A model generated the notes under the pieces. That model saw nothing but the letters and a program-made list of their open reading frames with translations, was not told the origin of the DNA and did not search any database. From Bacteroidia bacterium (GTDB lineage Bacteria; Bacteroidota; Bacteroidia; J057): a stretch of DNA of 64,000 bases. A program made the position numbers and the translations under genes. Positions 1 through 64,000 of this stretch are shown one piece after another. The stretch's first letter is position 1. Every line of letters starts with the position of its first letter. The stretch spans positions 1-64,000 of the forward strand of contig JAUIGE010000028.1 in the NCBI GenBank assembly GCA_030430205.1, read 5' to 3'.

Positions 1-1696
1 CTACCAGGTCTATGGCATCCTGCAGATCAGTAAAGGCATCCGCCCAGGAGCTGCCATCCTGGACGCCCGTGGCGGCGGAGTCTACAAATACCGTCGTCGG
101 CCCGCAACTCACAAATACGCCCTGAAGCTCATAAGCTCCCATATCCACGGTGCCGCTATTGTAGCGGCGGGGATTGCCGGCCAGGTCGGTGGTGACTCCG
201 GCGGGGATGCTGTCGTTGATGCCTGTGTTGATCGCTGGGGAGTAGGACTTCAAACTGAAGTCGCCGCTGGCGGGGCTGTTGAAGAAGGGATCGGCGTCGA
301 GGTTACCGCCCTGGTCTGTACCCTGATTAGATTGCCAAATCCCGCCAGGCTTACTGCCAGGAATAAGTGAGTTTGTTACATAAACCTGGCTTCCGGGTTC
401 AACATCTACATGATCATTGCCTGCTACCGAATTATTTTGCCCGAAAATACAATTGCTGATATAGGTAAAATAACCGCTTGACTCTGAATGAGCCCGAATA
501 GCTCCACCTGCTCCTCCATAAAGACTTCTAGCCTCATTATTCACAAAGGTACAATTGGCAAATTTAATATCTCCTTTGATGGTATTTGACACGAACCCGT
601 TAGATTGGAAATCGGAAACAGCCCCTCCTGATTGAGCAGCAGAATTTCCATCAAATAAACAGTTTGAAAATAAAAAACTGACTTCTCCTCCTGAAAAAGA
701 GAAACCATCAGCATCAATTCTTACGGCTCCCCCCTGAGATCCAGAAGCATTATTCGAAAACATGCACCTATTCAGACCAACTTGTAATGTACCTTGTATT
801 GAATATGATTCCAATCCGAATTCTAAGGCTCCTCCATCTTGATATGCATAGTTTCCCAAAAACGTACAAGAAGTAAAATCAGGCATACTCTCACTTTCTC
901 CTGCATCGACCATTACTGCCCCTCCACTTCTACCTGCGGAGTCTGCGGAAAAGGTACAATAGGATAGGTGCGGGTTAGTCGCTCCCTTCCTTCCCGCGCA
1001 GCAGAGACCTCCCCCATCAATTTTGGCAGAGTTACCTCTGATTATACATTTTTCAAGGGTTGGGCTGCATTCCCGACCCGTCATACCTCCATTCAGGAAT
1101 ACTCCGCCTCCATATGGGATAGTGGACAGGTTGTTTGCATTCCCACCAGTGATAGTCAAGCCTTCCAACAAGGTAGCGGAGGTGATACTGCCATGAGCAG
1201 TCGTGCCATCTATATTGACCACCTGGTAGGCATTTTCAGCGTCATTGAGAATCGACAGGGTAGCACCGGCACCGTTGATTTGGTCATCCCCATTGAAGTC
1301 CCCACTCAGGACAGTCTCATTGCCCGCTACGCGCTGGCTTTTGGCCGTCTCCGTCCCGGCGAAGCCGCCGTAGAGTTTGATACCATCGGTATCTATGTAG
1401 AAGGTTTTGGTGCGGGGATCGCTGGGAGAGACATTGCCAGACTTATCTTGGGTCGGGAAGTAGGTGCCAGCAGCTACCCAGATTTCATCGCCATTGGTGG
1501 CTACATCTATGGCCTTTTGCACGCTCTGAAAGGCGGCCGCCCAGGTCGTGCCGCTGTTGCTGTCGCTGCCCGTCGTCTTGACGTAGTAGGTGGTCGCCGA
1601 AGCTGACAAGGCTCCGAAAGACAGGCATAAGGCTAGTAGGGTTTTCTGCAAGTTTAAATTCAAAAGCAAGTTCGAAAGGGAAAGAAATCGTCTCAT
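1..1696 (-). CDS. Partial secreted parallel beta-helix (polymorphic-outer-membrane-type) surface protein
   Basis: The reading frame runs from ATG at 1696 to the left edge without a stop, about 565 codons; the C-terminus lies outside. An N-terminal hydrophobic stretch (around residues 14-30) looks like a signal peptide. Next comes a module beginning YYVKTTGSDSNSGTTWAAAF, then LYGGFAG, and a long run of GG.. / N.C.F.NN repeats (CTFLGNYA, CLFDGNSA, CTFVNNEA) typical of a right-handed beta-helix. It ends in a choice-of-anchor-Q-like segment (SPAINTGIND, DLAGNPRRY, DMGAYEL). Immediately after, a second copy of the first module starts (VFVDSAATGVQDGSSWADAF), so the protein has tandem large modules. 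It is probably exported through T9SS, but the sorting domain is not in view. The middle of the gene (about 450-1060) looks AT-richer than its flanks. Confidence 0.85.
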   Translation of the reverse strand, partial: MRRFLSLSNLLLNLNLQKTLLALCLSFGALSASATTYYVKTTGSDSNSGTTWAAAFQSVQKAIDVATNGDEIWVAAGTYFPTQDKSGNVSPSDPRTKTFYIDTDGIKLYGGFAGTETAKSQRVAGNETVLSGDFNGDDQINGAGATLSILNDAENAYQVVNIDGTTAHGSITSATLLEGLTITGGNANNLSTIPYGGGVFLNGGMTGRECSPTLEKCIIRGNSAKIDGGGLCCAGRKGATNPHLSYCTFSADSAGRSGGAVMVDAGESESMPDFTSCTFLGNYAYQDGGALEFGLESYSIQGTLQVGLNRCMFSNNASGSQGGAVRIDADGFSFSGGEVSFLFSNCLFDGNSAAQSGGAVSDFQSNGFVSNTIKGDIKFANCTFVNNEARSLYGGAGGAIRAHSESSGYFTYISNCIFGQNNSVAGNDHVDVEPGSQVYVTNSLIPGSKPGGIWQSNQGTDQGGNLDADPFFNSPASGDFSLKSYSPAINTGINDSIPAGVTTDLAGNPRRYNSGTVDMGAYELQGVFVSCGPTTVFVDSAATGVQDGSSWADAFTDLQDAIDLV

Positions 1697-1771
1697 AAAA
1701 AATGTTAAGCGTGTTTACCAAAAATTCAAAACATCGCTAAATAGCATATTTTAAAAAGTCGAAACAGAACT

Positions 1772-1807
1772 TTGCGACGAAGTGACCTGAGCTTGCGACG
1801 AAATGAC
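1772..1807. repeat. Two direct copies of TTGCGACGAARTGAC
   Basis: TTGCGACGAAGTGAC (1772-1786) and TTGCGACGAAATGAC (1793-1807) are 21 bp apart, joined by CTGAGC. The join CCTGAGCTTGCGACGAA resembles the dispersed CCTGAGCTTGTCGAAGG repeat found at 62.4 kb. The rest of the 324-bp interval 1697-2020 holds no gene I can support. One open minus-strand frame of about 60 codons ends at 1840 and has no recognised homology. Confidence 0.6.
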
Positions 1808-2020
1808 TTTCTGATGTGCTGATGAAGGCTTATTTGATAAATCCCCTTGTCCCATCGCCCAAATCGACCGCTGCCACAAATCCCATTTGGTACATGGGAT
1901 GCATATTAAGGCTGTGCCCAACAGCTTCTTTGTCAATATGGCTGACGGGACAGAAATTCCTATTTCCAGAAGGAGAAAAGAAGATTTTAAGCTTTGGTAT
2001 AAGCAGGGATAAAACAGGGA

Positions 2021-2455
2021 TTAAGGAGAGAAATCTTCTCTACTCATTTCAAATTTGATTTCCCCCTTTCCATGCACGCCAATAGCTTTCCATCCTTGCT
2101 TTTGGTAAAATATTTCAGCCCGTGTACCAGGTTCCGTGCCTAGCCAAAGCTTGTGCGAATGCTGATCAAAATACCACTTGAGCATCATACTATGAAGCTT
2201 TTTGCCAATGCCTTTTTTCTCAAAATCAGGATGAACAAACAATGCCCAGATATTGCGTTCCTGCATATCAATGATGGCAAATCCGACGATTTGCTGGTCT
2301 GCCTCACAGACCCAGCCTTTGCCTCTTTGTGTCAGAAACACTTCACAATCGGTATCTGTCACCAGACTGGGATCTGACAAGATGTTTTCCTTTACTGAGT
2401 TCCGAACCCATTGAATGGGGGGAATGTCCTGAATTATAGCTTCTCTGAAAATCAT
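2021..2455 (-). CDS. GNAT-family N-acetyltransferase
   Basis: A 144-aa protein with a complete GNAT fold pattern: N-terminal REAIIQDIPPIQWVR, central strand IVGFAIIDMQERNIWALFV, and the acetyl-CoA loop region HPDFEKKGIGKKLHSMM (the R/QxxGxG/A-type turn at KKGIGKKL). The C-terminal part AEIFYQKQGWKAIGV is the usual beta6-alpha4 segment. It probably transfers acetyl from acetyl-CoA to an amine; the substrate is unknown. Its ATG overlaps the stop of the upstream GNAT gene by 4 bp, so the two are translationally coupled. Family is clear, substrate is not. Confidence 0.9.
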   Translation of the reverse strand: MIFREAIIQDIPPIQWVRNSVKENILSDPSLVTDTDCEVFLTQRGKGWVCEADQQIVGFAIIDMQERNIWALFVHPDFEKKGIGKKLHSMMLKWYFDQHSHKLWLGTEPGTRAEIFYQKQGWKAIGVHGKGEIKFEMSREDFSP

Positions 2456-2901
2456 ATTTTCAATATGAATTTTACTTTTTCAATCCCTATTTCCATTTTC
2501 CACCGCTTCTCTTCTTCAAATCCAAACTTACGATATAGCCTAATCGCGGGGCTATTGGCGGCGCCTGTTTCGACTACTCCGATCTCTGATGGGAAGAGTT
2601 GAATAGCAAACTGCAGAAGGCTACTTGCAATGCCCTGTCTGAAAAAGATGGGTACCACAACCAGGCTCCAAATTTCGGTAATCGAGCCATTTTGTAACAC
2701 TTCTACTACACCGGCTAAATTTTCACCTACCCAAAATCCATAAAAGGAAGTATGACTTCCCTGGATATCTTTTACCGTCCTCTGCAAAGGTGGAAAGTCA
2801 TCAACCCCAATCAATGCTGCTTCGACAGGATAGGAAATTTGAAAGACATCATAGATAAGCTTTGCAATGGAACGTTGTTGGTGGTTCAATTTTTCAATCA
2901 T
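2452..2901 (-). CDS. GNAT-family N-acetyltransferase
   Basis: A 149-aa protein. GNAT signatures are AGVVEVLQNGSITEIWSLVV followed by PIFFRQGIASSLLQFA (acetyl-CoA loop RQGIAS) and VETGAANSPAIRLYRKFGFE, the common terminal motif in which the chain returns to the CoA site. It is the first gene of a two-gene unit; its stop overlaps the start of the second GNAT by 4 bp (ATGA). The two proteins are not close copies of each other, so this is a pair of diverged acetyltransferases rather than a recent duplication. Substrate unknown. Confidence 0.9.
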   Translation of the reverse strand: MIEKLNHQQRSIAKLIYDVFQISYPVEAALIGVDDFPPLQRTVKDIQGSHTSFYGFWVGENLAGVVEVLQNGSITEIWSLVVVPIFFRQGIASSLLQFAIQLFPSEIGVVETGAANSPAIRLYRKFGFEEEKRWKMEIGIEKVKFILKI

Positions 2902-3498
2902 ATTTTCTTAATATAACAGAGAATCCTTTTTAAAGGAAATACAAAAAAACACGGCCAGCATGGAAATTCCATGCTGAACCAAAAATCAAAATTGTTGGTG
3001 CGGGGCGTGCGGTTAATTTCAGGAACGCTATTCAGGGTATTGGTCAACACCAATCCATGGTAATAACCGGAATCCAGTTGCCTGACAGGCCCTTCGATCA
3101 GGCGGATGATAGAATCTCCTGCGGCCAGCGCGATGCCACCGCTGCGAATGCCAAGCAATTCATCCGTCAGACACCTTCCCATTGTCAAACTGTGGCGAAG
3201 CCAGCAGGACTTTCACGGTCGCGCCTGGCAGCAAGCTTGCCCCGCTCCAGTTGACGAGCTGGGGGCTATCCCCATTGAGCCGCCAATAGATTTGGGCAGG
3301 GGTCACCGTATCGGTTCCATGGTTTTGGAGCGTGACGCTCAGAGGATGGCTCCCCTCGGTGATGGAAATGCTTTTGGAAAGCGAATCCACCTGGCTGATG
3401 CCTATATCGGCAGCTTGTGCCAGGGAAGGGAAGATGCCCAGGAGGAGAATCGCAGCCCATAGCCGGGCAGCTGGTGGGGGTAAAAATTGACATTTCAT
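2898..3498 (-). pseudogene. Frameshifted secreted protein with CARDB-like domain
   Basis: From ATG at 3498 the frame encodes a good signal peptide (LWAAILLLGIFPSLAQA), then an Ig/CARDB-like strand pattern (DIGISQVDSLSKSISITEGS, LSVTLQNHGTDTVTPAQIYW, LPGATVKVLL) typical of Bacteroidota cell-surface proteins. It stops at 3160. The other minus-strand frame continues the coding character (ELLGIRSGGIALAAGDSIIR, GYYHGLVLTN) and runs into the palindrome at 2956 without a T9SS sorting domain. A frameshift near 3165-3185 plus loss of the normal 3' end is the simplest reading. A programmed frameshift or two short genes are less likely alternatives. Confidence 0.6.
2956..2976 (-). terminator. 21-bp palindrome, probable terminator of the decayed gene
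   Basis: Arms CAGCATGGAA and TTCCATGCTG are perfect, separated by one base. On the minus strand the hairpin is followed after a few bases by a run of seven T (complement of 2943-2949). It lies between the decayed secreted-protein frame and the GNAT pair. Confidence 0.5.
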
Positions 3499-3698
3499 GA
3501 GGTAGGTAATTGTTGGTTCGTGACACTGAAAAATCGGTCGCACTGCCTCCCTTTTCAGCATCCAGGCATTCCAACAGCCCTCTATCTTCGCAACTATCCC
3601 CCTTGTTTTCTTCGTCCGCATTCTTTTGTTTGAAATCTCATTACAGAAAAGAAATCAAAAACAGACACAGATCAAACTCTCCTACTAACGAACCCAAT

Positions 3699-4871
3699 AT
3701 GAAAAAAAAATCCACTTCCAGCCGTCGGCAGTTTCTTCAAAACAGCCTCAAAGCAGGCGCTCTCCTTCCCTTTCTTGGCGCAGCCCATTTGAGCCTGGGA
3801 AAGGAAAGTTTGTCTGCGGATTTTATTTCTGAAAAAAAGCCATTGCATCCCCTCAAAATCCTCATCCTGGGTGGCACCAGTTTTCTGGGGCCTCATCAGA
3901 TCGCCTATGCGCTGGGGCGTGGCCATTCCATCAGCACTTTTACCCGGGGGAAAACCGAGCCGACTGTCCACAAAAAGCTTTTTAAAAAAGTGGAGCAATT
4001 GGTAGGCGATCGCAATAACGATCTGGAAGCGCTCAAAAACCGCAAGTGGGATGCTGTCATTGATAATTCTGGCCGTGAGGTCAAATGGACAAAAGACACA
4101 GCTGAGCTGCTGAAAGACCATGTAGATCTGTATCTCTATACTTCCTCTACGGGTGTGTATTACCCTTATTGGGGAAAGGACATCAGGGAAGATACAAAGC
4201 TTGTAACAGAAACTCCGGCAGGAACAGAAGGGGAGGAAAAATTCGAGTATGACTATGGCGTCATGAAGGCCAATTCAGAGGCAGAGGTGCGCAAAGCCTT
4301 TGGCAAAGATCGCTCGATCATCGTTCGACCGACCTATATGGTCGGCCCGGCGGATCGGCTGGACCGCTTTATCTATTGGCCGGTACGGCTCAAGCGTGGG
4401 GGGAAAGTCATGGTTCCCGGCAAAGCCGATGATCCGGTGCAGTACATTGATGTGCGTGATGTGGCCGAATTTATGATTCGGCAAATCGAGCAGCGCGCCG
4501 CAGGCGACTACAATGCCGTAGGCCCGGCCTCCGCTCAAGGCATGCATGCCTTTATCCATGCCGCTCATGCGGCTTTTAGCTCGCCCCTGGAGCTCGTCGC
4601 CATCGACGACTATGAATTCCTCAAAAAGCAACATGTACACTACATCGTCCCCTGGATCATGCCGGAAGGCAAAAACGCGGGATCCGCTCTCGTCAGCAAT
4701 GCCCGCGCCATCGCCCAGGGACTGACTTTCAGGCCATTGGCCCGGACAGTCTGGGACATAGATGAATGGTGGCATTCAGATGCCGTTTCGGAAGAAAGGC
4801 GCCAGAAGTTGCTTGCAGGGCCAGAGGCCCTGATGGGACGAGAAGCGGAAATTCTGGCAGCATGGGGTTAG
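3699..4871 (+). CDS. Tat-exported NAD-dependent epimerase/dehydratase family protein
   Basis: ATG at 3699 is chosen because it starts a twin-arginine signal (SSRRQFLQNS followed by a hydrophobic stretch, residues about 7-30); the frame is open further upstream but without signal features. The mature part (390 aa in total) is an extended SDR: nucleotide-binding GGTSFLG near residue 58, TSSTGVYYPY near 145, and the active-site pair Y..K in YDYGVMKANSE near 185. Tat export implies folding with bound cofactor in the cytoplasm before translocation; tatC lies at 47.7 kb. Substrate unknown. Secreted epimerase-like proteins of this type are common in Bacteroidota and Planctomycetota. Confidence 0.87.
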   Translation: MKKKSTSSRRQFLQNSLKAGALLPFLGAAHLSLGKESLSADFISEKKPLHPLKILILGGTSFLGPHQIAYALGRGHSISTFTRGKTEPTVHKKLFKKVEQLVGDRNNDLEALKNRKWDAVIDNSGREVKWTKDTAELLKDHVDLYLYTSSTGVYYPYWGKDIREDTKLVTETPAGTEGEEKFEYDYGVMKANSEAEVRKAFGKDRSIIVRPTYMVGPADRLDRFIYWPVRLKRGGKVMVPGKADDPVQYIDVRDVAEFMIRQIEQRAAGDYNAVGPASAQGMHAFIHAAHAAFSSPLELVAIDDYEFLKKQHVHYIVPWIMPEGKNAGSALVSNARAIAQGLTFRPLARTVWDIDEWWHSDAVSEERRQKLLAGPEALMGREAEILAAWG

Positions 4872-4920
4872 GCTACAGTGGGCAGTGCGCAATGAGTTCT
4901 GAATGTGGATCAGCAGAAAC

Positions 4921-4969
4921 TGCATACTGCATACTGCATACTGCCCACTGCCCACTGCCCACTGCATAC
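4921..4969. repeat. Heptamer array: TGCATAC x3, TGCCCAC x3, TGCATAC
   Basis: Seven consecutive 7-bp units in perfect register, between the stop of the epimerase gene and the convergent stop at 4980. Just upstream, CAGTGGGCAGTG (4876-4887) is the reverse complement of CACTGCCCACTG inside the array, so a long stem-loop can form between two converging genes. Confidence 0.85.
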
Positions 4970-4979
4970 TATTGACTAA

Positions 4980-5942
4980 CTACTCCACCATACGAATCAC
5001 AGTATGGTCTAAGCGGGTAGCCGTCTCACCATCCAATTTCATCTCTACTATTTTCTCAAAGGAAAAATCTGTCACCCAGCCCCATTCGAGGTCAAAGGCG
5101 TAGTCGAATTTTTGCTGGATGTCCATATCCATTTCATCCATCATTTTCTGGATTTCTGCTTCGTCCAGGTCCTGGTCTGCGGTTATTTTTTGGACAAATG
5201 TTTTGACAAAAAGCTTGACAGCGTCTTCCTTTACCTGCACTTCATTGTGCATTTTGCAAGTGGCGTTGTCTTCATCCAGGTCATAAAATTTCATTTTTCC
5301 TTTGGCATCAATCGGCTCGCCGCCCATGAGGTTGGGCAGTTTTTCATCGTATTCAAATACGCTTTCCAATTCCCACTCATAGCCATGATAGCCAAAAAGC
5401 AGCTGTACTTCCTGCAAGGCAATGGAAGTGAGTTGCTCTTTGGTAGCAAACATGGGTTTGAGTTGGGTTATCAGGGCTTTGGTGTCCACCTTGCCGTTGC
5501 CGGTTCCCATCTGAGCAGTCATTTCATCCATAAATGAATACATCATATCGCGGTAGCTTTCCCAGTTGATCCAATCCAGAAACTCGCCGGTCTCAGAAGT
5601 CGCCAGCTCCAGGGTATAGCCATTGAGCAAACTCGTCCAGCTTCCATCCATGGAAAAGGATTGGCCGACTTTCGCTTTCAATTCTTCTGAATTTTCGAGC
5701 TCTACTTTCCATGAAAGCACATAGCCATCTTCTGTAGAATCTGTGACGGTCAGGGTGACCATTTGCCAACTGCTGTCATTGCGCGAGACGACGCCTTCTC
5801 TTTCTTCATAGCGGACTTTGAGAATTTCAAATTTTTTGACTTCATTTTTTTGCCAATAGGCAATCAGTGGGACTGCATCCTGGGCCTGGCTAAAGGTAGA
5901 GAGAATCAGGGCAAAGAGGGGGAAAAACAGTATTTTCTTCAT
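4980..5942 (-). CDS. Secreted protein of unknown function
   Basis: 320 aa from ATG at 5942, chosen because it begins a clean signal peptide (MKKILFFPLFALILSTFSQA, cleavage after AQA). The body is rich in acidic residues and alternating strands and helices (TLTVTDSTEDGYVLSWKVEL, GYTLELATSETGEFLDWINW, VMKFYDL-like strands), without a catalytic signature. A helix-rich acidic stretch (DQDLDEAEIQKMMDEMDMD) lies near residue 265. It is a periplasmic or surface protein resembling the many uncharacterised Bacteroidota proteins in this size class. It is divergent from the GH5 gene at 6039, with 96 bp between the starts. Confidence 0.8.
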   Translation of the reverse strand: MKKILFFPLFALILSTFSQAQDAVPLIAYWQKNEVKKFEILKVRYEEREGVVSRNDSSWQMVTLTVTDSTEDGYVLSWKVELENSEELKAKVGQSFSMDGSWTSLLNGYTLELATSETGEFLDWINWESYRDMMYSFMDEMTAQMGTGNGKVDTKALITQLKPMFATKEQLTSIALQEVQLLFGYHGYEWELESVFEYDEKLPNLMGGEPIDAKGKMKFYDLDEDNATCKMHNEVQVKEDAVKLFVKTFVQKITADQDLDEAEIQKMMDEMDMDIQQKFDYAFDLEWGWVTDFSFEKIVEMKLDGETATRLDHTVIRMVE

Positions 5943-6038
5943 AACTTGGTTAGGGATGAGGAATGATTGATTAATAAATGTAAATATAGGCAAAAATATT
6001 AATGTAACACAACTTTTTAGTTGAATAACACATTTTGT

Positions 6039-7250
6039 ATGTCAGATTTTGTCAAAGTAGCAGGAAATCAGTTTACCCGCAAGGGGCGGCCCTATTTTTT
6101 TATAGGCGCCAATTTTTGGATTGGCATGCACCTGGGCGCTTTTCAGCGCCCGCGGCTGATCCGCGAGCTTGACCGCCTCGCGGCCCTGGGCATGCGCAAC
6201 CTGCGCATCATGGCGGCCTTTGAAGGCCCTGAGGATGCCCCCTGGCGGCTGGTGCCGACCCTCCAGCCGGAAGCCGGCCTGTGGCGCGAAGAGCTGCTGC
6301 GAGGCCTGGACTATCTGCTCGATGAAATGGGCAAGCGCGACATGACGGCCGTCATCTGCCTCAACAATTTCTGGCCCTGGTCGGGCGGCATGGCCCAATA
6401 TGTCGCCTGGCAAACAGGCAAACGCATTCCCTATCCTCCCCCCGCCACAGGCGGGAGCTGGACGCGATACAGCCTCTTCGCGGCAAAGTTTTACCGCAAT
6501 GAAGCGGCCATGGCCGCCAGTGATGCCTTCATCCGCATGCTGCTCAGCCGCACCAACCACCGCAACCAGCGGCCCTATACCGATGAGCCGGTCATCATGG
6601 CCTGGCAACTCGCCAACGAAGCCAGAGGTATGCTCCGCCCCAAAGCCTATCGGGCCTGGATACTGCGGACCGCCAGCCTCATCAAATCACTCGACCCCAA
6701 TCACCTCATCAGCCTCGGCAGCGAGGGAGATACCGCCTTTGGCAAACTTGCCGGCACCCATCCACTGAAGGACCACGCCAGCGAGCTGATAGACTATATG
6801 ACCTGCCATATCTGGCCGCAAAACTGGGGCTGGTATGAGCCTGAAAAAGGAATACGTTCCTATGAAAAAGCCGAAAAAAAGGCGCTTGCCTATTTGAAGA
6901 AGCATATAGCCTATGCTGAAAAGCTGAACAAACCGCTGGTTTTGGAGGAGTTTGGGATGGCAAGGGATGAGGGCAGCTATGCGCCTGAGAGCGACACGGA
7001 TTTTCGCAATCATTTTTACCAAAAAATGCTGGCAGAGGTGGGCAAGGCTCCCCTGGCTGGCGCCAATATCTGGGCCTGGGGAGGCGAAGGTCGGCCGCAT
7101 CTGCCCGGCGCGATCTGGCAGACAGGCGATGATCTCATCGGCGATCCGCCGCATGAGCGGCAGGGATGGTATTCAGTCTATGATGAAGATAAAACGACTT
7201 TGGAGGTACTGGGGAAGTATTGTACCTTAACAAATAAACTATGCATGTAA
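6039..7250 (+). CDS. Glycoside hydrolase family 5-type beta-mannanase-like enzyme
   Basis: 403 aa from ATG at 6039; an upstream TTG at 6021 is the only extension and is not preferred. A TIM-barrel GH5 pattern is visible: GKPYFF-like start (GRPYFFIGANFWIGMHLG), RNLRIMAAFEGPE, then acid/base QLANEARG (E near 193) and nucleophile LVLEEFGMA (E near 303). The sugar-facing W residues in NFWPWSGGMAQYV and WAWGGEGRPH fit mannan endo-1,4-beta-mannosidase (GH5_7-like). No signal peptide is apparent, which is unusual for an endo-acting enzyme and suggests action on imported oligosaccharides. Substrate is inferred from family resemblance only. Confidence 0.85.
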   Translation: MSDFVKVAGNQFTRKGRPYFFIGANFWIGMHLGAFQRPRLIRELDRLAALGMRNLRIMAAFEGPEDAPWRLVPTLQPEAGLWREELLRGLDYLLDEMGKRDMTAVICLNNFWPWSGGMAQYVAWQTGKRIPYPPPATGGSWTRYSLFAAKFYRNEAAMAASDAFIRMLLSRTNHRNQRPYTDEPVIMAWQLANEARGMLRPKAYRAWILRTASLIKSLDPNHLISLGSEGDTAFGKLAGTHPLKDHASELIDYMTCHIWPQNWGWYEPEKGIRSYEKAEKKALAYLKKHIAYAEKLNKPLVLEEFGMARDEGSYAPESDTDFRNHFYQKMLAEVGKAPLAGANIWAWGGEGRPHLPGAIWQTGDDLIGDPPHERQGWYSVYDEDKTTLEVLGKYCTLTNKLCM

Positions 7251-7393
7251 TTTGACTGATTTTCTCTGTTACAGAGGCTTGTTTTTGATGCCTGTTTTCT
7301 TTCCATAGCATATCAGCTTAATCTGCGTAAATCATTGTCAACGCTTCCTCTTCAAATGGGAGTTACTCATTTTTGAACTTTTACAAAGTTCTT

Positions 7394-8116
7394 TTAACTC
7401 AGCAAAATAAAGACCGCCGCCGCCAGTGCCCCGCCCAAAAAGGGCCCTGCGACCGGAATCCAGCTATAAGCCCAATCATTGCTTCCTTTATTTGCCACAG
7501 GCAAAAGCGCATGCATGATGCGCGGACTCAAATCCCTGGCGGGATTGATGGCGTAGCCCGTCGTGCCGCCCAGCGACAAGCCTATCACCAGCACGACCAG
7601 TGCCACGGGCAAGGCATCCAGCGAACCCAGCGAGGCCGATGCGCCGCCGACCTCAGCGCCAGAGATGAAGAAGACTGCGAGCATGAGCACAAAGGTGCCC
7701 AGCGCCTCTGAAAATAAATTCCGATAGGTATTTCGAATCGCTGGAGTGGTGCAAAAGGTAGCCCTTTTGGTGAGCGGGTCTTCGGTCAGGCGATAGTGAT
7801 CGCCATACATGAGCCAGACGAGGCCCGCGCCTACAGCAGCGCCGAGAAATTGTGCCAGCATATAGGTAGGCACATCTGCCCAGGCAAAGGAGCCAACCAT
7901 GGCCATGGCAAGCGTCACAGCGGGATTGATATGGGCATCGGAGCCCGATGAGGCTACAAAAACCGCCGCAAAAACGGCCATTGCCCAACCCATCGTAATG
8001 ACAATCCAACCCGAATTATGACCATGGGTTCCTTTCAAAACCACATTGGCCACCACGCCATTGCCCAGCAATATCAGCAAGGCCGTTCCTAAAAATTCAG
8101 CCAAAAAAGGAGACAT
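7394..8116 (-). CDS. glpF: Aquaglyceroporin / glycerol uptake facilitator (MIP family)
   Basis: 240 aa with six hydrophobic segments and two half-helix pore motifs: HINPAVTLAMAM (NPA near residue 64) and YAINPARDLSPRIMHAL (NPA near 193, followed by RD as in glycerol-conducting members rather than strict water channels). It passes glycerol and other small polyols across the inner membrane. No glycerol kinase is next to it. A heptamer array sits about 55 bp upstream of the start and could influence its leader RNA. Confidence 0.93.
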   Translation of the reverse strand: MSPFLAEFLGTALLILLGNGVVANVVLKGTHGHNSGWIVITMGWAMAVFAAVFVASSGSDAHINPAVTLAMAMVGSFAWADVPTYMLAQFLGAAVGAGLVWLMYGDHYRLTEDPLTKRATFCTTPAIRNTYRNLFSEALGTFVLMLAVFFISGAEVGGASASLGSLDALPVALVVLVIGLSLGGTTGYAINPARDLSPRIMHALLPVANKGSNDWAYSWIPVAGPFLGGALAAAVFILLS

Positions 8117-8171
8117 GAGATAATATATTTGAAGGTTTCGAAACGAAATCTACAAAAAAATACTTCTCAAA

Positions 8172-8254
8172 TCTCTGCTCTCTCGTCTCTGCTCTCTTCT
8201 CTCTGCTCTCTCATCTCTGCTCTCTTCTCTCTTCTCTCTGCTCTCTTCTCTCAC
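8172..8254. repeat. Heptamer array of TCTCTGC / TCTCTTC units
   Basis: Eleven consecutive 7-bp units in one register (TCTCTGC, TCTCTCG, TCTCTGC, TCTCTTC and so on) from 8172 to 8248, plus a partial TCTCAC that overlaps the stop codon of the gene ending at 8251. It lies between that stop and the glpF start (both minus strand), so it reads as a GA-rich leader on glpF mRNA. Confidence 0.9.
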
Positions 8255-8706
8255 TTCCCCAATTCCTTCACACTATCAATCCCCCGATCTTTCAGGCAGC
8301 GCAGGATCTCGCCCTGTTTATTCTTCAGGCTTTCTTTGATGGCTTCTTTTCGGCGGTTTTTGTCCAAATCAATCTCGCTCAGCTCACCGCTGCTATAGCG
8401 CGCCTTCAGGTCCTGGTAGACCGGTTGAGCCACACAATCACACATGCTGGCATCTTCCTTGATGCCCTGGCAATATTTTGCTTCAAAATCCGAGATGTGC
8501 GTATCGCCAAATAAGGTCCCTACGCCTTTCAATTTCAGCTCGTCTACCGTGCCGCCTTGCCAGAAAAACACGGCCAGGGCCAGTATCAAAACCATGCCGA
8601 CCGTCTTGATGATTTTGGAACCGACCTTGAAAATCAGGTACAAAGCGCCTATCGCAGCGAGAATGAGGATGAGGATGTTTGTGGGAGGAAGGGGAAGAGA
8701 TTCCAT
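8251..8706 (-). CDS. Small membrane protein of unknown function
   Basis: 151 aa. Two adjacent hydrophobic segments at the N-terminus (ILILILAAIGALYLIFKV and VGMVLILALAVFFW, residues about 10-48) are followed by a soluble tail with a Cys pair and third Cys (YCQGIKEDASMCDCVAQ, residues about 83-99). A fourth Cys lies in EILRCLKDRG. The four Cys could form disulfides or bind metal. No family recognised. It starts next to an octamer array and ends in a heptamer array. Confidence 0.75.
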   Translation of the reverse strand: MESLPLPPTNILILILAAIGALYLIFKVGSKIIKTVGMVLILALAVFFWQGGTVDELKLKGVGTLFGDTHISDFEAKYCQGIKEDASMCDCVAQPVYQDLKARYSSGELSEIDLDKNRRKEAIKESLKNKQGEILRCLKDRGIDSVKELGK

Positions 8707-8710
8707 GGGG

Positions 8711-8758
8711 GATTTGAAGATTAGCAGATTTGAAGATTAGAGGATTAGAGGATGGAAG
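8711..8758. repeat. Octamer array GATTTGAA / GATTAGCA / GATTAGAG, ending GATGGAAG
   Basis: Six 8-bp units in register on the plus strand (8711-8758), finishing with GATGGAAGAA, a terminus shared with the arrays at 47.1 and 47.7 kb when those are read on the minus strand. It begins 5 bp upstream of the ATG at 8706. Confidence 0.85.
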
Positions 8759-8822
8759 AACTATTGGGGTTATAGGATGAAGATACTGCGAATTTGGCGA
8801 AAAGCCTTTGTCAATCGACTAG

Positions 8823-8853
8823 CTTAAAAAGAAAATCGGCCCGAAGGCCGATT
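8823..8853 (-). terminator. Intrinsic terminator downstream of porU
   Basis: AATCGGCC and GGCCGATT form an 8-bp perfect stem (8834-8853) with a 4-base loop (UUCG-type on the transcript). On the minus strand it is followed by TTCTTTTT. It lies 52 bp past the porU stop. Confidence 0.85.
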
Positions 8854-8905
8854 CTATCTATAAAGCATCTGATAATTTACTCAATCTGCTCATCCACTCA
8901 TCTTC

Positions 8906-11900
8906 CTACCGCAATACGACCAGCTTATTTGCCTTGTACACCGTCTGGCCGGTTTCTTTGTCGGTCAGGCTTACCTGATAGACGTAAATGCCATTGTTGA
9001 CGATATTGCCGTTGGTGGTGAAGCCATCCCAGCTAAGGCCGCGGTAGTAGTTGCCGTCGGCATAGAAGCTGCCTTCTAGCACCTTGACGGTCTGACCGGT
9101 TTCTGCCACGATACGCACAGTCACATCATAGTCTTTGCCTGTCTGGCTAAAGCCTATGAGGAAGCTCGTTTCGTCTTTCATCGGGTTGGGGTAATTGAGG
9201 ATCTCATGCAATACCAGGCGCGCATCGGAACCCACGATGAAGTGGGTGCTGGCTTCCGCCCAATTGTTGGCGATGTCCCAGACCCGTACTTTGAGCTTGT
9301 GCTCTCCATCCTCCAGGTCTTTCAGTTGATAATAAACCGAGCCGCGCTGGTAGTCGTCACGCTCCGCGGTATAGTACTCATTCAGGATAATGACATTGCC
9401 TTCATCTTCATCCAAAATCCCCACGATCTCATGACCGATGCCGCTACCGACAAGGTTGATACCGTTTTCATCAAATAAAACTGCATAGAGATAAGGGCTG
9501 GGGCCTGTCTGACCGCCGTCTATCCATGCATCATTATTCATATACAGCCTGATCTTCGGACCTTCATGGTCTGGCGTAGCCGTATCATCGGTACCACCGA
9601 TATAGAGGTTGTTGTAACAGCCATGGCCGTCGAGTTCCTTGTTGTTGAAATACAGGCTGAATTTCCCCTGACCATCTTCATAGGAAACATCGATCGGCAC
9701 GACAAATTCGAAGCTGAATTCTCCATCTGTCACGCTGGCGTTGCCATTAAAAATGCGGTTGGTCTGCCAGTAGAAGGGAAAAGGCGCGAGACGCGTGATG
9801 AATTTTGAGGGTTTGTCAAAAACAGTGATTGCCATATCGCCCGCATAATCCGTCAACTGATTGCCTTCCGTATCTGTGATGATCCCCGAAACCTTGATTT
9901 TGGACAAAGAAGCCAGGCTATCAGTCAGCGAAAGGTCTACGGGCAAATCATTGATTTTTGTGATCCTCGCTTCCATCTCGGGATAGGCCAGGATCAGGCC
10001 CGGGTCGCCCAGGAGGGTGAAGTTGCGGGAGTTGATATCGGTCGTCTGGCCGAGGGGGAAAGTCCTGTTTTTGGTACGCATCATGATCTCTCCGATGGTA
10101 GGCATGCGCTGATTTACGCTATCGTAAGCAAAAGCTTCATTGTATAGGTTGCGGTTGAGGGTGGCGTTGGGGGAAGAATAGACCAGCCTCAGGGTGGTGA
10201 AAAGCGCGATAGCGCCTCCGTCCGGCTTCATGACAAAGAGCTCCGCTCCCGAGCGACGATCCTGATCGTCGTAACGCCCAAACTCACATGTCGCCGTGAT
10301 GACGGCGGGCTGGCGGTTGCCATTGTCCATACTCTGAATATCAGAGAGATTGAGGATCCGCGAGTTGGACCAGGCGTATTCACCGCCATGGCCGGTATAG
10401 TTGACGATCAGGCTTCCCCGCCTGAACTGCTCCATCAGGGCCTCACGGCCCTGTGGGAAGAAGGTACCTCCTGCGGTTTGATCCACGGGATAGTTATCCA
10501 TATAGATTTTCTCCAGGTTGATACAGGGCTCATATTTGTTGATTATGGCAGTATAAGCATCAGCCTGGCTGACATGGGTGTAGCCTTCGCCTTCCTTATG
10601 GTCTGCGACCAGCACGACCCTGTTGCGCCAGCTCCCAAAGCTCTCTTTGTTGGTGACATAATTGATGATTTTGTCCACGATGCCCCTGGCTTCTTCCACC
10701 GTCTCCACCGGCAAACGGCCCAGGGCCACATCCATGTGGTTACGGCTATAGGTATCGCCACCGCCGGTGCCCTCTCCCCAAAAACCATCTGTCTCGTCCA
10801 GCATGGCATAAAAGTCATCACTGGTATAGGAAGTGGTGGGATTGTTGGACGTACGGCTTTGATAGGTCGGCAGAAAGTTGCGTACCGTAGGTGCCTGGGT
10901 TATGTTTTTGAAATCATAAGAGCCATCTCCAAAAAAGAGGGCAAACTGCGGATGACTTCCGCCGGAGCGATCATAGATCATTTTGAGGTAGTCGCGGTAG
11001 GCGCAGACATCCTGTCTTCCGGAGGAAAATTCATTGTACAATTCGGCAGGGTATACCACCCTTACTGTGCGGCCATAGTGGTCGCGGTGAAACTCCGCGA
11101 GGCGCTCCGCCTCCTCTCCAAAGTCAGGATAGGAAAAGATGATGTAATCATAGAGGGTCGGTTCGTGCAGGTTTTGGTTTGCGATTTTTTGCGCACGGAC
11201 CGGGCTGAGGTAGCCACCTTTAAAAACGACAAAATGCTTAGGCTCAGCCGCTTCTACTTTGAAGCCCATCTGAGTTCCGGAGATGGTATAGTTGTGATTT
11301 ATCACCTGGGTAGGATCTGATACTTCCCAGATTTTGTAGTTGCTATTGGCGCCGCCAATCTTGACATCGGCTACGGCCCCTGCGGCTATGCCCTCCGTGA
11401 GCTGCATGTCGAGCACATTGAGGTTGCGGGTATGCAGGGCCTGGTCGTACTGGAGCTCGATCCAATCGAGCCATGCCTCCGAGCGGCTGGAGCCCGCTTT
11501 GTTGTAGGTCAGCGTGATGCGCAGTGAGTCATTGGCAACGAGGTTGCCCGGGACGCTATAAGTGGCCGATCTCGGCCTGTAGTACATACTCTCATTGTTG
11601 GTGACATTCACAGAGTTGATCGCGAGGGTGCCCAGGTTGCTGTTGTTGGCAGTGATAGTGAAACTGCTCGTCACATCGGAGCGGGCAGCGAGGTTTATTT
11701 TTATGATAATATTGCCATTGGGATCAGCATCAGGAGTATAGAAGGCAAAGCTTCTTGTGGTGATCAAATCAAATTTTTGGCCCAGCCAAAAACGACCGGA
11801 CTTGATGAGATTTTCCTTATCCAGCTCATAAAAAGCGATGCCTGTGCCTTTGGCAGGCGTATAGGTCGCCGTAGCCGTGCTCGTTCGGTTCTCTATCCTT

Positions 11901-12373
11901 TTACCCGATTCTTCATTGTTTTGACTGATATGAAGAAAATAAAAGTTGGTGTCCGAATACAGATTCAGCTCGTGTTTAAAATTGTTTTTGTCTGCCTCAT
12001 ACTCCCAGGCATGCGGGCCTTCGCCATAAAAAAGGACGTAGTCCCCGGCATCAAATGTGCCGTCGCTTTCGCCTTCTACCCAGATGGCGTTTTCGGCGAG
12101 GTCATCATGCCGAAAATCGGCATTGGCTTGCGGCATCATGCCGCCTCCGTTGCCATATATCCGAATTTTTTTCGGATTGACAGAAGCAGTATTGATGCCC
12201 AGGCTTTGCAAATAAGCCTGATCCAGGCGATAAATGCCGTTTTTCAGCACCGCCAATTTATACCAATCCCCATCCGTCAGGACAGAAGCTTCGGTATAAG
12301 TACGCTGTGCCTGGAGCGACATAAAGGAAAGAGAAAATACACTTGTGAGTAGAATGAGAGTAAAATATCGCAT
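8906..12373 (-). CDS. porU: Type IX secretion system sortase PorU (peptidase C25-like)
   Basis: 1155 aa from ATG at 12373, which begins the signal peptide MRYFTLILLTSVFSLSFMSL; upstream in-frame Met is not signal-like. PorU is the outer-membrane-bound transpeptidase that removes C-terminal sorting domains of T9SS cargo and anchors them to LPS. Visible features: the PorU N-terminal pattern DGDWYKLAVLKNGIYRLD, KIRIYGNGGGMMP and DAGDYVLFYGEGP; the gingipain-like catalytic region with His in VNYTGHGGEYAWSN (near 661) and Cys in ITATCEFGRYDDQ (near 694); and a C-terminal sorting-domain-like end (LNYPNPMKDETSF to YKANKLVVLR) that PorU itself retains. PorV, often adjacent, is not in the window; PorZ is at 55.3 kb. 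Confidence 0.95.
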   Translation of the reverse strand: MRYFTLILLTSVFSLSFMSLQAQRTYTEASVLTDGDWYKLAVLKNGIYRLDQAYLQSLGINTASVNPKKIRIYGNGGGMMPQANADFRHDDLAENAIWVEGESDGTFDAGDYVLFYGEGPHAWEYEADKNNFKHELNLYSDTNFYFLHISQNNEESGKRIENRTSTATATYTPAKGTGIAFYELDKENLIKSGRFWLGQKFDLITTRSFAFYTPDADPNGNIIIKINLAARSDVTSSFTITANNSNLGTLAINSVNVTNNESMYYRPRSATYSVPGNLVANDSLRITLTYNKAGSSRSEAWLDWIELQYDQALHTRNLNVLDMQLTEGIAAGAVADVKIGGANSNYKIWEVSDPTQVINHNYTISGTQMGFKVEAAEPKHFVVFKGGYLSPVRAQKIANQNLHEPTLYDYIIFSYPDFGEEAERLAEFHRDHYGRTVRVVYPAELYNEFSSGRQDVCAYRDYLKMIYDRSGGSHPQFALFFGDGSYDFKNITQAPTVRNFLPTYQSRTSNNPTTSYTSDDFYAMLDETDGFWGEGTGGGDTYSRNHMDVALGRLPVETVEEARGIVDKIINYVTNKESFGSWRNRVVLVADHKEGEGYTHVSQADAYTAIINKYEPCINLEKIYMDNYPVDQTAGGTFFPQGREALMEQFRRGSLIVNYTGHGGEYAWSNSRILNLSDIQSMDNGNRQPAVITATCEFGRYDDQDRRSGAELFVMKPDGGAIALFTTLRLVYSSPNATLNRNLYNEAFAYDSVNQRMPTIGEIMMRTKNRTFPLGQTTDINSRNFTLLGDPGLILAYPEMEARITKINDLPVDLSLTDSLASLSKIKVSGIITDTEGNQLTDYAGDMAITVFDKPSKFITRLAPFPFYWQTNRIFNGNASVTDGEFSFEFVVPIDVSYEDGQGKFSLYFNNKELDGHGCYNNLYIGGTDDTATPDHEGPKIRLYMNNDAWIDGGQTGPSPYLYAVLFDENGINLVGSGIGHEIVGILDEDEGNVIILNEYYTAERDDYQRGSVYYQLKDLEDGEHKLKVRVWDIANNWAEASTHFIVGSDARLVLHEILNYPNPMKDETSFLIGFSQTGKDYDVTVRIVAETGQTVKVLEGSFYADGNYYRGLSWDGFTTNGNIVNNGIYVYQVSLTDKETGQTVYKANKLVVLR

Positions 12374-12406
12374 GAGTCTATGCTTATTTGATTTGTAACG
12401 AATAAA

Positions 12407-12414
12407 CAAATTTA
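12407..12414 (-). promoter_or_regulatory. Candidate -7 box (TAAATTTG) for porU
   Basis: On the minus strand TAAATTTG matches the Bacteroidota TAnnTTTG element, 33 nt upstream of the porU ATG. No clear TTTG -33 box at the right distance was seen, so support is partial. Confidence 0.4.
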
Positions 12415-12594
12415 AACAAATCAAGGTTGCCAGCCGAGGTAAAAAAGCCTGCACCCGCAGGTAAAAATTTTCGCATGGCGAATTTTTGACACCAAATTAG
12501 CTTTTCTCCACCTCGATAACTGACGTTAAAAAGACAAATCCGGGCAAATTGTTTCAACCTACTTAATTGTTTTTACATGATGCGTTTATAAAAA

Positions 12595-12693
12595 ATGCTG
12601 ACAGCCTGCTTGCTGTTTATGACTCCATTTGCCCTTTTTGCTCAGTTTTCTTCGGGGATTAATAGCCTGGGATTAACAGGCAATTTCCCTTAA
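12595..12693 (+). CDS. Possible 32-aa secreted small peptide
   Basis: ATG at 12595 opens MLTACLLFMTPFALFAQ, a textbook short signal peptide ending in a FAQ cleavage site, followed by FSSGINSLGLTGNFP and TAA. A strong intrinsic terminator starts at the stop codon, which supports a transcribed unit. In the same frame just upstream are MMRL and a stop, so this could also be the relic of a longer leader. The 471-bp gap between porU and the di-heme oxidoreductase is otherwise explained by this ORF, its terminator and the next promoter. Confidence 0.45.
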   Translation: MLTACLLFMTPFALFAQFSSGINSLGLTGNFP

Positions 12694-12735
12694 AAAATGC
12701 CGGAGACTCAGAAGGCCTCCGGCATTTTTATTTTT
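12693..12735 (+). terminator. Strong intrinsic terminator
   Basis: Perfect 13-bp arms AAAAATGCCGGAG (12693-12705) and CTCCGGCATTTTT (12717-12729), followed by ATTTTT. It directly follows the stop of the 32-codon ORF and insulates the downstream operon. Confidence 0.9.
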
Positions 12736-12761
12736 AAGCCATGCCTTATTTGCAGCTGCTT

Positions 12762-12792
12762 TTTGATAGAAAAATGAAAATTATTAGCTTTG
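12762..12792 (+). promoter_or_regulatory. Bacteroidota promoter of the oxidoreductase-Rieske-porin operon
   Basis: TTTG at 12762-12765, 19-bp spacer, then TAGCTTTG at 12785-12792, an exact fit to the TTTG-N19-TAnnTTTG consensus. The ATG is at 12845, giving a leader of about 45 nt. Confidence 0.7.
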
Positions 12793-12844
12793 TCTAAATT
12801 TATATTATTGATTACTTAATCATATATAAAGAGCAAAGCTAAAA

Positions 12845-14050
12845 ATGAAAAAAACCTATCGTCTTTTTCCTATAATCCTGCTGGCCTGTGTCCTGGTTTT
12901 TTCTTTTGCATGCGAAAAAATCATCCCTCCGGCTCCCGCCGAAAACAGCTTACTGGACGGCCCTATGGAGGGCCTGACACATGCTGAGCAGGCTCAGTTT
13001 CTCGCAGGCGACATCGCCTTCAATGAGGAAGTATTCACTACCCAGACGGGCCTGGGGCCGCTTTTTGTAGCGACCTCCTGTGGCAGTTGCCACATAGGTG
13101 ATGGGAAAGGCCATCCTTTCACGACGCTTACCCGCTTTGGGCAGACGCTGCCCAATACGGCACCCGATCGCTCGATCGGGGGGCCGCAATTGCAGCACAG
13201 AGCCCTTCCGGGCTATGAGCCCGAGCAAGTGCCCGCAGGCGTGCCTTCCATGCAATTCAATCCGCCGGCTGTCACCGGTCTGGGGCTGCTTGCAGCCCTG
13301 ACAGATGCGCAGATCCTGGCGCAGGCCGATCAGGCAAATGCCGATAATCCCGGGATTTCGGGCATTCCCAATTATATTTCTCCGCCTCCCTATTTTATTC
13401 CTCAAAACAACCACCAGGCAGTAGATGGAAAATATATCGGCCGTTTTGGCAAAAAGGGCGCAGCCATAGATTTGCTCCAGCAGACGGTCGGAGCCTACAA
13501 CCAGGACATGGGCATCACCTCGACTTTTGAGCCGGTGGATGTGGCCACAGGGCTGATCACCGATCCTGAGGTGAGCGATCAGACAGTGAAAGACATCGTC
13601 TTTTACCTCCGCACGCTCAAAGCGCCTTTGCCCCGCAAGACCGATGATGCAGAAGTCCTGCAGGGCAAAGCCCTCTTTCAAACCCTCCGCTGCAGCGCCT
13701 GCCATACGCCTTCCTGGACCACGCTGCAATCCGATATTGCTGCTTTGTCCAACAAGACTTTTTTTCCCTATACCGACCTGCTGCTGCACGATATGGGCGC
13801 AGAGCTGGATGATGGAGCCACCGAAGGCTCCGCCGAGACCTACGAATGGAAAACGCCTGCGCTTTGGGGACTGGGGCTTTCTCCCAACTCACAGGGTGGA
13901 GAATATTACCTGATGCACGATGGCAGGGCACGAAGCATCGAAGAGGCGATCTTGCTGCATGGAGGCGAAGCTGCGCAAAGCAAAGAAGCCTATCAGGCAC
14001 TCAGCCAGGCGGATAAAGATGCCTTGATCCAATTTTTAGAATCCCTTTAA
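12845..14050 (+). CDS. Di-heme oxidoreductase family lipoprotein (DUF1111-type)
   Basis: 401 aa. Lipoprotein signal with lipobox FSFAC near residue 23. Two c-type heme sites: ATSCGSCHIGDG (near 79) and LRCSACHTPSW (near 284). Other family marks are GLGPLFVATSC, LPGYEPEQVP, FGKKGAAIDLLQQ, YTDLLLHDMG and KTPALWGLGLS, which place it in the di-heme oxidoreductase (putative peroxidase) family. It is predicted to be anchored in the periplasm and to transfer electrons; the true substrate is unknown. It is the first gene of a tight operon: its stop is followed at once by the Rieske gene (0 bp gap), which overlaps a porin gene. Confidence 0.92.
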   Translation: MKKTYRLFPIILLACVLVFSFACEKIIPPAPAENSLLDGPMEGLTHAEQAQFLAGDIAFNEEVFTTQTGLGPLFVATSCGSCHIGDGKGHPFTTLTRFGQTLPNTAPDRSIGGPQLQHRALPGYEPEQVPAGVPSMQFNPPAVTGLGLLAALTDAQILAQADQANADNPGISGIPNYISPPPYFIPQNNHQAVDGKYIGRFGKKGAAIDLLQQTVGAYNQDMGITSTFEPVDVATGLITDPEVSDQTVKDIVFYLRTLKAPLPRKTDDAEVLQGKALFQTLRCSACHTPSWTTLQSDIAALSNKTFFPYTDLLLHDMGAELDDGATEGSAETYEWKTPALWGLGLSPNSQGGEYYLMHDGRARSIEEAILLHGGEAAQSKEAYQALSQADKDALIQFLESL

Positions 14051-14500
14051 ATGGTAAAGATGGACAGGAAAAAATTTATCAGCACTTGCGGCTGGGGATG
14101 TGTGGGCCTGATGAGCAGCAGCATGCTGCTGCAAAGTTGTCTCAGTGTCAGGTACCTGGAAGCTACGCTTTCAGGCTCCTTTCTGGAGCTTCCGCTCAGC
14201 GCTTTTGAAGTAGTGAAAAAGGACAAAAAGAGCCTGCGCAAATATGTTGTCGTCCAACATGAAAAGCTGCAATATCCGATCTGTGTCTACAGATTGGCAG
14301 AAGATAACTACCAGGCCCTGTGGATGAAATGCAGCCACCAGGGTACAGAATTGCGCGCCTATGGCGACCGCCTGCAATGCCCTGCCCATGGCAGCGAATT
14401 TACACAGGATGGCAAGGTCCAGAATGGACCCGCAGACCAGCCTTTGCGAACCTTTCCAACACAAATTGAAAACCACCTCCTCAAAATACATTTGGCATGA
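14051..14500 (+). CDS. Membrane-anchored Rieske [2Fe-2S] protein
   Basis: 149 aa. Cluster ligands are clear: CSHQG (Cys94, His96) and CPAHGS (Cys111, His114), both in the Rieske fold order. The N-terminus MDRKKFISTCGWGC followed by a hydrophobic run and LLQSC looks like a Tat-type lipoprotein signal, consistent with export of a folded iron-sulfur protein. The length suits a stand-alone Rieske electron carrier, not a bc1 subunit. It begins immediately after the di-heme oxidoreductase stop and overlaps the porin start by 4 bp. It likely passes electrons to or from the di-heme protein (inference from context). Confidence 0.92.
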   Translation: MVKMDRKKFISTCGWGCVGLMSSSMLLQSCLSVRYLEATLSGSFLELPLSAFEVVKKDKKSLRKYVVVQHEKLQYPICVYRLAEDNYQALWMKCSHQGTELRAYGDRLQCPAHGSEFTQDGKVQNGPADQPLRTFPTQIENHLLKIHLA

Positions 14501-15726
14501 AAAAGTGGCTTATAGGAAGCGTATGCTTCATTTTTGGCGTGAGTGCCTCGGCACAGATTGACAGTTCGCTCCTGAGCCGGACGCCGGTCGATACGAGCCT
14601 CCGGCAATCCATGAATATGGATGCCGTTTACAACCGCCCTTTTCTGCAAAGCGGAAAAATACCCGTAACGGTGGGCGGCTATATCGAAGCCGATTATCAA
14701 TACATAGGCGAAGATGGCGTGACCGATGGCCACAGCTTTCGCATCCCCCGGATGACGATCTTTATCGCTTCTTCTCTTCAGCGAAAGATCAAATTTCTGA
14801 CAGAAATAGAGCTGGAAGAGGGTGGAAAGGAAATCGCCATTGAATTTGCTGCGCTGGACCTCAGCCTGCATCCCTTGCTCAATGTGCGCGGAGGCGTCAT
14901 CATGAATCCGATCGGCGCTTTTAACCAAAATCACGACGGCCCCAAATGGGAGTATGTAGACCGCCCCATCGCGATGACGCAGATGCTGCCTGCGACCTGG
15001 AGCAATGTAGGTTTCGGCCTCTATGGCAAGCAATATGTCAATGACTGGGCATTGGGCTACGAACTCTACCTGACCAATGGTTTTGACAATTCGATCATCA
15101 GCAATAGCGAAAACAGAACCTTTCTGCCTGCTTCCAAAGCCAATAAAGAGCGCTTTGAAGAAAGCGCAAACGGTCAGCCTTTGCTGACGACCAAGGTCGC
15201 CATTCGCCACCAAAAAGTAGGCGAAATCGGCCTTTCCTATATGGGAGGCGTTTACAATACATTTGAAAAGGATGGCCTGGTATTGGATGAAAAACGGCGT
15301 TTGGGCGTTTTTGCGGTGGATGCCAATACCAGCCTGCCGGGCATCTCTACCTACATCGTAGGGGAATGGGCCTGGGTCCGGGTAGATGTACCCGACACCT
15401 ACATCCAGCAATTTGGCGACAGGCAGCAGGGCGGCTTTGTGGACATCGTGCAGCCGGTTTTCCGGCGGTCCTTATTGGGCTTTGACAAAGCCGTTTTGAA
15501 TATCTCCTGCCGGCTGGAGTATGTAGACTGGAATGTAGGCACCTTCCGCGAGACCGGCGGCAACATCTCCGATGACCTCTGGGCCATCGTGCCGGGCATC
15601 AGTTTCCGGCCTACGGCCCAGAGTGTCTTTCGCCTGAATTATCGCTATATGCAGCAGCAGGATATATTGGGCAATCCGCCTGCGGTTATCGGGGGTGTGC
15701 AGATGGGGGTTTCGTCTTATTTTTAA
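14497..15726 (+). CDS. Outer-membrane porin, phosphate-selective-porin-like
   Basis: 409 aa with signal peptide ending SASA. The beta-barrel pattern includes VTVGGYIEADYQYIGEDG, FRIPRMTIFIASSLQRKIKF and FLTEIELEEGGKEIAIEFAA. GGVIMNPIGAFNQNHDGPKW followed by ATWSNVGFGLYG matches the Bacteroidota porin family related to OprO/OprP. The last residue is Phe (SSYF), as usual for barrel proteins. It overlaps the Rieske gene (ATGA), so the three proteins are co-translated. It could admit the substrate of the periplasmic redox pair. Confidence 0.88.
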   Translation: MKKWLIGSVCFIFGVSASAQIDSSLLSRTPVDTSLRQSMNMDAVYNRPFLQSGKIPVTVGGYIEADYQYIGEDGVTDGHSFRIPRMTIFIASSLQRKIKFLTEIELEEGGKEIAIEFAALDLSLHPLLNVRGGVIMNPIGAFNQNHDGPKWEYVDRPIAMTQMLPATWSNVGFGLYGKQYVNDWALGYELYLTNGFDNSIISNSENRTFLPASKANKERFEESANGQPLLTTKVAIRHQKVGEIGLSYMGGVYNTFEKDGLVLDEKRRLGVFAVDANTSLPGISTYIVGEWAWVRVDVPDTYIQQFGDRQQGGFVDIVQPVFRRSLLGFDKAVLNISCRLEYVDWNVGTFRETGGNISDDLWAIVPGISFRPTAQSVFRLNYRYMQQQDILGNPPAVIGGVQMGVSSYF

Positions 15727-15727
15727 G

Positions 15728-17128
15728 CTACACCTCCGCCATGATCCCCAGCTCCCGCTTCCCTTCCCACTTCCCCCGTGTAAAATCGGGAAAAGCGACT
15801 GACAAGCTGCCCAGCTCCACCGAAAGCTTCGACAGCGGTATCACCACCGACCAGTCGGCGGCGTCATAGACATCCATGTCCAGCGGCAGGCCGCGGTTCA
15901 GGCAATCTATCAGGCGATAGATCATCACGAAGTCCATACCGCCGTGGCCGCCGTTTTCTGCTATTTGCTTTTTGAGGCGATCCCAGATCGGGTGTTTGTA
16001 CTTCTCACGCATGGCCTTGTAATCGTCTTCTTTGAGCCAGTTGTGGCTGTCTTTGCCTTTGATGGAGAGGCGGGAGGGGTAGCCCTCGTGGTAGGCATTC
16101 GTGCCCGCGAGCGCATTGATGCGGCTGTAGGGGCGCGGGGTGACGACATCGTGTTGCACGAGGATGCTGCGGCCCATGGCCGTTTTGATGAGCGTATTGT
16201 TCATGTCGCCATGAACGAAGTCGGTGCGGTTGTAAAATTCGTTGTCGGCTTCGACCGTGAGGCTGTGCGCTGTCAGGCCTGCTTCCAGGCTGCTCATGGA
16301 GACGAGTCGCTCAAAGCGATCTCCTCTCGAAATGCCCATATACTGGGCCACGGGGCCCAGGCCGTGGGTGGGGTAGAGGTTGCCATCGTTTTCGATGTGG
16401 TGCCTGATCCGCCATTGATCGTAATAGCCTTTATTTTTGTCAAACATCAACCACCTCAGGTCGTGGATGTAGGCAGCTTCTGCATAGGTGAGCGTCCCAA
16501 AAACGCCTTTTTGTGCCATATTAAGCACCCAGAGTTCTTCGTCACCGTAGCAGACATTTTCCATCATCATGCAGTTTCGCTGCATTTCTTCTGCTGTATT
16601 GACCAGCTTCCAGCAGTCTTCGAGGGTCATGGCTGCAGGCACTTCGACTGCTACGTGCATGCCTTGCTGCATGGCGTAGACCGCCATGGGGACATGGTCA
16701 GCCCAGGGTGTGGAAATAACCACGAGGTCTATATCGTCTCTCCGTAGCATTTCCTTCCAGGCAAAGTCGGAGCTTGAGTAGGAGGCCGGGAACTGGTCTT
16801 TTTTACTGAGCATAGCCAGGGTCTCATCGACTTTCTCCTTACGGATGTCGCAGATGGCCGTCACCCGGGCTTTGCCGTGGAGACCGGCTATTTGCTCCAC
16901 ATGGTTGGGACCGCGCATGCCGAGGCCGATAAAAGCGACTTTTACCTCCTTCATGGGGGCAAACTTCAGGCCCATAACGCTCTTTCCCCTGGCCAATGGC
17001 TGCTCTGTAATGCTGGCGATTCGCCTTTCCACCTCATCTCTGGCGTGGCTATCGGAGAAGGGAAGGCCTAAAAATGCCGCGCTCAGGGCGGAGAGTTTGA
17101 TGAATTTTCTTCTGCTTTTGTTATGCAT
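15728..17128 (-). CDS. Gfo/Idh/MocA oxidoreductase, GH109-like alpha-N-acetylgalactosaminidase
   Basis: 466 aa from ATG at 17128, which starts a Tat signal (NKSRRKFIKLSALSAAFLGL); the frame is open upstream but the extra residues look non-coding. The Rossmann NAD site is VAFIGLGMRGPNH (near 66-76). Family marks of GH109 are STPWADHVPMAVYAM, AVEVPAAMTLEDCW, MMMENVCYGDEELWV, EAAYIHDLR and YPTHGLGPVAQYMGI. GH109 enzymes hydrolyse alpha-GalNAc by an NAD-dependent oxidation-elimination mechanism. Specificity is inferred from motif resemblance; other Tat-exported Gfo/Idh/MocA enzymes share the fold. It converges with the porin gene, with only 1 bp between the stops. Confidence 0.88.
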   Translation of the reverse strand: MHNKSRRKFIKLSALSAAFLGLPFSDSHARDEVERRIASITEQPLARGKSVMGLKFAPMKEVKVAFIGLGMRGPNHVEQIAGLHGKARVTAICDIRKEKVDETLAMLSKKDQFPASYSSSDFAWKEMLRRDDIDLVVISTPWADHVPMAVYAMQQGMHVAVEVPAAMTLEDCWKLVNTAEEMQRNCMMMENVCYGDEELWVLNMAQKGVFGTLTYAEAAYIHDLRWLMFDKNKGYYDQWRIRHHIENDGNLYPTHGLGPVAQYMGISRGDRFERLVSMSSLEAGLTAHSLTVEADNEFYNRTDFVHGDMNNTLIKTAMGRSILVQHDVVTPRPYSRINALAGTNAYHEGYPSRLSIKGKDSHNWLKEDDYKAMREKYKHPIWDRLKKQIAENGGHGGMDFVMIYRLIDCLNRGLPLDMDVYDAADWSVVIPLSKLSVELGSLSVAFPDFTRGKWEGKRELGIMAEV

Positions 17129-17144
17129 GAGATTGGGGTTTTTG

Positions 17145-17591
17145 CTAATACCAGATTTGCTCAAATTTTTCGACAAATACCGTTTCTGAAATGGCTTCTT
17201 TCCCGATTTTGGCCAATTGCTCATTGATGGCGGGGTACAAAATGATTTTTTCCAACTCATCAAAAGGTATCCAAACTGCTTCCAGCGCGGAAGTTTGTTC
17301 CGGATTGATTTTCACTTCTCCCGACAGGATTTTTCCCTGAAAAACGGTATGCAGCACAGAATCCAGTTTGCCGGCCCTTTGGCCGACGCCCTGGGCAACA
17401 ACCGCAAGCTGCTGGGCATCTACATGGATGTTGAGTTCTTCGAGTAGTTCGCGTTGTACGCATGCGGGCAGGGACTCTCCGGCATCGGGATTGCCGCCGG
17501 GCAGGTTGTAGACGTCTTTACCGCCGTAGCGGTATTTGAGCAAGAGGATGCGTGCATCCTGGGAGATGATGGCTGCAGCTCTTACCCTCAT
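17145..17591 (-). CDS. Nudix hydrolase
   Basis: 148 aa with a complete Nudix box at residues 32-54 (G32-G33, E39, R47-E48, E51-E52: G x5 E x7 REUxEExGU). It hydrolyses a nucleoside diphosphate linked to another group; the substrate is unknown. It starts inside the stop of the upstream membrane-protein gene (4-bp overlap), so the two are coupled. The stop lies 16 bp from the GH109 start on the same strand. Confidence 0.92.
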   Translation of the reverse strand: MRVRAAAIISQDARILLLKYRYGGKDVYNLPGGNPDAGESLPACVQRELLEELNIHVDAQQLAVVAQGVGQRAGKLDSVLHTVFQGKILSGEVKINPEQTSALEAVWIPFDELEKIILYPAINEQLAKIGKEAISETVFVEKFEQIWY

Positions 17592-18157
17592 GATGCTTGC
17601 GTTTTTTCTGCTTCTATCTCCTCATATCTCCGGGCTAATTTTCCATAACAGGATTTTGTCAACAGATACCAGGAATAATAGGAGAGGAATACGAGCACAG
17701 CACCCGCGACAAGTTCCAAAACAATGAGATTTGAAAAATGGGCGTGATCTCCCAATTGGAAAATGGTGAAGGCAAGCAGGGCGAGTGAAAGCATGAAAAA
17801 ATTCAGGCAGGCTGAGCGACTGATGCGGATTCGCATCCTGATATAGCTAAACTGCTCCTCTGTGCTGGCATCTTTGAGTAGGATCAGGAGACGTCTCATG
17901 GACTGGGCTCCCCCGGGGATAGACTGGCGGATTTTCTTTTCCTGCTTTTTCAGCAGCAGATCGGCCATATTGTCAATGATGATACCCAAAGGGTAGACAA
18001 AAGCCACCGCAATGGAAAGGGCAACGGTATCGTTGATACCCAGCTCAGATAAGCTGAAGCCTTCCATTCCGGTCACGCTAAGGACCAGCAGCAGGAGCCA
18101 GATCATCATTTGGATGCCAGCGATGAGGTGCTCTATGATAAGTTGTGTGGTTTTCAT
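17588..18157 (-). CDS. Four-helix membrane protein of unknown function
   Basis: 189 aa. Hydrophobic segments are MMIWLLLLVLSVTGMEGF, VALSIAVAFVYPLGIIIDNM, FFMLSLALLAFTIFQL and IVLELVAGAVLVFLSYYSWY, with a basic cytoplasmic loop between the second and third (LLKKQEKKIRQS, SYIRMRIRISRSA). No enzymatic motif. It is coupled to the downstream Nudix gene by a 4-bp overlap. The family is not recognised by name. Confidence 0.8.
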   Translation of the reverse strand: MKTTQLIIEHLIAGIQMMIWLLLLVLSVTGMEGFSLSELGINDTVALSIAVAFVYPLGIIIDNMADLLLKKQEKKIRQSIPGGAQSMRRLLILLKDASTEEQFSYIRMRIRISRSACLNFFMLSLALLAFTIFQLGDHAHFSNLIVLELVAGAVLVFLSYYSWYLLTKSCYGKLARRYEEIEAEKTQAS

Positions 18158-18316
18158 TTGAATGTCAGTATATGGGTTTGCCCTTCAGGCAATGAAATTG
18201 ACAAAATACTGAATGGCAGGCAAATATGTTTGCGGCTTTATTTTGCGGATTCAATCAGGGGAGAGATTTGGGGGAAAGATTTCAGGAGGAACACATAAAT
18301 TGACAGGAGAGCTGCT

Positions 18317-18324
18317 TATTTTTG
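18317..18324 (+). promoter_or_regulatory. Candidate -7 box (TATTTTTG)
   Basis: Matches TAnnTTTG, 32 nt before the ATG at 18356. A -33 TTTG at the expected spacing is not evident. Confidence 0.35.
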
Positions 18325-18355
18325 ATCACATACTCCTGTTTTTAAGCAAAAAATT

Positions 18356-18712
18356 ATGCCAACGATCGACCTGATTTCAATCATCCTGATGGCCTCGCTG
18401 TACATCCTTGCGGGTATAACCCATTTTGCCAAGCCAGGCCTATACCTCAAAATCACCCCCCAATGGGTTCCTTATCCCGAAAAAGTCAATATCCTGGTCG
18501 GTATCCTGGAAATAGGGCTGGGAGTTGCATTGCTTTTTCCGGAGACCCGATCTTATGCAGCCATTGGCATCATCGTCCTGCTGTTGGCGGTCTTTCCGGC
18601 AAATGTATATCATCATCAAAAGGCGAGGCAAAAAGGGAAAATGGTAGCCGCTACCCTGTTGCGCCTGCCATTACAGGCGGTATTGATTTATTGGGCTTTT
18701 AGCTTTATTTGA
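18356..18712 (+). CDS. DoxX/MauE-like small membrane protein
   Basis: 118 aa with four hydrophobic helices. ASLYILAGITHFAKPGLYLK and ILEIGLGVALLFPETRSYAA are the DoxX-like pattern (first helix ending AG..HF.KP, then G..E..LG). The C-terminal helix is RLPLQAVLIYWAFSFI. Members are often linked to thiol or electron-transport chemistry, but function is usually unknown. It is followed 24 bp later by the DUF1697 gene on the same strand. Confidence 0.8.
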   Translation: MPTIDLISIILMASLYILAGITHFAKPGLYLKITPQWVPYPEKVNILVGILEIGLGVALLFPETRSYAAIGIIVLLLAVFPANVYHHQKARQKGKMVAATLLRLPLQAVLIYWAFSFI

Positions 18713-18736
18713 GAAACAACTGATAGCAAGTGAAAT

Positions 18737-19255
18737 ATGAAAACCTGGATTGCATTATTACGCGGGATCAATGTGGGCGGCAAGCACATTATTCCGATGA
18801 AAGAACTCAGCAAGCTTCTGGAAGAAGCAGGCTTTGCCCAAGTGAAAACCTATATCCAAAGTGGAAATGTGGTTTTTCAACATGCCACCAGGCCCCGGGA
18901 CGAAATCGGCCAGCTGATTGAGGGAAAATTTGGTTTCAAACCTTCCGTTTTTATTTTGAGCGTCGAAGACCTCCAACGGGCTGCCGCAAACAATCCCTAT
19001 CCAACCGATATCGGTAAAACGCTCCACTTTTTCTTCTTTGACAAAGAACCGGAAACGGTAGATGAAGCACTTTTGACCTCTCTCCAGGCGGCCTCTGAAG
19101 AATTTGTGCTCATAGACAAGGTGTTTTATCTGTATGCACCAGACGGGATTGGCCGCTCAAAACTGGTGGAGAAAATAGGGAAAGCCTTTCCGGATGTTGA
19201 GATGACAGCAAGAAATTGGAATACCATCAACAAATTGCTGGCATTGGCGGGCTGA
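18737..19255 (+). CDS. DUF1697 family protein
   Basis: 172 aa with the full-length DUF1697 signature: WIALLRGINVGGKHIIPMKE at the N-terminus, VKTYIQSGNVVFQH, NPYPTDIGKTLHFFFF, and the C-terminal TARNWNTINKLLAL. Function of the family is unknown. The gene is intact and sits directly upstream of the operator palindrome of the decayed ATPase gene. Confidence 0.92.
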   Translation: MKTWIALLRGINVGGKHIIPMKELSKLLEEAGFAQVKTYIQSGNVVFQHATRPRDEIGQLIEGKFGFKPSVFILSVEDLQRAAANNPYPTDIGKTLHFFFFDKEPETVDEALLTSLQAASEEFVLIDKVFYLYAPDGIGRSKLVEKIGKAFPDVEMTARNWNTINKLLALAG

Positions 19256-19280
19256 TGGGTTTGTTGGCAAAAGGGTGATT

Positions 19281-19321
19281 TTTTATGCAAATTGAAAACA
19301 CAACTTTCAATTTGCATAAAA
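19281..19321. promoter_or_regulatory. 41-bp palindromic operator over the ATPase start
   Basis: Perfect 17-bp arms TTTTATGCAAATTGAAA (19281-19297) and TTTCAATTTGCATAAAA (19305-19321), 7-bp spacer ACACAAC. The right arm ends on the A of the ATG at 19321. A dimeric repressor site or an RNA hairpin masking the start would both fit. Confidence 0.8.
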
Positions 19322-20116
19322 TGTTAGGCCGTACGATAACAAATGAGCTTCTTCATGCTCTTCGAAATATGCCCGCGGTAGCCCTATTGGGGCCGCGACA
19401 GGTTGGCAAAACGACTTTAGCCCATGAGATAGTCGAAGCTCATTTCAAAAAGCCTGTATCCTACCTGGATTTAGAACTGGATACGGATTTGGCCAAACTA
19501 ACAGATGCGGAAGGGTATTTAAAAACATGTGCAAATCAGCTTTTGATCATTGATGAAGTTCAACTTAAGCCTGATTTGTTCAGGGTATTAAGGGGCTTAA
19601 TAGATATGAGAAAACGGGCTGGGGAATCCAACGCACAGTTTTTGCTTGTAGGATCAGCTTCCAGGGATTTGCTTCAACAATCTTCGGAGACATTGGCAGG
19701 GCGAATTCGATATATTGAGTTGAAACCGTTTAACGTTCTTGAGATCGAGGCTCTGGACTCTCTGGGATTTTCTCCCGAAAAGCTCTGGTTCAGAGGGGGA
19801 TTTCCACAGAGTTATCTGGCGCCAGACAATTCGGAGAGCTGGAAATGGCGTTCTGATTTTATTTCTGAATATGATGACCTATTGGGCCATCCGGTTTTGG
19901 GTCATTCATGGGAAGGATTTGTTATAGAAAATATACTGGGCAATTGAAATCAAGCGCACAGGCGCTCCTAAAGTGCGCGCCGGCTTCCACAAAGCATGTG
20001 CAGATGTGCAGGCCACAAAAAAATTTGTGGTTTACGGGGGGAAAGAACGTTTCCCACTTTCTCCTGATACCGAGGCTATCGGTCTGGTGGAGATAATGAA
20101 ATTATTGTCTGAATAA
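19321..20116 (+). pseudogene. Decayed DUF4143-type AAA ATPase
   Basis: The N-terminal two thirds are intact: Walker A LGPRQVGKTT, Walker B LLIIDEVQ, sensor LLVGSASRDLL and the GGFPQSYLAP segment. After FISEY the frame jumps directly to DDLLGHPVLGHSWEGFVIEN, which in full-length relatives lies many residues later, so an internal in-frame segment (the wHTH region) is missing. The frame stops at 19947, yet the next frame continues with the family C-terminus (IEIKRTGAPKVRAGFHKACA, FVVYGGKERFPL) to TAA at 20116. So a second deletion with frameshift removed most of the DUF4143 nuclease-like domain. Deletion sizes are judged from memory of the family. Confidence 0.85.
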
Positions 20117-20185
20117 CATTAGCATCAAAAACGAATCAAGCGAATCGAAACCCATATTGTTCCGAACTTACCGCAGCCTATCCGC

Positions 20186-21016
20186 ATGCAGGAATATGGC
20201 ATAGGCATTTTCATGCTCGCTTTCACCCGCTCAGCTTTGAAGAAAGCCCTGAAGAAACAGTATGTCACCGTTAATGGGGCACTGGCCACTTCAGCGACCT
20301 TCATACATGGAGGAGAAACCATCTGTCTTTCGATTCCTGAAGAACCCATTCCCCGGAAAAAGCTGATCTTTCCCCTGCAGGTATTATATGAAGATGAATA
20401 CCTGGCAGTGGTCCACAAGCCAGGAGGGATTTTGGTAAATGGCAATGGCTTCAAAACAATTGCCCATGCCTTGCCGCAAAATCTTACGGAAAGCACGCTT
20501 CCGGATGCGATCAGACCCCAACCCGTGCATCGCCTGGATTATCCCACCACAGGCATACTGCTGGTCGGAAAAACGAGCAGGAGCATCCGTGCTTTAAGCA
20601 AATTGTTTGAAGACAAAGAAATCAGGAAAAGCTACTATGCTGTTACCATAGGGGAAATGGCCTCGGAAGGAAGCATTTCTTCGGAAATTGATGGCCGCGC
20701 GGCTCAATCAGATTATACCCTCATTCAATCCGTGCCCTCCCAAAGATTTGGCCGCCTCAATCTGCTCCGCTTAATCCCCCATACGGGCAGAAGGCACCAA
20801 CTGCGCAAGCACCTCTCAGGCATCGGAAATCCGATCCTGGGAGATAAAGAATATGGGATGGAAAAGCTGATTCTAAACGGTAAAGGCTTGTATTTACATG
20901 CCTATTCACTGGAGTTCATTCACCCTTTTACGCAGGAAAAAATCTACCTGGAAGATGAGCTGCCGAAGCGGTTTAAAAAGATATTTCCTACTCCCCCGCC
21001 ACAGTCAGCCGGCTGA
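20186..21016 (+). CDS. RluA-family pseudouridine synthase
   Basis: 276 aa from the first available ATG. An S4-like RNA-binding part (ALKKALKKQYVTVNGALA, residues about 17-50) precedes the catalytic domain: YEDEYLAVVHKPGGILVNG, HRLDYPTTGILLVGKT (catalytic Asp118), and LLRLIPHTGRRHQLRKHL. It isomerises uridines in rRNA or tRNA. The frame stays open upstream to the TAG at 20119 and reads KRIETHIVPNLPQPIR, which looks like conserved coding sequence, but it contains no ATG or GTG. The true start may be non-canonical or lost in the rearrangement that damaged the neighbouring ATPase gene. Confidence 0.9.
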   Translation: MQEYGIGIFMLAFTRSALKKALKKQYVTVNGALATSATFIHGGETICLSIPEEPIPRKKLIFPLQVLYEDEYLAVVHKPGGILVNGNGFKTIAHALPQNLTESTLPDAIRPQPVHRLDYPTTGILLVGKTSRSIRALSKLFEDKEIRKSYYAVTIGEMASEGSISSEIDGRAAQSDYTLIQSVPSQRFGRLNLLRLIPHTGRRHQLRKHLSGIGNPILGDKEYGMEKLILNGKGLYLHAYSLEFIHPFTQEKIYLEDELPKRFKKIFPTPPPQSAG

Positions 21017-21091
21017 CGACCAAAACTCATTGACCCTTACATTTCAACAGAAACTGAAGTCCATTTCCAGCAATAATAAGGGCTATTTCTC

Positions 21092-22609
21092 CTACAAACG
21101 CAATATGCCCGGCTGCCACAGCTTTCTGCCCTTGTGCCTGTACATGAGGAGGAGGTCCGGAGAGATTTTGCAGAAAAATTGATACGCATAAGCCTCATAC
21201 TCCGCAGTATCCAATTCCAACAAAGGTCGGATGCTTCCATCGCTGTCCACAATGGAAAGCTGGTGCTTTAGGTTGTCTTCAAATATTTCCAGCTTTTTTA
21301 AGCCCTTCACATCGCTCACTCTTTCATCAAAAGAAATCAGCAGGCCGCGATTTCCTACCATAGAAAAAAAACTTCCCTTAGCTTCTCCTCTTCCTACACA
21401 GGACACCCACTCCACTTGTTGAGATGGAGAAATATGCATGATCCTGATATCTCCAGAGAAATACTCTGTTGTTGATTCGTCCATAGAACCATTAACCTTG
21501 CGGAATACTTCTTCGAATAAGAGCGTTATTCCGCCATCTGGCTGTTGCGCAAAGTACCTCAAATCGATGCTGATGGTTCCATTCTCATTTCTATTCCAGT
21601 GATCACAGCCTTCCTGGAAAACGGACTTGTCTGAAAAGGAGAATAAGGCCACATCCTGCGTGGCTTCCTTTTCGGCTAAGACATTTACCAGAAAAATGCC
21701 ATCCTGCATTTCCCTTCGCAAACTTAATCCCGTAGCATTTTCAAAAATTCCGAAACAAATCAACTCCCCTTTTGCGTTTACCGCCAGCATCGTTTTTCCC
21801 AAAAAGACTTTCGCCTTTGCTAAGCCAAACTCAAAATGCGTGGAGTCCTGGCCTTTTTGCGAAAAAGAAAAGACACGGTACTTATAGGAGGGCACACGAT
21901 CAGCAGTAAATAGATTTTTCTGCTTCCCCACAAATTGAAAGCCACCATAAAAGACTTCAGCCCGATCCGTTACAACAAGATTTTTGAACAAAAAATCTCC
22001 TTTCTGGCTTCGCAAATCAATTTCACCAGCCCAGATTTTATCAAATTCCTGGTCATAGACCTGCACGATCGCATGCTCATCCACTCCTTTTTCGCTCAAA
22101 GTATGGGCGATACAGACCCTGGAAGAATCTTCCGAAAAAACCAATAAAAAGGCCTCTGAGTCGGGCTCCGAGTCGGCAGTAAATGCATGAATAACTTTTT
22201 CATGTTGAGCTGATAAGCTTTCCAGGTCATATTCGATCGCCACTATTTGGTAGCTTTTCTTTTTGGGAAACTTGTCCAGACAAATGATAAAAAGGTGGCC
22301 CTTAATCCAAACCGTCTCTATATAAAACCTCGGCCCCTTGCCAGAAAGTTTAAAAGCTTCTTCCGTTTGCCGAACCAATTCCAGCTTCTGTGTATATGAG
22401 CTCAGGTGAATGCTCAAAGGCTGATTTTCAGATTTAGTAAAACGGCTTTGCCTAAAGTATAGCCTTTGCCCCTTCGAACCCAGGTAGGTAGGGAATCCAT
22501 AAGCAGGATGTACCTTGAATTCATGGCCCCAGCTTAGCTCCTGAGCATGCACCTGAGGGCTGGAAAGAAGACAAAAAAGGAGGAGGAGAGTTGGGAGGTG
22601 TTTTAACAT
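21092..22609 (-). CDS. Secreted protein of unknown function, probable beta-propeller
   Basis: 505 aa from ATG at 22609 (signal peptide LPTLLLLFCLLSSPQVHA). The body is a succession of short strand-turn units with recurring patterns such as HAIVQVYDQEFDKIWAGEID, FLFKNLVVTDRAEVFYGGFQ and LAVNAKGELICFGIFEN. These resemble blades of a propeller. It has the same length and layout as the protein at 48675-50174 (GITLLFEEVFRK here versus AILTMEEVYSD there), so the two look like distant paralogs. No sorting domain at the C-terminus. Confidence 0.75.
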   Translation of the reverse strand: MLKHLPTLLLLFCLLSSPQVHAQELSWGHEFKVHPAYGFPTYLGSKGQRLYFRQSRFTKSENQPLSIHLSSYTQKLELVRQTEEAFKLSGKGPRFYIETVWIKGHLFIICLDKFPKKKSYQIVAIEYDLESLSAQHEKVIHAFTADSEPDSEAFLLVFSEDSSRVCIAHTLSEKGVDEHAIVQVYDQEFDKIWAGEIDLRSQKGDFLFKNLVVTDRAEVFYGGFQFVGKQKNLFTADRVPSYKYRVFSFSQKGQDSTHFEFGLAKAKVFLGKTMLAVNAKGELICFGIFENATGLSLRREMQDGIFLVNVLAEKEATQDVALFSFSDKSVFQEGCDHWNRNENGTISIDLRYFAQQPDGGITLLFEEVFRKVNGSMDESTTEYFSGDIRIMHISPSQQVEWVSCVGRGEAKGSFFSMVGNRGLLISFDERVSDVKGLKKLEIFEDNLKHQLSIVDSDGSIRPLLELDTAEYEAYAYQFFCKISPDLLLMYRHKGRKLWQPGILRL

Positions 22610-22784
22610 GGGTTTTGGATTTAGGGGGTGAATAAACGGAAAATAGGGGGCTTGGGCAAGATGGAGTATGGATTTTCCCACCCAAAAGGCGGCACATGCT
22701 CCGTTGTGATCGACCCTTTCCTGGGCTCGCTACTGTTTTAATTGCTACATTTTATTTCTAAATTCCGGTAAGTAATCACTTCCA

Positions 22785-25652
22785 ATGAGAAATGTAACCA
22801 TTTTTTTCCTGCTGTGCCTTTTGCCTTTAATTATACTCCCACAACCACAAATAAACCTGGACTCCTTATGGGATGTCTGGCATGATCCCTCACTGGCAGA
22901 TAGCAGCAGACTCCATGGAATAGAGGTCATTATTCAGGACAACTACCTCAACAGCCTGCCGGACAGTGCTTTTTATTATGCTGAGTGGGCATACACCCTA
23001 GCTGAAAAGAAAAAGCGGTATGGCTCGATGGGCTATGCCCGAACCTTACAAAGTCAATCTTTCAAAAACAGAAATAGGTTTGCCGAAGCCATCGAATATG
23101 AGGAGAAGGGGCTGAAGTGCTATGAAGCTCAAGAAGACAAGAAATTGATTGGCAGATCCTATTATAATCTTGGAAACCTGTACTTTTTACAGGGAAAACT
23201 CCCTCAGGCCATTCCGCTTTATTCGCAGGCGCTTAGCTTTTTTGAAAAATCAGGGGAGAAGAATCAAATAGATCAGGTAAACTATATCATAGGCACTTGT
23301 TATTTAAGTGTGGAAGAGCCTGAGAAGGCCCTGCCATATCTTCGTAAATCACTGAAATTCAAGGAAGAAGACGGCAAATGGCATGTTGTCGCATCCTTAC
23401 TTTCTACTATAGGCCAGGCTTATTTTCACCTGGGTGATACGGCCCAGGCCATTGCATACAATCTCCAAAGCCTGGAGGCTTTTAAGGAATTTCCTGCTTC
23501 TCCTGCCAGGGCGCAGCCGCTTCAGGTACTGGCTACCATTTATTATGAAAAAGGAGACGAGGAGCAGGCCATCCGGTATTGTAAACAAAGCCTTGAGATA
23601 TTTGAAGAAAGGGGGCCTGAATTCGCTACAACAGCTGTAAGGCGTATTTTAGGCAAAATTTATTTTGCGCAGGGAAAGCTGGATGAGGCCCTTCCCCAAT
23701 GGATCAGGATACAGGAAATCAGTCAAAAGTATCCACAAGCTCCCATGGAAAAGGAGGATTACCGGTATCTATATTTGACCTATAAGGCACAGGGGAAGTA
23801 CCCACTCGCCCTGGAAATGTATGAAAACTATCATCAGGCCCAGGATAGCAGTCGAAAAAATGAAAACACCAAAGCCATGATGCGCTTTGAAGTACAGGCT
23901 GAATATGATAAACAAAAAGCCCTGGATGACCTGGCTTTTGAAAAGCAAAAGGAACAACAGAGACTCATCTCGCTCGGCATAGGCCTGGTCTTGCTGCTCA
24001 GCCTGGTATTTGCGGCCATAATCTGGAATCGCCTGAAGCTTAGCCGTCGGCAAAAGCGGGAAATAGAAGCCCAAAAACAACTTGTCGAGCAGAGTGAACA
24101 GTACAAAGAGAAATTTCTTGCTAATATTTCGCACGAGTTTCGCACCCCGCTTACGGTGATCATGGGTATGACAGAGGAACTAGAGAAAAGCCCGGAAGAA
24201 GCCAAAAAAATGATTTTTCGCAATAGTGAAAACCTCCTCAGTCTGATCAACCAATTGCTGGATTTATCCAAACTCGAATCTGGAAAACTAGGCATCAACC
24301 TCATCCAGGCTAATATTATTCCCTATATACAATACCTAAGTGAATCCTTTCAATCCTTTGCAGAAACGAAAGATATTCAACTGCTTTTTTACCAGGATGT
24401 AGCGGAGTTGGTGATGGATTATGATGAGGAAAAAGTGCAACAAATTGTTTCCAACCTGCTCTCAAACGCTATTAAATTTTCTCCCCAAAAAGGAAAGGTC
24501 AAAGTACATGTCAAGGCCCAACACCAAAATGGAAAAGAGGAACTGATCCTGCAAGTCAAAGATACGGGTATGGGGATTGAGCCATCCAGCTTACTCCATA
24601 TATTCGACCGATTTTATCAGGTAGATAATTCTCATAGCTACAAAGGGGAAGGCACGGGCATCGGACTGGCCCTCGCCAAAGAACTGGCAGAAATGATGCG
24701 GGGAACTATTTCCGTAACAAGTGAAATCGGAAAAGGAACAGAATTTACGGTTGTCCTGCCGGTAAGTAGAGAAGCTGATCTACAAGTCCTGGATAGGCCT
24801 CTTTCCAGAAAAATCATGATACAAGCAGAGAAGGATCAACCTTCTTTTCCCCTTAAAGAAAAAGCGATCGCTAACGACCAGATTTTGCCTGAAGATGAGC
24901 TTCCCTTATTACTTATTATTGAAGACAACCCAGATGTCGCCACCTATATAGAGACTTGTCTGGAAGGCCTATACCGAATCGAGAAAGCAGAAAATGGGCA
25001 GGTGGGGATCGACAAAGCCATCGAAATGGTGCCGGATATCATCATCACAGATGTGATGATGCCTCAAAAAGATGGCTTTGAAGTATGCAACTTCCTCAAA
25101 CATGATGAGCGGACCAGCCATATTCCGATCGTCATGCTGACGGCCAAAGCCTCGATCGAGGATAAACTCACCGGCCTTCAAAAAGGCGCAGATGCCTACC
25201 TGATCAAACCCTTCAATAAGCAGGAGTTATTTATCCGCCTGCAAAAGCTGATTGAGTTGCGCTTGCAACTGCAGAAACGCTACAGCGGGGCCGCCCTGTT
25301 TGATCCGGCTCTGAGGCCTGAAGCTTCCCCGGATATAGAGGATGTTTTTCTGGTAAAACTGAAGGACATCATACAGGCGCATCTGGATGACTCAGAATTC
25401 AGTATTCCTCAGTTTTGTACAGAAGCAGGATTGAGCCGCACCCAAATGCATCGAAAGCTAAAGGCTTTGACGGATATGTCCGCTACCCATTTTATCCGCT
25501 CCTTTCGCCTGCAAAAAGCAAAAGAATTACTCCGAAGCACCGATCTCAATGTCTCGGAAATTGCCTACGATGTAGGATTCCGGGATCCAGCCTATTTTTC
25601 CACGAGTTTTTTAGCAGAATTTGGGGTTTCGCCCAGCGAGATGAGAAATTAA
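22785..25652 (+). CDS. Hybrid two-component regulator: TPR sensor, kinase, receiver, AraC output
   Basis: 955 aa. Signal-like N-terminus, periplasmic TPR repeats (about 50-360, for example YYNLGNLYFLQGKLPQAIPL), coiled coil, one membrane segment (ISLGIGLVLLLSLVFAAIIW, about 393-413). HisKA follows with phospho-acceptor His in NISHEFRTPL (near 449), HATPase with DTGMGIEP and GEGTGIGLALAK, receiver with IIEDNPDVA and phospho-Asp in ITDVMMPQKDGF (near 755), and an AraC HTH (FCTEAGLSRTQMHRKLKALT to YDVGFRDPAYFSTSFLAEFG, about 868-955). All catalytic residues are present. It probably controls the adjacent cargo gene; direct repeats at 25723 are candidate binding sites. Confidence 0.95.
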   Translation: MRNVTIFFLLCLLPLIILPQPQINLDSLWDVWHDPSLADSSRLHGIEVIIQDNYLNSLPDSAFYYAEWAYTLAEKKKRYGSMGYARTLQSQSFKNRNRFAEAIEYEEKGLKCYEAQEDKKLIGRSYYNLGNLYFLQGKLPQAIPLYSQALSFFEKSGEKNQIDQVNYIIGTCYLSVEEPEKALPYLRKSLKFKEEDGKWHVVASLLSTIGQAYFHLGDTAQAIAYNLQSLEAFKEFPASPARAQPLQVLATIYYEKGDEEQAIRYCKQSLEIFEERGPEFATTAVRRILGKIYFAQGKLDEALPQWIRIQEISQKYPQAPMEKEDYRYLYLTYKAQGKYPLALEMYENYHQAQDSSRKNENTKAMMRFEVQAEYDKQKALDDLAFEKQKEQQRLISLGIGLVLLLSLVFAAIIWNRLKLSRRQKREIEAQKQLVEQSEQYKEKFLANISHEFRTPLTVIMGMTEELEKSPEEAKKMIFRNSENLLSLINQLLDLSKLESGKLGINLIQANIIPYIQYLSESFQSFAETKDIQLLFYQDVAELVMDYDEEKVQQIVSNLLSNAIKFSPQKGKVKVHVKAQHQNGKEELILQVKDTGMGIEPSSLLHIFDRFYQVDNSHSYKGEGTGIGLALAKELAEMMRGTISVTSEIGKGTEFTVVLPVSREADLQVLDRPLSRKIMIQAEKDQPSFPLKEKAIANDQILPEDELPLLLIIEDNPDVATYIETCLEGLYRIEKAENGQVGIDKAIEMVPDIIITDVMMPQKDGFEVCNFLKHDERTSHIPIVMLTAKASIEDKLTGLQKGADAYLIKPFNKQELFIRLQKLIELRLQLQKRYSGAALFDPALRPEASPDIEDVFLVKLKDIIQAHLDDSEFSIPQFCTEAGLSRTQMHRKLKALTDMSATHFIRSFRLQKAKELLRSTDLNVSEIAYDVGFRDPAYFSTSFLAEFGVSPSEMRN

Positions 25653-25680
25653 CTGATAGTCAGTTCGTTGTGGCGTTGTT

Positions 25681-25704
25681 TGTACTTGTTTTGCTACAAG
25701 TACA
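25681..25704. promoter_or_regulatory. Inverted repeat after the hybrid regulator gene
   Basis: Perfect 9-bp arms TGTACTTGT (25681-25689) and ACAAGTACA (25696-25704), 6-bp spacer, 28 bp after the regulator stop; a run of seven T follows at 25710-25716. It could be a weak terminator or a regulatory site. Confidence 0.5.
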
Positions 25705-25722
25705 CATGATTTTTTTGTCCTA

Positions 25723-25760
25723 TGGAACATGATCCAAAGCCTTTGGAACATGATTCAAAG
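25723..25760. promoter_or_regulatory. Tandem direct repeats, candidate operator for the AraC-type output
   Basis: TGGAACATGATCCAAAG (25723-25739) and TGGAACATGATTCAAAG (25744-25760) differ at one base and are 21 bp apart, two helical turns. They lie 58 bp upstream of the T9SS cargo ATG at 25819 and downstream of the hybrid regulator, the usual place for sites bound by its output domain. Confidence 0.55.
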
Positions 25761-25818
25761 GCCGATGAGCGCTTGAACTGCACATTTGTGACATGTTTAA
25801 CCTCATCAAATAATTATC

Positions 25819-27057
25819 ATGAAAAATTTACTCATCATTCTCATGTTCCTCAGTTTCTCTTCTCTTCTTGTTGCGCAGGAAGTGGAATTAGGCCCCGTTT
25901 CTTATACGCCTTCTTTCACTCGGAAAGATCTGCAGACGGACCCCCAGGAAGCCTTTAGGACAGCTAATTGCGGTCTGGACACACTTTACTATACCATTGC
26001 CAAGTCGTATCTGGGCGACAGGACTTTTAGCCAGGTTGTATATTTTGGGCTTTATCAAGGCACAGCCCAGCGGTTTGAAGTTCCAACAGGAACACCTGTG
26101 ACGGTCCATGGCTTTGTTATTGCGGGCAGTGGATTTTCAGGGAGTGTCCCTTTGATTCGATGTGCTATTTATTTGGCAGATCCCATAACAGGCAAGCCAT
26201 CAGGGACAGCTCTTGCAGCTGACACGCTGAGGTTTACCACCACAAGGGATTACTTCGCCAACTTTTCTTCTCCTGTAACTGTCACTCAAAATTTTGTCCT
26301 TGCAGCAGAAATGTTGGACTCTAATATTAGAACTGCATTTATATGCAATGATTCAAAATCAATCAGGGTCAACGGACGGGGAGAAGAATTGAATTTGGTT
26401 CTTTATTCAGGTGCATGGTACAAACCATCCAATTTTGATACGGACATGATCATATCACCTATAGTAAGCTATGACCTATCTGCTGGCATGACCACAAATA
26501 TAAATGGCCCTTTCCAGTACAACACGAACTATACCTTTACTTCTGCTCATTCGGAGCTGCTTTCAAGTCGCTTTTTCAATTTGAATGCTTTTTATAAGCA
26601 TTTCACGGGGAGTTTTGATCCCAGCTCAAGCTGGGATTTTGGAGATGGGACCTCGGTGGTAACGGGAAGTAGGGTAGCCCATGCATTCGCCTCGGGAAGC
26701 GGGGAAGTAACTGTGAAAGCCATTGCCAAAATGAGGGGCTATACTACCCAGTGTACCGATACAGCAGAGATGGTATTCAGCGGGCAGGGTGTGGGGGTGG
26801 ATGAAAGCTGGGTGAATAAGGTAGAATTATATCCCAATCCCACCGATGGCATTGCCAGACTCAACCTGAGCCTGCCCGAAGCACGCGATATCCGCGTCAG
26901 CCTGTACAACCTTGCCGGCCAGAAGATATCTTCCTGGCATCCCGGAAAGATGCAGGATTTCTCCCTGGAAATGGATATTACAAATCAGCCAACAGGCCTC
27001 TACCTGGTTCATATTGAAATGGGAGACCTGCGGATAGTCAGAAAACTTCAAAAATAA
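25819..27057 (+). CDS. T9SS-secreted protein with PKD domain and sorting domain
   Basis: 412 aa: signal peptide (LLIILMFLSFSSLLVAQ), an N-terminal beta domain (residues about 20-240), a PKD-like domain (DPSSSWDFGDGTSVVTGSRV then HAFASGSGEVTVKAIA, near 270-310), and a type A T9SS C-terminal sorting domain (VELYPNPTDGIARLNLSLPE to LRIVRKLQK). It should be exported across the outer membrane and processed by PorU. The sorting-domain part of the gene looks GC-richer than the rest. Probably under control of the upstream hybrid regulator. Confidence 0.88.
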   Translation: MKNLLIILMFLSFSSLLVAQEVELGPVSYTPSFTRKDLQTDPQEAFRTANCGLDTLYYTIAKSYLGDRTFSQVVYFGLYQGTAQRFEVPTGTPVTVHGFVIAGSGFSGSVPLIRCAIYLADPITGKPSGTALAADTLRFTTTRDYFANFSSPVTVTQNFVLAAEMLDSNIRTAFICNDSKSIRVNGRGEELNLVLYSGAWYKPSNFDTDMIISPIVSYDLSAGMTTNINGPFQYNTNYTFTSAHSELLSSRFFNLNAFYKHFTGSFDPSSSWDFGDGTSVVTGSRVAHAFASGSGEVTVKAIAKMRGYTTQCTDTAEMVFSGQGVGVDESWVNKVELYPNPTDGIARLNLSLPEARDIRVSLYNLAGQKISSWHPGKMQDFSLEMDITNQPTGLYLVHIEMGDLRIVRKLQK

Positions 27058-27107
27058 TTTACCCTTAGTCAACGGCGATTTTGCCATAACTTTTAAATAT
27101 TCAAATC

Positions 27108-27788
27108 ATGAAAAAGTCAATTATCATCCTTTCCTGCGTCCTTATCTTTTTGTCTGCTTGCCAAAGAGAAGACATCATTTCTTTGCCGGTTGACCAGAAA
27201 GGTCAGGAGGTGGAAGAAACACGTATCACTGCTTATGTATTAAGCATGAACGATGGCATTCCTGTGTATGAACCCATCACGACTCCTTTGGAGGAATTGC
27301 TGGCGAACCCGGTACAAAGCGAAGCTTCGAAAAAAATCCGGGACGGATATACGAAAGGCAACTTCTCCATGAATGGAGGAAATATGAATATTTCCTTTTC
27401 CGGTCAGGTAAGGCAGGGACAAATCTCAGGGAGTGGCGAATTCAGGCAATCCTTACCTTTCGGTGATGTACATCTTTATCTGGATGCAGAGTGTGTAACA
27501 ATAGATGGTTCTTCCCTGGTATATGGTGGGACAATTTCAAAGGTGTTTAGTAGCCCATTCCCTCCTGGAGGTCCTTTTGATCCGGGAAATATTCTCTATT
27601 TTATGGTGAAAGATAATGCCGATGGGACGAATGGAGGAATAGACCAGCACTCAAACACATTGGTCATTTTTCCATCGTTTGCAGGATCAGGATGTGGCTC
27701 TTTGCTTCCGACCAGCTCTATTTGGACCTCTTGCTGTCCTTTAGTCAGTCTTCAAAATCCGTCGGAATTTATTTCCGTATCCAACTAG
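27108..27788 (+). CDS. Lipoprotein of unknown function
   Basis: 226 aa with lipobox LSACQ (Cys near 19). The mature part begins with a short acidic linker, then YVLSMNDGIPVYEPITTPLE and Gly/Ser-rich strands (NMNISFSGQVRQGQISGSGE, DVHLYLDAECVTIDG). Several Cys near the C-terminus (GSGCGSLL, WTSCCPLV) could form disulfides. It follows the cargo gene by 50 bp on the same strand and may be co-transcribed. No family recognised. Confidence 0.78.
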   Translation: MKKSIIILSCVLIFLSACQREDIISLPVDQKGQEVEETRITAYVLSMNDGIPVYEPITTPLEELLANPVQSEASKKIRDGYTKGNFSMNGGNMNISFSGQVRQGQISGSGEFRQSLPFGDVHLYLDAECVTIDGSSLVYGGTISKVFSSPFPPGGPFDPGNILYFMVKDNADGTNGGIDQHSNTLVIFPSFAGSGCGSLLPTSSIWTSCCPLVSLQNPSEFISVSN

Positions 27789-27941
27789 CATTATTTGCAT
27801 AATGCCAGATTTGTCACCTCTCCGATCAAAAAACTTTTCAGGAACAGGGAAGGCTTTTTGATGAGGTTGACGTATGCAGGCTATCCTTTGGGGTAGTCTG
27901 TTTTTGGATGGAAAAGTTCTGATTCTGGAGGAGTCAGGCTT

Positions 27942-28081
27942 TTATATCTCCTCAAAAATCGTCTCCACCAACTCCTCCGCCTCATAGGGCTTCGGCACAT
28001 AATTATCCATCCAAGCCTCCAGACGGAGGTTGACCTCTGACTTCAAGAGACTCGCCGTCATGGCGATGATCGGGAAAAACC
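27942..28081 (-). pseudogene. C-terminal fragment of a receiver (REC) domain
   Basis: About 45 codons read FFPIIAMTASLLKSEVNLRL then AWMDNYVPKPYEAEELVETI and a stop at 27942-27944. PIIAMTA with the Thr/Ala switch residue and the YVPKPY Lys-Pro loop are the alpha4-beta5 end of a response-regulator domain. The phospho-Asp half is missing: the coding pattern breaks at about 28081, right where the opposite-strand gene at 28083 begins. It is a relic of a hybrid kinase or response regulator. Confidence 0.75.
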
Positions 28082-28082
28082 C

Positions 28083-28559
28083 ATGAAAACCTTCATCCTT
28101 TCTCTCCTCGTTTTGGCATTGACCTCAAGTTTCGCTCAGCAAAGCATAACACGGAAAGGCGGCACACCAGGCCATGAGACAAGCTGGAATGAGCCCCGCA
28201 ACTGGAGCAACTACCAGGTGCCGGATGAGTTTTCTCATGTTGTGATCCAGGTGCTGAATACCGGCCATTTTGCACAGCCTGTTATCGATCAGGAAGTAGA
28301 AGTAGCTTCTATCGAGATTCAGGCAGGTGCCAGCCTGACCGTGACTGTCACAGGCAGCGTGCTGATAGATGGAGAAAACCAATACACAGAAGGGATCGTG
28401 AACCTTGGCGGAAATCTGCTAAATGATGGTCTTATCACGATGCTCAATATGGAAGACTTTTCCGCTGAAAGACCTCAATTTAGCATGAAGGGAAGCGGAT
28501 TGGTTGTCCTGGATAACACAGATGTGACATCAGAAGTGCTATTCGCAGGTAAGCCTTGA
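28083..28559 (+). CDS. Secreted protein of unknown function
   Basis: 158 aa with a signal peptide (MKTFILSLLVLALTSSFAQ) followed by TSWNEPRNWSNYQVPDEFSH and strand-rich segments (VASIEIQAGASLTVTVTGSV). This pattern is seen at the N-terminus of Bacteroidota surface proteins that describe W-x-NW and beta-helix-like edges. No T9SS sorting domain; the end (VLFAGKP) is abrupt. It lies between two fragments of an opposite-strand phosphorelay, so it may itself be a truncated newcomer. Confidence 0.65.
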   Translation: MKTFILSLLVLALTSSFAQQSITRKGGTPGHETSWNEPRNWSNYQVPDEFSHVVIQVLNTGHFAQPVIDQEVEVASIEIQAGASLTVTVTGSVLIDGENQYTEGIVNLGGNLLNDGLITMLNMEDFSAERPQFSMKGSGLVVLDNTDVTSEVLFAGKP

Positions 28560-28621
28560 TTAAGGAAAAGTAAATTTAGTTGTCACGTTGATTTGTAATC
28601 AAAAAGTCCTCACACAAGCGT

Positions 28622-28972
28622 TCAAAATTTAGTCGCAAGGACATCCGCGACCTCCTCCAATGCCTCTTCCAGTTTTTCCATGATTTCTGCTGCCATTCCC
28701 TGCAACTCATCCCAATCCATACTTTGAAAATCTGAAGTAATCTGCCTGATAGGGGGAACCACCCCCGGAATGCCAAAAAACTGAAGTTGCGGGCAGATAT
28801 TATGCAGGACCTGACGGACCGTTTGCCGGTCTTGTTGGGCCAGAGCCTGCTTCAGCAAAGCTACTTTTGGGGGAATAAGCTGCTGAAACTGTTGGAGGTA
28901 CTTGTTAGCAATTTTTGCTTTCCCCGAGATATCTGCTTGATATTCCGGGCACTGATATATTGGGTGTTCCAA
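28622..28972 (-). pseudogene. HPt phosphotransfer domain fragment
   Basis: Up to 116 codons, opened only by TTG. KYLQQFQQLIPPKVALLKQA then VRQVLHNICPQLQFFGIPG matches the HPt helix pair, with the His of VLHNICPQ as the likely phospho-acceptor. Domains that normally precede an HPt in hybrid kinases are absent upstream. The REC fragment on the same strand lies 540 bp downstream across the inserted gene at 28083. Either a remnant, or a small free HPt protein with a non-ATG start. Confidence 0.6.
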
Positions 28973-29057
28973 TCATGTTGCATGATCCGATGAATTTATA
29001 GGGTATATTCCGATTCCTGAATGGAAACTTACTCAATCTGACAAGATAATGAAAAAG

Positions 29058-29116
29058 CATTGTCCTAACGGTTGATCCAACGGTAAAGGCCCGCAAATTT
29101 TACCGATAGGACAATG
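29058..29116. repeat. Cloverleaf-like inverted repeat
   Basis: Outer arms CATTGTCCTAACGGT (29058-29072) and ACCGATAGGACAATG (29102-29116) pair with one mismatch. Inside, GGTAAA (from 29082) pairs with TTTACC near 29099-29104. This is the most structured part of the 383-bp gap 28973-29355. Confidence 0.6.
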
Positions 29117-29241
29117 AGATGACCGCAGGATCAATGGTTCTTGGACATCCCCAAAAGAATATCTTCCTTGACCCTATTCCTTTTCGATTACGGAGATCAT
29201 CTTCTCTTGTAGCATGAGACAGGTATATAATCCTGCCCAGT

Positions 29242-29255
29242 AGGTAGTACTACCT
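29242..29255. promoter_or_regulatory. 14-bp perfect palindrome AGGTAGTACTACCT
   Basis: Located about 100 bp upstream of the ATG of the 2166-aa cargo gene, followed by TGTTTTTC. It is a candidate operator for that gene; no regulator is assigned. Confidence 0.4.
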
Positions 29256-29355
29256 GTTTTTCAAAAGGGGTATAAGCACTTGCTTATTTCCCGCTTATGT
29301 AGCTCAATTTTGTATTGAGGCTATTCGCCTGTTTTTCACCTTTAACACTTGATTT

Positions 29356-32300
29356 ATGCGAATGTATCATGCGCTTTTTGACAAATCTACGATTCCTAAG
29401 CATGGGCTTAGGATGCTTGCTCTTTTTGCACTCCTTGTGAGTGCGGGGCCCTTGCTTTGGGGGCAGACGTATACAGATACGTATACAAATGCGACCATTG
29501 GAGGCACTTATACCGCTACAAACAGTGGCTCCGACTATAGAGTTGAGGTCAACTGGGATCGAAGCTACCATGCCAGTTGGTCTGGAGGAGGTTGCGATTG
29601 CAACGCTGGCAACGCCTCCCGCAAAACGGAATTTTGGGAAGGGAGCATTGGAGGCTCTGGGACGAAGTGGTGGCATAACAATGATGTTGCAGATGCCGGA
29701 CAGGGAACTGGTGATGTTCTGGTAGGGCCAGGCTACAACCAGGAATGGTATATATATGCCACAGCTGAAGGCTGGAATGACTTTGGAATTGGCTGTATTG
29801 TTGATTGTAACACGACCCACCATTCTACCAATTATTCTACTAACAGTAGCATAAACGTCCGCACAGCACCCTTCAAAAATCCGGTAAATGCAAAAGCATC
29901 AGTAACAGAATCAGAAGGTTCTACTTTCAGTAGTATTAAGCTTACCTGGTTCAAAGGAACCGATATGCCTGACAGTTGGACCAATTATAGGATATATGGA
30001 CCAGATCCGGTCGCCAATAATTATAGTAAAATATATGGAGTCGTAAATGGCTCTGCCCGGACTTTTACAGTGACGGGACTCGATCCGGATAAGCAATATG
30101 GTTTTATCATAGAAACCATTTCTAATACATCCTTTCGTCCTGCGAACGCACAAAGCTTTGGAAATGTATCATCTTCTGGCGTGTTTGCCTTCGGCCGTAC
30201 ATTAGGCATAACTCCTACTGCTACACAGGGCACATACAGCAACAAAATCAAGCTCAGTTGGAACAGTTTTTCCAGTGTGGTAGACAACATCCGTTTGATG
30301 CGTTCTAAGCCTACATTTGAAGGAGGGGGATTTGAAGAAATCGCCATTCTCAACAAGCATGCACAGTCGTATCAGGATACAGATGTGATCCCAGGCTATG
30401 CCTATACCTACCAGGTGATCCCATTGGCTCCCAATGGCGATGTATTACAGTCCCCCGAGCCGGCTGCTACCGGCTGGATGCGCCCCAATGGCACGATCAA
30501 AGGCAGAGTCCTCTCCCGGGGAGGTGCAGGTGTGCAAAATGTCCTGATAACCGTAGAGACGGTAAGCCCGGGCCTGCCAGCCAATAAGGCTTCCGCCTCT
30601 ACTGACTACAATAGCCCATATACCGTCCTGACGGATGTGGATGGATACTATGAGTTGCGCAATATTTATTATTGTGACAGTGCCAAATTCCATATTAGGC
30701 CCAGCTTTCCCGATCATGGTTTTGACCCAACTGAGTCATATCGCATCCTGGATTTAAATGCCAAAACCCAAAATGGAGTTGATTTTACAGATACTACCGC
30801 CATTACGGTTGGGGGGAGTGTGAGTTTTCTGGACCCCGCTTTGTTTAATGCATCAGGAGCTGGATGTGCAGTAGTAGGTGCCAAAATCACAATCAATGGG
30901 ACTGATTTCAAAATCAGGACAAAGCCCAATGGCACATGGTCTTACGCATTGTCGGTGGAAGGCGCTTATGACTTCAAGGTGGCATACCTGCACCATGCTT
31001 TTGAGCAGGATTCTTTTCGTTTTTTCATCAATGAGGACAAGCAGGACATTGATTTTGTAGACATTCAAGTGGACTCCATTCGGGTAAAGGTCCAGGATGC
31101 CTGTAAAAATCCACTCATAACGGTCGGAGGGGGAGTATTTTATCCACGGATACGCGTGCAGGGCCAGGTAGGTACGGGATGCTTTGATGGCAGCTACGAT
31201 GTGGACGCTAATGGTTTGGCTACCCTCGTTTTGCCAGCAAGTAGCTATAGCCTGAGCATGGACAATTCCAGCACCAATCATCAGGTATCTGATGGAACTC
31301 AAAAGACTCAATTAGATGCCATTAGCTATGAATTTGACATGAGGTTGCGGGATAGCATACAAACGTTCAGTCCAGATACGGTTTGGACAAGAATCCCCCA
31401 TATCGTCACCTCAAACCTGGACCCCAATGGAAATCCCATCATCATTCCCGGAGATACAAGCTTTGTGGTCAATCAGGATACTTCCATTAAAGCGCTGGAT
31501 TGGCTGGCTGATTTTGTGTATTACGGGCCATTTAAAGTGGTGGCTTTATGGGAAGATGCAGGCGCAGAAATCATTAAAGACTGCCATACCAATAATACAC
31601 TCTTTTCTGTTGGAGATTCGGTGATTGTAATCGAAAGCCCCGCGACCTATCCGCTGGGTTTTGAAATAAGTGATTTGTCGGCGGGTTGTCTCGTAGATAC
31701 AGGCGTTATCAAAATTTGGGATTTTATTTCGGATAAGGAAAAAACCCCCTTCGAAATTCCTATTCGAAATGGATATGCCTACTATGGGTTGATTCCGGGC
31801 CTACCCAATACCTTAGGTGGAGGCACCTATCCTCACCAAAAATACCTCTACACCCAGGTTTCTGCCGGAGCCCGTCGGGATGAAGCACATGAATGGTGGG
31901 CATTTGTGGAAGGGGTGTACCAGTTGACGCCTTCTGTAACCACACGCTCACCGCAAATCCCCACCCTGGTCGTGCATGATCCTCCCGGAGACAACAGCTT
32001 TTCCTGGATAGAAAAAGGCTCTTCATACCATTCATTTGACAATACCGCTTATGAAATTTCCGGATCAGCCGGGACATACAGTGACCTGATCATAGGCAGT
32101 TCGACATTGACCTCCTACTTTGAAGCTACAGCTGGTATTCAGTGGAAGTTGGAATGGCTGGGCGGACAAAATACCTTTGACAAAAATGTGTATGAAACCA
32201 CGGTTTCCTTTTCTGAGACCTTCTCTACCTCAGCCGACCCGCTTTTTACCGGGAATGATGGAGATGTCTATTTTGGAAAAGCTACAAGCCAGGAATGGTC

Positions 32301-35300
32301 TGTAGCACAAGTCCTGACTTATGAGAAGGATGGCAATGGTTGCTGGACCAACCTGGATGAAGAACCTAATGTATCCAGGGCCCTGGATGGTTCTTTTATC
32401 TTTACCGAAAAGCATGTGAAAAATGTTTTAATCCCCCAATTGGAATACCTGGAAAAACTGTACCGGCTACAGGCAGCCAATACCACCAATCCGACTGAAC
32501 AAGAGGAGCTGATAAAAGAAGCCAGATTATTTCAAAGAGACACGTCTAACTGGAAAATGATCCTGACTGAGGTTGAAAAGGCCAGAAGTATTGATGCAGA
32601 TTATATTGAAAACATTTCTTTTAGTGCAGGAGCCAGTTATGATAAACTGACAGAAGATAACACGACCGATGGCCATAGCTGGGTATATACAGACTTTATT
32701 GACATCAAGACTTCTGTAGGCTTAAAAGTTGAAGTAAAAGCGGGTGTCTGGAGTGATAATACAGGTGGTGTAGCTGCCAATTTCCGACACTCTTTTACCC
32801 GGGATAAAGGACATACCAATACTGACTTCTTCAAGGTGGGTTACCATCTGGAAGACAAGGATATCGGTGATTTTTTCAGTGTAAATGTGCTGAGTGATAA
32901 CACTTTTGGTGTGCCTGCCTTTGAGATATTTGGCGGCACCAGCAGTTGTCCGCAGGAAGAGGGGACGCAGTCCCGGGATCGGGCAGCTTTCAATATTTAT
33001 CCCCCCACCCGTCCCAATATTCCCATTGGCGGAACAGGTCATTTTGTCGCTTCCCTTGGCAATGCCGGCGAAAGCCAGGAAGCCCGGGAGTACCATGTGC
33101 GGGTCATCCCGCAAACCAACCCCCATGGCGCACAGATCCGCATCGGTGGGCAGCTGATTAATAATGGCTCGGCATCTTTCTTTATAGATCCTTTTCAGAC
33201 TATAGATATTGCCCTGACGATAGAACAAGGTCCGCTTTCTGCCACCTATGACAATATCGGCATCATGATGTACCCGCCCTGTGAGTATGAGTTATGGGAA
33301 AATAACGGCAACCTGATCAACGGCGATACCGTCTGGATCTCCGCCAGTTTCCAGACTGAATGTACGCAGATCGCCCTCAACTCACCTGTACAAGGCTGGC
33401 TGGTCAATGCCAGCAGCAACAACCAATTGCGCTTTGATTTTGCGGGCTATGACTTGAACAACAGCTTTTTTGAAAGCATCACCCTTGAGTACAAACGCAA
33501 TGGACAAGGTTGGCTCGATGGTCCCACTCTTACCAGAGACAATACATGGGATGTGATCAAAACCTACCTCTGGGATGTCAGCAGCCTGGCAGACGGCGCA
33601 TATAGCGTGCGGGCAAGAGCCAATTGTGGTCAGGGAAAAGGCACCACCTATTCCACCACCCTCAGCGGGCTGATCGACCGCAACTCTATCGGGCCATTTG
33701 GCACGCCTACGCCCTCAGACGGTTTCCTCCGTCTGGGACAAGACATCTCTGTCACCTTTGACAAAGACATCGACTGCGGATTTACGGATGTCATCCCCAC
33801 CTATCAGCCTGTCATCAGCCTGACAAGGACGGACGACAATACCAGCATCCCGCTGGTCGTACAATGCTCGGAGAATGAAGACCGCATCATCCTCGTACCC
33901 ACGCTGAACCTCTTCAGCATGCCCGAACTACAGGGCGTACCGCTGATCGCCTCTGTGCAAGGCATGCAGGATGATCAGGGAAATGTGCAGGAGTATGCTA
34001 TTGAGTGGAGCTTTGTGGTCAATGCAAGTCCTGTATATTGGGATGCGGATAGCCTGAACCTGGCACTGGCCGCTGGCCGTTCGCATGTCTTCAACAGCAA
34101 GCTGAAGAATACCTCCGTCCTCGGCAAAGCCTTTACCATCACAGACTATCCCAGCTGGCTGACGCCCAGCACCCTGGCAGGCACCGTGCTCTCCGATGGA
34201 GAGTTTGACATGAGCTTCCTCGTGAGCCCCAATCTGGAAGTAGGCGTTTACCGCGATACCGTGGTCGCCATGATTGATGGCTGGCCAGAGTACCTCGACA
34301 TCAGCTACGAGGCACTGGCAGTACCGCCAGGATGGAAGGTAGATCCCGGCAAACACACCTATTCCATGAGCATGGTTCTGGCTTTCAGCCTGGATCAGAC
34401 CGACACCAACCTCTCCCGCGACGATCGCGACAGGGTGGCCGCCATCTACAATGGTGAGGTCAGGGGCGTAGCCCAGTTGGAGTATGTCGCTCAGTTCAAC
34501 AAATACATGGCATTTTTGACGGTCTATTCCAATATCCCTGCCAATGAGGAAATTTCCTTCAGCATGTGGCGCGCCGCTACCGGCGTGGAGCATCGCGCAG
34601 CGGAGACTTTTTACTTCGCTGATGAAGCGATTTATGGCAGGATCGGTGATCCGGAGATTCTACATGCCGACGGCATTTACCAGGTCATCCCGCTGAAGCA
34701 GGGCTGGAACTGGGTGTCCCTCCATGTCACCAACAGTGACATGACCATCCACAACCTGCTCAACTCCCTGGCTTCGCCGGAAGTAGGCAACGACATCGTC
34801 GTCAAGCGCAAAGACATGGCAACGGCCACCTATACACAGATCGCTACGCCGCTCATCTACGCCAATCAATGGGCGGGCACGCTCTCTCAATTGGATAATA
34901 AGCAGGCATACCTGATTCACCTGTCCAAAGCAGCTGATACCCTGCGGGTACCGGGCTATCCCATCACGAACTTTGACAACATAGACCTCATCAGCGGCTG
35001 GAACTGGATTGGCTACCAGCCCCAGGAACCCAAATTGCTCAATGATGCTCTCAGCACCGTCAACCTGCGCAACCGCGACCTGCTCAAAAGTCAGGAAGCC
35101 TTCAGCGAATACCACAAAGGTTCTGCCACCTGGTACGGTCCCCTCCAGTTTATGGAGCCGGGCAAAGGCTATAAGCTGAAATTGAAAGATGGGGTGGTTT
35201 ATAACGACCTGACATACAGCCGTCTCGGCTTGAAGGACTTTGCCGTGGACCATACGAAGTATGAGAGCAGCATGACTTTGATTGGGAGTGTGGGGGTAGG

Positions 35301-35856
35301 AGAGGCGAGAGGCGAGATCAGAGAGGAGAGACTGCTCGTAGGAGCGTTTATCGACGATACGTGTCGGGGGTATGGCTTTTTGGAGTATGTGGAGTTTTTG
35401 GATGAATACCGTGTGATCTTTAGCCTGAATGGCAATTCATCGGACATTGGCCGTCCTGTCACCTTCAAACTCTACGATACCCACAGCGGTCAGCAATTTA
35501 TCCCGGACAATGAGCCCGAGATATACATCACGGACCGCATCCTGGGCCAAATGCTGGACCCTTATGTGCTCTTCGAGCGCCTCGCCCTGCCAGAGGCAGG
35601 TTACTACCTCGAGCAAAACTATCCGAATCCTTATGATTCGCGTACCACGATCCGCTTCATCCTGCCGCAGGATGAGCAGGTGAAGCTGAGTATCTACGAT
35701 CAGTTTGGCAAGCGCGTAGCGCTTCCGGTGGATGACTACCGCGCAGCGGGCGAGCATAGCGTCATTTTTGACGCGAGTGGGCTGCCCAGTGGTGTTTACC
35801 ACTACAGTATCGAGGCCGGTGAATACCGGGCGTCGAGGAAGATGGTGAAGTTTTAA
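29356..35856 (+). CDS. Giant T9SS-secreted multidomain surface protein
   Basis: 2166 aa. A longer than usual N-terminal signal region (MLALFALLVSAGPLLWGQ). Fibronectin-III-like strands follow (SSIKLTWFKGTDMPDSWTNY, AYTYQVIPLAPNGDVLQSPE), then a carboxypeptidase-regulatory-like domain (TIKGRVLSRGGAGVQNVLIT with VLTDVDGYYELRNI, about 375-440), long beta-rich and coiled regions, and Ig-like or Big-type modules near 1440-1560. The C-terminus is a type A sorting domain (YYLEQNYPNPYDSRTTIRFI to ASRKMVKF). Repeated QGWNWVSLHV and SGWNWIGYQP units (near 1790 and 1880) are typical of Saprospirales surface proteins. The first half is visibly AT-richer than the last 3 kb. Confidence 0.9.
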   Translation: MRMYHALFDKSTIPKHGLRMLALFALLVSAGPLLWGQTYTDTYTNATIGGTYTATNSGSDYRVEVNWDRSYHASWSGGGCDCNAGNASRKTEFWEGSIGGSGTKWWHNNDVADAGQGTGDVLVGPGYNQEWYIYATAEGWNDFGIGCIVDCNTTHHSTNYSTNSSINVRTAPFKNPVNAKASVTESEGSTFSSIKLTWFKGTDMPDSWTNYRIYGPDPVANNYSKIYGVVNGSARTFTVTGLDPDKQYGFIIETISNTSFRPANAQSFGNVSSSGVFAFGRTLGITPTATQGTYSNKIKLSWNSFSSVVDNIRLMRSKPTFEGGGFEEIAILNKHAQSYQDTDVIPGYAYTYQVIPLAPNGDVLQSPEPAATGWMRPNGTIKGRVLSRGGAGVQNVLITVETVSPGLPANKASASTDYNSPYTVLTDVDGYYELRNIYYCDSAKFHIRPSFPDHGFDPTESYRILDLNAKTQNGVDFTDTTAITVGGSVSFLDPALFNASGAGCAVVGAKITINGTDFKIRTKPNGTWSYALSVEGAYDFKVAYLHHAFEQDSFRFFINEDKQDIDFVDIQVDSIRVKVQDACKNPLITVGGGVFYPRIRVQGQVGTGCFDGSYDVDANGLATLVLPASSYSLSMDNSSTNHQVSDGTQKTQLDAISYEFDMRLRDSIQTFSPDTVWTRIPHIVTSNLDPNGNPIIIPGDTSFVVNQDTSIKALDWLADFVYYGPFKVVALWEDAGAEIIKDCHTNNTLFSVGDSVIVIESPATYPLGFEISDLSAGCLVDTGVIKIWDFISDKEKTPFEIPIRNGYAYYGLIPGLPNTLGGGTYPHQKYLYTQVSAGARRDEAHEWWAFVEGVYQLTPSVTTRSPQIPTLVVHDPPGDNSFSWIEKGSSYHSFDNTAYEISGSAGTYSDLIIGSSTLTSYFEATAGIQWKLEWLGGQNTFDKNVYETTVSFSETFSTSADPLFTGNDGDVYFGKATSQEWSVAQVLTYEKDGNGCWTNLDEEPNVSRALDGSFIFTEKHVKNVLIPQLEYLEKLYRLQAANTTNPTEQEELIKEARLFQRDTSNWKMILTEVEKARSIDADYIENISFSAGASYDKLTEDNTTDGHSWVYTDFIDIKTSVGLKVEVKAGVWSDNTGGVAANFRHSFTRDKGHTNTDFFKVGYHLEDKDIGDFFSVNVLSDNTFGVPAFEIFGGTSSCPQEEGTQSRDRAAFNIYPPTRPNIPIGGTGHFVASLGNAGESQEAREYHVRVIPQTNPHGAQIRIGGQLINNGSASFFIDPFQTIDIALTIEQGPLSATYDNIGIMMYPPCEYELWENNGNLINGDTVWISASFQTECTQIALNSPVQGWLVNASSNNQLRFDFAGYDLNNSFFESITLEYKRNGQGWLDGPTLTRDNTWDVIKTYLWDVSSLADGAYSVRARANCGQGKGTTYSTTLSGLIDRNSIGPFGTPTPSDGFLRLGQDISVTFDKDIDCGFTDVIPTYQPVISLTRTDDNTSIPLVVQCSENEDRIILVPTLNLFSMPELQGVPLIASVQGMQDDQGNVQEYAIEWSFVVNASPVYWDADSLNLALAAGRSHVFNSKLKNTSVLGKAFTITDYPSWLTPSTLAGTVLSDGEFDMSFLVSPNLEVGVYRDTVVAMIDGWPEYLDISYEALAVPPGWKVDPGKHTYSMSMVLAFSLDQTDTNLSRDDRDRVAAIYNGEVRGVAQLEYVAQFNKYMAFLTVYSNIPANEEISFSMWRAATGVEHRAAETFYFADEAIYGRIGDPEILHADGIYQVIPLKQGWNWVSLHVTNSDMTIHNLLNSLASPEVGNDIVVKRKDMATATYTQIATPLIYANQWAGTLSQLDNKQAYLIHLSKAADTLRVPGYPITNFDNIDLISGWNWIGYQPQEPKLLNDALSTVNLRNRDLLKSQEAFSEYHKGSATWYGPLQFMEPGKGYKLKLKDGVVYNDLTYSRLGLKDFAVDHTKYESSMTLIGSVGVGEARGEIREERLLVGAFIDDTCRGYGFLEYVEFLDEYRVIFSLNGNSSDIGRPVTFKLYDTHSGQQFIPDNEPEIYITDRILGQMLDPYVLFERLALPEAGYYLEQNYPNPYDSRTTIRFILPQDEQVKLSIYDQFGKRVALPVDDYRAAGEHSVIFDASGLPSGVYHYSIEAGEYRASRKMVKF

Positions 35857-35857
35857 C

Positions 35858-36748
35858 TCACCAAAACACATACGAATAGCTCAGATAATGCCGATGTACC
35901 CAGCCCTCATAATCCGGACTTTCACTTACCCCAGATTTTTCGGGTAGGTCACCGGGAATAAAATCGGTAAAATGAAATCTGTCAATGCCCTTGAAGCGTG
36001 CCATGCGCGTTTCAAGGGTTTTGTCTTTCCACATGCTCCTGTGCTGATGCACAGGTAAAATCTCCAGCCTGCCATCCTCATTGATTGGGATATGATACTG
36101 GTGGGATGGCATACGGCTTTTGCCAGGCGCATATTGTGAAAAAGTATAGATCATGCTGTCAGGCTCCTCGCCGCCAATCTTCCATTCATAGCGAAACTGG
36201 TGGGTCAGCCATCGGTCATTGGAGGAAGTGGTTGTGGCGATCTCCTTTTCGAAGTCATATTCATATATGACCGTACGGTCGCCAGAGTAGGTTTTGGAAT
36301 AGCTAATGACACTATCCTCCCGCATATAGCTTTCTCTGAAAAGCCCGCCATTGGAGTAGGTGCGGTAGCGCCAGCCAGCCTGTGGCAGCGGGTCCATATA
36401 AGTATCCTGCAGGATTTTTCCGTTGGTCAACTGGACGACATAGCGCACAGGACGCATCTGGGAATCGTAGAATGTATAACGCTTTTCTGCAACGGTATCC
36501 GGGCTATAGATGTAGGCGGAATCCAGGTAACCCGCCTGGTTAAACCAGTATTGATGGGACAGATAGGGTTTTCCCTTTACAGGCAGAGAATCGCTGGCGG
36601 TATTATTTCCCATTTTAAACAGGCTGGGAAGCGGGTGCATGTACATGTTGAAGATTTTAACGGGCTTTGCCTGTACATGCTGAAGGCTCCTTTGAGCTGA
36701 AAGCTGAAGAAAGCAGAGACTAAGGCCAATGAAAAGAAGCTTTTTCAT
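35858..36748 (-). CDS. Secreted protein of unknown function
   Basis: 296 aa with signal peptide MKKLLFIGLSLCFLQLSAQ. The mature part has strands rich in Tyr and Arg (YLSHQYWFNQAGYLDSAYIY, KRYTFYDSQMRPVRYVVQLT, WRYRTYSNGGLFRESYMRED) similar to Rhs/YD or MORN-like two-line motifs, which suggests a repetitive beta structure. Its stop is 1 bp from the stop of the giant cargo gene (convergent). No named family. Confidence 0.78.
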   Translation of the reverse strand: MKKLLFIGLSLCFLQLSAQRSLQHVQAKPVKIFNMYMHPLPSLFKMGNNTASDSLPVKGKPYLSHQYWFNQAGYLDSAYIYSPDTVAEKRYTFYDSQMRPVRYVVQLTNGKILQDTYMDPLPQAGWRYRTYSNGGLFRESYMREDSVISYSKTYSGDRTVIYEYDFEKEIATTTSSNDRWLTHQFRYEWKIGGEEPDSMIYTFSQYAPGKSRMPSHQYHIPINEDGRLEILPVHQHRSMWKDKTLETRMARFKGIDRFHFTDFIPGDLPEKSGVSESPDYEGWVHRHYLSYSYVFW

Positions 36749-36863
36749 GAGAATGTATTTTGAGGTTAACCCGGTTTCATGTGAAAGTAACGGCTATGGC
36801 CCCTATGGGTTTCAGAAGGTATTATCTGGCTAACAAGCGTTCGCCTTCTCCATATTTTTTTCT

Positions 36864-36871
36864 TAGCTTTG
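36864..36871 (+). promoter_or_regulatory. Candidate -7 box (TAGCTTTG) for the E1 gene
   Basis: Matches TAnnTTTG, 37 nt upstream of the ATG at 36908. A TTTG -33 element at 19-21 bp is not obvious. Confidence 0.4.
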
Positions 36872-36907
36872 CATCCGTTTTCAAAGAATAGATATTCCGC
36901 CACTAGC

Positions 36908-38980
36908 ATGCCAGCAACACATACCGTTATCGAACTTGACATTTTGCTCCAGGCCTACGAACTCATGTGTACCGCAGAAGCGATGACACAGCTTTTCGAA
37001 GAGAAAAAAGAGATAACGGCCAAGTACGTTCACGCTACATCGAGAGGCCACGAAGCGATTCAGATCGCTTTGGGCCTCCAACTTCAAGCCCAGGACTTCG
37101 TCTCGCCATACTACCGGGACGACAGCATCCTGCTGTCTATCGGCATGCAGCCTTTTGAGCTGATGCTTCAGTTGATGGCGAAAAGGGATGACCCTTTTTC
37201 CGGCGGACGTACCTACTACAGCCATCCCAGCCTCAGGCGGGATGATATGCCCAAGATCATTCACCAGTCTTCAGCGACGGGCATGCAGGCTATCCCTGCC
37301 ACCGGCATCGCCCAGGGCATGCAATACCGTGAAAAAGAAGGGCTTGCAGACTTCGCCCCAGGCGAAGCGCCTGTCACTGTCTGCTCCATCGGTGATGGTG
37401 CCATGACAGAAGGGGAGGTATCCGAAGCCCTGCAAATGGCAGCCCTGCACCAATTTCCGATCCTCTACCTGGTACAGGACAATGATTGGGGCATCTCTGC
37501 CCAGGCAAATGAAATGTATGCCCAAAATGCAGTTGGCTTTGCCAAAGGCTTCCACGGGATCGAAACAAGAGATATAGATGGCAGTGATTTTCTCGCCAGC
37601 TATGCCTGCCTGCGCGAAGTGCTGGAGGTGATGCGTACAGAGCGCCGCCCTTTTTTGGTACGCGCCAGGGTGCCCTTGCTCAACCACCACACCTCGGGTG
37701 TACGCAAAGAGTGGTATCGTCACGATCTCGAAGAGGACAAAAAGGATGACCCTTTGGTACACTTTCACAGCACCCTCAAAGAGATGGGCCTGAAGGAAGA
37801 AGTACTGGATGAGTTGCAGGAAAAAGCAAAAGCGAAGGTCGCTGCAGATTATGAAAAGGCCAAAACTGCCCCAGATCCCGAGCCTGAAGACTTATTTACC
37901 CATGTTTTTGCGCCTACCCCCATCACGGAAGAAAGCGGCGAACGCCAGCCTGAAGGGGCCGAAGAAGTGATGATGGTGGATGCGGCCCTGCATGCCGTGG
38001 ACAACATTCTGCGCGAACATCCAGAAGCCCTGCTCTATGGGCAAGATGTGGGGGGAACACTGGGGGGCGTATTTCGGGAAGCAGCTTTATTGACAGAAAA
38101 ATACGGTTCTAACCGCGTTTTTAACACACCTATACAGGAAGCTTACATCATCGGTAGCACCGTGGGCATGTCAGCCGTTGGCTGCAAACCCTTTGTAGAG
38201 ATTCAATTTGCCGATTACATCTGGCCGGGCCTCAATCAGCTTTATGCTGAAGTGAGCCGCTCCTACTACCTCAGCAATGGCAAATGGCCGGTGCAGTCCG
38301 TTATCCGCGTACCGATCGGTGCCTATGGCAGCGGTGGCCCCTTCCACAGCTCCAGCGTGGAGTCTGCCATCCTGACAATAAAAGGAGTGAAAATCGTCTA
38401 TCCGTCTAATGCGGCGGACATGAAAGGCCTGATGCGTGCGGCATTCTATGATCCCAATCCAGTGATCATGTTTGAGCACAAGGGCCTGTATTGGGCGAAA
38501 GTAAAAGGCAGCAAAGAGGCCAAGACGATTGAGCCAAGTGATGATTACATCATTCCCTTAGGCAAAGCCCGCATTTATCAGGCAGCTTCTGATGAGGCGG
38601 TGGAGAATGGCGAAAGCTGTTTCGTCATCACCTACGGCATGGGCGTACATTGGGCCCGCAATGCTTCCAAAGCATTTCCCGGTCAGGTCGAGATCCTCGA
38701 CCTGCGTACACTTGAGCCCCTCGATTGGGAGGCGATCATAACGGGCGTAAAACGCCACGGCAAGGTGCTGGTCCTCACCGAGGAGAGCCTGCAAAATTCT
38801 TTTGCGGAGTCGCTGGCAGGACGTATTTCTTTCGAATGTTTCCGTGAGTTGGACGCTCCCATTCACCTGCTTGGCGCAGAGAATGTACCCGCCATTCCGC
38901 TCAATTCGACGCTCGAAGAGACGATGGTTCCAAATGCGGAAAAGGTACAAGCGAAGCTTGAGGAGTTGTTGGGCTATTAG
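36908..38980 (+). CDS. 2-oxoacid dehydrogenase E1, fused alpha and beta subunits
   Basis: 690 aa from ATG at 36908; the earlier TTG at 36869 overlaps the promoter box and is rejected. The alpha half (about 1-320) carries the thiamine diphosphate motif IGDGAMTEGE ending in DNDWGIS, with GRTYYSHPS and HHTSGVRKEWYR. The beta half (about 350-690) carries YGQDVGGTLGGVF, FNTPIQEAYIIG, FADYIWPGLNQL and VLVLTEESL. Fusion of E1 alpha and beta in one chain is typical of Bacteroidota branched-chain 2-oxoacid or pyruvate-type complexes. E2 and E3 are not adjacent. It decarboxylates the 2-oxoacid and acylates E2 lipoyl groups. Confidence 0.94.
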   Translation: MPATHTVIELDILLQAYELMCTAEAMTQLFEEKKEITAKYVHATSRGHEAIQIALGLQLQAQDFVSPYYRDDSILLSIGMQPFELMLQLMAKRDDPFSGGRTYYSHPSLRRDDMPKIIHQSSATGMQAIPATGIAQGMQYREKEGLADFAPGEAPVTVCSIGDGAMTEGEVSEALQMAALHQFPILYLVQDNDWGISAQANEMYAQNAVGFAKGFHGIETRDIDGSDFLASYACLREVLEVMRTERRPFLVRARVPLLNHHTSGVRKEWYRHDLEEDKKDDPLVHFHSTLKEMGLKEEVLDELQEKAKAKVAADYEKAKTAPDPEPEDLFTHVFAPTPITEESGERQPEGAEEVMMVDAALHAVDNILREHPEALLYGQDVGGTLGGVFREAALLTEKYGSNRVFNTPIQEAYIIGSTVGMSAVGCKPFVEIQFADYIWPGLNQLYAEVSRSYYLSNGKWPVQSVIRVPIGAYGSGGPFHSSSVESAILTIKGVKIVYPSNAADMKGLMRAAFYDPNPVIMFEHKGLYWAKVKGSKEAKTIEPSDDYIIPLGKARIYQAASDEAVENGESCFVITYGMGVHWARNASKAFPGQVEILDLRTLEPLDWEAIITGVKRHGKVLVLTEESLQNSFAESLAGRISFECFRELDAPIHLLGAENVPAIPLNSTLEETMVPNAEKVQAKLEELLGY

Positions 38981-40062
38981 GGCAGGGTGTATCCCGTACT
39001 CCGCCCTCCACCTTCAGCCTTCACCAAAACGCCTCTCTCTGCCAAATCTTTGAGATCACGGGAGGCAGTATCCTGCGAACAGGAAGTCATGCGGCCATAT
39101 TTACTACTCGTTATTTTTCCTTCAAAACCGTCTAATAAGCGATTGATCACTTTTAACTGGCGATCATTGAAGGAAGATTTTGCATGTGTCTTCCAGAATC
39201 CTGCTTTCAAAAGGACAGAGGACATGATCTCTTCCGAGGCTTCTATCGCGCGTGTCATACAAGCCAAAAACCATAACAACCATTCGGTGATATTAAGATC
39301 CCCTTTCTGGGTGCTTTCGAGCAATTGGTAATAGCTTTTTCGCTCTTTCATGATTTGGGCGGAAAGGCTGTAAAAGCGATGCGGGCTGTTTTCGGATTGG
39401 GCGAGCCCCATATCTGCGATGGCCCTGCCTATGCGACCATTTCCATCATCAAAAGGATGAATGGTCAGAAACCAAAGATGGGCAATGGCAGCTTTCAAAA
39501 CGGGGTCTAGGAGCTTGTTTTCGTTGAACCAATCAAGAAAATCGGCCATTTCATCGGCAACCTTTGCCGCGGCGGGTGCTTCAAAATGCACCTTTTGCCG
39601 GCCCATGGGGCCCGAAACCACCTGCATAATACCCTTGCGCCACTGTCCTACTTCTATTTTGATTATGCCACTATGGCCTGTCGGAAAAAGGGCAGCATGC
39701 CAACCGAAAAGCCGCTCAGGGGTCAATGGCTGCACATAATTCCTGCTGGCATCCAGCATCATTTCTACAATGCCTTCTACATGCCTGTCGCTGGCTTTCA
39801 GTGGTCCTATATCTATGCCCAATCTACGAGCGATGGAAGAACGGACTTGTTCATGATCCAAAAATTCCCCTTCTATTTCACTGGATTGCGTCACATCTTG
39901 TGTCAATACAAGCAATTCGGCTTCTTCCTGCAAGGGAAAGCCTACTGCTTTCATTTTACCCAACAGCAATCCTTGCTGATGACGTGTTTTGGCCAGTGCT
40001 TTCGTCACTGCATTTTCATCCCAGGAAAATTGAGGCCAGGCTGTTCTTTGGTAGATATACAT
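38977..40062 (-). CDS. Fic-family protein with DUF4172-like N-terminus and C-terminal winged helix
   Basis: 361 aa from ATG at 40062. The Fic active site HPFDDGNGRIGR (near 203-214) is complete, so AMP transfer from ATP to a hydroxyl is expected. An inhibitory helix motif SSEIEGE (S60xxxE64-G65) lies N-terminal to it (class II), predicting self-inhibition. The N-terminal part (WPQFSWDENAVTKALAKTRH) is DUF4172-like. The C-terminal part (KITSSKYGRMTSCSQDTASR, DLKDLAERGVLVK) is a winged-helix DNA-binding domain. It overlaps the E1 stop by 4 bp, convergently. A four-site palindromic operator lies just upstream, fitting autoregulation by its own winged helix. Confidence 0.94.
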   Translation of the reverse strand: MYIYQRTAWPQFSWDENAVTKALAKTRHQQGLLLGKMKAVGFPLQEEAELLVLTQDVTQSSEIEGEFLDHEQVRSSIARRLGIDIGPLKASDRHVEGIVEMMLDASRNYVQPLTPERLFGWHAALFPTGHSGIIKIEVGQWRKGIMQVVSGPMGRQKVHFEAPAAAKVADEMADFLDWFNENKLLDPVLKAAIAHLWFLTIHPFDDGNGRIGRAIADMGLAQSENSPHRFYSLSAQIMKERKSYYQLLESTQKGDLNITEWLLWFLACMTRAIEASEEIMSSVLLKAGFWKTHAKSSFNDRQLKVINRLLDGFEGKITSSKYGRMTSCSQDTASRDLKDLAERGVLVKAEGGGRSTGYTLP

Positions 40063-40080
40063 GGCCCCAATATACTGATT

Positions 40081-40143
40081 TGCGGAGAATAGGTTGATTA
40101 ATCTCCGCAAAATATGCGGAGATTAGAGCCGCTTTTCTCCGCA
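40081..40143. promoter_or_regulatory. Four-site TGCGGAGA / TCTCCGCA operator upstream of fic
   Basis: TGCGGAGA at 40081-40088 and 40115-40122, TCTCCGCA at 40102-40109 and 40136-40143. The central pair forms TAATCTCCGCA-AAATA-TGCGGAGATTA with perfect 11-bp arms. The first site is 18 bp upstream of the Fic ATG on the minus strand. The 357-bp gap 40063-40419 otherwise holds AT-rich promoter-like DNA before the small ORF at 40420. Confidence 0.75.
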
Positions 40144-40419
40144 TTACTGTATCTTATTGAATATATAGCGGACAATTTCGGCTTATTGAATCGGGGCTTC
40201 CATTGGGTAAATGAAGTTCCATTTAATCGCTACAATTATCCAAAGTAACAATTTTGTGTTATTTTTTTATTCATTTACGTAACAATAATAACCATTTGTG
40301 CGTAAAAATAAGCAATGATTGATAAAAAAAGAACCTTTTCTAAATCCTGCTGTTCTTAGATGGGCAGCTTGCTTTTCCCTACCCTTATATCCCCTTTTTT
40401 ACATTTTGACCAAACAAGT

Positions 40420-40500
40420 ATGAATATCTTAGCAATAGGAGTAGCAATACTTTTGATTACCTGGGTCCTAAAAATCACTTTTGAAGAAGAAAACAGATAA
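40420..40500 (+). CDS. 26-aa single-helix membrane peptide
   Basis: MNILAIGVAILLITWVLKI is one hydrophobic helix followed by TFEEENR, an acidic tail, and TAA. Twenty bases separate it from the dps start on the same strand. Its size and composition resemble small stress-associated membrane peptides. It was read directly from the sequence; coding potential is plausible but unproven. Confidence 0.45.
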   Translation: MNILAIGVAILLITWVLKITFEEENR

Positions 40501-40519
40501 AATTTAATTGTAACCCTAT

Positions 40520-40923
40520 ATGATGACACAAATCAGACAAATAGACATTATTACCATCACCGATAAACTCAACCAGCTACTGGCCAACTACCACGTCCAC
40601 TACCAGAAGTTGAGAAACTTTCATTGGACGGTTTATGGCAAAAATTTCTTCGAGTTGCATCGCCAGTTTGAAGGCATGTACAACGAAGCCAAAGTCCAGA
40701 TAGATGAAATCGCCGAGCGCATTCTGATCCTGGGAACCCGGCCATTAGGGACCTTAAACGCCTATTTAAGTACTGCCACGGTCAAAGAAGTGATACGTCC
40801 TTTAACGCCGCAGGAGATGAAGGGACAGTAGATATGCTTTCTACCTACCTCAAGGGGATGGAGAAAAAGCAATGGAAGCTGCGTGCTTACCTGAAACAAC
40901 AGGAAGACAGAATCAAGTTATAA
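40520..40923 (+). pseudogene. dps: Dps-family ferritin-like protein with internal deletion and frameshift
   Basis: The first 100 residues are a good Dps: LNQLLANYHVHYQKLRNFHW (His ferroxidase ligands), ELHRQFEGMYNEAKVQIDEI and AERILILGTRPLGTL. Translation ends at 40831 in EMKGQ. One frame over, the family C-terminus continues from 40817: DEGTVDMLSTYLKGMEKKQW then LRAYL and stop at 40923. In full-length Dps proteins about 25-30 residues normally lie between LTPQE and DEGTVDM, so a deletion with frameshift is inferred. The dodecamer-forming helix is lost, so it is probably inactive. Confidence 0.82.
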
Positions 40924-41368
40924 GGCGACGAATAAGCGATTGCATGCTGAGAGAGGCGTCCAGCAATCGCTCGTGATCAACCACCAGGCTCTGTATATCT
41001 CTGGCACTCAGCTCTTCACCAGCCTCCCGGATCAGCTGAAATTCCCTCAGACCGCTGATAATCCGATCCAGGCGCAGTGCCTCCACTTTTAGCTCTTCAT
41101 ATTCAGCCGCAGTCAGCGCAGACCTTGTATTGGCTTGATTTTCAAGAAAATAGAGCCCCGTCTCCCTGAAGTCATCTTCAATTATGGCTTCGAGTGGCGC
41201 ACCGAAAAATCGGGCGATCGTAAGCAGGCGAGCCGAGCTGGGCTCTGCAAGCCCTTTCTCATAGGAGGCAATATTGCCTCGGTTCATCCCCACAGCTCTG
41301 GCAAATGCGTCCTGGCTCAGGTGCTTGCTGTTGCGAAGGAAACGAAGGTTGCTGGAAAAAAAACTCAT
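40913..41368 (-). CDS. XRE-family transcriptional regulator
   Basis: 151 aa from ATG at 41368. HTH_3 domain at the N-terminus: LRFLRNSKHLSQDAFARAVG, MNRGNIASYEKGLAEPSSAR, LLTIARFFGAPLEAII (about 6-65). The rest is helical (LTAAEYEELKVEALRLDRII, ELSARDIQSLVVDHERLLDA), likely for dimerisation. It is divergent from mscS with 48 bp between the starts, and its 3' end overlaps the broken dps gene by 11 bp. It could regulate the mscS cluster. Confidence 0.9.
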   Translation of the reverse strand: MSFFSSNLRFLRNSKHLSQDAFARAVGMNRGNIASYEKGLAEPSSARLLTIARFFGAPLEAIIEDDFRETGLYFLENQANTRSALTAAEYEELKVEALRLDRIISGLREFQLIREAGEELSARDIQSLVVDHERLLDASLSMQSLIRRLIT

Positions 41369-41416
41369 GAAACTTTTTTTTACAGATAGAATAAATATTG
41401 ACCATAAATTAACCAA

Positions 41417-42325
41417 ATGAAATTCGATTTACATACATCCTGGGAAAAATTAGTGACAAAAATGACGTCTTGGATAGAACATCTGATCGTTATGCTTCCC
41501 AATACCTTGCTGGCAGTGATTGTGTTGGTGATATTTGTGCTGGTCGCAAAATTTGCCCGCAAAGGCTTTGTGAAAGTCGTAAATCAACTTTCTGACAACT
41601 ATGCCATCAATCATTTGCTGGGAAGATTTATCCAGATTCTGACCATGATGATCGGGATTTTTGTGATCCTCAGTATCCTGAAGCTGGACAAAACAGTGAC
41701 TTCTCTCCTTGCAGGTGCCGGTATTGTGGGTTTGGCAATTGGTTTTGCCTTTCAGGATATGATTGCCAACCTCATATCTGGTGTCATGATTGCAGTCCGA
41801 AAGCCTTTTAAGAAAGGAGATTTGATTGAAACGAATAGCTATTTCGGTACAGTTATCGGTATGGACTTGCGCAATACCATCATTCGGGTACCTCAGGGGC
41901 AACAAGTGATCATTCCCAATAAAGATGTCTTTCAAAAGGCGATAAAAAATTATGCCACAGGCGAAAGGAGAATTGACCTGGGGGTTGGTGTTTCCTACAG
42001 TTCCGATTTGCCCACAGTGGAGGAAATTGCCAAAAAGGCTGTCTCTGCCATTCCCTACATCAGCAAGACCAGGGAAGTCGAACTTCATTATACTGCTTTT
42101 GGCGATAGCTCCATCAACTTTTTGCTGCTATACTGGATAGATTTAAGCAAGCAACAGGATTTTTTCAGAGCCCAAAGTGATGGAATCAAACGCGTGAAAG
42201 CTGCTTTTGATGAACATGACATCACCATTCCTTTCCCTATCAGAACCCTCGAACTCAGCACAAACAGCCAGCAGCTGTCAGGCAAGCAGACCGATGGTTT
42301 CGCTCAACACATTTCAAACTATTAA
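41417..42325 (+). CDS. mscS: Small-conductance mechanosensitive channel (MscS family)
   Basis: 302 aa. Three N-terminal membrane helices; the pore-lining TM3 is LLAGAGIVGLAIGFAFQDMI with the usual Gly/Ala spacing, followed by ANLISGVMIAVRKPFKKGDL and the beta domain (GTVIGMDLRNTIIRVPQGQQ, VIIPNKDVFQKAI). Opens under membrane tension and releases solutes. It leads a same-strand cluster to 44135 (10, 25 and 50 bp gaps). Confidence 0.94.
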   Translation: MKFDLHTSWEKLVTKMTSWIEHLIVMLPNTLLAVIVLVIFVLVAKFARKGFVKVVNQLSDNYAINHLLGRFIQILTMMIGIFVILSILKLDKTVTSLLAGAGIVGLAIGFAFQDMIANLISGVMIAVRKPFKKGDLIETNSYFGTVIGMDLRNTIIRVPQGQQVIIPNKDVFQKAIKNYATGERRIDLGVGVSYSSDLPTVEEIAKKAVSAIPYISKTREVELHYTAFGDSSINFLLLYWIDLSKQQDFFRAQSDGIKRVKAAFDEHDITIPFPIRTLELSTNSQQLSGKQTDGFAQHISNY

Positions 42326-42335
42326 TTCAACATAT

Positions 42336-43481
42336 ATGCTCAGCAAACAACATATTCAACAATTTCTCGAACCATCCAACGAAACACGCATTTCTATTTT
42401 GGGGCCTACCCACCGCTATGGTCACAAAGTGATCCAGAGACATGATGCCCTGACCCTCAAAACCAACCTGAAAGAGGCGCGACAGCGACTCAAAATGCAG
42501 AACTGGGAAGAGGACAGAATTCAAAACTTTTTACAACCGGCCAAAGAACTATTGGAAGATGACAGTTTCTGGCCTTACCAGTCTGATGGTCTGGCCATCT
42601 TCCTATCTGAAAGTGAGCAGCAGATTCACCGCCTACCGGTTCACTTTGAGAACATGGTCTACCTGGGCAATGAATTCTACATCAAGCCGCTCAGCCCCCT
42701 TCTGGGTGCTCCCAGCCGATTTTTTATCCTTTGCCTTAGCCAAAATAAGGTAGCTTTTTATGAAGCAACGGCACATAGCATCACGGCAGTAAAAATTGAC
42801 GATCTTCTGCCTATGGGTAGGAAAGAGATGGACGAAGAAAAAGAGGAAAAAGTCCTGCAATTGCATTCCGCTGGGGTAGGTCATACCCCTCATTTTCACG
42901 GCCATGGCTCCAAAAAGGATAAGCAGGAGGTGGCGCTGGAGAAGTATCTCCGTGCGATCGATGAAGGCCTGATGAAAATGTTGCATGATGAAAATCCGCC
43001 ACTCGTTTTTGCGGGCGTGGATGAGTTGTTTGCTTCCTACAAGCAGATCAATAGTTACCCTCATCTGGTGGATGAGAATATATCCGGAAACCCCTTTTCA
43101 ACAGCTGCTGTGAGCCTGCAAGAGCACGCCTGGGAGCAAGTCAAATTCCATTTTGACAGCACGCGCCAAACGTACTTCAATTCTTATAATGAATTGAGGC
43201 AGCAAATGAGAACTTCTACAAGCATAGATGCTATTCTGCGGGCAAGCATGGAAGGGCGTGTGGAATGTATTTTTACACGCGACGACAGAAACCTCTGGGG
43301 AAGCCGGGACCCGCTGAACAGGTATATTCAGATACATCCTCTGCGCACAGGCGAGAGCCAATGCCTGCTCAATGCGGCCACCATTGAGACACTTAGGCAG
43401 GGAGGCAAGGTGTACAATGTTCCGACCTCTCAGATGCCCGTCAGCTCCAAGGCTCCGATAGCCGCTATTTTCAGATATTAA
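42336..43481 (+). CDS. baeRF-like protein (bacterial relative of eRF1/Pelota, family 3-like)
   Basis: 381 aa from ATG at 42336, 10 bp after mscS. The pattern MLSKQHIQQFLEPSNETRIS, DALTLKTNLKEARQRLKMQN, LAIFLSESEQQIHRLPVHFE, FFILCLSQNKVAFYEATAHS and the C-terminal eL30-like part (SMEGRVECIFTRDDRNLWGS, LNAATIETLRQGGKVYNVP) matches the baeRF group. The His-rich loop HTPHFHGHGSKKDKQ (near 188) is typical. These proteins are thought to act on ribosomes under stress; direct evidence is scarce. Family number is my best guess. Confidence 0.75.
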   Translation: MLSKQHIQQFLEPSNETRISILGPTHRYGHKVIQRHDALTLKTNLKEARQRLKMQNWEEDRIQNFLQPAKELLEDDSFWPYQSDGLAIFLSESEQQIHRLPVHFENMVYLGNEFYIKPLSPLLGAPSRFFILCLSQNKVAFYEATAHSITAVKIDDLLPMGRKEMDEEKEEKVLQLHSAGVGHTPHFHGHGSKKDKQEVALEKYLRAIDEGLMKMLHDENPPLVFAGVDELFASYKQINSYPHLVDENISGNPFSTAAVSLQEHAWEQVKFHFDSTRQTYFNSYNELRQQMRTSTSIDAILRASMEGRVECIFTRDDRNLWGSRDPLNRYIQIHPLRTGESQCLLNAATIETLRQGGKVYNVPTSQMPVSSKAPIAAIFRY

Positions 43482-43506
43482 TTCACCCATTTTAACTCCA
43501 AAAACA

Positions 43507-43890
43507 ATGATGCAAAAAGGCGTTTTAACCGATATAAAAGAAGAAAAGACCATTCGTAGGGCTCTGAATAAAGTCCTCAAACTGAGAGGATTTGAAAAGG
43601 TACGAGCCAATATAGAAGGCTTTGACACCCCCTCCCGGCTCACCAAACCTCAGGAAGATATCTCTTATGTTCCTGATATTACAGCGGTGAAAAGGGGCGG
43701 AAAAAGCTATTTTGAAATAGCCGTCAAATCCAGCAGAATTCAGGAAATTATCAGCAAATGGCGCTTGCTGAGTGAGCTCGCCAGGCTGCGCCATGGCAAG
43801 TTTTACCTGCTCGTTCCCAGAGGCAATTATGCCTTTGTCAGGCGCACCCTCGATGCGCACCCCATAGAAGCAGAAGTCCTGAAGCTATAG
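43507..43890 (+). CDS. Possible PD-(D/E)XK-fold protein of unknown function
   Basis: 127 aa. YVPDITAVKRGGKSYFEIAV followed by K gives a D...E-x3-K arrangement in a beta-hairpin, resembling the nuclease fold core (consensus D...ExK). Here the last spacing is E-x-x-x-K rather than ExK, so catalysis is uncertain. The rest (RLRHGKFYLLVPRGNYAFVR) fits a following strand and helix. It follows the baeRF gene by 25 bp on the same strand. Confidence 0.6.
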   Translation: MMQKGVLTDIKEEKTIRRALNKVLKLRGFEKVRANIEGFDTPSRLTKPQEDISYVPDITAVKRGGKSYFEIAVKSSRIQEIISKWRLLSELARLRHGKFYLLVPRGNYAFVRRTLDAHPIEAEVLKL

Positions 43891-43913
43891 CTTCCGTTTT
43901 CTAAAATTAGGCC

Positions 43914-43921
43914 TACCTTTG
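43914..43921 (+). promoter_or_regulatory. Candidate -7 box (TACCTTTG)
   Basis: TAnnTTTG match 20 nt upstream of the ATG at 43941; it may give the last gene of the cluster its own promoter. Confidence 0.4.
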
Positions 43922-43940
43922 TCTCCAGACAAAAAAATTA

Positions 43941-44135
43941 ATGGAAAACCATCCGCTTTATTTACTCATCAAATTCGGTTTCCCGCTCCTATGGGTGATC
44001 GTTACGGCCATGGCCCTCGTTGCCATCTGGAGCGACAAGCGCAAAAATAAGGGCACAAAGTGGTTTTGGACGGCCATCGTGGGGCTGATTCCCTTTATCG
44101 GCGTAGGCGTGTACCTGGGCTTTGGCTACAGGTAA
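43941..44135 (+). CDS. PLDc_N-like small membrane protein
   Basis: 64 aa with two hydrophobic helices: LIKFGFPLLWVIVTAMALVA and WFWTAIVGLIPFIGVGVYLG, separated by a basic turn (SDKRKNKGTK). The layout (W.W..I.......G...Y) is that of the phospholipase D N-terminal membrane domain that occurs alone in many Bacteroidota. Function unknown. Converges with the lipoprotein gene at 44156. Confidence 0.75.
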   Translation: MENHPLYLLIKFGFPLLWVIVTAMALVAIWSDKRKNKGTKWFWTAIVGLIPFIGVGVYLGFGYR

Positions 44136-44155
44136 AAAAAGAAAAGTTCGCCCTT

Positions 44156-45832
44156 TTATTTCTTCAAACTATCCTGCACAGCCTCTATGCGGGTATCAAA
44201 CTCGATGAGCTGATCTTCTATCGTCCAGTTGGCGCGTATGCTGATAGGCGCATTCAGGCTGATGATGCGCTCCGGCAGAGTATAAGGGGAAAGCGAACCG
44301 GGCGTCCAGCTTCCCGAAGCATCCTTATCGAGGAGGAGAGACAGCTTGTAGTCCCCAGCCGGCAAATGTGCATACTGAAAAACACTGTCTGTAAGCGAAA
44401 AATTCTGAGGTCCTTTAAAAAAGACCACAAAAGGCCCCTGATAGCCGTTGATCTTTATCTTGCCAGAGAGAGAGCCGTAGGACTCTGGTTCCCAGGGAGT
44501 TACTTTGTATCTGAAAATCGTGTCAACCTGGCCAAAAAGTTTGCCATCCAGGCAAAGTTTGTACAACAAACTCGGGTTCATCACTGTATCCGGCCTGACT
44601 AGCAGGCGAAAATTTTCTCTTTTGAGCCTGACCCTGATCGGTCGGTTGCCGGTATCCCGCAAGCTTACAGCTTGCAAATCCGCCTCTTCGAGGGTGCGCG
44701 GCAGGTAAAAGGCATAGCCTTTTTCTGTAGGCTCGATTTTCACTTTGGTGAAAAGGGGATAAAATTCCGGTTTTTGCGGGCGGCTCGCCCGCAGTCTCAG
44801 GCTGCTGTCAGCAGCATGCCCCAGGCTGTCTACCATGGCATGTATATGCAGGATGCCGGGCGTCTCCCGCTTGCGCGGCATCTCTATCAGCAGTTGCTGA
44901 TTGAGGTAGGAAAAGCGCGTGACAGCCTGGCTGTCCTGGCCCAGGGTGTCGCTGACGCTCAGGCGCAGCGAGTCTGCGCGCAGGCCGCGGGTCACATGGC
45001 ACAGCAAAACGCTGTCACTCAGCCAGCTATAACTTCTCAGCGCGGGCGCTTTTACATCTGGGGAAAAAGCCTGAAGCTCCAGGCTGCTGGCTTCCGTGCT
45101 ATCTGAAAAGAGGATGTCAGGATCGGCTGCCAGCGCCAGCGGTTCGGTCACCATGCTGTAGGTATTGGACCTGTCAATATCTGAAATGCCATAGATGCGG
45201 TAAGGAATATTCCGAAGGTAGGAAAGGGTAAAATTGCCGCTTTTGTCCGTTTTGGTAAGATAAGCGGGCCTTTTTCCCATAAAATCATGGCCCTCGATGC
45301 TGTCCGCCTCAAACAGCATGATGGTATACTCGGGCATGCCTTTCTTCTCACGGTTGACGACTTTGCCCGCCACCTCCATGCTGTCTATGACAGCGCCTGT
45401 GCTGAACGCCAGCGTAAAGGGCGGTTCCATGCTGTTGCTGGCATTGACATCCTTGATGTCTATCATGGAAATGACATAGGTCGTGCTGGGGCGCAGGCTT
45501 TCTTTGAAACGAATTTTCAGTTTTTTGCCCACCACCTTCACCTCCGGCTGCACCGCCATAAAAGGGGAAATGAAAATTTCCTTGCCATAGGTAGGCGTTT
45601 TGATAAATTCATTGAATTTCAGGATGACCTCATCTCCCTGAAAGTTCAGGCTGCGAGGCAAAGGAAGTGTATCCTTTATCATAGGCCCTTCTTTGTCCTG
45701 CGGCCCACCGGTTGGCGTTCCCGGCTGCGCACAATAGCTGAAAAGGAGCATCGCTATGACTCCCAAACACCCAAACCCAATAATCCTATAATCCGCTAAT
45801 CTTCTCATCTGCAAATCTGCTAATTTTCTCAT
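44156..45832 (-). CDS. Lipoprotein with N-terminal Ig-like (Big_5) domain
   Basis: Up to 558 aa. Lipobox FSYCAQPGTPTGGPQDKEGP (Cys near 34) is the hallmark start of a widely conserved Bacteroidota lipoprotein. It is followed by an Ig-like domain (DEVILKFNEFIKTPTYGKEI, KKLKIRFKESLRPSTTYVIS, about 60-145) and several beta domains. The first 20 residues (MRKLADLQ then MRRLADYR) are coded by an octamer repeat array, so the start may really be Met9 at 45808 or later. It is predicted to sit on the outer membrane. Exact role unknown. Confidence 0.85.
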   Translation of the reverse strand: MRKLADLQMRRLADYRIIGFGCLGVIAMLLFSYCAQPGTPTGGPQDKEGPMIKDTLPLPRSLNFQGDEVILKFNEFIKTPTYGKEIFISPFMAVQPEVKVVGKKLKIRFKESLRPSTTYVISMIDIKDVNASNSMEPPFTLAFSTGAVIDSMEVAGKVVNREKKGMPEYTIMLFEADSIEGHDFMGKRPAYLTKTDKSGNFTLSYLRNIPYRIYGISDIDRSNTYSMVTEPLALAADPDILFSDSTEASSLELQAFSPDVKAPALRSYSWLSDSVLLCHVTRGLRADSLRLSVSDTLGQDSQAVTRFSYLNQQLLIEMPRKRETPGILHIHAMVDSLGHAADSSLRLRASRPQKPEFYPLFTKVKIEPTEKGYAFYLPRTLEEADLQAVSLRDTGNRPIRVRLKRENFRLLVRPDTVMNPSLLYKLCLDGKLFGQVDTIFRYKVTPWEPESYGSLSGKIKINGYQGPFVVFFKGPQNFSLTDSVFQYAHLPAGDYKLSLLLDKDASGSWTPGSLSPYTLPERIISLNAPISIRANWTIEDQLIEFDTRIEAVQDSLKK

Positions 45833-45848
45833 CTTCTCACCTGCTACG
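45777..45848. repeat. Octamer array of CTGCAAAT / CTGCTAAT-like units
   Basis: Nine 8-bp units in register (CCAATAAT, CCTATAAT, CCGCTAAT, CTTCTCAT, CTGCAAAT, CTGCTAAT, TTTCTCAT, CTTCTCAC, CTGCTACG). It covers the start codon of the lipoprotein gene and the stop of the gene at 45837, and it is translated as an 8-residue period at the lipoprotein N-terminus. Confidence 0.85.
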
Positions 45849-46319
45849 AATGTAAAACAAGCTAAATAAGGCAGCTAAACTGCCCGTTACAAAAGTAATG
45901 GGTCTGACCACATTTGCCAGTGTTCCGGGAGCATCTCCTTTAAAAACAGCCTTGCTTTTCGCTCGCAACTGCCGCAGCTGCGCCTTGCTCAGGCTATCGG
46001 TATATATCAAAATTTCGGATCGAAAGCTGCTGTCCTGCATGCTGACGGACAAGGCAAGCTCGCGTTTATATTTTTGGGGAGAAATTTTCGCGTAAGAAAT
46101 ATCTAATTCACCGACGGTGACTTTGAGGCTGGCGCTGCTGTCCAGCCTGACTTCAGGCCGCCAATCACTGGGCCATTCGGCCTCCAGGGAGAGAATCGGT
46201 TGCGCTTGTTTTTGTAGAAAACCACTGAGAAGTTGCTGGTAGGCAGCCTCATTGCTGATTTGGGCGAAAGGCTTACTCAAGGAAGCAAAAAGGCAAAAAA
46301 TCAGGAAATAGTATTTCAT
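45837..46319 (-). CDS. Secreted protein with C-terminal membrane segment, function unknown
   Basis: 160 aa: signal peptide MKYYFLIFCLFASLSKPFAQ, a soluble middle (LSLEAEWPSDWRPEVRLDSS, LKVTVGELDISYAKISPQKY) and a hydrophobic C-terminal helix (ITFVTGSLAALFSLFYIRSR). No motif recognised. It lies 9 bp downstream of the M28 peptidase gene on the same strand and 4 bp before the lipoprotein gene, so the set is probably one transcription unit. Confidence 0.78.
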   Translation of the reverse strand: MKYYFLIFCLFASLSKPFAQISNEAAYQQLLSGFLQKQAQPILSLEAEWPSDWRPEVRLDSSASLKVTVGELDISYAKISPQKYKRELALSVSMQDSSFRSEILIYTDSLSKAQLRQLRAKSKAVFKGDAPGTLANVVRPITFVTGSLAALFSLFYIRSR

Positions 46320-46328
46320 GGTTTACAA

Positions 46329-47126
46329 TCAAAGCTGCATGTCCAGTTGTTGTAACGCAGTCCAGATGAGATCGGTGCATCGCTGTAGCGAAGATTCATC
46401 CAGCTGTATGCTCAGGTCGGAAGGTTGGTGGTAATGCTCAAAGATGGGCGCTTGCTGCAGGATTTCCATCAGGGTTTGCTCCGAAACCTCAAATTCCTGC
46501 GCTTTGAAATAATGCGCGGCCACGGCCAGATCTGCATCGGAAATGCTGCTGATGGTGAAAGCATTGTCACCCATCTTTTGCTTGCGAAAGGAGTCATGAT
46601 CTGCCTGATGCATGATCAGGGAGCCGATCCTGTGGGTGGGGACATGCAGGCGGCGGCCTGCCTGCTCTACTGCGGTGAGCAGCCTGCTCTCAGAATGGGC
46701 CTCCAGAGGCCAGAGCGCAAATTGATTTCCACTGCCTACCAGCTCCATATTGATGAGGCCGATCATGCCGTACAGGCTTTCCTTTTCCACAAAAGCCTGT
46801 GAACCCAGCAGCCCTTTTTCTTCTTCATCAAAGAAGAAGAACTGAAGATCCATATTGGCAAAAGGATGGATAAGGTGTCTTTGCAAAAGGCTCAGGCAAA
46901 CCGCTACTGCGGAGGCATTGTCATTGGCGCCGGGAGAGAGAGGCACCGTATCAAAATGGCTGCTGATGCCAACAAAAGGGCGTTTTTTCGCAGGAACCCA
47001 GATGTTATTCCCGCTTTCATAGCGCTGTATCTGGTGATCTACTTCCCACTCGTTCAGGTATTCTCTGATCCTTCGAAAGCGCCCATGGTCGCTTAGGACC
47101 TCCAATTCCTGTATAATCTGAATCAT
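46329..47126 (-). CDS. M28-family zinc metallopeptidase
   Basis: 265 aa from ATG at 47126; the upstream TTG at 47156 lies in the octamer array and is rejected. Zinc ligands and catalytic residues: SSHFDTVP (His57, Asp59), GANDNASAV (bridging Asp69), FDEEEKGLLGSQ (catalytic Glu near 101 with zinc Glu), NMELVGSG, and FEHYHQPSDL (final His). No signal peptide, so it appears to be a cytoplasmic aminopeptidase-like enzyme, although most M28 members are exported. Substrate unknown. Confidence 0.92.
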   Translation of the reverse strand: MIQIIQELEVLSDHGRFRRIREYLNEWEVDHQIQRYESGNNIWVPAKKRPFVGISSHFDTVPLSPGANDNASAVAVCLSLLQRHLIHPFANMDLQFFFFDEEEKGLLGSQAFVEKESLYGMIGLINMELVGSGNQFALWPLEAHSESRLLTAVEQAGRRLHVPTHRIGSLIMHQADHDSFRKQKMGDNAFTISSISDADLAVAAHYFKAQEFEVSEQTLMEILQQAPIFEHYHQPSDLSIQLDESSLQRCTDLIWTALQQLDMQL

Positions 47127-47134
47127 CCTTCCAT

Positions 47135-47182
47135 CTGCTAATTTCTTAATCTGCAAATCTACGAATCTGCTAATCTACTAAT
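47135..47182. repeat. Octamer array between rpiB and the M28 gene
   Basis: CTGCTAAT, TTCTTAAT, CTGCAAAT, CTACGAAT, CTGCTAAT, CTACTAAT: six units in register. The right-hand units code for the last residues of RpiB (SRLADS) and supply its stop. On the minus strand the array ends in GATGGAAGGA. Confidence 0.85.
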
Positions 47183-47599
47183 CTTCTCCACCCTCCTCAA
47201 ATGGCGTCCGCCTTCAAATTCCGTCTCCAAAAAAGCGTCTACCGCCGCTTTGGCGACATCCTCTTCCATAAATCTGCCGGGCAGGCAGAGGACATTGGCG
47301 TCGTTGTGCTGGCGCGTAAGCGCCGCAAGCTCGGCGTTCCAGACAAGGGCGGCCCGCACATGCGGGTATTTATTGGCGGTCATGCAGACGCCCTGGCCGC
47401 TGCCACATACGAGGATTGCCCGTGGCAATTCGTCCTGGTCTACAGCCCGCGACAGCGGGTGGGCGTAATCGGCATAATCCGCCGATTCGGCTGAGTTTGT
47501 GCCAAAATCCGTCACATCAAAGCCTTTTTCCAGCAAATAAGCCTTCACGATCTCTTTCATCTCATATCCAGCGTGGTCAGAAGCTATGCCGATTTTCAT
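47159..47599 (-). CDS. rpiB: Ribose 5-phosphate isomerase B
   Basis: 146 aa. IGIASDHAGYEMKE at the N-terminus (phosphate and sugar binding), ILVCGSGQGVCMTANKYPHV with the catalytic Cys of the RpiB type, and HNDANVLCLPGRF. It interconverts ribose 5-phosphate and ribulose 5-phosphate in the pentose phosphate pathway. The usual end GGRHLRRVEKI is followed by a tail coded by the octamer array. Confidence 0.96.
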   Translation of the reverse strand: MKIGIASDHAGYEMKEIVKAYLLEKGFDVTDFGTNSAESADYADYAHPLSRAVDQDELPRAILVCGSGQGVCMTANKYPHVRAALVWNAELAALTRQHNDANVLCLPGRFMEEDVAKAAVDAFLETEFEGGRHLRRVEKISRLADS

Positions 47600-47622
47600 A
47601 AATATTGCTAGTTAGAAAGTTG

Positions 47623-47712
47623 TTTTGGGTTTCGGGTTTTGAGTTTCGGGTTTTGGGTTTTGGGTTTCGGGTTCTTCCATCTGCAAATCCTCTAATCTGC
47701 TAATCTGCAAAT
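47623..47712. repeat. Composite array: heptamers TTTTGGG / TTTCGGG then octamers CTGCAAAT
   Basis: Seven 7-bp units (47623-47671: TTTTGGG, TTTCGGG, TTTTGAG and so on), then TTCTTCCAT, then four 8-bp units (47681-47712: CTGCAAAT, CCTCTAAT, CTGCTAAT, CTGCAAAT). It fills the tatC-rpiB interval and abuts the tatC stop. The join is the GATGGAAGAA terminus seen at 8751 (minus strand here). Confidence 0.88.
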
Positions 47713-48626
47713 CACTCTTTAGCCTCTCCAAAAATCTCCCTCTCCCGCTTCTTATTCACCCGACGGGAAATGCCGATACTGATTTGGTATAGAGAATAAA
47801 GCGGGATAAAGATCAAAACCTGGCTGATGACGTCAGGAGGGGTAAGCACTGCTGAGATGATAAGCAATACGACGATTGCGTGCCTGCGGTATTTCTTCAT
47901 GGCCTCGGGTGTCACCAGGCCAAGTTTGGAAAAAACATATACAAAGACAGGCAGCTCAAACATGATTCCGCCAGCAAGCGGAATTTGCATAACTGTCCCC
48001 ATGGTCGTACCGATTCCCCACATATTGTTGATTTCTCCACCTATATCCAGGTCAGCCAGAAAGCGGAAGGAAAGCGGCAGGATGATATGGTAGGCAAAGA
48101 GTACGCCTGTGAAAAAGAGAAAAGTCAATACGAAAATACCTCCGCGAAAACGCAGTTTTTCAGTCTGGTGCAGGCCCGGCTTCACAAAGCGCCATACCTC
48201 CCAGATCACATAAGGGAAAGCGACGATAAAGCCGCCCATGACTGCCATCTTGATCATGAGAAAAAACTTCTCAAATGGCTTGGTCGTGATGATATCAACA
48301 TTGATATCGGTACAAAAAGTATCCGTGTATTTGCAGATAAGGGCATTGATGGGAAAATCCAGCTTGAAGGGCGCATACATCACATTGTCCATCAACCACT
48401 TGACATTGAAGCCGATGGCTATACCTATGACCGCGATAGCGATGAAGGATCGCACCAGGTGCCAGCGCAATTCTTCGAGATGATCCAGAAAGGACATCTC
48501 CTTCTCTGGCTTTTTTTTCTGGGATGAATCAGTTGAGTTTTCCTGGCCATTGCTACCCTTAGCCTGAGCCTCTGCCTGCTTCTTCTGGCTATCTTTATAG
48601 CGCTTAAATTTCGAAATAATGCTCAT
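47712..48626 (-). CDS. tatC: Sec-independent (Tat) translocase subunit TatC
   Basis: 304 aa. A charged N-terminal extension (about 40 residues, KKPEKE) precedes EMSFLDHLEELRWHLVRSFI, the TatC hallmark, and six membrane helices with VWRFVKPGLHQTEKL and FELPVFVYVFSKLGLV. It recognises twin-arginine signals. The Tat candidates in this window are the epimerase at 3699, the GH109-like protein at 15728 and possibly the Rieske protein. tatA/B is not adjacent. Confidence 0.96.
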   Translation of the reverse strand: MSIISKFKRYKDSQKKQAEAQAKGSNGQENSTDSSQKKKPEKEMSFLDHLEELRWHLVRSFIAIAVIGIAIGFNVKWLMDNVMYAPFKLDFPINALICKYTDTFCTDINVDIITTKPFEKFFLMIKMAVMGGFIVAFPYVIWEVWRFVKPGLHQTEKLRFRGGIFVLTFLFFTGVLFAYHIILPLSFRFLADLDIGGEINNMWGIGTTMGTVMQIPLAGGIMFELPVFVYVFSKLGLVTPEAMKKYRRHAIVVLLIISAVLTPPDVISQVLIFIPLYSLYQISIGISRRVNKKREREIFGEAKE

Positions 48627-48653
48627 TGAAATGCTCTAATTCTGGGCGTTTGG

Positions 48654-48661
48654 CAAAAGTA
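48654..48661 (-). promoter_or_regulatory. Candidate -7 box (TACTTTTG) for tatC
   Basis: On the minus strand, 27 nt upstream of the tatC ATG; a match to TAnnTTTG. It overlaps the hairpin that ends the upstream gene. Confidence 0.4.
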
Positions 48662-48679
48662 AACAATCTTTTGTTTACT
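48658..48679 (-). terminator. Hairpin over the stop codon of the upstream gene
   Basis: Perfect 9-bp arms AGTAAACAA (48658-48666) and TTGTTTACT (48671-48679), 4-base loop, followed on the minus strand by TTTGCC. The stop of the gene at 48675 is inside the stem. Confidence 0.5.
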
Positions 48680-50174
48680 CCAGCCGAATCGTCATCAACT
48701 TATAATCATTTTGCCCGGGATTGCCCATCCCGATCAGAACAGCTGTCCCATTGGCCACTTTCCCGGAGTTTTTTGGGAAAAACAGATAGGTTGCTGCTTC
48801 GTTGGAGGCGAGGTTGAAATCGCGCCTCTTGCCTGTTTCCAGTTCAAAAGAGGTAATCATGAGTTTGCCCCGGGCCCCTCGCTCGGACAGGTACACAAAA
48901 TGAACATTGTTGGAGGTAAGGTCTGAGTAATACGAAAGCAAACTGGCACCTCCTTCGCCTCTCTGGCGTTTGCTGATGCGGTTTGCCCACTTCATGTGGG
49001 CATTGTCCGGGTTGAATGCCACGCATCCCACATCATAAAAGAAAATTCTTTTTTTGTCTGAATAGACTTCCTCCATCGTCAAAATTGCCTGGTTGCCCTT
49101 TCGGTCCTCCTGCACCTGCAATTTGAAGTTATAAAAATTGCTCCCCTCCTCGCCATATTGGCTGATCCAGTCTTCGGGTATAGCCGTGAGCGAGTCTGCC
49201 ATGATGCGCATGGAGTCTGTATTGACCAGCAACAGGCGTTTAAAGAAAAAGCCATTCCACAACTGCTCCTTTCTTTCCGTTTTTGCGCCATTGAGCAGGC
49301 CATGAGGGTCTTCCCTGCCATATACCCCTGCCACGATGAGTTCCTGGTTATTGAGCAACTGCATGTTGGTCTGGTAGGAGAAGGCACTATCCAGCCATAG
49401 GCTGTCGGTATGAAACTTCTCCCTTTTGGGGTGATAGCGCACGATAAGCGGAGGATAGGTAGTATCCTTCAGGCTATAGTGGGGCTTGGCTTGCTCCAAC
49501 AAAAAAATTGGATTTCCTTCGTTGGTAATAAGGACATCCTTGAATCCATATTTCTTGCCCAGGTGAGGCAATTTGATGATTTGCTCCCACTGCTTGTTTC
49601 CCTGATCATCCCAGACACTACAATGAAATTTATTCTCTTCCCTTCCCATCCAAAAGATTTTCTTGTTGTTGGGAGAATTACGGAAAAGCTCATTTTCGTT
49701 GATCTTATGTTTTTGCTCCCAATGGGATATTTGCACTGCACCATTGTGCAGGGGCTCGCCATCGGTATCAAAATACCGGAAAACCGTCTGGTAGGTTTTT
49801 TCCTGAGCCAGAAATAAAGTCCCGGAGATAACAATGCTGTTTCCTACCCGGTGAACCTTTCCCATACGAAAGCGCTCCCGGCCATATTCTATCACCTCTT
49901 TATACCAAATCCCCCCAAAATCATTGTAGTTGAGGCATTGCAGATAGAAATTGTCAGCAGGATACATGCTGCTCTTTGTATGGTATTGGACATAGGCAAA
50001 GCGGCCACTCCCTACGGAGACCACCCCAAAAGGGTAGCCTTCATCATAGACATCATATCCGCTTACTGGGATGATCTGCTCGCTGAGGATTCGCTGAGCA
50101 GGAGCAAAGAAAAATGCGGCCATTAGCAGCAAAAGGCTGAAAGCGGCGCGAGAATACAAGTGAATTAAATTCAT
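48675..50174 (-). CDS. Secreted protein of unknown function, probable beta-propeller
   Basis: 499 aa from ATG at 50174 (signal peptide SLLLLMAAFFFAPAQ); an upstream GTG would add six residues. Repeated strand units such as YDVYDEGYPFGVVSVGSGRF, GNSIVISGTLFLAQEKTYQT and KKYGFKDVLITNEGNPIFLL suggest propeller blades. It shares size and layout with the protein at 21092-22609. No sorting domain or lipobox. Its neighbours are tatC downstream and glyA upstream, all minus strand. Confidence 0.75.
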   Translation of the reverse strand: MNLIHLYSRAAFSLLLLMAAFFFAPAQRILSEQIIPVSGYDVYDEGYPFGVVSVGSGRFAYVQYHTKSSMYPADNFYLQCLNYNDFGGIWYKEVIEYGRERFRMGKVHRVGNSIVISGTLFLAQEKTYQTVFRYFDTDGEPLHNGAVQISHWEQKHKINENELFRNSPNNKKIFWMGREENKFHCSVWDDQGNKQWEQIIKLPHLGKKYGFKDVLITNEGNPIFLLEQAKPHYSLKDTTYPPLIVRYHPKREKFHTDSLWLDSAFSYQTNMQLLNNQELIVAGVYGREDPHGLLNGAKTERKEQLWNGFFFKRLLLVNTDSMRIMADSLTAIPEDWISQYGEEGSNFYNFKLQVQEDRKGNQAILTMEEVYSDKKRIFFYDVGCVAFNPDNAHMKWANRISKRQRGEGGASLLSYYSDLTSNNVHFVYLSERGARGKLMITSFELETGKRRDFNLASNEAATYLFFPKNSGKVANGTAVLIGMGNPGQNDYKLMTIRLE

Positions 50175-50282
50175 AGAATGGACATTAAGCACGTCAGAGT
50201 AAGTCTTACGTTTAGCTTTTGGTCCAGGCAGAATGACTGTATATCAGGAATCGGAAACTAGTACGAACTAACTGGCGCTTTA

Positions 50283-51590
50283 TTACGCCTTGAAGACGGG
50301 GAATACCCGCATAAACTCGTTTACTTCCCCTCTAATCTGCTGTATATTGGCCTCACTACCCGGATTGAGCAGGCAACGATCAATGAACTCGGCGATGGTT
50401 CTCATATCGGCTTCATCCAAGCCTCTGGTCGTCAGAGCGGGTGTGCCCAGGCGGATACCGCTGGTCACCATGGGGCTTTCTGTATCGAAAGGCACCATGT
50501 TTTTGTTGATGGTGATATCGGCCGCTACCAGCGCTTCTTCTGCTACCATGCCTGTCAGGCCTTTGTTGCGCAGGTCTATGAGCATGCTGTGGTTGTCGGT
50601 GCCACCAGAGATGATCTGGTAGCCTTTTTCGACCAAAGCATTGGCAAGTGAATGCGCGTTTTTCTTCACACGCTGCACATAGTCAGCATAGGCAGGTGTG
50701 AGCGCTTCCCCAAAGGCTATGGCCTTGGCTGCGATCACATGCATGAGAGGCCCTCCCTGTGTGCCGGGAAAAACGGCACTATCGAGGATGCTGCCCCATT
50801 TGCGCACAGTCCCTTTGCGGGTAGCGATCCCCAGGCTGTTGGGCACATTTTTGCCCACCATGATGATGCCGCCGCGTGGTCCACGCAGGGTCTTGTGGGT
50901 TGTACTCGTCACAAAGTGGCAGTGGGGAAGCGGATCGTTGAGCAAGCCCTTGGAGATAAGGCCCGCCGGATGGGAGATGTCTGCCATCAGCACGGCACCC
51001 ACCTCATCCGCGATCTCGCGGAAGGTCTTATAATCCCAATCACGCGAGTAGCTACTCGCTCCCGTCACGATCAGCTTAGGCTGATGCTTGCGCGCCTGGT
51101 CACGGACCATGTCCATGTCCACACGACCTGTGTCCTTATGCACCCCGTAAAAAACGGGTTTGTAGAGTTTTCCGGAATAGTTGACAGGAGAACCATGGGT
51201 CAGGTGACCGCCATGTGAAAGGTCAAACCCCAAAATCGTATCTCCCGGCTTAAGCACAGCCAGCATGACTGCTGCATTGGCCTGCGCACCCGAATGCGGC
51301 TGCACATTGACCCATTCTGCACCAAAAAGCTCTTTCAGGCGATCACGAGCAATGTTTTCTATCTCATCGACAAACTGGCAACCGCCATAGTAACGCTTGC
51401 CCGGAAGGCCTTCGGCGTACTTATTGGTCAGCACACTGCCCTGAGCTTTGAGCACCTGAGGGCTCACATAGTTCTCAGAAGCGATCAGCTCGATGCCTTC
51501 GACCTGGCGATGCTCTTCCTTTGAGATAAAGTCAAAAACAGGGTCATTGCTGACAGCCTGGAAGTTCTCTGATGGGGTGATAGTTGACAT
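50283..51590 (-). CDS. glyA: Serine hydroxymethyltransferase
   Basis: 435 aa from ATG at 51590. Signatures: [49 protein letters not shown], and the PLP-lysine motif [14 protein letters not shown] (Lys near 230), with [15 protein letters not shown] near the C-terminus. It converts serine and tetrahydrofolate to glycine and methylene-tetrahydrofolate. A TATATTTG box (51621-51628, minus strand) lies 30 nt upstream. Confidence 0.97.
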
Positions 51591-51620
51591 ATATTTTTTG
51601 TTCTCCAATAATCAAAGCTG

Positions 51621-51628
51621 CAAATATA
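51621..51628 (-). promoter_or_regulatory. Candidate -7 box (TATATTTG) for glyA
   Basis: Minus-strand TAnnTTTG match, 30 nt upstream of the glyA ATG. Confidence 0.4.
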
Positions 51629-51649
51629 GGGGATTTTTGCAAGAATATT

Positions 51650-53701
51650 TTAAGGTGAAAAAACATCTTCATAAAAGCTGAGGCTGAGGTCATCTATATA
51701 AATGATTCCTGGCTTCTCATCCGGATAGGAGAAGAATAATTTCAGGTATTCCTTCGCTTTTTCCCTTTGAGGCAGCGAAAACTCAAAAAGCATTTTTTGC
51801 CATTTCTCATCCGGGGCCAGTTGCATAGATAAAGAGAGGAGATTTTGCTCGGTATAACGATCTCCCAGAAAGCTCCATAGCTTTATTTCACGGGCTCCTG
51901 AGCAACTATCGGGATGTGCCAACAAGCAGACTTCGCCCTTTATTTTCCACGGTTTTTCTGTATCTATGAGGCCCAGGTCGCGGACGGGCAGCAGGAACCC
52001 CTGGCTAAATCTTTTTTTCTCACCCAGTCGGGTCGCTCCTTTTCCGGATTTTGACAGATACAGGCTGCTGTCACAAGGCTGGGTATTTTCAAAGGAAGTA
52101 AACCAGCGGATGGTGTCCGCCTCTCGTTCCTGATGCCATCCTATGAGGCTATTGCGCCTGTAAATCAGGTAATTGTTGCCTTCATAGATTTGTTCAAAAT
52201 AGTCAAAAAAACAGGGTTTTTTGTGGGCGAGCGCTACCTGCTGCTCTTTGAAAAGGATAAGATGCCTGACCTTTTTACTTTCTGTAAATTCCAGCAGCTG
52301 ATCGGGTTTTTCGAGGTACTTTTTCCATGGAAAAGTAATGCCTCTCCTTTGAAAGTAAACCAGCCCTTCATTGGGAGCCAGGCCTGCGGGGAGCAGGATG
52401 GCTTCATCACGGGCCAGGGGAAGGCTATCCGATTCTATCATCGCCTCCTTCAACCAATTGCTTTCGGGTCCCTTGACTATGTTTTTGTATTTGCACCTCA
52501 GGCGGTACTGCTGTTCGGCCTGCTTTATTCCCAGGTAAAAGCAGAAAGCCAGTGCGAGCAGCAGAAAAACATTCAGCTTGATGGTAATTTTTGCCCAGAC
52601 TTTCCCCCAAATGATGGCCGCCGCTGCAAGGGCAAACATCAGGATCGGAAAGAGAATATTGATGAGGTAATAGTCATGAGCGATCAACTGATTGCCCATC
52701 AGGTAAATCCCTGCCAGGCCGCCAAGCAGAAATCCCAGCGCGAGCAGGGCGTACTTTCCTGCTTTTTTTCGGAAAAAAAATCCGCCCGCAAATGCCCCTG
52801 CAAGGCATAGCAGGGCCAGGCCATAGCCTGGCAGGCTGAGGTAATCGAATTGCCATTCGGCGAGTACCTGGTCAAGCAGATAGCTTTTTATCTCCCCCCA
52901 ACTCCCGCTGAGTGGATTGGCTTTACTCAGAAAAATATAGCTGTCATAAGCTTTTTGAAGGTATTTGATGTAAAAATAATAGCCCAAAATGCTCCCCATG
53001 CCTGCGGCTGCGTGCGCCAGCAAAACAGCAACGTGTTTTTTCCAGTGAAGACCGCCTTTCCGATACATCGCATGCAAAAGAAAGACAACCAAAAAGGGTA
53101 AATAAAAACTGACCAACAGTTTGGTCAGGGCTGCAAAAACGCCTATCCAAAGCGCCAGGAGCGCCTTTTTCAGCTTGCTTTCTTCTTTTTCTGCAAAATA
53201 CACAGCCTGACAAAAGCCTATAACCAACAGGGAAAAGCCAGCGATATCAGGCAAATAATTGAAGCTGTAGTACATCAGCAAAGGAGAGCAAAAGGCAAAT
53301 AAAAGCGGCAGCAGACTGAGCCACATATTTTTAGAAAAATCAAAAATAAGCCTGCAAAGGCTCAGCAAAGCCACAAACCACAAACTGAGGGTAATCAGCT
53401 TGTACAAAAGCGGAATCTGGGCCTTGCCAAAGAGAAGCGCAAGCAAAGCTGTCAGGTAGCTTTGAAGAGGTAATTCTATGCCGACTACCTGGTCGATGGG
53501 CAGGACAGAAAAGCTTTGGGGTTTGAAAAAATGAAAGCCATTTTCATAAAACTGAAAGGCGACAGACAGCCGGTCAGCCTGGGCCCAGGCATGGATGGGA
53601 AGCAGCAATTCCTGGTAGACAGGCTGGTAATACCAAAGACATTGCAGCAGGAAAATGATTCCCACTATTGCTGTCAACCATCTTTTGCGGCTTTTTTTCA
53701 T
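51650..53701 (-). CDS. Polytopic membrane glycosyltransferase-like protein (GT39/ArnT-type)
   Basis: 683 aa. About ten hydrophobic helices in the first 390 residues, with an early acidic motif in HAWAQADRLSVAFQFYENGF (a first-loop Asp typical of GT-C enzymes) and PIDQVVGIELPLQSYL. The last 290 residues form a soluble domain with Ig or carbohydrate-binding-like strands (GIIYIDDLSLSFYEDVF). It probably transfers a sugar from a polyprenyl carrier on the periplasmic face; the acceptor is unknown. The start overlaps the upstream methyltransferase stop by 4 bp (ATGA), so the two are coupled. Confidence 0.82.
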   Translation of the reverse strand: MKKSRKRWLTAIVGIIFLLQCLWYYQPVYQELLLPIHAWAQADRLSVAFQFYENGFHFFKPQSFSVLPIDQVVGIELPLQSYLTALLALLFGKAQIPLLYKLITLSLWFVALLSLCRLIFDFSKNMWLSLLPLLFAFCSPLLMYYSFNYLPDIAGFSLLVIGFCQAVYFAEKEESKLKKALLALWIGVFAALTKLLVSFYLPFLVVFLLHAMYRKGGLHWKKHVAVLLAHAAAGMGSILGYYFYIKYLQKAYDSYIFLSKANPLSGSWGEIKSYLLDQVLAEWQFDYLSLPGYGLALLCLAGAFAGGFFFRKKAGKYALLALGFLLGGLAGIYLMGNQLIAHDYYLINILFPILMFALAAAAIIWGKVWAKITIKLNVFLLLALAFCFYLGIKQAEQQYRLRCKYKNIVKGPESNWLKEAMIESDSLPLARDEAILLPAGLAPNEGLVYFQRRGITFPWKKYLEKPDQLLEFTESKKVRHLILFKEQQVALAHKKPCFFDYFEQIYEGNNYLIYRRNSLIGWHQEREADTIRWFTSFENTQPCDSSLYLSKSGKGATRLGEKKRFSQGFLLPVRDLGLIDTEKPWKIKGEVCLLAHPDSCSGAREIKLWSFLGDRYTEQNLLSLSMQLAPDEKWQKMLFEFSLPQREKAKEYLKLFFSYPDEKPGIIYIDDLSLSFYEDVFSP

Positions 53702-54972
53702 GAATGAAAATGAGGGGGATAAAGCTGTTCAGCTAGATAAATATATACTTTTTTCTCCCATGTAGTGCAGAGTAAAAAATGTATTCCTCCTTCAGAAATG
53801 CCCAGTTTTGACCGTATCTCTTTGACACTCAATTGTGCATATCGTTTGCTGATGTTCAAAGGCCCTTTTCCAAGTGCTTTCTTTATTTTTTTAGGCTGAA
53901 AAGGAAAGCTTTCCAATACGCGAAATACCCTGCCGGGGAAATTGTCCGGAACTTTTTCCGCAAAAAAATATCCCTCAGGATGATTGAATCCGCCTTTTTG
54001 GTCGGCAAAAATCCTCTGAGCCAGCTCTGCTGTTTTTCGGGCTTTGTAAAAAGCGACGTCGGGTTCGAGTATGTAGGGAAAGGGAAAGGGAGAGTTTGAG
54101 GCCTGTCCTGAGGCTTTGCGAAGGACCTGTCCTGAGGCTTTGCGAAGGATCGAGTACGAGTTCGAGTACGAATTGGGGTTTGAACTTAAAAAAGTTTGGA
54201 GTTGTCCTTTTCGAAGCATTTTTAGCTCGGTGAAAGCATTTTGCTTTTGCTGGCCGAAGATGCAATCTACCCACAGTTCCTTGCATTCATTGTCCACGGA
54301 AACGACCACGAGGCGGTATAGCTCGTGCTGAAAAATCTTTTCGGCCTCTGCCAGGTCGAAGAGGGGAGAAAGCTTGATGAGCAGGCGTTTGCTGTGCCTG
54401 CGGATCCAGGGCAGCAGCTCCGGGATGTTAGGCTGAAGTTTTTCGGGCAAGATCTGACGTTTGCCCTGGGCGTCGCGCCGGTCGGGATCTGCATAGATCA
54501 GGTCAAAGGCCGGGCCTGTATACTGAGACAAAAAAGCTTTTGCTTTTTGGTTGCGCACTTCGACCTGCAAAAGCTTCAGCTTTTGGAAGTTGTGCGCCGT
54601 GATGGCGGCGAGTCTTTCATCTGCTTCCAGGGCGATGCCTGATTGGAATTTTTTACCCAAATAAAAACTGTCTACCCCCAATCCGCAGCAAAGATCGAGA
54701 AAACGATCCCCTGAAATATCCTTCAAAGCGGCTGTCGCTTCACTGCTGGATTGCTCCAAAGCACGTGATGGGATAAGTGCCCTGGCCGCATAATAGGAGG
54801 GCAATTTCTTTTCGCTTTTTTGAAGATTATTGATTTGGGCGTAAACTAAAGCTGGAAATTGCGCGTTACCCTTTCGTGATAATGCGAGTTTTACTACCTT
54901 TTCTTTGAGATTTTTTTCGATAAAATCTACAATTAGAGGCTCATTTAGCAGGTTGATTTCTTCAAAGCTCAT
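53698..54972 (-). CDS. Class I SAM-dependent methyltransferase with C-terminal THUMP-like domain
   Basis: 424 aa. SAM-binding motif FLDLCCGLGVDSFYLG (near 90-105), acidic ALEADERLA, and catalytic-type LIYADPDRRDAQGKR (near 157). The C-terminal part (KALGKGPLNISKRYAQLSVK, EIRSKLGISEGGIHFLL) is the THUMP-like domain paired with this methyltransferase, so a nucleic-acid substrate is likely. Between about residues 264 and 300 there is an inserted low-complexity stretch (NSYSNSYS, then RKASGQVLRKASGQA) coded by dispersed repeats. Confidence 0.87.
   Translation of the reverse strand: MSFEEINLLNEPLIVDFIEKNLKEKVVKLALSRKGNAQFPALVYAQINNLQKSEKKLPSYYAARALIPSRALEQSSSEATAALKDISGDRFLDLCCGLGVDSFYLGKKFQSGIALEADERLAAITAHNFQKLKLLQVEVRNQKAKAFLSQYTGPAFDLIYADPDRRDAQGKRQILPEKLQPNIPELLPWIRRHSKRLLIKLSPLFDLAEAEKIFQHELYRLVVVSVDNECKELWVDCIFGQQKQNAFTELKMLRKGQLQTFLSSNPNSYSNSYSILRKASGQVLRKASGQASNSPFPFPYILEPDVAFYKARKTAELAQRIFADQKGGFNHPEGYFFAEKVPDNFPGRVFRVLESFPFQPKKIKKALGKGPLNISKRYAQLSVKEIRSKLGISEGGIHFLLCTTWEKKVYIYLAEQLYPPHFHS
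54101..54150. repeat. Two tandem copies of a 25-bp dispersed repeat inside a CDS
   Basis: GCCTGTCCTGAGGCTTTGCG plus AAGGA (54101-54125), then a copy from 54126 to 54150. It is related to GCCTGCCCTGAGCTTGTCGA at 62376. A run of GAGTACGAGTTC-type hexamers follows to about 54170. The frame is kept: each copy encodes LRKASGQ. Confidence 0.85.
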
Positions 54973-55002
54973 CTTTAGCAGTCTCTTGTCAACATTTTTT
55001 CT

Positions 55003-55010
55003 TATTTTTG
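55003..55010 (+). promoter_or_regulatory. Candidate -7 box (TATTTTTG)
   Basis: TAnnTTTG match 41 nt upstream of the small lipoprotein ATG at 55052. Confidence 0.4.
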
Positions 55011-55051
55011 CCTAATAACGACTTCATGTGTCAAATCAAAAAGTCATCCTT

Positions 55052-55174
55052 ATGAAAATTGTAAAAAAAATCGTCATTGTTATTATGCTAGTAGGCTTTG
55101 TTGCTGCTATTTCGACTTCTTGCACAAGTAGCCGGAATGTCTGTCAGGCTAAGAAGATAGGTAACCACCGATAA
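55052..55174 (+). CDS. 40-aa small lipoprotein
   Basis: Signal helix MKIVKKIVIVIMLVGFVAAI, lipobox ISTSC (Cys near 28), then TSSRNVCQAKKIGNHR. Small Cys-containing lipoproteins of this style are common in Bacteroidota and often abundant. A -7 box lies upstream and a strong terminator follows 23 bp after the stop, so it forms its own transcript. Function unknown. Confidence 0.8.
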   Translation: MKIVKKIVIVIMLVGFVAAISTSCTSSRNVCQAKKIGNHR

Positions 55175-55197
55175 ATTAGCATATAAATACAATAGTT

Positions 55198-55235
55198 AAC
55201 CGCCCGGGCAAACAAGTCCGGGCGGTTTTCGTTTT
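55198..55235 (+). terminator. Strong intrinsic terminator after the small lipoprotein
   Basis: Perfect 10-bp arms AACCGCCCGG (55198-55207) and CCGGGCGGTT (55218-55227), followed by TTCGTTTTTTT. Confidence 0.93.
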
Positions 55236-55279
55236 TTTTACCCCAAAATTTGTTCATACCATTTTGTCTTTTCCCTGTT

Positions 55280-55287
55280 TAACTTTG
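55280..55287 (+). promoter_or_regulatory. Candidate -7 box (TAACTTTG) for porZ
   Basis: TAnnTTTG match 23 nt upstream of the porZ ATG. Confidence 0.4.
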
Positions 55288-55309
55288 GGCAATTCTAATT
55301 TTTTATTTC

Positions 55310-57616
55310 ATGTTAAGACATATCATTCTTCTGCTTCTCGGTACTTTGTTTGCTACCTCTATCCTCCAGGGACAAAATGGACTTCAAATTGGAGAGTGGC
55401 AGGATTATATCAGCCACAGACAAGCACTTCAGCTTGTTTACAGAAATGGTGAGACCTACACCATCACAAGAGGAGGGATGTTTAGCTACAAACACAGCTC
55501 CCAGGAGATTCGGACTTTCTCCACCATCCAGCAATTGCATTCTACAGATCCATCTACCATCTATCACGATGAGGTTTCGGGGATCATCTTTGTAGGATTT
55601 GAAGATGGCACCATCAATTTCTTTGAAGATCCCGACGATATGCGCTTCCTGACGGATATCCGGCGCAACAACTTCTTCACCCAAAAGGAAATCAATGATT
55701 TTGCGGGTGACGGAAACCGGCTGTATGTCGCCACGGATTTTGGGGTGGTGGTCTACGATCTGAAAAACTTCCTCACCGTTTTTACCATCACCCAGATGGG
55801 CGAAAACCCCTCCAAATCGCCTGTGCAGAGCATCAGCCTGAGCAATGGCAAGGTGTGGATTTCGCTGGGCGAATTTGGCCTGTATACCGCGCCTACCAAT
55901 TCCATCAACCTGTCCGATCCTACTGTCTGGGAGCGGCAGGATGGCCAAAATGGCCTTCCTATGATAGATGCTTTGGATATTGCCAGCCTGGGCGATGAGG
56001 TTTTTGTGCGGGTAGATACGACCGTGTATAAGCGTAACCCGGACGGCAACTGGGCGATTGACGCTTATTTTGATGATACATGGGACTACCTCAGCGCCCA
56101 GCAGGGCGCGATCTCTGCTTCCCGCAACTCCCGTACCCGCACCCGAAAAATTTCGGGAGAGGAGCGCGAGTCCAACACACTCGGAAAAATACTGTCCAGT
56201 GCTGTCGTCGCAGACACGGTCTTCTTTGCCAACAATTTCAATGGCATCCATCTCCTCCCTGGAAAGGGCGTACCTGTGCAGGAGGTGGTTCCTGCCGGTC
56301 CCTATTCCAATAACTGCACCCGCATTGTTGCGGGTAATGGGGAGTTTTATGTCGCGCCCAAAGGGCACGATGAGGCCTATAACCCCTCTCCTGATGCCAG
56401 TGGCATCTTTTACTACAACCCCAGCGATGGTTGGACACTGCTCAATAAATTTCAGGGCACCTTGCCCGATGAGGGAATGAATGAGCGATTTGCGCGCGCA
56501 TATTATGATGTAAACAGCCGACAGGCTTACCTGGGCTCCTGGGGGCAGGGAATCATGCTCCTGAAAGACGGGCAGCCGCTGGCTACCTATACCTGCGAAA
56601 ATTCAGGCCTCAGCCATGTAAGCGCCACCTGCAATGCAAATGACGATCAAAATACCCGCGTCAGCGGCATGGCTCTCGACCAAAATGGAACCTTCTGGGT
56701 GAGCATGTCCTTTGCACAGGAACCTTTGGTGGCGATGAAAGCAGATGGCAGTTGGGTGAAATTTCCCGGTAATCGCTTTGTCAACGCCAATTTCATTGAC
56801 ATGATTATAGATGACTATGGCACCAAATGGATTCTCAACCGCAAAAATGGCATCCAGATTTTCAATGAAAACGGTACCATAGACGATTTTACTGACGACA
56901 TCAACTTCCGCCTGACATCAGGCCTGAATCAGGGTTTTTTACCCTCAGACAATGTGCTTTCTATCGCCAAAGACAAAGACGGTTTTATCTGGGTGGGTTC
57001 AGATATTGGCGTTACGGTCTTTTTTGACCCCTTTTCTATCTCTCAGGGGAGGCCGATAGACGCCAGCTGTCCGGTCTTCAACCTGCGCTGTCTGCTCAAA
57101 GATGAGCAGATCAACGCCATCGCCGTAGACGGCGGCAACCGCAAATGGATGGGCACCAACAATGGTGTCTTCCTGGTCTCCGAAGACGGAGATGAGCTGA
57201 TCGCCAACTTCAGGACGGACAACAGTCCGCTGCTCTCCAACAAGGTGTTGGATGTGACAGTCGATGGCAGCACAGGCGAAGTCTTCTTCGCCACCGACAA
57301 AGGCCTGATCTCCTATCAGGGAGATGCGACAGAAGGCGCTTCGCGCTGTACAGATGTGCTCGTCTACCCCAATCCGGTCTTCCATAGCTTCGATGGCCTG
57401 ATCACCATACGCGGCTCCGCGTCCAGCTCCAAAGTGCGCATCACCACAGTGACGGGCATGCTCGTCAAGGAGTTGACAGCAGAAGGTGGCACCGCCACCT
57501 GGGATGGCTATGACCTCTATGGCAACCGGGTAGCCTCAGGGATTTACCTGGCGCTGATTTCGCGGAATGATGGGGAAAGGGCTTGTGTGGGGAAGTTTTC
57601 GGTGATTAATCGGTAG
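55310..57616 (+). CDS. porZ: Type IX secretion system anionic LPS carrier/shuttle protein PorZ
   Basis: 768 aa. Signal peptide LLLLGTLFATSILQG. Two beta-propeller halves are visible as repeated regulator-propeller units (GGMFSYKHSSQEIRTFSTIQ, DGFIWVGSDIGVTVFFDP, NRKWMGTNNGVFLVSEDG). The start IGEWQDYISHRQALQLVYRN is characteristic of PorZ. The C-terminus (VLVYPNPVFHSFDGLITIRG to CVGKFSVINR) is a sorting-domain-like module that PorZ keeps. In the T9SS attachment complex PorZ supplies anionic LPS to PorU. It stands alone here, 43 kb from porU. Confidence 0.92.
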   Translation: MLRHIILLLLGTLFATSILQGQNGLQIGEWQDYISHRQALQLVYRNGETYTITRGGMFSYKHSSQEIRTFSTIQQLHSTDPSTIYHDEVSGIIFVGFEDGTINFFEDPDDMRFLTDIRRNNFFTQKEINDFAGDGNRLYVATDFGVVVYDLKNFLTVFTITQMGENPSKSPVQSISLSNGKVWISLGEFGLYTAPTNSINLSDPTVWERQDGQNGLPMIDALDIASLGDEVFVRVDTTVYKRNPDGNWAIDAYFDDTWDYLSAQQGAISASRNSRTRTRKISGEERESNTLGKILSSAVVADTVFFANNFNGIHLLPGKGVPVQEVVPAGPYSNNCTRIVAGNGEFYVAPKGHDEAYNPSPDASGIFYYNPSDGWTLLNKFQGTLPDEGMNERFARAYYDVNSRQAYLGSWGQGIMLLKDGQPLATYTCENSGLSHVSATCNANDDQNTRVSGMALDQNGTFWVSMSFAQEPLVAMKADGSWVKFPGNRFVNANFIDMIIDDYGTKWILNRKNGIQIFNENGTIDDFTDDINFRLTSGLNQGFLPSDNVLSIAKDKDGFIWVGSDIGVTVFFDPFSISQGRPIDASCPVFNLRCLLKDEQINAIAVDGGNRKWMGTNNGVFLVSEDGDELIANFRTDNSPLLSNKVLDVTVDGSTGEVFFATDKGLISYQGDATEGASRCTDVLVYPNPVFHSFDGLITIRGSASSSKVRITTVTGMLVKELTAEGGTATWDGYDLYGNRVASGIYLALISRNDGERACVGKFSVINR

Positions 57617-57619
57617 GGC

Positions 57620-59281
57620 TTAGCGCATTTCGATGCGCTCTACCCACTGCCCCTGCTCATCTACGATGAGCAAAAAGTACATGCCAGCGGCATATTCTCC
57701 CATCTCCAGCTGATGCAGGGAGCTCCCTGCCTGGAGTTGCAATGGCTGCCGGAGCAGCACCTGCCCGCTTGCTGAAAGCAAGCTGAGATGGGCCAGGCCC
57801 GCCTCCCGGCGGTGAAAACGAAGGCTAATGCCTTCAGCCTTGCGTGCAGGAACAGGAAAAGCTTCCAGGCTATTTTCCCTATACTGAAAGCTCAGCAGGA
57901 CTTCCTGGGAGAACTGGCGGTTGCCCGCAGCATCTATCGCTACCAGGCGGTAGCTGGCTTCGCCGATCAGCGGCGCTTCATCCCGCAGCATATAGCTCGC
58001 CCCCGGGCGATCCATGGGAAGTTGGCCTATGCCCACAAAGGCCTCTCCCGGCGCTGCGCGCTCGATCTCAAAGCCGACGAAGTCGGAGTATTCGCTATCC
58101 TGCCACCGCAGTTCTACTGCCCTGGGGCCAGGCGTAGCCTGGAGGGAGAGATTGCCCAGGGCAAGGATGGAGGGCTGGGACTTCATCACGTGGAGGCCAC
58201 GGGTGATATCTGAGGCGATGATATTGCCGGAAGGCAGGTAGGGATATACCCCCCAGCAGCCGTCATATCCGCTATAGTTGCTGTTGTTGGGTTCTGTGTC
58301 ATAGTAGCTGACATTCACGGGTTGGGTAGGATCGCTGATGTTGTAGATCTGCACACCTTCATGATAGTAGGAAATGTAGACGGAGTCTCCTTTGACAAAA
58401 GGATTGTGTGCGATGCTGTTGGAGGCGGTGGGAGCCAGCATGGCAGACTTGATGGTGCCTACCACAGCCGGATTGTTCATGTCGGAAATATCCAAAACCT
58501 TGAGGTAACGGTTGTGTGATTCATCTGCGAAGATGAGGTGCTGGCCATCGTCTGTGAGCCAACTGCTGTGGTTATAGCCCTGGTTGCTGTAGTTGGTAAA
58601 TGCCATCAGGGTGATCGGAAGGGTTGGAACCTGCATATCATAGGCATACAGCCCATTCCAGCCGTGTGAACAGTAAGCGGTATCATTTCTCACAAATACA
58701 TCATGGATATAGCCTCCGGGCAGGTTGATGCTGGCAAGCAAAGTCGGTGAAGCCGGATTGCTGGAGATATCCAGCACGATGATGCCGTTTCTGCGTGTAT
58801 CAGAACCGACCACATAGAGCCTTCCTGCATTTTCATCGATGAAGATATTGTGAGCTGTCTCAAAGAAAATATTGCTGTCATAGACCTTGGTGACGCGATT
58901 GGGCAGATCTGCCAGGTCAAATATCTGCAAACCCGAGGGGGTGCTGGGGTCCGTTTCATCGGCTACGCCATAGGCGTAATGGCCATAGGTCTTGAAGTCT
59001 CGCCAGAGACAGAGGGGATAGCCACCATTGATGCGGGTCACTTCCCGGGGATTGTAAGGATTGGTCACTTCCAGGAAAATGGTTCCTACCACCGTTCCCA
59101 AAATCGCGTATTCCCGCCCATTGTGGCTATATCCCCAAATGTCATTATAATAAATGCCCGAGCGATTGGGCAGGCTGTTGTCATCCCAATTGCTGTAAAG
59201 CTGCATATTGAGCGATTGCTGGGCCTGACTTAGGATACAGAAGGAGAGGAGGAGGAATAAGAGGAAGGGATGCTTTTGCAT
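57620..59281 (-). CDS. Choice-of-anchor B family surface protein with LVIVD repeats
   Basis: 553 aa, signal peptide LLFLLLSFCILSQAQ. LVIVD-type blades: GTVVGTIFLEVTNPYNPREV, GLQIFDLADLPNRVTKVYDS, NGIIVLDISSNPASPTLLAS, YLKVLDISDMNNPAVVGTIK and VQIYNISDPTQPVNVSYYDT, followed by an FN3-like domain (near 370-455). It ends in a T9SS-type sorting module (NSLEAFPVPARKAEGISLRF to VERIEMR). Surface-anchored through T9SS. The stop is 3 bp from the porZ stop (convergent). Confidence 0.88.
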   Translation of the reverse strand: MQKHPFLLFLLLSFCILSQAQQSLNMQLYSNWDDNSLPNRSGIYYNDIWGYSHNGREYAILGTVVGTIFLEVTNPYNPREVTRINGGYPLCLWRDFKTYGHYAYGVADETDPSTPSGLQIFDLADLPNRVTKVYDSNIFFETAHNIFIDENAGRLYVVGSDTRRNGIIVLDISSNPASPTLLASINLPGGYIHDVFVRNDTAYCSHGWNGLYAYDMQVPTLPITLMAFTNYSNQGYNHSSWLTDDGQHLIFADESHNRYLKVLDISDMNNPAVVGTIKSAMLAPTASNSIAHNPFVKGDSVYISYYHEGVQIYNISDPTQPVNVSYYDTEPNNSNYSGYDGCWGVYPYLPSGNIIASDITRGLHVMKSQPSILALGNLSLQATPGPRAVELRWQDSEYSDFVGFEIERAAPGEAFVGIGQLPMDRPGASYMLRDEAPLIGEASYRLVAIDAAGNRQFSQEVLLSFQYRENSLEAFPVPARKAEGISLRFHRREAGLAHLSLLSASGQVLLRQPLQLQAGSSLHQLEMGEYAAGMYFLLIVDEQGQWVERIEMR

Positions 59282-59308
59282 GGAGTGTTGGGTTAAAAAA
59301 GCAGAGGA

Positions 59309-59813
59309 CTATTTTTTGATCCGCCATGCTTTTTTCCTTATAGAATCGGAATCAATATCTCGGTTTTCAGTACAGGACAATTTTTCAGGAAAGTCCCCCA
59401 AAGTCCCGAAGGGACGCCATATTCAGCATGGGGCGAAGCCCCATGAAGGTAAATGCCTCCAATAGAAGTCCTGAAAGGACGGCATATCTTAGGAAGCCAT
59501 GGCTAATATATCGCCCTTTCAGGGCTTTAAGACCTGGTGTGAATCGAATGATCGGGCTTTGCCCGATCGTAGTATATAGCGTCCCTTCAGGACTTTGAGG
59601 ATGTTTATTATTCATGACTTTCATTTTTTGTCCTGTACTAATATCTCGGTTAATAAAAAGGCCAGCAGATTGAAAAAAATCATAAGGTTCGTCAGATTCT
59701 TTTTCAACTATATATTTGATCTTCACTTCAATAAAAGTGAATTGTTGCAGCAATTCTAATAAGAAGCTTTGCTTGCTTTGATCTTTTAGTTTAATGATAA
59801 TCTGATCCATCAT
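59309..59813 (-). pseudogene. Antitoxin-like gene split by a miniature mobile element
   Basis: From ATG at 59813 the frame reads MMDQIIIKLKDQSKQSFLLE, LLQQFTFIEVKI, EPYDFFQSAGLFINRDI, then enters the element and continues as a chimeric 142-codon frame to 59385. Left of the element the sequence resumes in the matching frame: after the duplicated 12 bp it reads DSDSIRKKAWRIKK and stops at 59309-59311. Removing 59354-59639 rebuilds a 72-aa protein ending DIDSDSIRKKAWR. That size and C-terminus resemble Bacteroidota antitoxins that pair with PIN toxins (recollection, not a search). No toxin gene lies downstream, so it was probably already an orphan. Confidence 0.8.
59366..59639. mobile_element. 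274-bp MITE-like element with TIRs, TSD and mirror-symmetric hairpins
   Basis: Flanked by direct repeats AATATCTCGGTT (59354-59365 and 59640-59651). Termini: AGTACAGGACAA (59369-59380) inverted as TTGTCCTGTACT at 59628-59639. Hairpins with GAA loops: GTCCC/GGGAC at 59403, CATGGGGC/GCCCCATG at 59427-59445, GTCCT/AGGAC at 59468. Then a central palindrome AGCCATGGCT (59495-59504). Then TTC or TTT loops: GCCCT/AGGGC at 59513, GATCGGGC/GCCCGATC at 59550-59568, GTCC/GGAC at 59581. The right half mirrors the left. No transposase inside, so it is non-autonomous. Confidence 0.88.
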
Positions 59814-59848
59814 ACCTAAACTTACGCAATTCTCTATATCGGGTCAAC

Positions 59849-62227
59849 TTATTCCAAAGGAATCTCCATCCTCAAAATAATATTCCGGCCCTGCTCGGGC
59901 ACATTGATCAGCCGGTAGCGGCTGAGGGCGTTGAGGTAGGTCGTATTGAGCAGATTCTGGGCGCGCAGGCGCAGTTGCAGGCTGTGCTTGCCTACAACAA
60001 GCTTCCAGCCCATCGAAAGATGGATGAGATTATAGGCGGGTGTTGCCCGCTCATTGCGGTCTACGCGGTCGGGGCCGTTGGCCAGGTGGTAATGGTCGCT
60101 GAGGCTCAGGTAAAAATCTTTGCCTGCAAAAAATGCCGCTTTGCGGTATTCGATACTTGTGAGCAGCGAAGGCTGAGGCGTAAAAGGCAGCGAAAGGCTG
60201 GAAGAAAGATTGATGTTCCAGACATATTCGGCGGCTTGTTTCAGGAAAAGATGGGGGCTAAGCTGGTAAGTCCAGCTCAACTCAAATCCGCTATAAAGCG
60301 CATCATTTTGTTCATATCGGTAAATCTGACCCGCCTCTGGCAGAGGCGAAAATTTCGCCTGCGGCGCCAGGTATATGAAGCCTTCAAAAAAATTGAAGTA
60401 GCCTGCCCACTCCGCCTCTAAGCGTTCGCTTTGAAAAAGCAGGCTGGCATCCAGCTGATATCCCTTTTCAGAGCTGAGCGCAGGGTTTCCCTGCTCATGA
60501 CGGAATGTGCCGTGATGCACACCATTGGCCACCGTCTCCGCGGGATAGGGGATGCGGAAGCTTTTGCCCAGATTCAATTTCAGGAAAAGCCGATCCGGCC
60601 TGAGGGAATAATTCATTCCCAGGCTCGCCGACCAGTTAAAAAAGGGATCATCGGTGGCCGGTGAATGGAGCGAATCTGTGATGGTACCATTGCTGGTATA
60701 GACATAGCGCTGACCGAAGTCGGTCTGGTTGTGACCGTAGTCGAGGCGGATGCCGCCGGATAGCAGCAGCCGGGGCTGCGGCTTGTATTCGCACAGGCCG
60801 AACATGCCGGACCTAAACACCTGAAAGTCAGGCAGCAAATACTCAAAGCCGCCAGCGCGGTTTTGCTGGTGTTGGGCGTTCAGGCCGATGACGGCCTTCC
60901 ATTGCTCACTGATGTGATGCTCCAGATGCGCATTGGCGCTGAGGGTTTGCAGGCGAAGCGCAAGCGCGAGCGTATGGGTGGGATCAACCTCCGGCAGGTT
61001 GTGAAAGTCGGGAAAGGAATATTCTGACCGCTGGTTGCTCTGATATCCCAGGTTGATATTCACATGGCTTTTCCCCAAATAAATCATCTGGTTGAAAGCA
61101 ATTTTGTGGTGGTTCACAGCCTGTGAAGGGAAATCTATATCCCGCTGGTTAAAATCGGGATTCATGCTGTAAGCCAGCGGAAGACCTACCGCTGCCGGCA
61201 ACATGCCCGCCGCTAATTGATAATAGCGGTAAGTCAGGCTGCTTAGCCCCCAGCTTTTCACCATACCCAGCGAAACATGGGCGCTCTTTTCATGGCCAGC
61301 CGTGTTTTTTAGCTTTTGATCAAAAACAGGAAAGACAAAACCCTGATACACAAAGGAATCCACCGGAACGCGATAATCCCCAAAATCCTGTTGGCTGTAA
61401 CGCGCTGTAGCGTAGATATTCCTGCGGTTTGCCCGCACATAGGCAGAGCCGCCGATGTGTTGGTTGTTGCTTTGGTAGACAGCCAGCACGCCGCCAGAAA
61501 GGCTGTTTTCTTTGGGAATGGCAGGTGCCATCACATTGATCGCACCACCAAGGCCGTCAGAGCCATACTGTAGAGAGGCTGGCCCTTTGACGATTTCTAC
61601 CCTTTCTACTGCGAAAGGATCCACCTCCAGGCCATGGTCATTGCCCCATTGCTGGCCTTCCTGCTTGATGCCATCCTGTGTAAGCAGGATGCGATTGGAA
61701 GACAATCCCCGGATCACTGGCTTGGCGATGCCTACGCCTACATTGATGGCGCTGATGCCCGGCAACTGCTCGATGCTGTTGACAAAAGTGGTCTGGCTGT
61801 TTTGAGCAAGCTCTTCGGTAGAAAGATGAGCCGCTGAAAGCGTGGATTCCTGCTTGGCGTGCTCATCTGTGATGACGATTTCATCCAGCTGATGATGGGC
61901 CGCATGGAGGGTGATCAGCAGCTCTTTTTGCGTGGGCAAAAATTTCTTTTCAAGCTTTTCAAATCCCAGAAATGATACCCGCAACCGGTAGGCACCCGCA
62001 GGGGATATGGGAAACTGAAAGCGTCCCTCCTTATTGGTGTAGGTAAAATTGCTGTCGGGGAGTTGCAGCACACTTGCCCCGGCAAGCGGGCTTCCCGATT
62101 CATCCTGTACCAGGCCGTTGATCTGGGCAGGCAGGAAGGAATAGGTGGAAAAGGAAAAGAGCAGAAAAAGTAGCAAAGCCCCAAAGTTCGCCGACATACT
62201 TATCCTCCGTCTGATTTTTGTTTTCAT
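59849..62227 (-). CDS. TonB-dependent outer-membrane receptor
   Basis: 792 aa from ATG at 62227. Signal segment, then a carboxypeptidase-regulatory-like domain (INGLVQDESGSPLAGASVLQ, TNKEGRFQFPISPAGAYRLR), plug (TFVNSIEQLPGISAINVGVG, KPVIRGLSSNRILLTQDGIK, VERVEIVKGPASLQYGSDGL) and a 22-strand-type barrel ending RNIILRMEIPLE. His-rich loops (LPEVDPTHTL, AHLEHHISEQW, HGTFRHEQG) suggest a metal ligand, perhaps zinc, as in the ZnuD-like group. A Fur-type palindrome overlaps its promoter, and a DUF4625 lipoprotein gene is divergent from it. Confidence 0.93.
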   Translation of the reverse strand: MKTKIRRRISMSANFGALLLFLLFSFSTYSFLPAQINGLVQDESGSPLAGASVLQLPDSNFTYTNKEGRFQFPISPAGAYRLRVSFLGFEKLEKKFLPTQKELLITLHAAHHQLDEIVITDEHAKQESTLSAAHLSTEELAQNSQTTFVNSIEQLPGISAINVGVGIAKPVIRGLSSNRILLTQDGIKQEGQQWGNDHGLEVDPFAVERVEIVKGPASLQYGSDGLGGAINVMAPAIPKENSLSGGVLAVYQSNNQHIGGSAYVRANRRNIYATARYSQQDFGDYRVPVDSFVYQGFVFPVFDQKLKNTAGHEKSAHVSLGMVKSWGLSSLTYRYYQLAAGMLPAAVGLPLAYSMNPDFNQRDIDFPSQAVNHHKIAFNQMIYLGKSHVNINLGYQSNQRSEYSFPDFHNLPEVDPTHTLALALRLQTLSANAHLEHHISEQWKAVIGLNAQHQQNRAGGFEYLLPDFQVFRSGMFGLCEYKPQPRLLLSGGIRLDYGHNQTDFGQRYVYTSNGTITDSLHSPATDDPFFNWSASLGMNYSLRPDRLFLKLNLGKSFRIPYPAETVANGVHHGTFRHEQGNPALSSEKGYQLDASLLFQSERLEAEWAGYFNFFEGFIYLAPQAKFSPLPEAGQIYRYEQNDALYSGFELSWTYQLSPHLFLKQAAEYVWNINLSSSLSLPFTPQPSLLTSIEYRKAAFFAGKDFYLSLSDHYHLANGPDRVDRNERATPAYNLIHLSMGWKLVVGKHSLQLRLRAQNLLNTTYLNALSRYRLINVPEQGRNIILRMEIPLE

Positions 62228-62234
62228 AGGTCGG

Positions 62235-62242
62235 CAAAAGTA
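62235..62242 (-). promoter_or_regulatory. Candidate -7 box (TACTTTTG) for the TonB receptor
   Basis: Minus-strand TAnnTTTG match 8 nt from the ATG at 62227. It may mean the real start is the Met at residue 11, 30 nt further in. Confidence 0.4.
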
Positions 62243-62252
62243 AAAAAACTTT

Positions 62253-62269
62253 TTGCAACAGTGTTGCAA
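62253..62269. promoter_or_regulatory. Fur/Zur-family-like operator TTGCAAC-AGT-GTTGCAA
   Basis: Perfect 7-bp arms with a 3-bp spacer, placed where the -33 region of the receptor promoter would be, so a bound repressor would block RNA polymerase. The TTGCAA...TTGCAA core resembles metal-responsive Fur-family sites; the specific regulator is inferred. Confidence 0.6.
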
Positions 62270-62375
62270 TTTTGATATTAAGCTTGCAGTTTTGTTTCCA
62301 AAATGAATAAGGTATGCGAATCAAGAGTTGGATACATGGAGCCTTGAATCTGAGCCTGATTTCCTGATTGTGAGA

Positions 62376-62400
62376 GCCTGCCCTGAGCTTGTCGAAGGGG
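62376..62400. repeat. Dispersed repeat GCCTGCCCTGAGCTTGTCGA (+AGGGG)
   Basis: A copy of the widespread CCTGAGCTTGTCGAAGG type, in the 250-bp interval between the TonB receptor and the DUF4625 gene. Related to the pair at 54101-54150 and, more distantly, 1784-1800. Confidence 0.8.
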
Positions 62401-62477
62401 CTGCTGCGTAATCCGGCTCTTAAGCTCTGCATCCCTGGGGGCGCTGTCCGCATTTGTTAATCTATCAACTAATTTTT

Positions 62478-63287
62478 ATGAAAAATCAAATGTTTTGGGG
62501 CCTGATTGGTCTGCTTTTATTTTTCTTTTCCTGCAAGGAAAATGTGGATACCGAAATTCCGTCGGTCACTTTTCGTGCTTTTTCTCCCCAGCCTTCGGCT
62601 GCGGAGGTATGTGGCGAAATGGAAGATCAGGTCTTCCAACTGGAAAGCGGCGAGACGCTTTCCTTTACTGCCCTCATCGAAGACAATGAAGGCCTTTCTC
62701 AATACAAGATTGACATACACCAAAACTTTGCCTGCCATGGGCATGCGGAGAAGACGGAGGACTGGTCGGTTTTGAAAATCCGGGACATAAGCGGTACCTC
62801 CGTTGAGGTGACAGAAGAGCTACCTGTCCCTGTGGATGTCACCGCAGGCAATTATCATTTTGACCTCAAAGTGGTAGATGCCGCAGGCAATGAGCGCTTA
62901 TTTGAGGAGTTTTTTAGCATAAAAATCCTGAATGCGAGCGACTATGAGCCTCCGGTGATCGAAAGTGAATTGCCTGCTACAAACGCCTTTAGCATAAAAA
63001 AGGGAGAAAGCATCCGCTTCAAAGGAGAGCTGACAGATAATTATTCATTGGGCGAAGGCGGAAATGGCTCTTTGAAGCTGCATTACCATGAAGAAGCCAG
63101 CGGAAATGAAGTAGAAGCCAAAGAAATAGAGTTGAGCGAAAGTGAAGGGAAGAGCTTCCTTTACGACTTCGAATATAGCTTTCCGGCAAATGTAAATGCG
63201 GGCACCTATACCTTTGAACTTGTAGCTACCGATGGCGTGCGAAATGTTTCTCAGGAAATAGAATTTGAAGTGATGCTTACAGATTAG
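62478..63287 (+). CDS. DUF4625 lipoprotein with two repeated domains
   Basis: 269 aa from ATG at 62478. Lipobox FFSCK (Cys near 17). Two tandem DUF4625-like Ig domains (about 25-150 and 160-265), each with E..ETLSFTALIEDNEGLSQY / ESIRFKGELTDNYSLGEG and GNYHFDLKVVDAAGNE / GTYTFELVATDGVRN patterns. Metal-type His motifs: QNFACHGHAEKTEDW in the first domain, KLHYHEEASG in the second. Often found next to TonB receptors; here divergent from one. Suggested role: capture of a metal at the outer surface (inference). Confidence 0.88.
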   Translation: MKNQMFWGLIGLLLFFFSCKENVDTEIPSVTFRAFSPQPSAAEVCGEMEDQVFQLESGETLSFTALIEDNEGLSQYKIDIHQNFACHGHAEKTEDWSVLKIRDISGTSVEVTEELPVPVDVTAGNYHFDLKVVDAAGNERLFEEFFSIKILNASDYEPPVIESELPATNAFSIKKGESIRFKGELTDNYSLGEGGNGSLKLHYHEEASGNEVEAKEIELSESEGKSFLYDFEYSFPANVNAGTYTFELVATDGVRNVSQEIEFEVMLTD

Positions 63288-63336
63288 CATCAATAAATTT
63301 TATACCTTGAGGCTTATTGAAATAAATCAAAAAAGC

Positions 63337-64000
63337 ATGAGCCAACGCAATATCTATGCACTTCTGGTCGGCATCAACGACTATCCCATCGAAGCCCATC
63401 GCCTTTTCGGCTGTCACAATGACGTGCAGGCCGCCAGGGAGTTTCTTGAAAACCGGACCAATCGTTCCAACTTCAACCTGAATGTCAAGACCTTGCTCAG
63501 CAAGGAAGCTACCCGCAGCAATATTGCGAAGCAATTTGAAGAGCATTTGGGGAAAGCCACCGAAAATGACGTTGTCTTTTTCTACTATAGCGGCCACGGC
63601 TCGCAGGAGAAAGCGGGCGATTTCTTCGCCCATCTGGAGCCTGACGGCATGAACGAGACCCTCGTCTGCTGGGACAGCCGGATAGAAGACGGCATGGACA
63701 TGGCCGACAAAGAATTGGCAACGCTGATACAGCTGGTTTCCCAGCGCAACCCGCACATCGTGCTGCTGCTCGACTGCTGCCACTCCGGCTCCGGGAGCCG
63801 GGGCGTGGTGGATCCCAGCCAGATCCAGGACTATCTTGTGCGCCAAAGTCCGATGGACGAGCGCCTGCGTCCGCTGGACTCCTATATCCTGCCACGTAAC
63901 CTCAAGACCGATCGCTCGATCCTCAGCACCCGAGGCATGAACAGCCTCGTGATCCCCGACGGGCGCCATGTGGCGCTTTCGGCAGCGGAGTCTTTCGAGT
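63337..64000 (+). CDS. Caspase-family (metacaspase-like) protein, cut by the window edge
   Basis: The frame is open from ATG at 63337 to the right edge, about 221 codons. N-terminal ALLVGINDYPIEAHRLFGCH is the usual start of a peptidase C14 domain. Catalytic His in FFYYSGHGSQ (near 87) and Cys in LLLDCCHSGSGSRG (near 147) are present, so it should be an active Cys protease. The C-terminal effector or sensor part lies outside, so its role (cell death, defence, proteolysis) cannot be told here. Long shadow ORFs on the opposite strand reflect high GC. Confidence 0.93.
   Translation, partial: MSQRNIYALLVGINDYPIEAHRLFGCHNDVQAAREFLENRTNRSNFNLNVKTLLSKEATRSNIAKQFEEHLGKATENDVVFFYYSGHGSQEKAGDFFAHLEPDGMNETLVCWDSRIEDGMDMADKELATLIQLVSQRNPHIVLLLDCCHSGSGSRGVVDPSQIQDYLVRQSPMDERLRPLDSYILPRNLKTDRSILSTRGMNSLVIPDGRHVALSAAESFE

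Follow-up and report, generated by a model that had tools for sequence, protein, structure and literature searches.

A Conserved Di-Heme, Rieske, and Porin Operon of Bacteroidota Suggests Redox-Aided Metal Acquisition

Results

An Operon-Like Trio Conserved in Many Bacteroidota

Within the window, by which we mean the whole stretch of 64,000 nucleotides that was analyzed, three co-directional genes follow a short control region, with these features:

12762..12792, + strand: promoter TTTG-N19-TAGCTTTG of the Bacteroidota type, by string match
12784..12797, no strand assigned: putative MntR/DtxR-type operator TTAGCTTTGTCTAA (TTAG-N6-CTAA), overlapping the -7 box
12845-14050, + strand: di-heme ORF (from the ORF list) of the DHOR family (PF06537), short (~400 aa) subtype
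13079..13093, + strand: first heme site, CGSCH (aa 79-83)
13691..13705, + strand: second heme site, CSACH (aa 283-287)
14051-14500, + strand: Rieske [2Fe-2S] lipoprotein ORF, probable true start 14060
14330..14389, + strand: Rieske cluster ligands CxH...CxxH (C94, H96, C110, H113)
14497-15726, + strand: porin ORF, predicted 16-stranded outer-membrane barrel

According to the ORF positions, the di-heme and Rieske genes meet at a 0-bp junction and the Rieske and porin genes overlap by 4 bp, as the first-pass annotation of this DNA had it, save that the start methionine preferred by most relatives of the Rieske protein is codon 4 (14060; M in 43/51 rows), which would probably leave a 9-bp gap to the di-heme gene. 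The same annotation had proposed a single operon and had regarded the pairing of a DUF1111 protein with a lipo-Rieske as odd. This pairing turns out to be the rule: in a sample of 395 genomes of the phylum, where the best 4 candidates per genome were scored for the di-heme protein and for the porin and the best 10 for the Rieske protein, a Rieske gene adjoins all 30 short di-heme loci, and a porin lies within 1 kb of 29 of these 30, the sole exception (G171) being located at a contig end. A second, named set gathers the best 80 of at least 584 similar loci, which are relatives rather than independent events; 3 of the 80 have no called DHOR and 19 are long-type or fragmentary, and 57 of the 58 short loci that remain hold the complete trio. 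Environmental strains that bear it include Pedobacter sp. Leaf176 (L059), Chitinophaga japonensis (L101), and Flexithrix dorotheae (L046). The trio therefore survives well outside its own genome, with a conservation that is far above chance and that rules out a chance assembly of three genes. Judging from this arrangement, it is an operon-like unit, conserved as such and occurring in many Bacteroidota.

Two Redox Lipoproteins and a Predicted Porin

The product of the first gene matches PF06537 (DHOR), a family that we take to be the DUF1111 of older usage, with 225.6 bits for a Pfam cut-off of 22. Its lipobox cysteine (Cys23) is kept in 47/47 rows, and both CxxCH sites retain C, C, and H in 57/57 short and 18/18 long DHORs. 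Foldseek matched its structure model (pLDDT 87.1) to hydrazine synthase chain C, bacterial cytochrome c peroxidases, and MauG, the likeness to 3o5c_A being distant (E 2.2e-6, TM 0.44/0.55, rmsd 8.1), and a global hhalign comparison with this superfamily, run against 25 relatives' sequences, gave a probability of 99.7 and an E-value of 2.5e-24. On the basis of this profile and fold likeness over both heme domains, the protein is a distant member of the bacterial cytochrome c peroxidase/MauG superfamily. Like these enzymes and hydrazine synthase chain C, it has a pair of CxxCH hemes and is related in fold; unlike them, it is a lipoprotein, its distal region is different, and its peroxidase activity is putative. 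Peroxidases carry a distal Gln/Glu pair at the peroxidatic heme; in the profile alignment, which is uncertain at this place, these residues do not fall on a conserved Gln/Glu of the di-heme protein, whose distal region is an acidic ADPxDxDGDGISG-like loop. A DUF1111 protein is listed among the chromate response in the accessible part of PMC2996968.

The second gene encodes a protein with a Tat-like signal (RKKF), a lipobox cysteine (Cys30), and a Rieske domain (PF00355, 49.3 bits for a Pfam cut-off of 20.3), whose best NCBIfam score is 31.9 for a cut-off of 250. C30 and the four cluster ligands are present in 51/51 rows. In Rieske proteins of bc1 and b6f complexes, a disulphide-forming pair of cysteines flanks the cluster; these cysteines are absent from the protein of the window, which has T99 and A112 in their place (Cys in 16/51 rows at each column). 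A role as bc1 subunit was rejected on account of this absence and of the separate operon.

The third product found no Pfam match at E 0.01 and no NCBIfam match at E 1, and a phmmer search against solved structures returned nothing useful. Its model is a 16-stranded barrel (pLDDT 86.8) matched by Foldseek to OmpM1, PorB, OprP, and OmpF-type porins, so that the protein is predicted to be a 16-stranded outer-membrane porin. E103, E105, E107, E116, R85, and H146 are found in 48/48 rows, E112 and D147 in 47/48; the conserved glutamates lie on two neighboring strands of the model, and His146 and Asp147 in a loop. We agree with the earlier view to the extent that such a porin implies the passage of something through the outer membrane. 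At one locus (L266), the porin adjoins an MntR-like gene in a genome in which a short DHOR was undetected.

A Palindrome Shared with Metal-Importer Genes

The promoter had been called a textbook one. The string does stand at 12762-12792, but the match alone is insignificant, since the window holds 4 copies of TTTG-N17..22-TAnnTTTG for 1.66 expected, and at least as many arise in 10 of 100 shuffles. Scanning 12400-16200 for sigma-70 promoters gave no hit. TAGCTTTG recurs, inside TTAGCTTTG(T/C)CTAA, ahead of the trio of L051, L075, and L079. More generally, the palindrome TTAG-N6-CTAA is present upstream of the trio in 34/56 named loci (related loci rather than 56 independent events; L069 and L072, whose upstream sequence is missing, were omitted from the 58), when 15 other spacings yield 0-3 each and the remainder of these loci holds 18 occurrences per 809,642 bases. 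It was found again in 13/19 loci of a second set that partly overlaps the first, L212/L044, L207/L047, and L219/L082 appearing to be the same records. Among the 22/56 promoters devoid of the exact palindrome, 14 have an MntR-like gene nearby and 8 do not.

In the genome of the window, the palindrome also occurs 80 nt before a ZnuA-ATPase fusion (a Mn/Zn-type ABC importer), followed by a permease-DtxR fusion in which Pfam detects only the metal-binding domain of DtxR. Across 20 trio genomes, the palindrome sites are not above a reversed-pattern control (55 vs. 70), and only their location is therefore informative. Seven of the 55 sites precede the trio. Of 45 further ones (52/55 sites were placed, 3 sites of G164 being left out), 12 precede MntR-like, NRAMP, metal-binding ABC, or ZIP genes, 4 precede TonB receptors, 18 fall inside called genes, and 11 lie before or between genes that have no obvious connection to metals. 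Representative importer and regulator genes behind the palindrome were confirmed by family search, one NRAMP scoring over the MntH cut-off, whereas those of L169 (regulator), L172, L173, L192, L179 and L181 (NRAMP), L204, and L206 were named by reading the sequence.

Around the short-type loci, the largest recurring clusters of neighbors are a DtxR/MntR-like gene, which in 23/58 named loci stands no more than four genes upstream of the trio, and genes read as metal efflux, each in 11-12 loci; the smaller clusters (4-8 loci) form a mixture in which SusC/SusD-like genes are found. An NRAMP gene adjoins the trio in 5/58. A denitrification or oxidase context, guessed from neighbor lengths, was discarded in view of the DtxR-family regulator as commonest neighbor and of these NRAMP genes. 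By reading, a Fur-family gene (Fur, Zur, or PerR) is near 6 loci, and FeoB-like pieces precede the trio in L084 and, in L082, stand between it and MntR.

The stand-alone regulator of the window's genome (L142:1297-1968) matches the Thermus-type MntR model with 171.5 bits and the DtxR model with 84.9, both below cut-offs; its scores against MntR models and their cut-offs are 171.5/350 (NF047407), 67.9/138, and 67.1/153, and as it stays under every curated MntR cut-off we call it MntR-like. Three regulators compared in this way reach 155-172 bits with the Thermus-type MntR model and 81-92 with the DtxR model, all below cut-offs, and 51-72 with the Bacillus- and E. coli-type MntR models, that is, under DtxR. 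When their matches are ranked, the Mn regulators SloR and ScaR come above the IdeR and DtxR chains, themselves above Bacillus MntR. In 17/25 regulators, Asn replaces Asp at a position that is presumably a metal ligand. TTAG-N6-CTAA was not found in the 3.2-kb region of the stand-alone MntR-like gene of the window's genome, nor TTAG-N6-CTAAA near either of its NRAMP genes (none on C27, the nearest on C14 ~4 kb off). The shared palindrome and the genome's MntR-like regulator point to an MntR-type regulon that would include the trio, with putative metal-dependent binding and derepression.

Imelysin-Associated Relatives

Long DHORs share most conserved residues with the short type and sit with imelysin in the order porin-(Rieske)-imelysin-DHOR; in five sampled genomes (L254-L257 and L259), the imelysin operon also has a Rieske protein and a porin related to those of the trio. 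TTAG-N6-CTAA was not found in regions L254-L267, 10/14 of which hold imelysin. In the window, imelysin (PF09375) is not part of the operon, whose flanking long ORFs are on the other strand, the downstream one not being imelysin; the sole PF09375 match of the genome is on another contig. According to the available portion of PMC3143127, the imelysin family and its association with DUF1111 are linked to iron, and EfeB, placed in DUF1111, is assumed to convert ferric into ferrous iron. The trio has the same DHOR family as these imelysin (IrpA/EfeO-like)-DUF1111 systems, but in its short form, without imelysin, in the order DHOR-Rieske-porin, and with the palindrome in its promoter. An iron counterpart of the trio is suggested by the rearranged version with imelysin.

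Discussion

From a regulatory perspective, the trio very probably belongs to an MntR/DtxR-type regulon. The palindrome in its promoter being common to metal-importer genes, the likely cargo of the porin is a metal ion, most likely Mn2+, and on balance we favor a reading in which the trio is a metal-repressed outer-membrane module for the acquisition of metal, most likely manganese, made of redox lipoproteins and a porin. That it serves metal acquisition is likely; that the metal is manganese rather than iron is somewhat probable, an estimate lowered in view of the palindrome missing from the MntR-like and NRAMP genes of this same genome and of the scores of the Bacillus- and E. coli-type MntR models, which stay under that of DtxR; and that the chemistry is reductive, hence the direction of electron flow, is put forward tentatively. 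In such a module, a metal-loaded MntR-type repressor would bind TTAG-N6-CTAA and shut the promoter, and low cytoplasmic metal would switch the trio on. When manganese is scarce, the porin, with its conserved glutamates and its His146/Asp147 loop, would let Mn2+ in. At the outer membrane, the di-heme and Rieske lipoproteins would act as a short relay for electrons and thereby alter the metal's redox state; most likely, Mn(III)/Mn(IV) species would be reduced to Mn2+ fit for transport, and ABC, NRAMP, or ZIP importers could then carry the Mn2+ onward.

The module might instead handle Fe3+/Fe2+ and be a relative of the imelysin/DHOR systems that lacks imelysin, with a DtxR-family repressor responding to Fe2+; we consider this a serious, if rather unlikely, alternative. 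The ranking of IdeR and DtxR chains over Bacillus MntR and the FeoB-like pieces read in L082 and L084 would fit iron, but the Mn regulators SloR and ScaR outrank IdeR and DtxR, the three regulators lean toward the Thermus-type MntR model at 155-172 bits against 81-92 for DtxR (all below cut-offs), and the regulon comprises NRAMP (one representative over the MntH cut-off), ZIP, and ZnuA-type ABC genes. Likewise, long DHORs with most of the same conserved residues stand in porin-(Rieske)-imelysin-DHOR operons, tied to iron in what is accessible of PMC3143127, yet the palindrome is absent from the regions L254-L267 where such operons abound (10/14 with imelysin). A DUF1111 protein of Dinoroseobacter, grouped with iron metabolism and RirA-dependent (PMC8007024), would also fit iron. 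A peroxide-induced DUF1111 protein described in the same paper would fit a peroxidase defense, in which a di-heme peroxidase, made when manganese and hence Mn-dependent antioxidant enzymes are low, is fed by the Rieske protein, and the porin merely imports Mn2+. The superfamily of the di-heme protein and the stimulation of Mn uptake by oxidative stress reported in sections of PMC9334652 are consistent with this scenario, which we nonetheless deem unlikely; in the profile alignment, uncertain at this place, an acidic loop lies where a conserved distal Gln/Glu would be expected.

Two further readings appear improbable. Some heme peroxidases can oxidize metals, and by analogy with these the di-heme protein might oxidize Mn2+ or Fe2+ outside the cytoplasm and keep the metal near the cell; however, a metal-binding partner such as imelysin is absent from the listed short-type operons, and the role assumed for EfeB in the accessible text of PMC3143127, from ferric to ferrous, runs in the opposite direction. 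As for the model of the first-pass annotation, in which electrons move between the periplasm and some small substrate or acceptor admitted from outside by the porin, independently of any metal supply, it accounts for two redox proteins and a porin in one operon, but not for a palindrome common to metal importers nor for neighborhoods led by DtxR/MntR-like (23 loci) and, by reading, metal efflux genes (11-12 each); no sign of an organic substrate or of a respiratory acceptor was found.

With regard to known manganese systems, MnoP of Bradyrhizobium is described in the available part of PMC9334652 as an outer-membrane Mn channel required for Mn2+ import in Mn scarcity, as proposed here for the porin of the trio; compared by description only, it differs in that a redox partner goes unnamed there. 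The TBDR-pTFP system of Stenotrophomonas maltophilia, as presented in parts of PMC13217887, resembles the trio in associating an MntR-controlled outer-membrane transporter with a redox-fold periplasmic protein, but these are a TonB receptor and a thioredoxin-fold protein instead of a porin, a di-heme protein, and a Rieske protein, and the words Rieske, di-heme, porin, and cytochrome are absent from its main text. Among the matches listed from the open-access literature, neither the trio nor an MntR regulon in Bacteroidota was found; a word search of the accessible text of PMC9331221 and PMC10434189 gave nothing on the trio, the latter mentioning a single gene of the DtxR family, next to feoB1 of Porphyromonas gingivalis.

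In this regard, the outer-membrane parts of bacterial Mn import are still called emerging in the accessible part of a recent review (PMC9334652), and the bacterial use of oxidized manganese is even less clear. The conserved trio and its defined palindrome offer a testable system: three genes behind a single promoter, together with a candidate repressor. It is a speculative and still doubtful extension that, in many Bacteroidota, an MntR-controlled Rieske/di-heme relay and a cation porin reduce Mn(III)/Mn(IV) at the surface and pass Mn2+ to cytoplasmic importers, the imelysin copy doing likewise for iron; if true, redox-assisted uptake of metals through the outer membrane would be a general principle. 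Metal supply is also suggested as a physiological setting for the DHOR/DUF1111 di-heme family, whose annotation is vague and which is here tied to an unusual Rieske lipoprotein. Overall, a control-region switch common to metal-importer genes suggests redox-aided metal acquisition, that is, that Bacteroidota with the trio rely on redox reactions at their outer membrane for obtaining a metal, probably manganese.

A conserved three-gene operon

The three ORFs reported by the first-pass annotation lie where it had placed them, joined by a 0-bp junction and a 4-bp overlap:

12845-14050, +, di-heme lipoprotein, DHOR family PF06537 (225.6 bits)
14051-14500, +, Rieske protein (49.3 bits)
14497-15726, +, porin (no family match)

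The trio stands alone, since the flanking long ORFs (8906-12454 and 15728-17263) are both on the opposite strand; the alignment of relatives suggests a Rieske start at 14060. The promoter string proposed for the operon is indeed there (12762-12792). Strings of this kind are nonetheless not rare: the window has 4, against 1.66 expected, and 10 of 100 shuffles have at least 4. A 13-nt inverted repeat (12780-12792/12834-12846, 92% complementary) has its left arm within a TTAG-N6-CTAA palindrome and the -7 box, and its right arm reaches into the DHOR start codon. Directly ahead of the promoter, at 12595-12735, a 32-codon ORF that includes a signal-peptide-like stretch could be either a small gene or a remnant. 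After it come a GC-rich hairpin and a T-run, which were spotted by eye and do not figure in the scan of 12400-16200. Elsewhere in the window, 59402-59445 (-) matches the Acido-Lenti-1 RNA (39.1 bits, for a gathering score of 37).

The trio proved to be conserved well beyond its own genome. Searching 395 genomes of the phylum with alignments of all three proteins (>400 bits for the short DHOR of about 400 aa, >290 bits for the porin), we found 30 short-type DHOR loci in 29 genomes; a Rieske gene adjoins all 30, and a porin lies within 1 kb of 29, the exception being G171, whose porin is at the end of another contig. Three of the 32 porins above 290 bits have no short DHOR within 1 kb, namely those of G171, of G347, which carries a broken DHOR fragment on another contig, and of G286. 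Among the best 80 of at least 584 similar loci (hereafter, the named set), 58 include a short DHOR gene; the trio is complete in 57 and incomplete in a Poribacteria bin (L099). Wherever all three genes of a named locus were called in order, this order is DHOR-Rieske-porin, except in L096 (DHOR-porin-Rieske). By their titles, most of these best 80 loci are from Bacteroidota; the others include Ignavibacteria, Gemmatimonadetes, and a single locus that bears the label Phycisphaeraceae. Other arrangements were also observed: a Rieske-porin pair in G445 (L258), with no DHOR match among the candidates scored, and a trio-type porin adjoining an MntR-like gene in G286 (L266), where the candidates scored include only a long DHOR. 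Heavy-metal efflux genes (by reading, CzcA/CzcB-like and copper-ATPase-like) each occur near the DHOR in 11-12 named loci, from 8 genes before to 11 after it (L046, L050, L051, L058, L068, L075, and L101 among them).

Features of the porin and Rieske protein

The porin is modelled with 16 strands, akin to OmpM1, PorB, OprP, and OmpF. Its residues E103, E105, E107, and E116 are invariant across the 48 sequences aligned, and E112 is kept in 47 of them; because they occupy mostly alternating positions on two neighbouring strands of the model, their side chains probably face the lumen. H146 (48/48) and D147 (47/48) lie in the long segment that links strands five and six, and R85 and R339 are found in all 48 sequences, so that the porin wall is not purely acidic. 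In the Rieske protein, all four cluster ligands and the lipobox Cys are kept in 51 of 51 sequences, and the signal looks Tat-like, as read from R6, K/R7, and F9. The bc1-type disulphide cysteines are absent from the window's protein in this 51-row alignment; they occur in 16 rows at each of two columns, and two further Cys are frequent in the hydrophobic stretch of the signal peptides (28 and 39 rows).

A palindrome and a candidate metal-responsive regulon

A DtxR-family gene lies 1-4 genes upstream of the trio, most often divergently, in 23 of the 58 named loci. Two such regulators of relatives and the stand-alone one of the window's own genome reach 155, 158, and 172 bits with the Thermus-type MntR model, and 81, 92, and 85 bits with that of DtxR, falling short of the curated cut-off in every case; the Bacillus- and E. 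coli-type MntR models give lower scores still (51-72 bits). Among their solved relatives, SloR and ScaR rank above IdeR and DtxR, themselves above Bacillus MntR.

In 34 of 56 named loci, the 150 nt ahead of the DHOR contain the palindrome TTAG-N6-CTAA, when 15 other spacings each give 0-3; the palindrome's frequency elsewhere in these loci (18 in 809,642 bases) predicts 0.2 in 56. A second, partly overlapping set has it in 13 of 19. Among the 22 named loci devoid of it, 14 have an MntR-like gene nearby, which in L089, L092, and L094 belongs to an MntR-NRAMP-DHOR-Rieske-porin run. A perfect TAnnTTTG box begins at the palindrome's second base in 4 of 38 cases (the window, L051, L075, and L079) and 11-47 nt past the palindrome start in 23, with none in the searched range in 11; these positions would suit repression.

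In the window's own genome, TTAG-N6-CTAAA occurs at 17 distinct places (20 rows). One is the trio; at another, a symmetric copy lies 80 nt before a Mn/Zn-type ABC importer operon on contig C24 (L144:2858-5995), which encodes two fusions, one of a ZnuA-type binding protein with an ATPase, the other of a permease with the metal-binding domain of DtxR. Counting against a regulon, the palindrome is absent from the 3.2-kb region of the genome's stand-alone MntR-like gene, and TTAG-N6-CTAAA from the vicinity of its two NRAMP genes. Counted over 20 genomes that bear the trio, TTTAGNYWWRNCTAAA, a longer form of the pattern, gives 55 sites against 70 for the reversed control, hence no excess. Despite this count, the places of the sites are telling: 7 precede the trio, and of 45 further sites, 12 precede MntR-like, NRAMP, metal-binding ABC, or ZIP genes, 4 precede TonB receptors, 18 fall within genes, and 11 are at other places. 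Family searches confirmed representative members. One site is common to the TonB receptor and NRAMP gene of L179. The receptors of L174, L179, L181, and L203 are about 36-58% identical, that of L189 being more distant; these four, of about 740-770 aa and downstream of the palindrome, form a candidate metal receptor family.

On this basis, the trio operon is most likely part of a regulon that is repressed by metal and otherwise comprises importers of Mn2+ or of ions chemically close to it; the metal-loaded regulator would repress the trio promoter through the palindrome. In this setting, the best reading of a porin with conserved acidic residues and two redox lipoproteins is a unit for acquisition at the outer membrane.

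Which metal, and which chemistry?

We consider manganese, rather than iron, a reasonably probable substrate; that the trio handles iron instead seems unlikely. Imelysin-DUF1111 operons are linked to iron uptake in PMC3143127, and the long DHORs (about 460 aa) do occur together with imelysin (confirmed by Pfam in L116), in the order porin-Rieske-imelysin-DHOR in L254, L255, L256, L257, and L259; in L260, L262, L264, and L265, no Rieske gene was detected between those for the porin and imelysin. When 49 positions of 57 short DHORs were compared with those of 18 long ones, most proved to agree; F98, G112, and G352 clearly differ, and D56, Q117, and P130 do so in part. TTAG-N6-CTAA is absent from the 14 regions L254-L267, 10 of which include imelysin. 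L266 thus lacks it too, but there the porin beside the MntR-like gene is at a contig end.

As for the chemistry, the di-heme protein has two CxxCH sites and a lipobox Cys23 kept in 47 of 47 aligned relatives. A peroxidase role is possible, though unlikely: its predicted structure (pLDDT 87.1) resembles hydrazine synthase chain C, di-heme cytochrome c peroxidases, and MauG, albeit with modest TM-scores and large rmsd, and a global profile comparison of DHOR with 25 cytochrome c peroxidase-like sequences of relatives gives a probability of 99.7. However, the positions that seem to correspond to the distal Gln/Glu of peroxidases fall in an acidic ADPxDxDGDGISG-like loop, in a region where the profile alignment is uncertain, so that peroxidase chemistry is only putative. 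Oxidative trapping of the metal appears very improbable. In the presence of oxygen, manganese takes the form of oxides. We tentatively favour a reduction of oxidised Mn, which the trio's redox proteins would perform, on account of this form and of two accounts, one tying a cyanobacterium's better growth on Mn oxides to pili that may donate electrons (PMC5634550), the other reporting reduction by EfeB as an assumption (PMC3143127).

The component families of the trio are already known; the open-access literature matches listed include no description of the trio or its regulation. One recent parallel, described in PMC13217887, is an MntR-controlled module that likewise joins an outer-membrane component to a redox-fold unit. 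Overall, we lean somewhat towards viewing the trio as an outer-membrane metal-acquisition module, most likely for manganese.
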